Source: Bryobacterales bacterium
GTDB lineage: Bacteria; Acidobacteriota; Terriglobia; Bryobacterales; Bryobacteraceae
Direction of reading: 5' to 3'
Assembly: GCA_003167255.1 (NCBI GenBank)
Contig: PMTR01000160.1
Span: 9,972 to 42,923 of the forward strand
Length of the DNA stretch: 32,952 nucleotides
The notes beneath the pieces were generated by a model. It did not search any database, was not told where the DNA came from, and worked only from the letters and a program-made list of their open reading frames with translations. Both the position numbers and the translations under genes were made by a program. This document shows, piece by piece, positions 1 through 32,952 of the stretch; the stretch's first letter is position 1; the number at the start of each line of letters is the position of its first letter.

Positions 1-33
1 CGGGAATTGGTAGCAGTCCCCGTTTTTGCGACT

Positions 34-954
34 CTACCGGAAGCGGCGGAAGCCACCGCCAAAGCGGAAACCACCGCCCCAGAATCCGCCGAGGTACAAG
101 CTCGGACCCCAATAGTAGGGGCTGTAGCCATAGTAGTAGGGGCTGTAGCCGTAGGGGCTGTAATACCCCGGTCTTTGCGCGGGAGCATGCTGCACCACTT
201 GCGTGGACGGGTGGTTGTAGTCTTCGGGGCCCACAAAGCGGAATGCTTGCGGGGCGTTGCCCGTTGCGATGGTGAGCGGGCTCTGGATCTGGAAGGTCAA
301 TGCCATCTCGGGATAGAGAATGCTGGGATGGTTGCGCGTGGCCAGCACGCCGACGATGCCCGCGGCTGCACCAGCGCCCGCGCCGATAGCCGCACCCTGG
401 CCCCGATCAGCCGCTGCGCCGACGATCGCACCCACGGCGGTTGTGCCGATGATGGTGCCGGCCTGCTGGCCGGGAGGAGTCCTGCCGCCCTGGCGCGAAA
501 TCAGTTGCGAGTGCACCGATACTTGTTCGCCATCGGCGAGCGTGATGCCGGTCAGTTCGACGCCCAGATGGGAAACGCCCTTGACCTTGTCCGCCTCCGC
601 CACGCGGCCGTAAACCGTCTGGCCGCGCTGCGCGACCACTACGCCGTCGACCACGATGGCTTGCGCCAGTGTGCCCGAGAACGAATCGCCGGGCTGATTT
701 TTATTGGATGCCAGCATTTCGTTGATCCGCACCGTGACGAAAGTGCCGGCCTTCATGGTGACTTGCTGCGGAAGCCCGTATGTGGGACGTGCGGCGGCGG
801 GAGCTCCGGCGGTGCGTTGCGGTTGCCCGTAGGCGTCGGCCGGTCCGGCGGTCTGCATGGGCGCCGCGGTTGGGGGCACTGGCGCCGTTTGTGCCAGAAC
901 CAGACCAGATGCCGTTAACAGAACCAAAATGGAGCGAATGGAAATCCTTGTCAT
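34..954 (-). CDS. Secreted glycine-zipper protein with Tyr/Gly-rich C-terminus
   Basis: 306 aa from the ATG at 954, which has an AGGCAGG-like ribosome site just upstream and opens directly into a signal peptide (residues 1-21, ending LVLAQ). The open frame reaches back to 1149, but the extra N-terminus lacks signal-peptide character. After a Pro/Ala-rich linker (22-60), residues 65-150 form a beta-rich domain (KAGTFVTVRINEML, then VVAQRGQTVYGRV). A glycine zipper follows at about 166-203 (GAIVGAAADRGQGAAIGAGA), suggesting membrane insertion or oligomerisation. The tail (262-306) has YSPY repeats and ends in Gly/Phe/Arg-rich sequence. It is probably an envelope protein. No enzymatic motif is visible and the precise role is unknown. 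Confidence 0.75.
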   Translation of the reverse strand: MTRISIRSILVLLTASGLVLAQTAPVPPTAAPMQTAGPADAYGQPQRTAGAPAAARPTYGLPQQVTMKAGTFVTVRINEMLASNKNQPGDSFSGTLAQAIVVDGVVVAQRGQTVYGRVAEADKVKGVSHLGVELTGITLADGEQVSVHSQLISRQGGRTPPGQQAGTIIGTTAVGAIVGAAADRGQGAAIGAGAGAAAGIVGVLATRNHPSILYPEMALTFQIQSPLTIATGNAPQAFRFVGPEDYNHPSTQVVQHAPAQRPGYYSPYGYSPYYYGYSPYYWGPSLYLGGFWGGGFRFGGGFRRFR

Positions 955-1206
955 ATTTGCCTGCCTCTTGTCGTTCATTAGGTTCGACGTGGCGGTGTAG
1001 TGCATCTGTTTCACCAATCTATCTTGAGCTGCAAGTAATTGAAAAATAAGACAAGAACTGCCGCGGTCTGTGGCTGGAATCCACCGCCCTTGGTGGATTT
1101 CGGCCACCCATGGACCTGCAATCAATTCGCGGCCCACATTGCAGGCCAATTCGTGTCAGAATAGTGTGTTCCGGATCGCTGGTTGATCGCAGTGTCTGGG
1201 TTGTGC

Positions 1207-1236
1207 TTGCGAAAGCTCCGCAAAGGTCGCTAAAAT
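1207..1236 (+). promoter_or_regulatory. Candidate sigma-70 promoter for acpP-fabF-etfBA
   Basis: TTGCGA (1207-1212) and TAAAAT (1231-1236) are separated by 18 bp and lie 30 bp upstream of the acpP ATG. The -10 matches consensus at 5 of 6 positions. This is the only good candidate seen in the divergent gap 955-1266, which otherwise holds nothing recognisable. Inferred from sequence alone. Confidence 0.5.
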
Positions 1237-1266
1237 CAACGCGTTCACAAAATCCCAGGAGGATTC

Positions 1267-1506
1267 ATGGCAGTTGAGCAGAAGGTGAAGCAGATTATTG
1301 TCGAGCAACTCGGTGTCGACGAGAGTCAAGTGGACAGCAACGCGTCTTTCGTTGACGACCTGGGCGCCGATTCGTTGGATATCGTCGAACTCGTCATGGC
1401 GTTCGAGGAGGCCTTCGAACTGGAGATCCCCGACGAGGACGCCGAGAAAATCACTACCGTCAAGGACGCCGTCGAATACATCGAGAACAAGACCGCCAAG
1501 AAATAG
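1267..1506 (+). CDS. acpP: Acyl carrier protein
   Basis: 79 aa, the usual ACP length. ACP carries growing acyl chains as thioesters on a 4'-phosphopantetheine arm in type II fatty-acid synthesis in the cytoplasm. The [18 protein letters not shown] block contains the modifiable serine (Ser36 in DSL) and helix II, and the protein is strongly acidic. An AGGAGG-type ribosome site at about 1257-1263 precedes the ATG. fabF follows 26 bp downstream, the classic acpP-fabF pair, so the two are probably co-transcribed. Confidence 0.97.
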
Positions 1507-1532
1507 CTGGTGGTCTAATCGGAGAGACTCGT

Positions 1533-2774
1533 GTGACGCGCAGAGTGGTAGTGACCGGCGTTGGCCTATTGACGCCGCTGGGCATCGGGACCGACAGCTC
1601 CTGGGAGGCAATCCTCGCGGGCAAGTCTGGTATTGGCCCTATTACCCAGTTCGATGCAACCGCATTCTCCTGCCGCATTGCGGGGGAGGTTAAGGGCTTC
1701 GATCCCGCCGCCTACATCGAGAAAAAAGAAATCAAGAAGATGGGGCGGTTCATCCAGTTCGCCATCGCGGCGTCGGATTTCGCCATGCAGAGTTCCGGCT
1801 TAAAGATCACGCCGGAGATCGCCGAACAGGTGGGCGTCTATATTGGCAGCGGTATCGGCGGTTTCGAAGTAATCGAGCGCGAACACCTGACGCTGCTACA
1901 ACACGGCCCGCGGCGCATCTCGCCGTTCTTTATCCCGGCGACCATCATCAACCTGGCGTCCGGCTACGTGTCGATCCGGACGGGCGCCAAGGGACCGAAC
2001 TCCGCTACGGCGACGGCCTGCACCACCAGCGCGCATTCCATCGGCGATTCTTTCCGCATGATCCAGCGGGGCGACGCCGACGCCATGATCTGCGGCGGCA
2101 CCGAAGCCGCCGTCACACCCATGGGCATTGGCGGGTTCGCCGCCATGCGCGCGCTTTCCACCCGCAACGACTCGCCGGAGCGCGCTTCGCGCCCCTGGGA
2201 CAAAGACCGCGACGGCTTCGTGGTGGGCGAAGGCGCCGGCATGCTGATACTGGAAGAACTGGAAATGGCCCGCCGCCGAGGCGCCCGCATCCTGGCCGAA
2301 ATTGTGGGCTACGGCATGAGCGCCGATGCTTTCCACGTCACGGCGCCGCCCGCCGACGGCGATGGCGCCTTCCGCGTGATGCGTAACGCCATGCGCGATG
2401 CCGGGATTCAACCGGAGCAAGTGGACTACATCAACGCCCACGGCACTTCCACCGAAGTGGGCGACCGCGCCGAAACCGCCGCCATCAAGCGGGCCTTCGG
2501 CGACCATGCTTACAAGGTGGCCGTCAGCTCCACCAAGTCGATGACCGGCCACCTGCTGGGCGGCGCCGGCGGTATTGAAGCCGGCATCTCCGTGCTGGCC
2601 CTGCGCGACCAGATTGCGCCGCCCACCGTCAATCTCGAAAATCCCGATGCGGGTTGCGACCTGGATTACATCCCGTTGCGCGCCCGCCCGATGAAGATTG
2701 AATATGTCCTTTCCAACAGCTTTGGCTTCGGTGGGACCAACGGTTGTCTGATTTTTAAGAAATACCAGGAATGA
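1533..2774 (+). CDS. fabF: 3-oxoacyl-[acyl-carrier-protein] synthase II
   Basis: 413 aa with a GTG start preceded by GGAGAG. It condenses malonyl-ACP with acyl-ACP in the elongation step of fatty-acid synthesis. The catalytic Cys-His-His set is intact at canonical positions: Cys163 in TACTTSAHSIGD, His303 in NAHGTST and His340 in KSMTGHLLGGAGG, with Lys335 beside it. The C-terminal NSFGFGGTN loop is also present. It lies between acpP and etfB with short gaps (26 and 16 bp), implying one transcription unit that links chain elongation to ETF. Confidence 0.97.
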   Translation: MTRRVVVTGVGLLTPLGIGTDSSWEAILAGKSGIGPITQFDATAFSCRIAGEVKGFDPAAYIEKKEIKKMGRFIQFAIAASDFAMQSSGLKITPEIAEQVGVYIGSGIGGFEVIEREHLTLLQHGPRRISPFFIPATIINLASGYVSIRTGAKGPNSATATACTTSAHSIGDSFRMIQRGDADAMICGGTEAAVTPMGIGGFAAMRALSTRNDSPERASRPWDKDRDGFVVGEGAGMLILEELEMARRRGARILAEIVGYGMSADAFHVTAPPADGDGAFRVMRNAMRDAGIQPEQVDYINAHGTSTEVGDRAETAAIKRAFGDHAYKVAVSSTKSMTGHLLGGAGGIEAGISVLALRDQIAPPTVNLENPDAGCDLDYIPLRARPMKIEYVLSNSFGFGGTNGCLIFKKYQE

Positions 2775-2790
2775 GCGACAGGATCGCCTT

Positions 2791-3561
2791 ATGAAAATCA
2801 TCGTCGCCATCAAGCAAGTTGCGGTGCGCGATTCGCAGCTCCGGATCGCCGCTTCCGGCCAGTGGATCGACGAAGCCGATCTGGCTTATGAGATCAACGA
2901 GCCGGATGCGTACGCGCTGGAAGCGGGCTTGCAGCTCAAGGAAGCCCAAGGCGGCGAAGTGGTAGCTCTATCGGCCGGACCGCCGCGCGTCGCGCAAACC
3001 ATTCGCGAAGCCCTCGCCAAGGGCGCCGACCGGGCGATCCACATCGAAGAGGATCTCTCTTCCGCCGACCCGCTAGCGACGTGCCGGCTGCTGGCGGCTG
3101 CCTTGAAGGCGGAAACGCCCGACTTGGTTCTTACCGGGCTGCAGTCCGACGATCTGGGCTACGGCCAGACCGGCCCCATCCTGGCCGAGCTGCTGGGCGT
3201 GCCGCACGCCACCATCATCATGCAGGTGGAAAAGAGCGATCCCGGCATCCGCGTGAAACGGGAGCTGGAAGATGGCTGGTTCCAGTTCGTGGATATGCCG
3301 CTGCCTGCCCTGCTCAGTATTCAATCCGGCTTCACCAAGCTGCGCTACGCGACGCTGATGGGCATCAAGAAAGCCAAGACCAAGGAAATCCGTCGCGTCA
3401 CGGCGGCCGATCTGGGCGCCGGCGCCGCCACTCCCAGTATCGCCTTCGACCGCGTCTACCTGCCGGAGCACACCAAGCGCACGCAGCTTTTCGAGGGCAG
3501 CCCCAAAGAGGCCGCCGCTCAACTGGTGGAGAAACTGAAATTCGAGGCGCGGGTCATATGA
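2791..3561 (+). CDS. etfB: Electron transfer flavoprotein, beta subunit
   Basis: 256 aa, typical EtfB length. With EtfA it forms the soluble FAD/AMP heterodimer that takes electrons from acyl-CoA dehydrogenases and passes them to the quinone pool. The N-terminus MKIIVAIKQV, the NEPDAYALEAGLQLKE segment, the nucleotide-binding stretch around TGLQSDDLGYGQTGPILAELL and the family's MGIKKAKTKEI motif are all visible. The stop overlaps the etfA start in ATGA, indicating translational coupling and matched stoichiometry. Confidence 0.95.
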   Translation: MKIIVAIKQVAVRDSQLRIAASGQWIDEADLAYEINEPDAYALEAGLQLKEAQGGEVVALSAGPPRVAQTIREALAKGADRAIHIEEDLSSADPLATCRLLAAALKAETPDLVLTGLQSDDLGYGQTGPILAELLGVPHATIIMQVEKSDPGIRVKRELEDGWFQFVDMPLPALLSIQSGFTKLRYATLMGIKKAKTKEIRRVTAADLGAGAATPSIAFDRVYLPEHTKRTQLFEGSPKEAAAQLVEKLKFEARVI

Positions 3562-4532
3562 ACATCCTCGCCGTTATGGAACAGCGCCACGGCCAGTGGC
3601 ACCGCATGTCGTTTGAGACCCTGGCCGCGGCGCAGCAATTCGCCGCGCAACTCGGCGCCACGGCTTCCGCCGCGGTAGTGGGCCGGGGAACGGCTGCGCT
3701 CGCGGCCGAACTGGCCGTGAGGCGGCTCGATAAGGTCTACGCCGTCGAACACGACCTGCTCGGCGAGTACACGCCCGACGGTTATTGCCTGGCCCTGCGC
3801 CAGCTCATCGAGCGCGTCCAGCCTTCGGTCGTGCTCTTCCCGCATACGTACCAGGTCCGCGACTTCCTGCCCAAGCTGGCCACCTCGCTCGGACGGGTAG
3901 CGGTGAGCGACGCGGTTTCGCATCGCATCGAAAACGGCCAGGTGGTTCTGGTACGGCAGCTTTTTCAAGGCAAGCTGAACGTGGATGTCCGGTTCCTGGG
4001 CGAGGGCCCGCATTTCGCATCGCTGCAAGCCGGGGCCTATCGCGCCGACCAGGTAGCCGAAGGCGCGGCGACGGTGGAGGCGTTCGCACCGCGGATCTCC
4101 GCGGATCAGATCCGCACGCGCCCGCAAGAGCCGTTCCGCGAATCGCAGCGCGCGGTGGATCTGGGCGCCGCCGAAATCATCGTCTCGGTGGGCCGCGGCA
4201 TCAAGGAAGCCGATAACATTCCGCTGATCCAGAAACTGGCCGATGTTCTGGGCGCCGAACTGGCGGCTTCGCGTCCCATTTGCGACGCCGGCTGGCTTCC
4301 CATGGAACGGCAGGTGGGCAGTTCCGGACAGACCGTTACGCCCAAGATGTATCTGGCGGTGGGCATTTCGGGTGCGATTCAGCACCTGGTTGGCATGAAG
4401 GGATCGCGCACCATCGTAGCGATTAACAAAGATGCCAACGCACCCATTTTCGAAGTGGCCGATTATGGCATCGTGGGCGATCTGTTTCAGATTGTGCCCG
4501 AGTTGATCGAGGCGATTAAAAAAGTTAAATAA
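3558..4532 (+). CDS. etfA: Electron transfer flavoprotein, alpha subunit
   Basis: 324 aa from the ATG at 3558, which overlaps the etfB stop by 4 nt. The open frame extends further upstream, but that part is a shadow of etfB. The FAD-binding C-terminal domain is clear: VGSSGQTVTPKMYLAVGISG near residue 252, QHLVGMKGS, then IVAINKDANAPIFEVADYGI and VGDLFQIVPEL. The N-terminal third (about 1-190) is the more variable ETF domain. It is the last gene of the acpP-fabF-etfB-etfA cluster. A near-consensus promoter lies just after its stop, so dksA-like transcription probably starts anew. Confidence 0.95.
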   Translation: MNILAVMEQRHGQWHRMSFETLAAAQQFAAQLGATASAAVVGRGTAALAAELAVRRLDKVYAVEHDLLGEYTPDGYCLALRQLIERVQPSVVLFPHTYQVRDFLPKLATSLGRVAVSDAVSHRIENGQVVLVRQLFQGKLNVDVRFLGEGPHFASLQAGAYRADQVAEGAATVEAFAPRISADQIRTRPQEPFRESQRAVDLGAAEIIVSVGRGIKEADNIPLIQKLADVLGAELAASRPICDAGWLPMERQVGSSGQTVTPKMYLAVGISGAIQHLVGMKGSRTIVAINKDANAPIFEVADYGIVGDLFQIVPELIEAIKKVK

Positions 4533-4542
4533 AGCTTCATCA

Positions 4543-4572
4543 TTGACTTTTTTGCGCGCTGGCGGTTATACT
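4543..4572 (+). promoter_or_regulatory. Strong candidate sigma-70 promoter for the dksA-like gene
   Basis: TTGACT (4543-4548), an 18-bp spacer and TATACT (4567-4572): each hexamer matches consensus at 5 of 6 positions. Transcription would begin near 4580, leaving a leader of about 95 nt before the ATG at 4674. Confidence 0.65.
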
Positions 4573-4673
4573 TTTCCATCCGCTCCGCTTGGACCCCGCC
4601 GGAACACTGCAACTTTTAGGCGCGGTTCTGCGTCATATCCATCTGACCGGCTTTTGAAAGCAATTTTAGAGAA

Positions 4674-5084
4674 ATGAATACGATTATGAAAAACGGACCG
4701 AAGTTGAAGCTGGCCCCGTACCGGAAGATTCTCGAACGGAAGGCCGAAGAAGTCCGTCACAGCATGTCCGCCCAGAAGGCGGCCCAGGTGGTATCCCGGC
4801 TGGATGTGCCCTCGGACGAAGGCGACCTCAGCCAGCATCATCACGAAGAGTGGATCTTTCTCAATCGCAACACCATCGACATGAAGTTGCTGCGCGAAGT
4901 GGCGGATGCGCTGCACCGTATCGACCAGGGCACTTACGGCATTTGCCCGGAATGCGAGGAGCCGATTTCCGCCAAGCGTCTGGACGCCGTGCCGTGGGCC
5001 CGGTACTGTGTCACCTGCCAGGAACAGATCGCCGCCCGCATCGCCGACGGCGAAATAGTGGAGTTCCAGGAAGCCGACCGATGA
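4674..5084 (+). CDS. DksA/TraR-family C4 zinc-finger protein
   Basis: 136 aa. Family members bind the RNA polymerase secondary channel and adjust promoter response, often with ppGpp. The N-terminal half (about 10-85) is a helical, probably coiled-coil segment. The zinc finger is intact, with Cys91, Cys94, Cys112 and Cys115 (C-x2-C-x17-C-x2-C), including YGICPECEEPI and ARYCVTCQE. A second in-frame ATG at 4686 is an alternative start. It could be true DksA or one of the shorter paralogues; the acidic tip residues cannot be confirmed by eye. The stop overlaps the next gene in ATGA. Confidence 0.88.
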   Translation: MNTIMKNGPKLKLAPYRKILERKAEEVRHSMSAQKAAQVVSRLDVPSDEGDLSQHHHEEWIFLNRNTIDMKLLREVADALHRIDQGTYGICPECEEPISAKRLDAVPWARYCVTCQEQIAARIADGEIVEFQEADR

Positions 5085-5380
5085 AGCTGGTGGATTTGCG
5101 CAAGATCGCGGTCCGCCAACAATTCCGAATCCGATTCCAGATTTCGAACGGTCTGGAGTGTGTCGTCAACCAGCATGGTGTGGCGCAAGTGCCGGCTTTG
5201 CACGGCATCCCCGATTTCAACCTCGAAAAGGAATTGGAATCGGTTTCGCAATTCGTGCTGGAGCCGTGCGCCGCCGATCCGAAAAACCCGGCGCCGTCCC
5301 GTTCCCTGACCCGCGACGAAATGGCCGCCATGGCCGATTGCTCCCCTGTGGCAGCGGCCGCCGAGCACGACGAAGAGTAG
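5081..5380 (+). CDS. Small unknown protein translationally coupled to the dksA-like gene
   Basis: 99 aa from the ATG at 5081, which overlaps the zinc-finger gene's stop (ATGA). The open frame runs further back inside that gene, but this start fits coupling. Visible features are a basic N-terminus (MKLVDLRKIAVRQQFRIRF), a central GIPDFNLEKELE segment, a single Cys near residue 62 and an acidic Ala/Glu-rich tail ending in EHDEE. There is no signal peptide or membrane segment. I do not recognise the family. Co-translation suggests it acts with or alongside the zinc-finger regulator, which is inference only. Confidence 0.65.
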   Translation: MKLVDLRKIAVRQQFRIRFQISNGLECVVNQHGVAQVPALHGIPDFNLEKELESVSQFVLEPCAADPKNPAPSRSLTRDEMAAMADCSPVAAAAEHDEE

Positions 5381-5424
5381 CGCTTCTCCTATTGAGGCTT
5401 TCAGTATTCTGCACAAATCGTGGG

Positions 5425-5581
5425 GCGGGCAATTTTGCCCGCAGCCGCCTTCAGGCGGCTTCTTCGGGCTGAAAGAGATCCCTCGCACAGCGCCGGCTGA
5501 AAGCCGGCGGCAGCCAGGATTTGCTGCCCCACAATTTGGACAGATGTTCAGAATTGGGAAAACGCCGGTTGCCAACCGGCG
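5425..5581 (+). repeat. Cluster of four palindromic hairpins (REP-like), family A
   Basis: The 328-bp gap between 5381 and 5708 contains four consecutive hairpins: GCGGGCAA/TTGCCCGC (5425-5442), AGCCGCC-ttca-GGCGGCT (5443-5460), GCCGGCT-gaa-AGCCGGC (5492-5508) and CGCCGGTT-gcc-AACCGGCG (5563-5581). The segment 5483-5533, from CGCACAGCG through the third hairpin to CCCCACA, recurs at 7360-7417. The first two may also terminate the upstream operon. The hfq promoter probably lies after the cluster; TACAAT at 5650-5655 is a candidate -10. Confidence 0.65.
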
Positions 5582-5708
5582 CGCAGGATACCATCCCGCC
5601 CCACCAAGCCTGCCCTACCTTGGGCCGCACTACGCTGGGTAAATCGGGGTACAATACTATGGCTGTTTGTTCCACTGTTTCATTTTCCCGAAAAGGGCTG
5701 GGGGATCT

Positions 5709-6014
5709 ATGGAGAAGCCGGCGCAAAATATCCAAGACAGCTTCTTGAACAACGCTCGCAAAGATAAGATTGTCCTCACGATTTACCTCATGAGCGGCGT
5801 CAAACTCTCGGGCCGGATCAAAAGCTTCGATAAGTACTCTCTGGTGCTTGAGACCAATAACCAGGAGCAACTGATTTTCAAACACGCCATTTCAACCGTT
5901 GTCACGCAGCGGGCATCCCACCCCTACGTGGGCAGTCCGCAGGCGGCCGCCAGCGTTGTAGCGGCCGGCGCCGCGCCCGGTTTGCCGCCGCACTCCGAGC
6001 CGCCGGAGGGTTAG
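5709..6014 (+). CDS. hfq: RNA chaperone Hfq
   Basis: 101 aa from the ATG at 5709, preceded by a GGGGG-rich ribosome site. Hfq is a ring-forming Sm-like protein that pairs small RNAs with mRNAs. The core (residues 6-68) is clear: [13 protein letters not shown] (distal/proximal RNA-binding face), [20 protein letters not shown] (Sm1) and [11 protein letters not shown] (Sm2 with the KHA motif, Phe where many have Tyr). The remaining 33 residues form an Ala/Pro-rich disordered tail. The TAG stop is in frame with hflX, which follows after one codon. The hfq-hflX order is conserved in many bacteria. Confidence 0.95.
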
Positions 6015-6017
6015 CCC

Positions 6018-7331
6018 ACGACGCTTCCGAACCCCGCCCGCGAGCGCGCTATCCTGGTCGGTGTCCAGTGGAAGACCCGCGGCGCTTCCCGGCGGCCCGG
6101 CGCGGTCACGGCAGAGGACTCTCTCGACGAGCTGAGTGAATTGGCGTCCACCGCGGGCGCCGAAACCGCCGGCCGATTCCTGCAGGCCCGCCCCGGTCCC
6201 GAAGCTGCGACCCTGATCGGCGAGGGCAAAGTGGAAGAGTTGCGCGCCGAGGTCGATTCCTCGGGCGCCGACCTGGTGATCTTCGATCACGAGCTCACCC
6301 CGACGCAGCAGCGCAACCTCGAAAAAGCCATCGGCTGCAAAGTCATCGACCGCACGCAGTTGATCCTCGATATCTTTGCCTCGCGCGCCCGCACTCGGGA
6401 AGGCCGCCTGCAGGTGGAGCTGGCGCAGTTGAACTACATCCTGCCGCGCCTCAGCGGGCATGGCGTGGAGATGTCGCGCCTGGGCGGTGGCATCGGCACG
6501 CGCGGTCCGGGCGAAACCAAGCTCGAAACCGACCGCCGGCGCATCGCCAAACGGATCAAGAGAATCGAGGACTCGCTCGACGGCGTGCGCGCGGGACGGG
6601 CGCTTCATCGCCGCCGCCGCAGCGCCGTGCCGCTGGCGACTCTGGCGCTGGCCGGCTATACCAATGCCGGCAAGTCCACGCTGTTCAATCGCCTCACGCG
6701 CGCCAGCGTTCTCGCCGATCCGCGCATGTTCGCGACGCTCGATCCCACCGTGCGGCCGCTCCAACTGCCGTCGCGCCGCCGGGTTCTGGTGAGCGACACG
6801 GTCGGCTTCATCCGCAATCTCCCCACCACGCTGGTCAAGGCTTTCCGCGCCACGCTCGAGGAGGTGAAAGACGCGGCTCTGGTGTTGCACGTGGTGGACG
6901 TCTCCGCTCCGGCGGCCGCCGAGCATACCGCGCACGTTTTCCAGGTTCTGGCCGATATTGGCGCCGCCGCCATTCCGCAGATTCTGGTTCTCAACAAGAT
7001 CGACCGGGTGGGCGATGCGTCCGCTGCGGATGCCGAAGCCGTGAAACGGCGGCTGCTCTCGGGCAGCTCCAGCCATCCGGACGCGCGCGCGGTCGCCACT
7101 TCGGCGCTCACCGGCGCAGGTATGGACGGGCTGCTCGAGGCCATCGACCAGCTTCTGCCGATCGATCCGATCGTGAACGCCACTTTTCATTTGTCCGCCG
7201 GAGATGGTGCGACGCTGGCGCTGCTGCATGAATACGGCAAGGTGATCGAGACGCGCTATACCGGGGATTTTTGCGAGGTCAAAGCGGAAATTCCGGAGTC
7301 GCTCGAACGCCGCCTGGCGGGCCGGCACTAG
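6018..7331 (+). CDS. hflX: GTPase HflX, probable ACG start
   Basis: 437 aa if translation begins at ACG 6018. HflX is a ribosome-associated GTPase that splits stalled or stress-inactivated 70S ribosomes. The N-terminal domain begins ERAILVGVQWKTRG (residue 9 onward). The G domain shows G1 GYTNAGKST (213-221), G3 DTVG (260-263) and G4 NKID (326-329). The HflX-specific RGPGETKLETDRRRI element precedes it. No ATG, GTG or TTG occurs in frame between the hfq stop and TTG 6141, which would cut the conserved N-terminus. GGAGGG at 6005-6010 sits 7 nt before ACG 6018, so a weak ACG start (or an ATG-to-ACG change or error) is the best reading. Confidence 0.9.
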   Translation, partial: TTLPNPARERAILVGVQWKTRGASRRPGAVTAEDSLDELSELASTAGAETAGRFLQARPGPEAATLIGEGKVEELRAEVDSSGADLVIFDHELTPTQQRNLEKAIGCKVIDRTQLILDIFASRARTREGRLQVELAQLNYILPRLSGHGVEMSRLGGGIGTRGPGETKLETDRRRIAKRIKRIEDSLDGVRAGRALHRRRRSAVPLATLALAGYTNAGKSTLFNRLTRASVLADPRMFATLDPTVRPLQLPSRRRVLVSDTVGFIRNLPTTLVKAFRATLEEVKDAALVLHVVDVSAPAAAEHTAHVFQVLADIGAAAIPQILVLNKIDRVGDASAADAEAVKRRLLSGSSSHPDARAVATSALTGAGMDGLLEAIDQLLPIDPIVNATFHLSAGDGATLALLHEYGKVIETRYTGDFCEVKAEIPESLERRLAGRH

Positions 7332-7359
7332 TGTAGTGTTCAAAGAAATAGACGGTCAG

Positions 7360-7417
7360 TCGCACAGCGGGAGAGAGCCGGCTGAAGCCGGCTGCGGCCA
7401 GGATTGGCCGCCCCACA
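7360..7417 (+). repeat. Second copy of palindromic repeat family A
   Basis: The segment from CGCACAGCG through the palindrome AGCCGGCT-ga-AGCCGGCT (7376-7393) to CCCCACA matches 5483-5533, with a short insertion (GGAGAGA) near its start. It sits just after hflX and could also serve as a transcript-end hairpin. Confidence 0.6.
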
Positions 7418-7432
7418 TTAGTGACGTAGATA

Positions 7433-7657
7433 GCATCCACAGATAGTATCCACAAGCACTGTGGAAAAGACTGTGGGAAAGGGCTGGCGGAGATTGATTA
7501 AAGTCCCATGAAAAAAGCACTTACATCAAATTGAACCAAGGGGCAGCATTCCTGCGTAACCAATTGCTTCGTAAGCACTTGCCGATTCCAAACCACAATC
7601 GCGGCAGAATGTTGCAATTCCGTTGCGCATCCCATTGGTCCAAGAAGTTTTTCCACA
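7433..7657. other. Cluster of DnaA-box-like motifs in a 434-bp gene-free gap
   Basis: Between hflX and tRNA-Met five 9-mers resemble the DnaA box TTWTNCACA. TGTGGAAAA (7460-7468, reverse) and TTTTCCACA (7649-7657) are full matches. GTATCCACA (7446-7454) and TGTGGGAAA (7472-7480, reverse) have one mismatch, and GCATCCACA (7433-7441) has two. The stretch 7490-7700 is visibly more AT-rich than its surroundings. No replication-initiation gene is nearby, so a DnaA-binding or titration site is more plausible than an origin, and chance is possible. Confidence 0.35.
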
Positions 7658-7744
7658 AATCAATCGGGTAAATCCGGCAGTGTTCTACTCCTGCGGATTA
7701 AGATACTACCGTAAATCCCTCGTTTCGGAAGGCCGGGCGGAGTT

Positions 7745-7753
7745 TGCTACACT
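7745..7753 (+). promoter_or_regulatory. Candidate extended -10 promoter for tRNA-Met
   Basis: TGC-TACACT (7745-7753) is an extended -10 element ending 12 bp before the mature tRNA 5' end. No good -35 was seen at 17 bp. Confidence 0.4.
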
Positions 7754-7765
7754 GATGCTTGGTCG

Positions 7766-7842
7766 GGCGGTGTAGCTCAGCTGGCTAGAGCGACGGTCTC
7801 ATAATCCGTAGGTCGGGAGTTCAAGTCTCCCCGCCGCCACCA
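7766..7842 (+). tRNA. tRNA-Met (CAT), probably elongator
   Basis: A 77-nt cloverleaf with encoded CCA. The acceptor GGCGGTG pairs with CGCCGCC, the T arm is GGGAG-TTCAAGT-CTCCC, and anticodon CAT lies at 7800-7802 in loop CTCATAA. The G1-C72 pair and lack of three G-C pairs in the anticodon stem argue against the initiator. A lysidine-modified tRNA-Ile2 cannot be excluded by eye. There is a T-T mismatch at the base of the anticodon loop. The 3' 22 nt overlap the antisense transporter gene. Confidence 0.9.
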
Positions 7843-8864
7843 GATCCCTGCGTGGCTGCTCGCGAAATCCGGGTGTGCCGCACGCGCAGATACAGAACCC
7901 GCGCCAGAGCCAGCACGGGGACGGATAGGAATGCCCCCGGAACGCCCGCCACTTCCGCGCCGGCGAAGACCCCGAACAGCACCAGCAGCGGATGCAGTTC
8001 CACGCCTTGCCCCATCAGGTACGGCGCCACCAGGTAATCCTGGAACATGCGGAAGGCTACGATGAAGATCACGATGGGGAGCAGGTGCCCACCCGTTACC
8101 GCCGCCACCAACAGGATGATGGCTGACGCCACCAGCGGACCCAGCGTCGGGATGAACTCCAGACTTGCCGCCAGGGCTGCCAGAAGAATCCCAAACGGTA
8201 TCCCGAGCACCGAGAAAAAGATGCTGTAGGCGGCGAACGCGACCGCCGAGAGCAGCACCAGCGCCCGCATGTAGTGCGCCAGCAGCAGGTGTATGTCGGC
8301 CATTACGTCGTTCAGCAGTTTGTGCCGCGGCCCGGCTTCCACCAGGGTGAGAACGTGATCGCGGATGGCCGCTCCGTCTTTCAGAAAGAAAAACGCCAGC
8401 ACCGGAATGATCACCACGTAGATCAGGTTGCTGGCCAGCGTCAGGAACTTCAGGCCGAATTGCGGCAGCGCGGCAAAAAGATCGTTGGAGCGCGCCGCCA
8501 CTTCGGTCTTAAGACTGTCCGGCACGTTAGCCTGGAATGAATCCACCAACCCTTGGAATTTTTGCGGAAACACGGAGGCAAGTTGGGTGGCCTGCTCCAC
8601 CACTTTCGTGCCAAGCACTATGGCCCCCACGGCGACCAGTCCCACCAGCAGTACATACGCCAATAGCAGCGCCGGCGTACGCGTAGGGCTGGTGGGCAGC
8701 AAGCGGTCGAGCAGGTTCACCAGGGGCGCCAGGAGATAGGCGAACAGCACCGCCAGAATGAAAATGAGCAGAGTGGAGCGCACCAGGTAGACCAGCCACA
8801 AAGCCAGCACCACCAGTGCCGCCGTCCACGTGCTGCGCGCCGCCCGGCTGTCGATTCCCAGCAT
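7821..8864 (-). CDS. AI-2E/PerM-family transporter
   Basis: 347 aa integral membrane protein. Hydrophobic segments occur near residues 14-50 (a close pair), 65-87, 145-165, 205-255 (two or three), 265-285 and 300-325, consistent with the 7-8 helices of the AI-2E transporter family (PF01594). The SLEFIPTLGPLVAS motif and the RMFQDYLVAPYLMGQGVELHP segment are diagnostic of that family. Members include Na+/H+ antiporters and putative autoinducer exporters, so the substrate is not predictable. The last seven codons (Gly-rich) and the TGA stop are read from the antisense strand of tRNA-Met, so its C-terminus is fixed by tRNA sequence. Confidence 0.9.
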   Translation of the reverse strand: MLGIDSRAARSTWTAALVVLALWLVYLVRSTLLIFILAVLFAYLLAPLVNLLDRLLPTSPTRTPALLLAYVLLVGLVAVGAIVLGTKVVEQATQLASVFPQKFQGLVDSFQANVPDSLKTEVAARSNDLFAALPQFGLKFLTLASNLIYVVIIPVLAFFFLKDGAAIRDHVLTLVEAGPRHKLLNDVMADIHLLLAHYMRALVLLSAVAFAAYSIFFSVLGIPFGILLAALAASLEFIPTLGPLVASAIILLVAAVTGGHLLPIVIFIVAFRMFQDYLVAPYLMGQGVELHPLLVLFGVFAGAEVAGVPGAFLSVPVLALARVLYLRVRHTRISRAATQGSGGGGET

Positions 8865-8895
8865 GCCTGGTTAAATACTCCGTTTCATCGAACCA

Positions 8896-9000
8896 TTCTC
8901 GTATCCCGCGAAGATCGCTCCCTCACGGTCGCGGCTCTGATCCGTCGATACACTCTCGTAACCCGCGAAGATCGCTCCCTCACGGTCGCGGCTCTGATTC
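8896..9000. repeat. Two tandem 57-bp units carrying the dispersed 22-bp repeat
   Basis: Two nearly identical 57-bp units begin at CTCGTA (8898 and 8955). Each contains the family C core CGCTCCCTCACGG-TCGCGGCTC (8916-8937 and 8973-8994), which also occurs at 13348, 13383, 16903, 16980, 28613 and 29392. The second unit supplies the C-terminal codons and stop of the CNNM/CorC gene. Confidence 0.8.
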
Positions 9001-10329
9001 GTGGCTGAGCATCTTTTGTATGCGCACGCGCGCCACCCGGTTCCGCTCCATCTCCAGCACTGTATAGCGCCGGCCTTGATACTCCACCGCATCGCCCACC
9101 CGCGGAATCTCGCCCCGCTCGAACAGCAGAAACCCGGCCAGCGTTTCGAATCCACCGTCGGCCGGAATTTCGATTCCATACTCGCTTTCCAGGTCGCGGA
9201 TGCGTGTCGCGCCGTCAAGCTCCACCACGCCGGCGTCCGCACCGCGCCGCACGTTCTTTTCATCGTACTCGTCTTCGATCTTTCCCACCACCTGTTCGAG
9301 CACGTCTTCGACCGTCAACATGCCCACGATAGTGCCGAATTCGTCCACCACCATGGCCATGTGCGAACTGCCTTTGCGGAATTCCTCCAGCATCTGCGAG
9401 AGCGGTTTGGTCTCTGGCACCACCAGGAGAGGCCGGATCAACCGGCTGATGCCGAAGGCGCGGCTGGCCTTGCCCGAGCGGATGGCTTGCCGCCGTTCTT
9501 CCCAAACCGGCAGCAGGTCCTTGTAGTGCAGAATCCCCACGATCTTTTCCGGTGCGCCCTGGTACACCGGCAGCCGCGAATGCCGTTCGCGAATCATGGT
9601 TCCCAGCACGTGGTCCAGGCTGGCGTCTGAAGCGATGGATACCATGTCGTTACGCGCCACCATGATCTCCCGAACGGCCACTTCGCCAAGGTCGAGCACG
9701 CGGTGGATGATGTCTTCCTGCGCCTCCGGCAGATAGCCCAACCCGCGGCTCGAGCTGACAATCAGCTTCAGTTCCTCCGCCGAATGGCCGCCCGGGTGCG
9801 CCGCGCCTTTCAGCCGCAGGGCCCGCTGGATGAATCCGGCCGAACGTTCGATGGTCACCACGAAGGCAATTGAGATCCGGTAGAAGACCGCCAGCGGAGG
9901 CGCCACCAACGCCGCCATCCGATCCGCCTTGGCGATCGCCAGGTTCTTCGGCACTACCTCGCCCAGCACCACGTGGAAGTAGCTGATCACCAGGAAGGAA
10001 AGTGCGAAACAGGCGCCGTGCAGAAACTTCATCTCGAGCGGCGTGGTTGCCGGATGGAAGATCCCGAGCAGGATTTGATACAGGGTATCCTCGCCGGCCC
10101 AGCCTAGTCCCAAGCTGGCCAGGGTGACGCCGACCTGAGTCATGGAGAGCAGCCGTCCCGGATTCGCCAGAAGGTTCAGCGCCGCTTGTGCTCCGGCTTG
10201 GCCTTCTTCGGCCATTTGCCGCAGCCGGGATTGCCGCACCGACAGCAAGGCCACCTCCGCGCCGGCGAAGAAGCCATTCACCACGATCAGTACGACGACC
10301 AGTAGTATCCGGAAAGGAGAATAGGACAC
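8980..10329 (-). CDS. CNNM/CorC-type membrane protein with CBS pair (HlyC/CorC family)
   Basis: 449 aa from a GTG at 10329. The open frame continues upstream to 11244, but that part is a shadow of the acylase gene on the other strand. The order is an N-terminal CNNM membrane domain with about four hydrophobic segments (ILLVVVLIVVNGFFAGAEVA, then GEVVPKNLAIAKAD), two CBS domains (about 210-330, including REIMVARNDMV and VVDEFGTIVGMLTVEDVLE) and a C-terminal CorC/HlyC domain. Members are linked to Mg2+/Co2+ efflux; 'hemolysin' is a historical label. The start is uncertain because no strong ribosome site is visible. The last residues (SEPRP and stop) are encoded by the dispersed repeat, suggesting the original terminus was replaced. 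Confidence 0.88.
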   Translation of the reverse strand: MSYSPFRILLVVVLIVVNGFFAGAEVALLSVRQSRLRQMAEEGQAGAQAALNLLANPGRLLSMTQVGVTLASLGLGWAGEDTLYQILLGIFHPATTPLEMKFLHGACFALSFLVISYFHVVLGEVVPKNLAIAKADRMAALVAPPLAVFYRISIAFVVTIERSAGFIQRALRLKGAAHPGGHSAEELKLIVSSSRGLGYLPEAQEDIIHRVLDLGEVAVREIMVARNDMVSIASDASLDHVLGTMIRERHSRLPVYQGAPEKIVGILHYKDLLPVWEERRQAIRSGKASRAFGISRLIRPLLVVPETKPLSQMLEEFRKGSSHMAMVVDEFGTIVGMLTVEDVLEQVVGKIEDEYDEKNVRRGADAGVVELDGATRIRDLESEYGIEIPADGGFETLAGFLLFERGEIPRVGDAVEYQGRRYTVLEMERNRVARVRIQKMLSHESEPRP

Positions 10330-10412
10330 AATATACGAATTAATTCTAGCGGAGAGGATAACCAAAGCGTGCGGGAATCGTCTATACAGGTAACCAACTA
10401 ACTCCGTTACGA

Positions 10413-10456
10413 GGGGGCCGACTCCATTCCGTATCCCCGGAGGCGCCCCCTTTATT
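10413..10456 (+). terminator. GC hairpin followed by TTTATT upstream of the acylase gene
   Basis: GGGGGC (10413-10418) pairs with GCCCCC (10445-10450), with an inner CTCC/GGAG pairing, and is followed by TTTATT. It lies in the leader of the acylase gene, so it could act as an attenuator. The T-run is interrupted, so confidence is low. Confidence 0.35.
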
Positions 10457-10548
10457 GGGTTGCACCATTGTAATCCAAACGGATGCGGCGCAGGAAAGGC
10501 CTCCCGGCCAAGCCCGCCACCCGTTATCATGGTTATTTCCTCCCGTCG

Positions 10549-12792
10549 ATGACTCACACCGCTACCGCGCGCATTCTCAAGGCTGTTAACGTCCTCATCG
10601 TGGTCGTGTTGGCGGCCGCGTTGGCCGCCACATATTGGTATGCCTGGCGCCCGCTGCCGCAACGGTCCGGCAGTGTGGTGGCGGCGGTGGCGGCTCCCGT
10701 CTCCGTGTCGTTCGATTCGCTCGGCGAGCCCCACATCCGCGCCGCCAGCCAGCAGGATGCGCTGATCGTCCAGGGCTACGTGACGGCGCAAGACCGGCTC
10801 TGGCAGATGGACAGCCTGCGCCGCTACGCCAGCGGCACGCTCGCCGAGGTGCTCGGCCCGGCGGCCGTCGAAACCGACCGCGACCTGCGCCGGCTGCGCT
10901 TCCGCCGTCTGGCGGAGGACGCGTACATCCGGTTTTCGCCGGCTGACCGCGCCGCCTTGGCCGCTTATACCTTGGGCGTCAACGAATTCATTGCCACGCA
11001 CCGCGATAACCTTCCGATTGAATTCACGCTGCTCGGCTACCAGCCCCGCCCCTGGAGCGTGATCGATTCCCTGCTGGTGGGGCTCTACATGTTCCGCGAC
11101 CTCACCACCACGTGGCGCGACGAAATCGTGAAGCGCGCCATGCTGGCCGATGGCGACGCCGGCAAAGTGAATTTCCTGTTCGCCGGGCGCTCCGGTAACG
11201 AGCCCGCGCCCGGATCCAACGCCTGGGCCATCGCCGGCAGCCATACGGCTTCAGGCAAGCCGCTGCTTTCGAACGACATGCACCTGGAATACTCGCTGCC
11301 GGGAATTTGGTACATGGCGCACTTGCAAGCGCCCGGGCTGGATGTGGCCGGCGTCACCATCCCCGGCCTGGCAGGCGTGGTGGTGGGCCACAACCAGCAC
11401 ATCGCCTGGGGCATCACCAACCTCCAGTTCGACGTTCAGGACCTCTACATCGAAAAACTCGACGACCGCACCGGCCGCTATCTCTATCAGGGCAAGATCG
11501 AACAGGCCCGCGGCGAGCGGGAAATCATCGAGGTGAAAGGCGCCCAGCCCATCGAAGTCACCACCTGGGTCACCCGCCACGGCCCGCTTTTCATCGTAGA
11601 CGGCCAGGAGCATCTCGCCCTCCGCTGGACGGCCGCTGAACCCGGTCTCTTCCAATTCCCCATCCTGGATATCGACCGCGCCGAAAACTGGCAGCAATTC
11701 ACCACCGCACTCTCCCGCTGGGTGGGGCCCGGTTCCAACTTCCTCTATGCCGACACCGGCGGCAACATCGGCTACCACGCTGCCGGCGTGCTTCCCAAAC
11801 GCCGCGGCTATTCGGGCGACCTTCCGGTGGACGGAACCTCCGGCAATTTCGATTGGGACGGCTTCATACCCTTCGACCAGCTTCCTTCGGCTTTCAACCC
11901 GACCTCCGGGATCATCGCCAGCGCCAACCAGAATCCTTTTCCGGCCGATTACCCTTATCCGGTGAACGGCAACTTCGGCCCGCCGTACCGCGTGCTGCGC
12001 ATCCGGGAATTGCTCGGCGCGCACAACGGCTGGCGCGCTGCGGACATGCTCGGCGTGCAGGGCGACATCTTCTCGTCATTCAGTAAGTTCCTGGCGACGC
12101 AGGTGGTGGCCGCCGTCGACAAGCGCGGCGCCCACAACGTCTCGCTCGACCCCGCAGTTGGTCTGCTGCGCTCCTGGAATGGCCGCATGGATAAAGACCT
12201 CGCCGCGCCCTTCCTGATGGCGTTGGTATATCAGCATGTGCGATCGTCCGCCGCCGATGTCGCCTCCCCCGGCAAGGGCCAGATCTATGAGTTCAACATG
12301 GGACCCGCGGTAGTCGAAAAGCTATTGCGCGAGCGCCCCGACGGCTGGTTCCAGGATTATGACGCGATGCTGCTGCGCGCCCTCATGGACGCCATCGATG
12401 AGGGCAAACGCATCCAGGGCCGCGATGTCCAACGCTGGCGCTACGGCAACTATCTGCGCGTCGAGATCGATCATCCGATCATTCATCCGGCGCTGCGGAA
12501 ACTGCCGGTGATCGGCCCGGCCCTCGATTTCTTCGAAATCGGCCCGGTGCCGATGAGCGGCTCGAGTACGACCATCCGGCAGACCACGCGCACGCTTTCG
12601 CCTTCGATGCGCATGAATGCCGATCTCGCCGAGTGGGACCGCTCTCTGCTCAACATCCAGACCGGTCAATCCGGCCAGCCGCTCTCCGGCCATTACAAAG
12701 ACCAGTGGACCGATCACTACAACGTGAGAAGTTATCCGATGCAGTATCGGACGGTAGTGGCGAAGCACACGCTGGAGTTCCGGCCGAGGTAG
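10549..12792 (+). CDS. Penicillin acylase-family (Ntn) hydrolase
   Basis: 747 aa from ATG 10549; an in-frame ATG at 10483 would add 22 residues. Neither start has a clear ribosome site, but 10549 leads directly into the membrane anchor/signal (about 9-30). Family members are exported, self-cleaving amidases acting on acylated amines such as acyl-homoserine lactones or beta-lactams. The predicted N-terminal nucleophile is the Ser of PGSNAWAI (residue 223), where autoproteolysis would free the beta chain. Also visible are SNDMHLEYSLPGIWYMAHL, the GHNQHIAWGITNL motif, SRWVGPGSNFLYAD and GNFGPPYRVLRI. Substrate is not predictable from sequence. Confidence 0.92.
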   Translation: MTHTATARILKAVNVLIVVVLAAALAATYWYAWRPLPQRSGSVVAAVAAPVSVSFDSLGEPHIRAASQQDALIVQGYVTAQDRLWQMDSLRRYASGTLAEVLGPAAVETDRDLRRLRFRRLAEDAYIRFSPADRAALAAYTLGVNEFIATHRDNLPIEFTLLGYQPRPWSVIDSLLVGLYMFRDLTTTWRDEIVKRAMLADGDAGKVNFLFAGRSGNEPAPGSNAWAIAGSHTASGKPLLSNDMHLEYSLPGIWYMAHLQAPGLDVAGVTIPGLAGVVVGHNQHIAWGITNLQFDVQDLYIEKLDDRTGRYLYQGKIEQARGEREIIEVKGAQPIEVTTWVTRHGPLFIVDGQEHLALRWTAAEPGLFQFPILDIDRAENWQQFTTALSRWVGPGSNFLYADTGGNIGYHAAGVLPKRRGYSGDLPVDGTSGNFDWDGFIPFDQLPSAFNPTSGIIASANQNPFPADYPYPVNGNFGPPYRVLRIRELLGAHNGWRAADMLGVQGDIFSSFSKFLATQVVAAVDKRGAHNVSLDPAVGLLRSWNGRMDKDLAAPFLMALVYQHVRSSAADVASPGKGQIYEFNMGPAVVEKLLRERPDGWFQDYDAMLLRALMDAIDEGKRIQGRDVQRWRYGNYLRVEIDHPIIHPALRKLPVIGPALDFFEIGPVPMSGSSTTIRQTTRTLSPSMRMNADLAEWDRSLLNIQTGQSGQPLSGHYKDQWTDHYNVRSYPMQYRTVVAKHTLEFRPR

Positions 12793-12831
12793 GCGCCCGC
12801 GGCGCCAACATCGACAAATGCGGTCGATATT

Positions 12832-12864
12832 GAGAAGTCAGAAGTCAGGAGACAGAAGTCAGAA
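12832..12864 (+). repeat. Heptamer repeat tract (AGAAGTC type)
   Basis: Direct repeats of AGAAGTC/ACAGAAGTC follow the acylase gene. The reverse complement of the same tract (TTCTGAC units) occurs at 25734-25760. The tracts resemble short tandem heptamer repeats known from several bacterial groups. Confidence 0.6.
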
Positions 12865-12898
12865 TAGGCGCGCGGGTTGCCAGCACCGGTTGTTCAAT

Positions 12899-13114
12899 CT
12901 AGCGCGACTTCACGATCGAGATCGGGTCGAGCCAGGCGGGTTCGGCGTAGCGAAACGAGAACACGATCGCGCTCAGCAGCAAGCCGGCCATTGCCAGGAT
13001 GCCGCTGCCTTCGTCGATCTTGCCGCTCATCAGCCCCCAGATAACCACCAGGAAAAACATTACGGAAGCAATGACCAGCATCAGGCTGGTAAAAGCCACA
13101 ACTCGATTGAACAT
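12899..13114 (-). CDS. Small two-TM membrane protein of unknown function
   Basis: 71 aa from ATG 13114, chosen because AGAGAGG lies 8 nt upstream; a GTG three codons earlier is possible. Two hydrophobic segments (about residues 6-27 and 38-54) flank a short polar turn with GKIDEGSG. The tail is FRYAEPAWLDPISIVKSR. I do not recognise a family. The well-placed ribosome site and membrane hairpin design support a real gene. It is isolated, between the acylase gene and a large repeat hairpin. Confidence 0.6.
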   Translation of the reverse strand: MFNRVVAFTSLMLVIASVMFFLVVIWGLMSGKIDEGSGILAMAGLLLSAIVFSFRYAEPAWLDPISIVKSR

Positions 13115-13345
13115 ATGCAGCACCTCTCTTTTGGGAACAGACTTTGAGCTTTGGCCTGTCGTTGACAGGCCGCTTGGATTGATTCAGAGCCGCTGTTTTC
13201 GGCCTTTTCAATCCCGCTTGCTTCACTTAGTAAGACGAATAAACCTTCATTTAGTTACGTGAAATGCCAAGGTCCGAGTTTAAGGTTTGGTAAAGACTCA
13301 CTTGAGGGCGCGTGTGCGACAAAGTGAAACGGCGTGGACCCGAAT

Positions 13346-13406
13346 CAGAGCCGCGACCGTCAGGGAGCGTTTGCCGCCATAACGCTCCCTGACGGTCGCG
13401 GCTCTG
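13346..13406. repeat. Perfect 26-bp inverted repeat with 9-nt loop (family C pair)
   Basis: Two head-to-head copies of the dispersed core (13348-13369 and 13383-13404) form a 26-bp perfect stem, 13346-13371 with 13381-13406, around loop 13372-13380. It lies in the 333-bp gap 13115-13447, which otherwise shows nothing recognisable. It could fold as a strong RNA hairpin or act as a mobile REP-type element. Confidence 0.85.
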
Positions 13407-13447
13407 TGAGGCTTCCGGCCATGGGACAATAGGCTTGGAGCGTCTTG

Positions 13448-16408
13448 ATGCGCCGGCCCGGGCTGTTTTTGATAATCCTGGTTTCGCTGGTTGTGCCGCT
13501 GGTGGCGCACCACGAAACCGGCGGATGCGGCACCAGCCGGGAAACGCCCGCGCAGACGCTTTTCCTGCACCGCCAGGCGCAGCGAGCCCGCGCCGCCCGG
13601 ATCCGCCCGCAGGCCGCCGCCGCTCCTTCCGGAAATCGCGACATCGGCAACATCGCCATCATCGAAGATACCGATGGGGTGGTGGAGTTTCAGAATCAGT
13701 TCAACCTAGACAACAACAGCCTCACGTTCACTCCCTCCGCTGTCGCGCGCTACACCTACTCGGTCGAGTCACAAGGCTACGATGGCGCGGCCGCGGCCAA
13801 CGGCGCACCGCTCGCGGCTCTGGATGACGACGACGCCCGCCAGGTGGCCATTCCGTTTTCGTTTCCTTATTTTGGGGCAACCTACAACCAGGTGTTCGTC
13901 AATTCCGACGGGAACCTCACCTTCACCAGGGCCGAGTACGCATCCACCGAGCGCTCGCTGGGCCGCATGACCGCCGGGCCACCGCGCATCGCGCCACTGT
14001 TTGACGATCTCGATCCTTCCAAGACCGCCGGCGGCGTGCGCGTCTTCTCGTCCGCCACGCGCCTGGTGGTCAGTTGGGTGGCCGTCCCCGAATACGCCCA
14101 AACCGGAACAGGCGCGCCCGAAACGTTTCAAGTGGCTCTCTATCCCGATGGCCACATCGTGTTCGCCTATGACGGCATCAACCCGTCGATTGCGAGCGCG
14201 GTGGTGGGCATCGCGCCAGGCAACTTGCAGGGCGATACCAGCCTGGTGGATTTTCGCGGCGATGGCTCCGCCGACTATTCCGCTGCCGTCGCCGAGCGCT
14301 TCGGCAACACCCTGGCCGTCGATATCGTCACCACCGCGCAGAAGTTTTACGAGACCCACGAGGACTCTTACGATTACCTGGTGATCTACAACAACATGAA
14401 CATCGCGGCGCTGGGCGAGGCCGTGGCCTACGAGAACACGGTGCGCTCCGCAGGCGCGGGATACAACGTTGCGCCGCAGGATTCCGGCCAGGAATTTGGC
14501 TCCGCCTCGCGCCTCCATTCCATCCTCAACATGGGCCAGTTGAGCGAGTATCCGGTGGACCCCAACGCCATAGTGCCCGCCCGCGCTCAGGCCGGCGACA
14601 CGCCGCTCACCGTGCTCTCCCACGAAACCGGCCACCTGTTCCTGGCCTTCGCCAGCATTCAGGACCCCGGCAACCCAACCGCTTACCCGATGCTCGGTTA
14701 TCAATTGGCCCACTGGAATTTCGCGTACGATTCGGAGGCCTCTTTCCTGGAAGGCGAGCGCATTCTGGACGAGGGCGTCACCGCTTCACCGCGCTTTCTC
14801 ACCACCGATACGGTGCAGAACTACTCGCCGCTCGACCAGTACCTGATGGGCTTCCGGCCCTCGGCCGCTGTCCCCGATACCTTTCTGGTTGCCAACCCCA
14901 ACATCGGCGGGTATGCTATCGACACCAGCCAGCTTCACCCCGCGAGCGGCGTGGCCTTCGACGGTACCCGGCAGAATATTTCGGTCAACGGCGTGATTGC
15001 AGCCAACGGCCGGCGCACACCCGATTACACCGTGGCGCAGCGGCGCTTCCGCTTCGCATTCATTCTGGTGGTGGCGCAAGGCTCGCAGCCCTCCGCCGCG
15101 GATCTCTCGCAGATCGACACGTACCGCAGCCAGTTTGAACCCTTTTACGCCAAGGGATCTTCGAACAGCGCCATCGCCGACGCATCGCTCGAGCGCAGCA
15201 TGCAGCTTTCGCTCGCGCCCGCCGCCGGCGTAGTGCAGAATGCTTCGGGCACTGCCACGCTGACGCTGGCCACCGCGCTTGCCGCCGATCTCGCGGTGCA
15301 ATTCCAGGCGCCCGCCGGTGTCGCGCAGTTCCCGGCTTCGGTCCGCATCCCCGCCGGCGCGACCACTGCCAGCTTCAGTTTCACCGGTGTCACACCAGGC
15401 GTTGCAGACGTGCTGGGGATTCCCTCCGACCCATCATATGAAACCGTCGCCGCGCGCGTGCAGGTGGCCGCCGCATCCTGGTTGCAGCTTACCGCCGTCT
15501 CCGGCGATCGCCAGGTGTCAAACTCGCTGGCGCCGCTGCCCGCGCCCATCGTGGTGCGACTCACCGACGTCAACAACCTTCCCTATCCCGGCGCCCGCAT
15601 CGCCGCCGCGCCTTCCACGGGCGGAGCCGCCGCTCCCGCCGAAGGCGTCACCGATTCGCAAGGCCAGGCCACTTTCCATTGGACACCCGGGCCGGCTGCC
15701 GCCAACCAGTTGGTGCTTTCCGTGGAGAGCGCTCCGTCGGTCCGGCTGGTGATCGGCGCGGGCGCCGCCGTTCCGGTGGTCACGGCTGTCGAGAACGCGG
15801 CCTCGTTCGCCAACGGCATGGCCGCCGGCGCCATTGAGACCATCGCGGGTCTGAATTTTTCGGGAGGCCAGACGGGCCAATCCAATTACCCGTGGCCCAC
15901 TATTCTGGCCGGCGCGCGCGTGCTGCTCAACGGCTCGCCGCTGCCGCTGCTTTACGTCAGCGATACCCAAATCAATTTCTACGTCCCCCAGAACGCCGCC
16001 CAGGGCGCCGGCATCCTTTCCGTGGTGACCCCGTCCGCTATTCAGGCCGATATCGCCGTCAACGTGGTCTCTTTGCAGCCCGGCATTTTCCCGGGAGCGG
16101 TGTTGCATGCCGGCACCGCGGTGAGCGCCGTCACCACTGCGGTGCACGCGGGCGACTACATCGAGATCTATTGCACCGGCCTCGGCGCTACGCAACCTGC
16201 CGGCAGCCTCCAGCAGACCGTATTCACGCCGACGGTTTTCCTGGGCGCAGTGCCTTTGCATCCGGTCTACAGCGGTCTCGCCCCGGGCTACCTTGGTTTG
16301 TATCAGGTGGATGTGCAGGTGCCCGCGGGGCTGGCCCCCGGAGCGCAGCCGATCATCCTCGAAGTGAATCTGCAGCACAGCAATACAATTTCTGTTACGG
16401 TGCAATAA
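13448..16408 (+). CDS. Secreted putative metalloprotease with TIGR03437-type C-terminal domain
   Basis: 986 aa from ATG 13448, with GGAG 7 nt upstream. A signal peptide covers about 1-21. Residues 135-165 (FSFPYFGATYNQVFVNSDGN) resemble a nidogen-like or galactose-binding beta domain. A zinc-binding candidate HETGH occurs at 392-396. It is followed by AHWNFAYDSEASFLEGERI and SPLDQYLMGF, a layout typical of secreted metallopeptidases in which a later His and Glu complete the site. Two Ig-like regions follow (about 590-770). The last 210 residues are the Solibacter TIGR03437 domain (ENAASFANG, then YVSDTQINFYVP). It probably acts at or outside the cell surface; protease activity is inferred. 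Its stop overlaps the peroxiredoxin start by one base. Confidence 0.85.
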   Translation: MRRPGLFLIILVSLVVPLVAHHETGGCGTSRETPAQTLFLHRQAQRARAARIRPQAAAAPSGNRDIGNIAIIEDTDGVVEFQNQFNLDNNSLTFTPSAVARYTYSVESQGYDGAAAANGAPLAALDDDDARQVAIPFSFPYFGATYNQVFVNSDGNLTFTRAEYASTERSLGRMTAGPPRIAPLFDDLDPSKTAGGVRVFSSATRLVVSWVAVPEYAQTGTGAPETFQVALYPDGHIVFAYDGINPSIASAVVGIAPGNLQGDTSLVDFRGDGSADYSAAVAERFGNTLAVDIVTTAQKFYETHEDSYDYLVIYNNMNIAALGEAVAYENTVRSAGAGYNVAPQDSGQEFGSASRLHSILNMGQLSEYPVDPNAIVPARAQAGDTPLTVLSHETGHLFLAFASIQDPGNPTAYPMLGYQLAHWNFAYDSEASFLEGERILDEGVTASPRFLTTDTVQNYSPLDQYLMGFRPSAAVPDTFLVANPNIGGYAIDTSQLHPASGVAFDGTRQNISVNGVIAANGRRTPDYTVAQRRFRFAFILVVAQGSQPSAADLSQIDTYRSQFEPFYAKGSSNSAIADASLERSMQLSLAPAAGVVQNASGTATLTLATALAADLAVQFQAPAGVAQFPASVRIPAGATTASFSFTGVTPGVADVLGIPSDPSYETVAARVQVAAASWLQLTAVSGDRQVSNSLAPLPAPIVVRLTDVNNLPYPGARIAAAPSTGGAAAPAEGVTDSQGQATFHWTPGPAAANQLVLSVESAPSVRLVIGAGAAVPVVTAVENAASFANGMAAGAIETIAGLNFSGGQTGQSNYPWPTILAGARVLLNGSPLPLLYVSDTQINFYVPQNAAQGAGILSVVTPSAIQADIAVNVVSLQPGIFPGAVLHAGTAVSAVTTAVHAGDYIEIYCTGLGATQPAGSLQQTVFTPTVFLGAVPLHPVYSGLAPGYLGLYQVDVQVPAGLAPGAQPIILEVNLQHSNTISVTVQ

Positions 16409-16851
16409 TGTTTGCCTGGCTTTTTTCCGATCCTCTTCCCACCGGCGCGCAAGCGCCCGATTTCGCGCTTCCGGATGAATCCGGCCACATGGTGCGGCTT
16501 TCCGCGCTGCGCGGCCACAGCGTCGTGCTGGTCTTCTATCCCGGTGACGACACGCCCGGCTGCACCAAACAGTTGTGCCAGTTCCGCGATGATTGGAGCG
16601 AAGCGCAGGGCCGCGGGGTTTCGGTTTTCGGCGTGAATCCGCAGAGCGCCACGAAGCACGAGAAGTTCCGCGAGAAGTTTCACTTTCCGTTCCCGTTGCT
16701 GGTGGATGAAGACCAGAAGGTGGCCGCGCTGTATCACGCCAACGGGCTGATTGTGAAGCGGACGGTTTACTTGATTGGGCCGGATGGCGTGATTCGGTTC
16801 GGGCAGCGCGGGATGCCGGCACCGCACGAAGTACTGGCGAAGGCCGGGTAG
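16408..16851 (+). CDS. Peroxiredoxin, BCP/PrxQ type
   Basis: 147 aa with ATG at 16408 sharing one base with the previous stop (TAATG), so translation is probably coupled. It reduces hydroperoxides using thioredoxin. The peroxidatic motif YPGDDTPGCTKQLCQFRD carries Cys52, and Cys57 lies five residues later, the spacing of the resolving Cys in BCP/PrxQ proteins. The fold is otherwise typical (PDFALPDESG, GVNPQSATKHEKFREKF, LLVDEDQKVA, TVYLIGPDGVIRF). There is no signal peptide, so it is cytoplasmic, although its neighbour is secreted. Confidence 0.93.
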   Translation: MFAWLFSDPLPTGAQAPDFALPDESGHMVRLSALRGHSVVLVFYPGDDTPGCTKQLCQFRDDWSEAQGRGVSVFGVNPQSATKHEKFREKFHFPFPLLVDEDQKVAALYHANGLIVKRTVYLIGPDGVIRFGQRGMPAPHEVLAKAG

Positions 16852-16902
16852 GGTTGGCGCAGTACGGTTCAGTCAAAAGAGTGCAGGCGTGGACCCCAAT
16901 CC

Positions 16903-17001
16903 GAGCCGCGACCGTCAGGGAGCGTTTCCCGCCCACGTTTAATTAACAGGGAAGTCACGTACTATCGCCCCAATTCCAACGCTCCCTAACGGTCGCGGCT
17001 C
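16903..17001. repeat. Inverted pair of family C repeats separated by 55 bp
   Basis: Copies at 16903-16924 and, inverted, at 16980-17001 (one base variant) flank 55 bp that is more AT-rich. The left flank GCGTGGACCC-AATC is shared with the copy at 13348, so the element is longer than its 22-bp core. This lies in the 455-bp gap 16852-17306; nothing else in the gap is recognisable. Confidence 0.75.
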
Positions 17002-17306
17002 TGCCTGAAGTCTACGCCAGGATTCTCTCGATTGGCCGGTATTTATATGAATCTCTCACTTCCATGTCGTGCACCCACCGGCGTGTCCGAGGGTCGAGAG
17101 ATTGAGAAACTGCGCGATTGGGCAAGATAGGGGCAAGCTCGTTCGTGGGTTAACTTTCGTCAGGTCTCGATCAAGCACTTTTGGCGACTTGGACGCTCTA
17201 GCGCCATTGGGTAGAGTCGATTCGGATGGTCCAAAGCCGCAGTCGTGGTCACTTGCCGGACTGTGGTGGGACAGCGATCGTAGGTCGTGATCAATAGATA
17301 CGCCCT

Positions 17307-19603
17307 ATGACACCTCTCGAAGTACACCCCACGCCGCTGGTCACACGGCCCGTTGATGTGAAGCCCCCGCAACAGGACGCGGGCCACACTCCTTCGCCGC
17401 AGATCCTCTGGGTATATGTGCTCTTCTTTATTTCGGGGTTCCCAGCGCTCATCTACCAGATCGTCTGGCAGCGCGCGCTGTTCACTATCTACGGGGTCAA
17501 TATCGAATCGGTCACGATCGTCGTGAGCGCATTCATGCTGGGCCTCGGGTTGGGCAGTCTGGCAGGAGGCATGATATCCAGGATCCCCCGGTTGCCCGTC
17601 CTGGCGGCGTTCGGTCTGGCCGAACTGTGTATCGGCTCCTTCGGCATGGTATCGCTCCGCCTGTTCCATTGGGTGGGAATCCATACGGCGGGTGCCTCCC
17701 TGACCGCCACTTCTGTCCTCACATTCCTGCTGGTGCTGATCCCCACCATACTGATGGGAGGGACTCTGCCCTTCCTGGTGGCGCACCTGGTGCGGATCTC
17801 GCACAACGTAGGCGAGTCCGTCGGTATGTTATATTTCGTTGAACACCTTGGGCTCCGCGGCGGCCTGTCTTTCGTCGGCAGTGTTCATCCTGCGCCTTCT
17901 GGGGGAACAGGGTTCGGTTACGATGGCAGCCGCCATCAATCTCACCATCGGCGGGGTGGCGATCTTGGCTCATTTCCTGTTCCGGGATCGCGTGCATCCG
18001 GAGATTCCCCAGAAGGCGGCGGAGGTCACCGGTCACGCTGCGCCATTGTTCCCGTTTCCGCTCGCGTTGGCAATCGTTGGGTATCTCCGGGTTCATTGCG
18101 CTCTCCTACGAGATCCTGTGGTACCGCGCCTATTCGTTCGTTTCCGGCTCGCAGGCGCAATCCTTTGCCTTGCTGTTGGCCGCGTATCTGGATGGCGTGG
18201 CATTCGGGTCTCTCTTCGCCAAGATTGTCTGCCGGAAGCCGGCGCCAGAGAATCGAAAGCGGAATATGGACGTGATCTCCGTCCTGGTGGTTGCGGCAAA
18301 TGGATTGAGTTTCCTGGTTGTGCCGTTGGTGGCGTACGGGGCGCATACCGTCCCCTACATCCTTACGCTGCCGTTGGTCGCGGTTGCCGCGGGGCTGCTG
18401 GGAGCCTTGTTTCCGCTGGTTACCCACATCTCCGTGGCGCCCGACCACCATGCCGGCGCACGCCTCAGCTACCTCTATCTGGCCAACATCATCGGCTCCA
18501 CAGCCGGCACCATCCTGGTGGGGTTCGTGCTCATGGATCACTGGTCGATGCGCGGGCTATCGGTTTTTCTTGTCGTGATAGGCCTCAGTATGGGCGGAGC
18601 GATTGCGGCCGGCGCGGCGCATGGCTCCCGCCGCCTGGTGGCGCTCGCGAGCGCCGCCGCGCTGGCACTGGGCGCCGTGGCGATTGCGCCGCCGCTATTC
18701 GAAACGGTCTATGAGCGGCTGCTGTACAAAGCGTGGTACCGGCCGGAACTGAAATTCGCGCACCTCGTCGAATCGCGAAGCGGCGTGATCGCGGTGTCGG
18801 CCGATGGCACTGTGTTTGGCGGCGGCGCCTACGACGGGCGGTTCAACACCAGCCTGGTTCATGACTCCAATCTCCTGGTGAGGGCCTTTGCCATCACTGC
18901 CTTTCACCCGAAACCGCGCCAGGTGCTCATGATCGGCCTGTCGTCGGGCTCGTGGGCACAGGTGATCGCCAACCATCCCTCCGTCGAGGACCTCACGATT
19001 GTCGAAATCAACCCGGGATATCTGGGTCTGATCCGGCAATATCCAGCCGTCGCGAGCCTGCTGCAAAATCCCAAGGTGCACATCGTCATCGACGACGGGA
19101 GGCGCTGGCTGGTGCGATCTTCCCAACGCCGCTTCGACCTGATCGTCATGAATACCACCTATCACTGGCGAGCCCATGTCAGCAATTTGCTGTCGACCGA
19201 CTTTCTCCGCTTGATCCGTTCTCACCTGACGCCGGACGGTGTCTTGTACTACAACACGACGGGTTCGGGCGAAGTGCAAATCACGGGTGCGACAGCCTTT
19301 CCGTACGCTATGCGAGTCCTGAATTTTCTGGCGGTGAGCGACCAGCCGCTGAAGTTCGACAGCGAGACGTTAAAGAACACGCTGCTGGCCTACCGCATCG
19401 ACGGCAATCCGGTCGTGGATCTGACACGCGCCGCCGACCGGCAGAAGATGGGTGAACTCCTCGGGTGGGCGGACGCTCCCGGGGCACCGGACCCGGCATC
19501 GGCACCTATTGAGTTCGCACCCTCCATCCGGCAGCGTTACAAGGACAAGCGCATTATTACAGATGACAACATGGGGACGGAATGGTCTTGGGCCGCGCGC
19601 TAG
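17307..19603 (+). pseudogene. Fused membrane/spermidine-synthase-like protein, broken by two +1 frameshifts
   Basis: With the two shifts repaired this is about 764 aa: an N-terminal multi-TM transporter-like domain (about 35-450) fused to a spermidine-synthase-like Rossmann domain. The reading frame changes first at 17838-17841, where FV-NTLGSAAAC needs one base fewer, and again in the GGG run at 18079-18082, where AIV-GISGFIALSYE needs one base fewer. The C-terminal domain shows LMIGLSSGSW, LTIVEINPGYLGLI, VIDDGRRWL and FDLIVMNTTYHW. Acidic decarboxy-AdoMet-binding residues are partly kept, but polyamine-synthase activity is doubtful for this fused class. Either a decaying gene or two sequencing errors would explain it. 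Confidence 0.8.
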
Positions 19604-19699
19604 TTCGAATCGGAACGTGGCCGGGGCGGAATTGCCATCGAACGACCCATTCCATGGCGTGCGCGTGGAATAGGGCAAGCTCATTCTCCCCAAAAACTC

Positions 19700-19736
19700 C
19701 CGGCCTGGGACTGACGCCCGCCAAGCAGGCCGGTTT
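19700..19736 (+). terminator. Possible terminator hairpin between convergent genes
   Basis: CCGGCCTG (19700-19707) pairs with CAGGCCGG (19726-19733), followed by TTT. The 18-nt loop and short T-run make it weak. Confidence 0.3.
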
Positions 19737-19739
19737 GCG

Positions 19740-20915
19740 CTATTCGCTATGCCTTCGAAGCCACCAACCGAACACCAGTAAGAATACGGCTACAGGTCCC
19801 AGTAGAATGCTCCATGTGGTGAAGCGCGAACCGTGCTCCTCTATGAATTTGACGGCATCAGTCGTCACACTGATCAGCATCGCGCCCGTAAGAATACCAA
19901 CGATGATACTGAATTGCCGCGCCCATCGTTCATCCCTTTCCTCTCTAGCCTGCGTGTAAATGATATCCAATAGTTCAGTTGTGTCACCAACTCCGTGCTT
20001 TAGTTCATCGAGTTTCCACTCGGCCATGATCATCTCGATAATGTGAAGATGGCGCTCCGTCATTGTCAGGTGAGTCAAGTGGCATGAACAGAGCAGAACA
20101 GCAGCGTTGCGCCGAAAAGTGCGCGCCGAAGCGAGTGAACGCGCACCGATTCCGACGTTGGCCCGCAGTTTGTTTTCTGCGAGGGAGTTCAATGTAAAGT
20201 GTAACTCCCAGACATAGCCGATAACCTTGACAAGGTCTGCGACGGCCCACAGCTCGTCGGACTGTGTGCCGCTCAAGGCACTTGTTTCCCATCCGAAGCG
20301 AGCACGCAAAACAGCCGCGAGGTGCTCGTGCTCATGAAGACGGTCTGTGCGAACGAGCTGTCCGAGCTGATCACGCGACAGCATCTCCTCCACCGATGCG
20401 GCCTTGTGGACATAGATGCCGTGTGTCCAATGAGGCGCCTCTCCGGTTTGATTGGACGCTATTCCGAAATCATCCTGTGAGGGGATCGAACCGATCACGT
20501 CGCTCAGATGCGATTTGACCCAGGCGTATGATACAAGGAAATGGCCACTACCGCCTGCGTGTGTAAGGCTGTCATAAGCATTTCGTACGGAGGCGCCAAA
20601 CAACTCTTCTTCGATTTCGTAAGTACACGCAAATAGCACAATGCCGGTGCTCTGGAACCACAATTGGGCTCCTGTAACGCGAACTGCGCCAGTGTTCATC
20701 CCTGGCGGGCACGCCGCCAGGAGTTGCGGGGTGATGTCAAGACAATAGCACTCGTGGTAGTCGTAAAAGTCGCTTGCGAGATCCAGCTTAGACCTTAGGT
20801 CGATTTGGACCCATCCCCGAGTGGTTAGCTGCTTGGTTATGCGAGACTTTCCGGCCGTCGATACATAGATGCGTCCGATAGAGACCGGAGCGAACACTTG
20901 TAGAAGGAGAGTCAT
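19740..20915 (-). CDS. Unknown protein with two C-terminal membrane helices
   Basis: 391 aa. I do not recognise the family. Residues 1-280 look soluble, with mixed alpha/beta and a helical stretch (VKVIGYVWELHFTLNSLAENKL). A second helical, charged segment (TTELLDIIYTQAREERDERW) runs straight into two membrane helices (about 338-356 and 367-384), ending in WWLRRHSE. That topology, a long helix leading into a terminal TM pair, recalls CorA-like channels, but the GMN motif is absent and no homology is claimed. Base composition is less GC-rich than neighbouring genes, suggesting acquisition. The ribosome site at 20915 is weak. Confidence 0.65.
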   Translation of the reverse strand: MTLLLQVFAPVSIGRIYVSTAGKSRITKQLTTRGWVQIDLRSKLDLASDFYDYHECYCLDITPQLLAACPPGMNTGAVRVTGAQLWFQSTGIVLFACTYEIEEELFGASVRNAYDSLTHAGGSGHFLVSYAWVKSHLSDVIGSIPSQDDFGIASNQTGEAPHWTHGIYVHKAASVEEMLSRDQLGQLVRTDRLHEHEHLAAVLRARFGWETSALSGTQSDELWAVADLVKVIGYVWELHFTLNSLAENKLRANVGIGARSLASARTFRRNAAVLLCSCHLTHLTMTERHLHIIEMIMAEWKLDELKHGVGDTTELLDIIYTQAREERDERWARQFSIIVGILTGAMLISVTTDAVKFIEEHGSRFTTWSILLGPVAVFLLVFGWWLRRHSE

Positions 20916-21093
20916 GGAAGTCTCGCGCTACTGACGGCGAGCGCCAAGAGCGCACGAACTCCCTTATTGTACTTCATCAAGGATGGGACGTGAGTCTGGT
21001 AATCAACGCTGAAGAACTGGACGGGGGCGGGAACTGGACAGGCGCGAAACGGCGCTGAACATTCGGGGCCCGAATGGTCTATATTTATGATGC

Positions 21094-21507
21094 ATGATGA
21101 AAAGTTGGATCCCATGGAGCCTCCTGGCTTTGCTCTCCTGGGGGTTTTGGGGCCTATTCCCCAAGCTGGCCACCAACTACATAAGCCCAAGGAGCGCTAT
21201 CCTGTATGAATCTCTGGGCGCGGCGTTGGCGGGATTGGTGGCACTGTTAAGCATCGGTGCGCCACGTGAAGCAAACTCGAGAGGGATCTTGTTCGGCGTG
21301 TTGACGGGCCTCTGTGCCTTCACTGGAGCGTGGTTTTATGTAAATGCCGTTTCCAAGGGCAAGCTTTCGCTGATCGTGACCGTTACCGCAATGTACCCGG
21401 TGATCACAGTGATTTTTGCCCGGCTTGTGCTTGGTGAGTCGATCACGGTGCGGCACGGCATTGGTATGCTGTTCGCGTTCGTCGCTATCGTGCTATTGGT
21501 AACCTGA
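21094..21507 (+). CDS. Half-size EamA/DMT-family transporter
   Basis: 137 aa with about five hydrophobic segments, equal to one EamA domain (most DMT exporters have two). The sequence SWGFWGLFPKLA near the start and the GESITVRHGIGMLFAFVAIVLLV end are typical of small EamA proteins that act as dimers. An ATG one codon later (21097) is an equally good start, and no clear ribosome site is visible. Substrate unknown. It sits in a sparsely coding, accessory-looking stretch. Confidence 0.8.
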   Translation: MMKSWIPWSLLALLSWGFWGLFPKLATNYISPRSAILYESLGAALAGLVALLSIGAPREANSRGILFGVLTGLCAFTGAWFYVNAVSKGKLSLIVTVTAMYPVITVIFARLVLGESITVRHGIGMLFAFVAIVLLVT

Positions 21508-21608
21508 AATTCTAGAGGTCGACGGCGCCGCCTGGTTCCTGCCGCCAACGCCGATGTGGGAGCGACGAAAGGTCTGCGGGCCTGGGCGAAGGAGCAGTTT
21601 GGCAGTTT

Positions 21609-21630
21609 GGGGACAGACCAATCTGTCCCC
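21609..21630. repeat. Short REP-like hairpin
   Basis: GGGGACAGA-ccaa-TCTGTCCCC forms a 9-bp perfect stem with a 4-nt loop. This GGGGACAGA palindrome type is common as a dispersed element in many bacteria. Only one copy was seen in the window. Confidence 0.55.
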
Positions 21631-21711
21631 GGCCCTCCGCTATCGATCTTTACTTCTGAGCCGTCATAATGTCACGCTAGGAACCAAGCACAAGGAGTCG
21701 ATCGATCATCG

Positions 21712-21870
21712 ATGAGACGTTTCGTGATTATGTCCATAGCCGTTTTTGCACCATGTGCGGCGTTTGGCCAAGTGCCCTCTCAGCAGCCCGCTTTCGAGGT
21801 CGCATCAGTGAAACCTGCTGCTCCGGTTGAAGCACAGCCGGGAGAGTTCGGCCGAGTGTGGGGAGCATGA
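21712..21870 (+). pseudogene. Truncated TIGR03435-family secreted protein (N-terminal stump)
   Basis: A 52-codon frame from ATG 21712, with AGGAG about 15 nt upstream. It encodes a signal peptide (MRRFVIMSIAVFAPCAAFGQ) and then the hallmark FEVASVKPA of the Solibacter TIGR03435 family, and stops at TGA 21868-21870 after VWGA. Family members are usually 200-300 aa, so only the first fifth or so remains. The lctP start follows 26 bp later, suggesting a deletion junction between them. Confidence 0.7.
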
Positions 21871-21896
21871 GGCTAATTAGGAAGTTACGGTCTTAA

Positions 21897-23588
21897 ATGC
21901 TTACTTGGACTCAAGTTTATACTCCCGTGGCTGGTAGCCTGGCCCTGTCCGCTCTGGTGGCAGCCCTTCCGGTCGTCGTTCTCCTCGGGCTCCTCGCATT
22001 CGGCCGCGTAAAAGCCCACTGGGCTGCCTTGTCCGGATTGGCCGCTTCGCTTGCTGTCGCCATTCTGGTCTTCGGCATGCCGGCCCAACTCGCCGGTTCC
22101 GCCGCCCTCATGGGAGCTGCCTACGGTCTCTTCCCCATTGGCTGGATCGTCCTGGGCGCCATCTTCGTGTATGACGTGACCGTCAAGTCCGGCGATTTCG
22201 AGGTCGTCAAAGACATCATCGCCGGCGTCGGCAGCGACCGCCGCCTGCAAGTGCTCCTGATCGCCTTCTGCTTTGGAGCCTTTATTGAAGGCGCTGCCGG
22301 CTTCGGAACCCCAGTCGCCATTTGCGCCGCCATGCTCATCGGGCTCGGCTTCCGGCCGCTCCAGGCCGCCGGCCTGGCGCTCATTGCCAATACCGCCCCG
22401 GTGGCCTTCGGAGCCCTGGGGATTCCCGTCATTACCCTCGCCACCGTCACCGGCTTACCCGTGGAGCTGCTGAGCGCCATGGTCGGCCGCATCCTGGTGC
22501 TGTTCTGCGTCGCCGTTCCGTTCTGGGTGGTCGGGACCATGTGCGGGCGCAAGCAAATGATGGAAGTCTGGCCGGCCTGTCTCACGGCCGGCCTCACCTT
22601 CGGCGCCACCCAGTACGCCATCAGCAATTACATCGGACCCTCGCTCGCGGCCATCGGCGCCTCCATCGTCTCCATCCTGGCGCTTATCGTTCTGCTCGAG
22701 TTCTGGCAGCCGGCCACCATCTGGTCCTTCGAACATGAAGACGCCGCCGTACGCGCCACTGAACATGCCAACCGCCGCGTCCATACCGGCGGCCGCAACC
22801 TCAGAGCCTGGATGCCCTGGATTCTCCTCTCCCTGTTCGTATTCGCCTGGGGACTCACGCCGGTAAAAACTTTCCTGAACGGTGGACCCGCCGGCCATCC
22901 CAACTTCCTCAGCGGTGTTTCCTCCATCAGTATTACCGTCCCGGGACTTCATAAGGCAGTCACTCGCACGCCGCCGGTAGTTGCCAAGGCGGCCGCCGAG
23001 CCGGCCATTTTCGTCTTCAATTGGGCTTCGGCCACCGGCACCAGCCTCCTGTTGGCCGGCGGCATTAGCGGATTGTTGTTGGGCTTCACCCCGCTCAAAC
23101 TCCTCGGAGTTTTTGCGGGAACCCTCATGCGGATCAGAAAGTCGCTGCTCACCATCGGCGCCATGCTCGCGTTGGGCTTTTCCACCCGCTATGCCGGCCT
23201 CGACGCCACCATGGGTCTCGCCTTTGCCTCCACCGGCGTCCTCTTCCCGTTCTTCTCCCCTCTGCTCGGCTGGCTCGGTGTGGCCTTGACCGGCAGTGAT
23301 ACTTCTTCCAACGTCTTGTTCGGCGGTCTACAGCAGATTACCGCTCGACAGGTAGGTGTGTCGCCCGTGCTTGCTGCCGCGGCTAACAGCGCCGGCGGGG
23401 TCATGGGCAAAATGATCGACGCCCAAAGCATCGTGGTTGCCGGCGTCGCCACCGGGCAGCAGGGTAACGAAGGAAGCATTCTGCGCTATGTTTTTCTGCA
23501 CAGTATCGTGCTTGCCTCGCTGGTGGGTGTCGTGGTGTTTCTGATGGCTTATGTATTCCCGTGGATGATTCCGGTGGTGACGAAGTGA
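21897..23588 (+). CDS. lctP: L-lactate permease (LctP family)
   Basis: 563 aa with about 13 hydrophobic segments, normal for LctP/GlcA proton symporters that import L-lactate, D-lactate or glycolate. Conserved family segments are present: [58 protein letters not shown] and [21 protein letters not shown] lies about 12 nt before ATG 21897. The gene normally neighbours a lactate or glycolate oxidase; here only a remnant of one follows. The permease itself looks intact. Confidence 0.94.
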
Positions 23589-23706
23589 GCAGCTCGCACC
23601 GCAAATAGCGAAAGACCAACAGAGTTCACCGTCCAAATGCAGGCCTTCTACTTTTAGTCTGTGGTGGGGCGGGTTCCGTTTGGCCCTGCAACTGTTTGGA
23701 GGGCCC

Positions 23707-23876
23707 ATGTTTGACCAGTCCGTCATTGACGCGCTGCAGGCCATCGCCGGTGAGGCGCGCGTCCTCACCGGCAAGGTCGACTGCCTCGGCAATGAAATCG
23801 GCGAAACCGGGGTGGACTTGATCTGCACCATCAAAGACGCCCTCGATCCGCATCACATTTTAACCCAAGCTGGGCA
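23707..23876 (+). pseudogene. Internally deleted FAD-linked oxidase (GlcD/D-lactate dehydrogenase type)
   Basis: From ATG 23707, with GGAGGG immediately upstream, the frame begins MFDQSVIDALQAIAGEARVL, as in the N-terminus of GlcD-type FAD-linked oxidases. After about 27 residues it jumps to GETGVDLICTIKDALDPHHI, the extreme C-terminal motif of the same family (usually IKxALDPxxILNPGK). The roughly 400 residues between, including both FAD-binding halves, are missing, so the gene is dead. The open frame continues to 24063 through repeat-derived sequence without homology. Its position after lctP fits a former lactate/glycolate utilisation pair. Confidence 0.7.
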
Positions 23877-23893
23877 GGCTAAAGCATGTCCCA
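23872..23893 (+). repeat. Degenerate copy of palindromic family B
   Basis: GGGCAGGCTAAAGCATGTCC followed by CACCA resembles the 26-bp insert at 26567-26592 (GACAGGC-tgaa-GCCTGTC then CCACCAGC). It begins exactly where homology to the oxidase ends. Confidence 0.45.
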
Positions 23894-24059
23894 CCAAGAT
23901 CAGGCCTGACCATACCCGGTCACATGACCACATATGGTTAGCGGCTCGCCGCTTCATTTTGGGTGCTGGCGGATCTTCCGCTTGGCACGTGCAACTCGCG
24001 CCGCACCCGCCTGAACGGCCATGGAAGTGCCTGTTCCAAAGACGAAGGGATCACATTTC

Positions 24060-24326
24060 ATGAGAATGAATTTAAGACGGTGTGCCGGGGTTCTGGCGGT
24101 AGCGGTGGGTCTGGGTATCACCGGAGGCGCGGTACAGGCCGTGGGGGCTCCATTTTTCCAGGACCACGAACAGGATTATTCGAAGAACAAAACATACCAG
24201 CAAGGTGTGCGCGAAGGCCAGGATGACCGTACCCATAACCGGGACCACAGCAAGAATCGGCACTTCAAAAAGGACGTAGACCAGAAATCGTACGAGGCTG
24301 GCTACCAGAAGGGCCGCGGCAAGTGA
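24060..24326 (+). CDS. Small secreted hydrophilic protein
   Basis: 88 aa from ATG 24060, with GAAGGGA about 10 nt upstream; an ATG two codons later is possible. A signal peptide covers about 1-30 (cleavage near AVQAVGA). The mature part is short, highly charged and rich in His, Lys, Asp and Gln, with YSKNKTYQQGVREGQDDRTH and a similar later stretch ending in SYEAGYQKGRG. The two 'Y-x-x-G-x-x-x-G' segments look like an internal repeat. No family is recognised. It is probably periplasmic or extracellular. Confidence 0.65.
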   Translation: MRMNLRRCAGVLAVAVGLGITGGAVQAVGAPFFQDHEQDYSKNKTYQQGVREGQDDRTHNRDHSKNRHFKKDVDQKSYEAGYQKGRGK

Positions 24327-24366
24327 AGTAATTCTCCTTCGCGGTTGACAGGAAGGGTAAATAATT

Positions 24367-24522
24367 ATGGCTAATATCGAGCAACACAAATGTGCGCATC
24401 CGGCATGCCGGTGCATCATACCAGATCAGAAAAAGTACTGCAGCCAGCGCTGCGAAGACGCGAAAGACGAGGTAGAGATCTCCTGCGATTGCGCACATCC
24501 GGGCTGCGCGCTGGCAGTGTAG
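24367..24522 (+). CDS. Metallothionein-like Cys-rich small protein
   Basis: 51 aa, ATG at 24367 with AGGAAGGG about 10 nt upstream. Eight Cys (9, 14, 16, 25, 29, 40, 42, 47) and three His (7, 11, 44) are arranged as C-x4-C-x-C, YCSQRC, then C-x-C-x4-C. CAHPACRC and KKYCSQRCEDA closely resemble bacterial SmtA/BmtA-type metallothioneins (PF02069), which bind Zn, Cd or Cu in the cytoplasm through such clusters. There is no signal peptide. Two such CAHP-x-C blocks flank the YCS-x2-C core. It lies 40 bp after the small secreted gene and may share its transcript. Metal preference cannot be read from sequence. Confidence 0.72.
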   Translation: MANIEQHKCAHPACRCIIPDQKKYCSQRCEDAKDEVEISCDCAHPGCALAV

Positions 24523-24557
24523 AAATCGGCGCAGGGATTGACTAAGTCCGCGGGCTC

Positions 24558-24629
24558 GGCAGGTGGCACCGCCTGCCCCACCACTCGAAACACAGGATTT
24601 GTTTGGGTGGCGCAGGCGGCGCCGCCTGC
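24558..24629. repeat. Two GCAGGC-type palindromes (family B relatives)
   Basis: GGCAGGTGGCACCGCCTGCC (24558-24577, one wobble pair), followed by CCACCA, and the perfect palindrome GCAGGCGGCGCCGCCTGC (24612-24629). They fill the gap between the metallothionein-like gene and the tRNA pair; nothing else was seen there. Confidence 0.55.
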
Positions 24630-24692
24630 GAGCCGGAGTCTTTCACAGTCCGTTACGCGCGCGATCCAGAATTCACCGTTGCTTTGAAAATG

Positions 24693-24768
24693 TGGAGCCG
24701 GCGGAGGGATTTGAACCCCCGACCCTCTGATTACAAATCAGATGCTCTACCAACTGAGCTACGCCGGC
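24693..24768 (-). tRNA. tRNA-Thr (TGT)
   Basis: A 76-nt cloverleaf with encoded CCA on the minus strand. The acceptor is GCCGGCG with CGCCGGC, the T arm GGGGG-TTCAAAT-CCCTC, and the anticodon TGT is read from 24733-24735. The adjacent tRNA-Gly is 7 bp upstream, so the two probably form one transcript. Confidence 0.95.
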
Positions 24769-24775
24769 CTGTGGG

Positions 24776-24850
24776 TGGAGCGGGAGACCGGGATCGAACC
24801 GGCGACCAACAGCTTGGAAGGCTGAGACTCTACCACTGAGTTACTCCCGC
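24776..24850 (-). tRNA. tRNA-Gly (TCC)
   Basis: A 75-nt cloverleaf with encoded CCA. The acceptor GCGGGAG pairs with CTCCCGC, and anticodon TCC is read from 24816-24818. The T arm (CCGGTTCGATCCCGG) is standard. It is transcribed ahead of tRNA-Thr. Confidence 0.95.
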
Positions 24851-24931
24851 CCGTTCCTCTTCCATTCTACCAGCGCTGCCCCTCCAGCACCATCCCCGGC
24901 CCTCGCGCCGCCTGTGATAATCTCGAAGCTT

Positions 24932-25210
24932 ATGCTGTTCGAGTCCGATAAAGTGATGTTCGAGATCTACAAGGAGACCGAGTATACCGGCCGCTACCGC
25001 GTCGTCTACTTCACCGAGCTCCAGGATCACAACAAGGAATCCGAAATCAATCACGCCCTCGCCGGTGAGCACTTCTTCGACGGCTTCATCAAGAATTTCC
25101 GCAAAGACGAAGCCAAGGAAATCATCGCCTCGCTCCTTGAACGCCTCAACAACGGCGAGCCCCTCGCCGCCCCCGAGATCGAACGCGCCCTCGGCGAGCA
25201 CATGGCCTGA
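24932..25210 (+). CDS. Unknown small protein
   Basis: 92 aa from ATG 24932; an alternative GTG lies six codons upstream and neither has a strong ribosome site. The first half is beta-rich (FEIYKETEYTGRYRVVYFTE), the second helical (EAKEIIASLLERLNNGEPL, then EIERALGEHMA). There is no signal peptide, Cys cluster or membrane segment. I do not recognise the family. It ends 8 bp before the next gene, so the two are probably an operon. The consistent third-position GC supports coding. Confidence 0.6.
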   Translation: MLFESDKVMFEIYKETEYTGRYRVVYFTELQDHNKESEINHALAGEHFFDGFIKNFRKDEAKEIIASLLERLNNGEPLAAPEIERALGEHMA

Positions 25211-25218
25211 GGCTTCCC

Positions 25219-25728
25219 TTGCGCATCTCCCGTTTTCCCAGCCTTACCGAAGCCCAGTTCTTTGGATGCACCTCCGCCTTCGTCGATTCCCTCTCCGGTG
25301 AATTGAACGCCGCCTCCATCGCCCTGCGCCGCCTCGAAGGCAAATCCAAAGGCTCCGCCTTCGCCTATGAGATGACCTTCGACACCCATCGCTATGGCGC
25401 GCTCATCGTGATCGATCGCTGGTCCGCGCTGGTTTCCGCCTTCGGACCGCACCTCGAACTCTCCCGCCACCGCGCCATCGTCTCGAGCGCTCCCGAGCGC
25501 ATCCGCGCCGCTGAAACCATTCTGGGCTGCGCCAATCTTCTGGTCGATGCCGCGGACGCTTATTCTCGCGCGATTGTCGAAGCCTGCGCGCTGGCCTTCC
25601 AGTACCTCAACACTACGTTCGCGGAGGAGCGCGCCGAGGCCGATCAGTCCGCCAAACTCGGTCCCATGCTGCCTGAGGATTACACCAGCGCCCGCCGCAT
25701 CTTCCTCGAAGATCTCGCCGCGCGCTGA
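25219..25728 (+). CDS. Unknown 169-aa protein
   Basis: Starts at TTG 25219, with TGAGG (overlapping the previous stop) as ribosome site. The sequence is a mixed N-terminal region (FPSLTEAQFFGCTSAFVDSL, then GSAFAYEMTFDTHRYGALIV) followed by a long helical part (about 95-165) with AETILGCANLLVDAADAYSR. No signal peptide or membrane segment is visible, and no family is recognised. It is convergent with the DsbA-like gene across a gap of two hairpins. Confidence 0.6.
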   Translation: MRISRFPSLTEAQFFGCTSAFVDSLSGELNAASIALRRLEGKSKGSAFAYEMTFDTHRYGALIVIDRWSALVSAFGPHLELSRHRAIVSSAPERIRAAETILGCANLLVDAADAYSRAIVEACALAFQYLNTTFAEERAEADQSAKLGPMLPEDYTSARRIFLEDLAAR

Positions 25729-25733
25729 TTATT

Positions 25734-25796
25734 CTGACTCCTGACTTCTGACTTCTGACTCCCATATCCCGCAGGGATATCGAGGGCGGAGCCCTC
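25734..25796. repeat. Heptamer tract plus two hairpins between convergent genes
   Basis: TTCTGAC-type repeats (25734-25760) are followed by ATATCCC-gca-GGGATAT (25764-25780) and GAGGGC-gga-GCCCTC (25782-25796). The tract is the inverse of 12832-12864. The hairpins could end transcripts from both sides, although neither has a T-run. Confidence 0.6.
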
Positions 25797-25799
25797 GCT

Positions 25800-26552
25800 T
25801 CACTTCCCCGCCTCCAGCTTGCTGAACGCCTTCAGGAATTCCGTGTACGGCTGCGCGCCCACCATCAGTTCGCCCTCTACGCCCTGCGGCGTGCTCTTGC
25901 CCACCACGAACGTCGGCGTCGCCTCGGCCCCAATCTTCATCGCTTCCAGCACGTCCGTCTGCACGGCTTCTTTATATTTCTGGCTCTGCACGCACGTGCG
26001 GAACGCGTCCACGTTCATCTTCAGCTCCGCCGCGTCCGCCAGCAGGCTTTCCAGGTCCAGCTTGTTGGGATTCGCTCCCATGGTGTCCCGCAGCTTCCAG
26101 TATTGTCCCTGGTCCGCCGCGCACCGCGCCGCCTCCGCCGCGCGGAACGCGTCCGGGTGGATCGAATCCAGCGGCAGGTCCCGGCTGTAGAAGCGCACTT
26201 TTCCCGTGTCGATAAAATTCTTCTTCAGATCGCCGTAGACCGTCGTGTGGAACTGGCGGCAGAACGGGCACTGGTAGTCCGTGAACTCCACCACCGTAAT
26301 CGGCGCGTCCTTCCGTCCCAGCATCTGGAAGCCTTCCAGGTTGAGCTTCGCGCGCGCCGGCGCCGGCGCCGCGCCCTTTTCACCCTCTTTCTCCAGCAAC
26401 TGCCGGATCTGCCGCAGCTCGTTCAAAATCTGGTCCGCCTGCTCGCGCGTGATGCCTTCGTCCTTGGCATTCTTCTTGGTCTGCGCGTCGAGTGGCATCA
26501 GCAGCGCCAGCGGCAGCACCGCCCATCGTGTGTATCGCAAAATCCGGTTCAT
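25800..26552 (-). CDS. DsbA-like thiol:disulfide oxidoreductase
   Basis: 250 aa, ATG at 26552 with AAAGGA 7 nt upstream. A signal peptide covers about 1-23 (ending LDAQ), so it acts in the periplasm. A charged helical linker (30-65) precedes a thioredoxin fold with the active site CPFC (Cys95, Cys98) in VEFTDYQCPFCRQF, and the cis-Pro loop EATPTFVVG. The DAPITVVEFTDYQ start and helical insert match the DsbA/DsbG-like 'thioredoxin_4' group. Two further Cys (about 144 and 188) lie in the insert. The gene follows the methyltransferase, and its upstream region was duplicated. Confidence 0.9.
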   Translation of the reverse strand: MNRILRYTRWAVLPLALLMPLDAQTKKNAKDEGITREQADQILNELRQIRQLLEKEGEKGAAPAPARAKLNLEGFQMLGRKDAPITVVEFTDYQCPFCRQFHTTVYGDLKKNFIDTGKVRFYSRDLPLDSIHPDAFRAAEAARCAADQGQYWKLRDTMGANPNKLDLESLLADAAELKMNVDAFRTCVQSQKYKEAVQTDVLEAMKIGAEATPTFVVGKSTPQGVEGELMVGAQPYTEFLKAFSKLEAGK

Positions 26553-26623
26553 GGTCTAATCCTTTTGACAGGCTGAAGCCTGTCCCACCAGCCGCAAAAT
26601 CCGGTTCATGGTCTAATCCTTTT
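26536..26623. repeat. 31-bp direct repeat flanking a 26-bp palindromic insert
   Basis: Copies at 26536-26566 and 26593-26623 are identical over 31 bp. Between them, 26567-26592 contains GACAGGC-tgaa-GCCTGTC and then CCACCAGC (family B). Each copy holds, on the minus strand, an AAAAGGA ribosome site, a TAG, ATG and the first codons of the DsbA-like gene. The arrangement looks like insertion of a small palindromic element with duplication of the target. Confidence 0.9.
26556..26609 (-). CDS. 17-codon upstream ORF created by the duplication
   Basis: The upstream repeat copy supplies the same ribosome site and ATG (26609) as the DsbA-like gene. It reads MNRILRLVGQASACQKD, then TAG, and stops 3 bp before the true ATG in the same frame. 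The first six residues equal those of the DsbA-like protein. Whether it is translated is unknown; if so it would couple to or compete with the downstream start. Confidence 0.4.
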   Translation of the reverse strand: MNRILRLVGQASACQKD

Positions 26624-27287
26624 CCAGCACCAGCATATACTGCACATTCTTGACGTGTTCTTTTTCCATGATCAGGTGGAAGTGGTTGGCTTCCACTTCC
26701 TTGATCAGGTCCGGCATGTCCAGACGGATGTGCGTCAGCGCCCGCCCGTTGGGCATCGCCGATTCCCGCTTGTAATATTCCACGATCACCAGCTTGCCCT
26801 CCGGGCGCAGCGCCTTGTGCAGCGCCGCCAGCATCTTCTCCGGATAATCGAAGTGGTGGTAGGCGTCCAGCACCAGCTCCATGTCCACCTGCCCTTCCGG
26901 CAGGTTCGGGTCGGTCTCCGCGCCTTTTACGAAGGTCACGTTCGTCAGGTTCGAATTCTCCACCGTCTGCCTGGCCGCGGACAGAAAATCGTCGAAGATG
27001 TCCTCCGCGATCACGTGCCCGGCGGGCCCCACGCGCTTGCTCAGATACGGCAGCATGTATCCCACACCCGTCCCGACATCCGCCACCGTCATCCCCGGCT
27101 GCAAGCCCATCGCCACCACCAGTTGCCCCGGCTTCTGCGTCTGCTCGCGGCTCGGGTCCGCCAGCGATTTCGCCACCGATTTCCGCGCCGCCTCCGTCTG
27201 GTACCCGGAGTTCGCCTGCTGCGCCACCTGCGCCGCCATCGCGCCCGCCATCGCCATCGCCGCAATCGCTATCTTCGTCATCTTCAT
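26613..27287 (-). CDS. Exported SAM-dependent methyltransferase
   Basis: 224 aa, ATG 27287 with GGAGA 7 nt upstream; the start overlaps the hom stop in ATGA. Residues 1-19 form a signal-peptide-like segment (MKMTKIAIAAMAMAGAMAAQ), unusual for a SAM enzyme. The class I Rossmann motif is VADVGTGVGYMLPYLSKRVG (68-87), followed by the acidic ribose-binding loop (IAEDI) and DMELVLDAYHHFDYPEKMLA. The substrate is not predictable. Its 3' end abuts the duplicated DsbA start region, which suggests that the stop and the DsbA ATG were originally 3 bp apart. Confidence 0.85.
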   Translation of the reverse strand: MKMTKIAIAAMAMAGAMAAQVAQQANSGYQTEAARKSVAKSLADPSREQTQKPGQLVVAMGLQPGMTVADVGTGVGYMLPYLSKRVGPAGHVIAEDIFDDFLSAARQTVENSNLTNVTFVKGAETDPNLPEGQVDMELVLDAYHHFDYPEKMLAALHKALRPEGKLVIVEYYKRESAMPNGRALTHIRLDMPDLIKEVEANHFHLIMEKEHVKNVQYMLVLEKD

Positions 27288-28588
27288 AGTGCCGTCTCCA
27301 TCGGCAGCGCCAAAGGCGCCTCATTCAAGAAGTCCAGCCCCGACATTTCCTCCACCGCCTCCCGGATCGATTGCTCCGACGTCTCCTCCGTCGTGATCAC
27401 AAACGGCAGGTCGTGCTTGGTGTCGCACGGTTCCTGCAACACCGCTTCCAGGCCGATCCTCTTGCTCGCCAGAATCCCCGCCAGTTTCGCGATGATGCCC
27501 GGCCGGTCGTCCACCCGGAAGCGCAGAAAGTAGCACCGCTTTTGCAGTGTCACCGGTACCGGCTTGTTGCCGCCCAGCCGCTCGTGCGCGAATGGCGACA
27601 CGCGCTCCGGGCTGCCGCTGCGGATCTCGCGCGCCACTCGCATTAAATCGCTCACCACCGCCACCCCCGTCGGCAGCGCCCCCGCGCCCCAACCGTAATA
27701 AAAGGTGTCCTCGCCGTATTCGCCCTTCACCCACACCGCGTTGTACGCCCCCTGTACCCCCGCCAGAATCGTCGACGCCGGAATCAGCGCCGGCCGCACC
27801 GAGAGAATGATCCCTTCCGGAATCCGCCGCGCGCCGCAAATCAGCCGGATCGAGTGCTTCAACTGCCGCGCATACCGGAAGTCCACTTCCGTGATCCGCC
27901 GGATCCCTTCCATGAAGATATCCGAGGGCGTAATCTTTTCGCCAAACGCCAGCGCCGCCAGCAACACCAGCTTCGACCGCGCATCGTAGCCGTCCACGTC
28001 CGCGCTCGGGTCGGCCTCCGCATACCCCAGCCGCTGCGCCTCTCTCAGCGCCACTTCGAGCGGCACATCCCGCTTCTCCATCTCCGTCAGGATGTAATTG
28101 CACGTGCCGTTCAGAATCCCGTAGAGCGCCATCACCCGGTCGCCCGAAATTCCTTCGCGCAGCACCGCATGAATCGGGATGCCGCCGCACACGCTGGCTT
28201 CCATCGCCAGGTTGATCCCCGCCCGGATCGCGCGATCCCAGATTTCCGGCCCGCTCGCCGCCATCAATTCCTTGTTGGCCGTCACCACCGATTTGCGATG
28301 CTCGATCGCTGCGTCCAGGATCTCCGCCGCCACCACCGTCCCCCCCACCAGTTCGGCCACGATCTGCACATCCGGGTGCTTCACCAGCTCGCGCCAGTCC
28401 GTGGTCTGAAACACCGGCCCGAGCGCCGCCGGCAGTTTCTTCGATTCGACCGACCGGCTGCACACCGCCGTCACTCGCAACCGGAACCCCAGTTTGAGCG
28501 CGATCTGTTCCTGGTTCTCGGCCAGAATCGTGAGGGTTCCCATCCCGACATTGCCCAGCCCCACGATGCCGATCTTCACTTCATCCAT
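27284..28588 (-). CDS. hom: Homoserine dehydrogenase
   Basis: 434 aa from ATG 28588. It reduces aspartate semialdehyde to homoserine, the branch to threonine and methionine. The order is an NAD(P) fold with GLGNVG (10-15), the SVVTANKELMA segment, the catalytic domain with GILNGTCNYILTEM and YAEADPSADVDGYDARSKL (containing the conserved Asp/Lys), and a C-terminal ACT domain from about residue 354 (FRVDDRPGIIAKLAGILA) for amino-acid feedback. The open frame runs further upstream through a family C repeat without homology. It is followed in ATGA overlap by the methyltransferase. No strong ribosome site is visible. Confidence 0.95.
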   Translation of the reverse strand: MDEVKIGIVGLGNVGMGTLTILAENQEQIALKLGFRLRVTAVCSRSVESKKLPAALGPVFQTTDWRELVKHPDVQIVAELVGGTVVAAEILDAAIEHRKSVVTANKELMAASGPEIWDRAIRAGINLAMEASVCGGIPIHAVLREGISGDRVMALYGILNGTCNYILTEMEKRDVPLEVALREAQRLGYAEADPSADVDGYDARSKLVLLAALAFGEKITPSDIFMEGIRRITEVDFRYARQLKHSIRLICGARRIPEGIILSVRPALIPASTILAGVQGAYNAVWVKGEYGEDTFYYGWGAGALPTGVAVVSDLMRVAREIRSGSPERVSPFAHERLGGNKPVPVTLQKRCYFLRFRVDDRPGIIAKLAGILASKRIGLEAVLQEPCDTKHDLPFVITTEETSEQSIREAVEEMSGLDFLNEAPLALPMETAL

Positions 28589-28612
28589 ATAGAAACAGGA
28601 TAGCCCGATTCC

Positions 28613-28634
28613 GAGCCGCGACCGTGAGGGAGCG
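28613..28634 (+). repeat. Family C dispersed repeat, single copy
   Basis: GAGCCGCGACCGTGAGGGAG plus CG, just upstream of hom. It is one of eight copies in the window and lies in what should be the hom leader. Confidence 0.8.
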
Positions 28635-28716
28635 TTGTCTGGCACAATGTCCCGATGCTTGTGGCCGGCCACGTAGAGCGAGTTCCCGTCGAGACCTGAG
28701 GACCGAACGGGCCGTG

Positions 28717-28986
28717 TTACAGGCCGTAGGTTCTCTCGGAGCGGATGAGGATACGGACAACGAACACCGCCTTCCTGGCGTGATCTGCCGTAAAAAGCAG
28801 ACGATAAGAACCCATGCGTCGCCAAAAGACGCCTTTCCATTCTGGACCAACGAGCGCTTTCACGTCGCCTTGGAAGGGATCGGTCTCCATGCTGTCCACT
28901 ACGCGCGCAACGCGCTTCTGAATGGCCCGTGGAAGCGCCTCAAGGTCCTTTTGGGCGTCTTCGGTGAAATTACACGCCCAGCTCAT
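28717..28986 (-). CDS. RelE/ParE-type toxin
   Basis: 89 aa, normal toxin length. N-terminal helices (FTEDAQKDLEALPRAIQKRV) are followed by the beta-sheet signature WRRMGSYRLLFTADHARKAV and a final VVRILIRSERTYGL. RelE members cut mRNA at the ribosome; ParE members inhibit gyrase; the sequence alone does not settle which. It starts inside the antitoxin gene (17-nt overlap), so translation is probably coupled. Confidence 0.85.
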   Translation of the reverse strand: MSWACNFTEDAQKDLEALPRAIQKRVARVVDSMETDPFQGDVKALVGPEWKGVFWRRMGSYRLLFTADHARKAVFVVRILIRSERTYGL

Positions 28987-29257
28987 GCTTTACGTCCGCC
29001 CATGCCCTCGTTCTTCCTGCTTTGACCTGGCGCAATCCGTGGCGCACCTTCTTTGCTTCCGTGGTAGTGAGGACGTCATCGGCATCCACGAGGCGTTTCG
29101 GCTTGACAAGCACGCCGTTGCCTTTTTGGCTGAACGCCACGAAATCCCCCTCGCGCATGCGAAGTTTGTCGAAAATCTCGCGGGGAATGACCACTTGGCG
29201 GCGCTGCCCCACCCGGCCGACCGGTTCCCGTGGTGATGCGGAGGATTTGATGCTCAT
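28970..29257 (-). CDS. AbrB/SpoVT-type antitoxin
   Basis: 95 aa. The swapped-hairpin DNA-binding domain is clear at about 13-53: VGQRRQVVIPREIFDKLRMR followed by EGDFVAFSQKGNGVLVKP. The C-terminal half (helical, basic) would wrap the toxin. It precedes the toxin gene, the usual order, and probably represses its own promoter through the palindromes just upstream. An AbrB-type antitoxin with a RelE-type toxin is a known but less common pairing. Confidence 0.88.
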   Translation of the reverse strand: MSIKSSASPREPVGRVGQRRQVVIPREIFDKLRMREGDFVAFSQKGNGVLVKPKRLVDADDVLTTTEAKKVRHGLRQVKAGRTRAWADVKHELGV

Positions 29258-29261
29258 AGCT

Positions 29262-29281
29262 TCAGACTATCTGACTGTCAG
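29262..29281. promoter_or_regulatory. Candidate operator palindromes for the toxin-antitoxin operon
   Basis: TCAGA-cta-TCTGA (29262-29274) overlaps CTGAC-t-GTCAG (29271-29281) immediately upstream of the antitoxin ATG. Overlapping short palindromes here are what autoregulation would need; binding is inferred. Confidence 0.45.
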
Positions 29282-29391
29282 AAAATGTCAAGCAACTAGA
29301 GCGCGATCCATCAGAGGGCGCCCGGTGCTCTTCAATTCCAGAGCGTAAATGCGTCCGTCCTCTTTTCACCGGCGCAAATGATTTTGATTCC

Positions 29392-29413
29392 GAGCCGCGA
29401 CCGTGAGGGAGCG
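29392..29413 (+). repeat. Family C dispersed repeat, single copy
   Basis: Same orientation and sequence as the copy at 28613, 66 bp upstream of the YdeI-like ATG. The flanking AAATGCGTC-GTCC motif occurs on both sides (about 29347 and 29427), so the element may sit in a small duplication. Confidence 0.75.
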
Positions 29414-29479
29414 GTGGCCGGGCGAAAATGCGTCTGTCCCTATTCTGCAGAATCCGCCGCTCCGGGCGATAATACTCCC

Positions 29480-30058
29480 ATGAAAGCCACCTTCTTCGCA
29501 ACGCCAACGGCGTTCACCACGTGGCTCGAAGAGAATCATGAGCGAGCCTCGGAATTACTGGTGGGCTTTCACAAGAAGGCTTCGCGCAAGCCGAGCATGA
29601 CGTGGCCGGAAGCCGTCGACCAGGCTCTGTGCTTTGGCTGGATCGACGGAGTCCGCAAGCGCATCGACGATGTCAGCTACACCATTCGCTTTACGCCGCG
29701 AAGGGCTTCCGGCATTTGGAGTTCGGTGAACATTAAACGGGCGCAGGAACTCACCCGCCTGGGGCTCATGCGCCCAGCGGGCCTCCAGGCCTTCGACCGG
29801 CGCGACGAGAAGAAATCCGCCATCTATTCGTATGAACAACGGAACTCCGCACGGTTTCCTGACGCACTAGAGAGTCAGTTCCGCGCCGACAAAAAGGCCT
29901 GGGGCTTCTTCCGGTCTCAGGCGCCGTGGTACCAAAGAACCGCAACGTATTGGGTCGTCAGCGCGAAACGGGATGAGACCCGGCTGAAGCGCCTCGTCAA
30001 GCTAATCGAAGATTCTCAGCAGAACCGGCGGATCGACCAGTTGACCCGCCCCGGTTGA
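29480..30058 (+). CDS. YdeI/OmpD-associated family protein
   Basis: 192 aa from ATG 29480; the frame extends upstream through the repeat without homology. The family signature is clear: FATPTAFTTWLEENHERASE, LLVGFHKKASRKPSMTWPEA, VDQALCFGWIDGVRKRIDD and RFTPRRASGIWSSVNIKRAQ. The C-terminal helical domain (about 115-190) is basic and resembles the 'bacteriocin-protection' segment. The biochemical role of the family is poorly known; homologues are annotated as OmpD-associated or bacteriocin-protective. It is cytoplasmic by sequence. Confidence 0.88.
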   Translation: MKATFFATPTAFTTWLEENHERASELLVGFHKKASRKPSMTWPEAVDQALCFGWIDGVRKRIDDVSYTIRFTPRRASGIWSSVNIKRAQELTRLGLMRPAGLQAFDRRDEKKSAIYSYEQRNSARFPDALESQFRADKKAWGFFRSQAPWYQRTATYWVVSAKRDETRLKRLVKLIEDSQQNRRIDQLTRPG

Positions 30059-30111
30059 ACCGTGAAGTCGCCGACAAGGCTCAGCCGGCTACCCCGCTTC
30101 TCCCCTGACGG

Positions 30112-30570
30112 TCAGCGCATCCGCTTCGCGAACACCGCATCCAGCGAGAATTTGCCCGGCCCGAAAATCAGCACCAGCACCACCGCGAACAGATATGTGT
30201 AGGGCGCGGCGGCGGAGAATTTCCCCGGGTCGGAGAAGATGGAGAACAACGCTTCGCGGTCCGCGGTGAGGTAGGCCACCAGCATGTCTCCGGTGAGCAC
30301 CAGCGCAATCGCCCGCGAGCCCAGGCCCAGCGCCAGCAGGATTCCGCCCGCGAATTCCAGCGTCGCGATCGATGGCGCCATGATCCCCGGCGCGGGAATC
30401 CCCAGCGATGTGAAGAACTGCGTCACATGGTCCAGGTTGCCCAGCTTGCCCCATCCCGTTTGCGCGAACTGCCAGCCCCAGTAAAGACGCACTGCCAGCA
30501 GAAAAGGCGATTGCAGGCTCGACGTGGCCCGAATCAGCAGCCGGTACAAGCGTTCTATGGTGGCTTTCAT
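30112..30570 (-). CDS. DoxX-family membrane protein of the bufferin operon
   Basis: 152 aa from ATG 30570, which overlaps the DUF2063 gene's stop in ATGA. Four hydrophobic segments are visible, with RLYWGWQFAQTGWGKLGNLD, FFTSLGIPAPGIMAPSIATL, EFAGGILLALGLGSRAIALV and PYTYLFAVVLVLIFGPGKFS, all typical of DoxX/DoxD proteins. DoxX members are quinone-linked or redox-associated inner-membrane proteins. In described bufferin clusters a DoxX-like gene is often the last member, perhaps serving oxidation or export. Co-translation with the DUF2063 and DUF692 genes ties it to that pathway. Confidence 0.88.
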   Translation of the reverse strand: MKATIERLYRLLIRATSSLQSPFLLAVRLYWGWQFAQTGWGKLGNLDHVTQFFTSLGIPAPGIMAPSIATLEFAGGILLALGLGSRAIALVLTGDMLVAYLTADREALFSIFSDPGKFSAAAPYTYLFAVVLVLIFGPGKFSLDAVFAKRMR

Positions 30571-31430
30571 GACGGCTTTCCCGGGCGGCAGAACCACCCG
30601 TTTCGCGACCAGGATGCGAACCATTCTTCCATCTGGCCGCGGACCTCGTCAAGCGGCTGCGCACTGTCTTTGAAGACGCTGTCGATGGCTTCGCCCACCG
30701 GCTTGCCTGCGCCCAGCGCCTCGAGCAGCCGGAACTCCGCCGGATCCATCCGCTTGTAGTAAACGACGTCGTCGAGGCGATGAACCGCCACGAAAACCGC
30801 TTCCGGTTTCAGACTATAGCGCCGCACCACGCGCCGCTCTTTGTGCCGCAGCACGGCGTTGCTCGCGCCCGCGTGGCCTTCCGGAAGGTCGTTCACGTGC
30901 AGCCTCAGGTCGTCTACCGGGTATCGCAGATCGAGCAGCGTGACGTAGGGCTGCAGGCGGAACGTCATGCCGGTGTCGAGTTCCAGCAGGTCTTCGGGGC
31001 CGAGCACGGGCTCCGCCTCGCCGTCGAAGGCCACAATGTGCGCCCACTCCAAGCGCACCATGTCGAGCGCCAGCGCCGGGTTCTTCCCGGCGTATTCCGG
31101 ATGCGCTTCCAGCCACTCCGCCAGCCGCGAACCCAGGTTCCGCATGGTGAAGGATTCCGACGGCCGCTCCGCCAGATAGGCTCTCGACAGCTTGTCGAAC
31201 ACCCGCAAGCCGATGATGGCGCGCAAACCGGGAAAGTCTTCGTAGAGCGAGTCGAGAAGCCGATACCAGTAGCTCCGCGCGTAGATCTCAAGGCGCTCCG
31301 ACGAGGTCAGCCGGCTGTTCGGCTTGACGATGGCGCCCGCCTCTTCGGCACCCGCCGTGAGTTTGTCGGCGCGGCCCAGCGGCGCCATGATCGCGCCCGC
31401 CATTCGCCGCTGCAATTCGAGCAGGGTCAT
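30567..31430 (-). CDS. DUF2063 protein, MNIO partner (BufC-like)
   Basis: 287 aa from ATG 31430, overlapping the DUF692 stop in ATGA. The N-terminal DUF2063 domain (about 1-95) is recognised by LTSSERLEIYARSYWYRLLD followed by EDFPGLRAIIG. The C-terminal half carries further partner-domain sequence (LDLRYPVDDLRLHVNDLPEG). In known MNIO pathways this partner binds the precursor leader and presents it to the DUF692 enzyme. It has no signal peptide, as expected for cytoplasmic modification before export. Confidence 0.9.
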   Translation of the reverse strand: MTLLELQRRMAGAIMAPLGRADKLTAGAEEAGAIVKPNSRLTSSERLEIYARSYWYRLLDSLYEDFPGLRAIIGLRVFDKLSRAYLAERPSESFTMRNLGSRLAEWLEAHPEYAGKNPALALDMVRLEWAHIVAFDGEAEPVLGPEDLLELDTGMTFRLQPYVTLLDLRYPVDDLRLHVNDLPEGHAGASNAVLRHKERRVVRRYSLKPEAVFVAVHRLDDVVYYKRMDPAEFRLLEALGAGKPVGEAIDSVFKDSAQPLDEVRGQMEEWFASWSRNGWFCRPGKPS

Positions 31431-32275
31431 GGCCGCACCACCGCAGGCGCCGGAAGGTACTTCGCGGCCTTCAGCGCTTCGGCGTGCACTTCGTCGAAGG
31501 AGGGAATGTGGTCGTCCCATTCGAGCAGCGTCGCCGTCGGCCCCACGCGCTTGATGGCGTGTTCATACAGCGCCCACACCGGGTCGATCACCGGGTGGTC
31601 ATGCGTGTCCAGAATGTATTTTTCGAACTTCGAGTGGCCCGCGATATGAATCTGCGCCACGCGCTCCGGCGGCACGGCGTTCAGGTATTCATAGGGGTCG
31701 AAATCGTGGTTCCGCGACGAAACGTAAATGTTGTTCACATCGAGCAGGATGCCGCAATCGGCCCGTTCGACCACTTCGTTGAGGAACTCCCACTCGGTCA
31801 TTTCGGAGATGTGGAATTCGGTGTAGCTGCTGACGTTCTCCACCGCGATGGGCACTTCCAGGAACTCTCGCGCTTCGCGGATCTTGCGCGCCGTCAGCTC
31901 GGCCGCTTCGAAGGTGTAAGGCATCGGCAGAAGATCGTGGGTGTAACGCCCGTCCACGCTGCCCCAGCACAGGTGGTCGGTCAACCAGGGAGTCCGGGTG
32001 CGCTTCACCAGCTTCTTCAACCGCCGCAGGTGCTCGCGGTTCAACGGCTCGGCCGACCCGAAGTACATCGAGACGCCGTGCTGCACCACCTTGTATTGTT
32101 CCAGGATTTTATCGAGCACCGCCAGCGGCCGGCCGCCGTCGGTCATGAAGTTTTCCGAGATGATCTCGAACCAGCCCACCAACGGCTTCTGTTCGAAGAT
32201 GTGCCGGTAATGCGGAATCCGCAGCCCGATCCCGATCCCGTATTCGGAGTGTCCGTTGAATTGGTTGGCAGGCAT
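31427..32275 (-). CDS. DUF692 multinuclear non-heme iron oxidase (MNIO, BufB-like)
   Basis: 282 aa TIM-barrel from ATG 32275; the frame runs upstream without homology and no good ribosome site is seen. MNIO enzymes use two or three iron ions and O2 to convert Cys in a peptide to 5-thiooxazole or related groups. Conserved metal and active-site blocks are present: QHGVSM (His66), VENVSS (Glu146), GILLDVNNIYVSSRNH (Asp179, Asn181/182), QIHIAGHS (His210, His214) and ILDTHDHPVID (Asp223, His225, His227). It follows the precursor gene by 79 bp, separated by a terminator-like hairpin. Confidence 0.95.
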   Translation of the reverse strand: MPANQFNGHSEYGIGIGLRIPHYRHIFEQKPLVGWFEIISENFMTDGGRPLAVLDKILEQYKVVQHGVSMYFGSAEPLNREHLRRLKKLVKRTRTPWLTDHLCWGSVDGRYTHDLLPMPYTFEAAELTARKIREAREFLEVPIAVENVSSYTEFHISEMTEWEFLNEVVERADCGILLDVNNIYVSSRNHDFDPYEYLNAVPPERVAQIHIAGHSKFEKYILDTHDHPVIDPVWALYEHAIKRVGPTATLLEWDDHIPSFDEVHAEALKAAKYLPAPAVVRP

Positions 32276-32286
32276 GAGAAACCGCG

Positions 32287-32321
32287 AAAAAACAGGGGCG
32301 AGAGTACGAAACTCCGCCCCC
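32287..32321 (-). terminator. Hairpin with T-run between precursor and MNIO genes (attenuator)
   Basis: On the minus strand GGGGCG-GAGT, loop TTCGT, ACTC-(T)-CGCCCC, then TGTTTTTT. The stem has about 10 bp with one bulge and the T-run is six. It ends 12 bp before the MNIO ATG. It probably stops most transcripts after the precursor gene and lets a fraction continue, as is common in RiPP operons. Confidence 0.75.
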
Positions 32322-32354
32322 AAATCTGATGCGCTGTGGAGAACCCCTCTACTG

Positions 32355-32639
32355 TTACTTGGAACCGTCGGTGGCGCAGCCGCCCTTACCCTTGCAGGAG
32401 TTTTTGCCCTTGCAGCCGGCGTCGCTGGTCTTGCAGCCACCCTTGCCCGCGCAGGAATTCTTGCCCGCGCAGGAATGCTTTTCGACGGTGGACTTCTTAT
32501 TTGAGGCCTTGCCGGTGGATTTCTGGCTGTTGTTCGCCGGGCTGCCGCTCGTGGGAGCCGCGACCAGCCGCGCTATGGTACCGCCCATCAGGCCGGCGAA
32601 AGCCGCTGATGCTAACACAGAACTCTTCGAAACCTTCAT
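32355..32639 (-). CDS. Bufferin-type RiPP precursor (BufA-like, Cys-rich, secreted)
   Basis: 94 aa, ATG 32639 with AGGAGAGG 7 nt upstream, by far the best ribosome site of the operon. A signal peptide covers about 1-28 (MKVSKSSVLASAAFAGLMGG then TIARLVAA). A Ser/Thr/Lys-rich linker (29-54) leads to the core, which has six Cys in two modules: C57-x5-C63-x5-C69 and C76-x5-C82-x5-C88, a 19-residue period. Recurring elements are KNSC and GKGGC. This matches BufA-type precursors encoded beside DUF692/DUF2063 genes. The MNIO is expected to modify some Cys before Sec export, giving a periplasmic copper-binding peptide. Exact modified positions are unknown. Confidence 0.9.
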   Translation of the reverse strand: MKVSKSSVLASAAFAGLMGGTIARLVAAPTSGSPANNSQKSTGKASNKKSTVEKHSCAGKNSCAGKGGCKTSDAGCKGKNSCKGKGGCATDGSK

Positions 32640-32715
32640 GGTGTTTCCTCTCCTTGTGCTTGAATGGCTTCCAATCTGACCGGCGCTTGAGTGCGTTCGC
32701 CGGTTTTGGAAAATA

Positions 32716-32788
32716 TACTGGTAACGCTACTGGAGATACGTGCCAAAGTCAAGAACGGATGGACCCGGCCGGCAATTGTTTACCAGTA
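32716..32788 (-). promoter_or_regulatory. Candidate bufferin promoter flanked by a 9-bp inverted repeat
   Basis: On the minus strand TTGACT (32753-32748) is followed after 17 bp by TAGCGT (32730-32725), a poor -10. TACTGGTAA (32716-32724) and its inverse TTACCAGTA (32780-32788) lie on either side, a possible regulator site. The leader to the ATG is about 80 nt. Assignment is tentative. Confidence 0.4.
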
Positions 32789-32868
32789 ATGCCGTTAAGT
32801 ATTCTTAATGACCGCCGTATTACACCTCTTCAAATTCTTCGCAGCGCGCGACGATTCTGCCGTAACCC

Positions 32869-32952
32869 TAGCCCCGGAGGGGCATCAGATCGTAGCCCAG
32901 TGCGTGAGCACTGGGAACGGCGTGAAAGACAGGCGAGCCCCGGAACGGGGCG
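32869..32952. repeat. Dispersed palindromic element running off the window end
   Basis: TAGCCCCGGAGGGGC is followed by CCCAGTGC-gtga-GCACTGGG (32896-32915, 8-bp perfect stem) and a second GCCCCGG-aa-CGGGGC at the window edge. This 'CCCCGGAGGGGC...GTAGCCCAG' type is a common dispersed element in soil bacteria. No coding is seen from here back to 32640. Confidence 0.55.

Follow-up and report, generated by a model that had tools for sequence, protein, structure and literature searches.

A Buf2-type bufferin operon in a Bryobacterales genome and the six-cysteine layout of its precursor

The operon described here, located in a Bryobacterales genome on a stretch of 32,952 nucleotides (the window), is an ordinary member of the Buf2 bufferins, and the Cys layout of its precursor is the commonest one among its nearest relatives. 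It very probably encodes a peptide that is modified by an MNIO, exported, and able to bind copper. What has been observed is the gene order, the protein families, the conservation of a presumed active site, the predicted fold of the partner protein and the homology of the precursor. The first-pass annotation had proposed a bufferin-type RiPP operon, and enzyme family, partner fold, gene order and precursor homology bear this out.

The operon and the proteins it encodes

The genes are ordered precursor, MNIO, DUF2063 partner and DoxX (Table 1), with the last three linked by two 4-bp ATGA overlaps; the arrangement of four minus-strand genes read in the first-pass annotation was thus confirmed, both overlaps being present. 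The start of the MNIO gene was taken to be the ATG at 32275, the open frame reaching back to a GTG at 32440, within the precursor.

Table 1. Features of the bufferin-type operon, in window coordinates
Feature	Position	Strand	Remarks
Buf2-type bufferin precursor	32355..32639	(-)	94 aa; Sec-like N-terminal signal by eye (MKVSKSSVLASAAFAGLMGG...); six Cys
Core, precursor residues 57-88	32376..32471	(-)	C-x5-C-x5-C-x6-C-x5-C-x5-C; coordinates derived from residue numbers
Precursor-MNIO gap with terminator-like hairpin	32276..32354	(-)	
MNIO (DUF692), bufferin maturase BufB	31427..32275	(-)	282 aa; NF050167, PF05114
DUF2063 partner, PME-type 1, predicted RRE-like C-terminal domain	30567..31430	(-)	287 aa; PF09836
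DoxX-family membrane protein	30112..30570	(-)	152 aa; PF07681

The MNIO exceeds the curated cut-off of the BufB model (NF050167 MNIO_BufB, 348.7 bits, cut-off 310) and that of PF05114 (362.3 bits), and it does not reach those of the HvfB (250.2 bits, cut-off 360) or MbnB (36.5 bits, cut-off 325) models. Related loci were collected by a search with 16 aligned MNIOs, and the best 80 of 587 confirmed loci were retained, a set that therefore represents the best matches to a window-led alignment and no random sample. In 79-80 of these 80 loci, H66, H101, E146, D179, N182, H210, D223, H225, E252 and D254 are conserved, and those His, Asp and Glu residues that we take to be metal ligands were aligned to 3BWW, 8HCI and 7DZ9. 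The position of D255, within EWDDHIP, is occupied by Asp in 56 and by Ala in 17 of the same best 80 loci. The accessible text of PMC13097082 describes a 'Cys-Lys' peptide group whose MNIOs carry Asp in place of Phe250 of FonB, and D255 would fit this Phe-to-Asp change under a residue mapping that we infer.

The partner scores 57.1 bits against PF09836 (DUF2063; cut-off 27.2) and 22.2 bits against NGO1945_C, below its cut-off of 27; it also stays below the cut-off of the curated HvfC model. Although its sequence gave no reliable match in the PDB, a fold search did, the AlphaFold2 model (mean pLDDT 86.6) matching 3DEE (NGO1945; Z 15.3 over 198 residues) and TglI (8HI7_A; Z 13.3 over 238 residues), while its C-terminal part resembles lasso-peptide RREs of the TbiB1 type with a Z of about 6, weak if taken alone. 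As modelled, the protein agrees with the description of a PME-type 1 partner, that is, DUF2063 plus an RRE-type domain. The fold match and the conserved presumed ligands speak for a partner that recognises the precursor and an MNIO that oxidises its Cys. The DoxX protein exceeds the cut-off of PF07681 (69.5 bits, cut-off 23.6) and falls under that of HvfX (NF050144; 62.7 bits, cut-off 80).

The genome search returned a single MNIO match and a single BufA2-type match in the window's genome. The nearest named relative, among the best 80 of 587 confirmed loci, is a Bryobacterales MAG whose MNIO is 95% identical, which supports an acidobacterial host. MNIOs of this kind are patchy in the neighbourhood, with matches in 24 of 101 genomes (including that of the window). 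Beside the operon, and convergent with DoxX, lies a gene for an OmdA/YdeI 'bacteriocin-protection' family protein (29378-30058, plus strand), and ParE-like toxin and MazE-like antitoxin genes that overlap by 17 bases occupy 28717-29257 on the minus strand.

Cysteine layout of the precursor and its place among the bufferins

The six Cys of the precursor stand at positions 57, 63, 69, 76, 82 and 88, that is, as two C-x5-C-x5-C groups separated by six residues, with a period of 19. Since a doubled C-x5-C-x5-C with a linker of 1-20 arises in only 1 of 200,000 shuffles of the 66 residues from position 29, the spacing is not due to chance, and the core of two such modules with a 19-residue period, as originally described, stands. 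The modules CAGKNSCAGKGGC and CKGKNSCKGKGGC, read from the sequence, are identical at 11 of 13 positions.

Whether this duplication is peculiar has to be judged against what is known of the family. The text of PMC12452194 distinguishes two bufferin families. Of the Buf2 precursors, 90% have six conserved Cys and the others twelve; the core of their clusters comprises the precursor, MNIO, DUF2063 and DoxX genes. Taking into account that Buf2 precursors are described there with 6 or 12 conserved Cys, the 'doubled' core corresponds to the ordinary six-Cys unit. By the Cys number, signal and gene order so described, the window operon fits Buf2. The Buf2 members (Buf_6/12Cys) named in the same text are those of Caulobacter vibrioides, Legionella pneumophila and Cognaticolwellia aestuarii, and its main text, taken apart from the taxonomic charts and supplements, does not contain 'Acidobact'. 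Six-Cys precursors linked to DUF692 have also been reported from gammaproteobacteria in the accessible part of PMC8692599, with homologues 'almost exclusively from Proteobacteria'.

Precursors in the related loci were sought by Cys pattern in the 1.2 kb that precede the MNIO gene, the candidate nearest to the MNIO being taken. A candidate Cys-rich precursor was found in 71 of the best 80 of 587 loci, and 57 of the 71 have one of two clean six-Cys patterns. This frequent company of enzyme and peptide argues against an unmodified, metallothionein-like Cys-rich peptide with the enzyme acting elsewhere, as does homology to Buf2, whose C. vibrioides member is modified according to preliminary work mentioned in the text of PMC12452194. 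Six closely spaced Cys would suit such a peptide, and no fold is predicted for the precursor (the AlphaFold model built with 15 homologues has a pLDDT of 50.9 and was set aside as unusable); we nevertheless regard this explanation as highly improbable, and modification by the MNIO as the preferred reading.

The doubled pattern is present in 39 of the 80 loci, two of which are Legionella hexad arrays (L135, L136) that meet it by repetition; 18 loci have a displaced last Cys, 10 a partial pattern and 4 another one, and in 9 no precursor was found by pattern. The doubled form extends over Acidobacteriota, Verrucomicrobiota, Planctomycetota, Myxococcota, Chlamydiota, a Melainabacteria MAG and the two Legionella arrays; cultured relatives that have it include Edaphobacter aggregans and Silvibacterium bohemicum. 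In the displaced form, the last Cys follows the fifth by 12-13 residues (KGxG-W/F...C), whereas in the window it follows by six (KGKGGC). This form is mostly proteobacterial (14 Pseudomonadota, 3 Myxococcota and 1 Binatota among the best 80 loci), and it also occurs in Acidobacteriota (L032-L042). In several relatives, two or more units follow one another, and some relatives have 12 or more Cys. Profiles of hand-chosen doubled (15) and displaced (10) precursors match each other with a probability of 98.8 and an E of 1.4e-16, over an aligned stretch that is rich in Cys, Gly and Lys and stops before C6. The product of 32355-32639 thus does resemble MNIO-linked precursors, a likeness on whose absence the original proposal would have foundered.

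In a quick MNIO tree, in which 22 of 78 inner branches are starred and 23 open, the window falls in a starred clade; of its 38 rows, the window being one, 28 others have the doubled form. From the spread over several phyla, the profile match and these 28 doubled members, we conclude that the two-module unit is old and that the relatives have it in common. The first-pass annotation had suggested that the doubled core might set the acidobacterial member apart, and the comparison does not support this, the six Cys being the standard Buf2 unit and the doubled pattern the commonest among the best-matching MNIO loci. The related idea of a recent, lineage-specific duplication that created two new equivalent metal sites draws on the agreement between the modules noted above; as a lineage-specific event it is already contradicted by the spread of the unit over 39 of 80 loci and several phyla (the Legionella arrays included), and we consider it scarcely credible. 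Within the clade of the window, Acidobacteriota and Verrucomicrobiota are intermixed, and its neighbours by path include Verrucomicrobiales MAGs; horizontal transfer or mis-binned MAGs may explain this mixing.

Some members of this clade have lost C4 alone (L063) or C3 together with C4 (L072, L075, L082), with C1, C2, C5 and C6 kept; C3 is never lost alone, and from these sequences the middle pair looks optional. A tally of Cys over 69 distinct units contains mis-paired units (L070, L100, L102, L106, L109, L111, L130 and L131), and C2 and C5 are invariant in it by construction, so the Fisher test made on it was set aside. The 116 collected precursors include duplicates (e.g., L053 is the window itself, and L003 and L062 are one genome). 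The window precursor has an Ala after C2, where the other 14 of 15 aligned precursors have Lys.

With regard to curated models, the precursor has no match in Pfam, and its match to NCBIfam BufA2 (NF050166; E 5.7e-7, 29.7 bits) does not reach the curated cut-off of 60, nor does the 37.1 bits obtained in the genome search. Single-match scores of doubled-form loci (L043-L059 and L061) range from 30.0 to 46.8 bits, and those of displaced-form loci from 62.2 to 70.1 (L032-L041), with 58.2 for L042; summed over units, G481 (L059, doubled) attains 60.5 and G318:C1, whose form was not read, 64. The model had matches in none of 14 control genomes, among them C. vibrioides, a Buf2 carrier according to the text consulted, so it misses some members. 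Judging from these sub-threshold scores, many precursors of this sort may well be left without a name when genomes are annotated. No DUF2282 was found in the precursor (by Pfam) or in the window's genome, while the C. vibrioides control was positive, and a DUF2282/Buf1 identity was therefore rejected. Thus, of the two alignments initially recommended, the one to DUF2282 gave nothing and the one to BufA gave a Buf2/BufA2 match, below the cut-off.

Compared with known systems, the window operon shares with Buf2 bufferins the gene order, the N-terminal signal, six Cys with CKGxNxCKGxG motifs, a BufB-type MNIO, DUF2063 and DoxX; its departures, in the position of the last Cys relative to the displaced form and in the score below the BufA2 cut-off, are modest. 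Methanobactin MbnABC and TglA/TglHI have in common with it the MNIO superfamily and a TglI-like partner fold; their precursors differ from that of the window. The oxazolin/fontiphorin EGKCG peptides (HvfA, FonA; 'captophorins') are likewise accompanied by an MNIO, a DUF2063 partner and a DoxX/HvfX-like protein, but they repeat EGKCG where the window has an NSCKG-type motif. Buf1 bufferins follow the same operon logic, and their MNIOs fall in one large sequence cluster with those of Buf2 according to the text of PMC12452194; they differ in DUF2282 and in having four Cys instead of six.

A further proposal, which we put forward tentatively and hold to be possible rather than probable, is that the KGKGGC form, with six Cys in hexad register and the last one undisplaced, constitutes a distinct Buf2 subfamily of Acidobacteriota, Verrucomicrobiota, Planctomycetota and neighbours. 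It would have its own MNIO clade, lie mostly under the BufA2 cut-off, lack a Buf1-like outer disulphide, hold copper differently, and treat C3/C4 as optional.

The partner is present in at least 67 of the 80 loci (by sequence) and DoxX in at least 28 (preceding the MNIO gene in L073 and L133), both counts being lower bounds because several loci end early.

Expression and export signals

The gap between precursor and MNIO, shorter than 220 nt in 65 of the 71 loci with a candidate precursor, contains in the window a GC-rich terminator-like hairpin (-19.5 kcal/mol) followed by a T-run, TGTTTTTT, some 17 nt ahead of the start of the MNIO gene. The hairpin is kept in the nearest relative (L062). 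By a stricter rule, such hairpins occur in 17 of 66 gaps (65 loci and the window), whereas 20 dinucleotide-shuffled sets gave 2.5 on average and never more than 6; a looser rule, applied without a control, gives 25 of 66. A consensus terminator scan returned 2 sites where 2.7 were expected, neither of them the gap hairpin. The element may act as an attenuator keeping the precursor in excess over the enzyme.

Farther upstream, 169 nt from the precursor, an inverted repeat (TTAAGnnnnCTTAA / TTAAGAATACTTAA; 32795-32808, minus strand) is common to the window and L062 and absent from L004, L006 and L031, and it was rejected as a regulatory motif on this distribution.

Among the 116 collected precursors, duplicates kept, 14 begin with a Tat-like twin-arginine pattern (e.g., MNRRDF), identified by pattern match only (L008, L009, L011, L050, L057, L059, L098, L105, L106, L111, L121, L131 and L141, the last with two precursors), and many of the 14 are multi-unit. 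Signal trimming missed at least L010, L012, L056 and L100, which likewise start with MDRR. The text of PMC12452194, as far as accessible, contains neither 'Tat' nor 'twin-arginine'. Export by Tat would be well suited to a peptide that is first modified in the cytoplasm.

Proposed function and the link to copper

The chemistry, the metal and the periplasmic role proposed here are taken from characterised relatives, by analogy with which the operon would work as follows. The precursor would be made in the cytoplasm and presented by the DUF2063/RRE partner to the MNIO, which would oxidise Cys, most likely in an NxC-(K)G context, to thiooxazole-like heterocycles, with the loss of four hydrogens per Cys. 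The modified peptide would then leave the cytoplasm by way of its N-terminal signal and, once in the periplasm, reduce copper toxicity by binding the metal, probably as Cu(I); DoxX would help at the membrane. Copper buffering by thiooxazoles is thus what the family would predict; for Buf2 itself, the text of PMC12452194 states that the modifications have not been identified.

The surroundings of the operon do not speak of copper. The eight neighbouring proteins scanned (ParE-like, MazE-like, OmdA, homoserine dehydrogenase, a methyltransferase, a DsbA-like thioredoxin, lactate permease and a divergent glycogen debranching enzyme) include no copper protein, and a search confined to the CsoR family found no such regulator in the window's genome, so a copper link via the neighbourhood was rejected. 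This would agree with an operon of the same type whose peptide deals not with copper but with a different metal (gold, mercury, zinc) or with oxidative stress. In favour of this reading, the text of PMC12452194 reports fusions to MerC and raises the possibility of other metals, and the Legionella GIG operon is reported to respond to gold as well as to copper. Moreover, the text of PMC12538549 describes a related Microbulbifer MNIO cluster that, under the conditions tested, was not expressed and showed no response to copper, a result that counts against a general copper-stress role. Nevertheless, the accessible text of PMC13097082 gives Cu binding as the general rule for the products of characterised MNIO-PME1 clusters, and another metal or stress seems unlikely to us, copper being the ligand we favour.

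The operon adds an acidobacterial member to a known family of copper-handling RiPPs, and a core that had seemed special turns out to be common in the loci closest to it. Comparing the two Cys layouts offers a natural way to ask which Cys are modified by the MNIO and which hold the fold.
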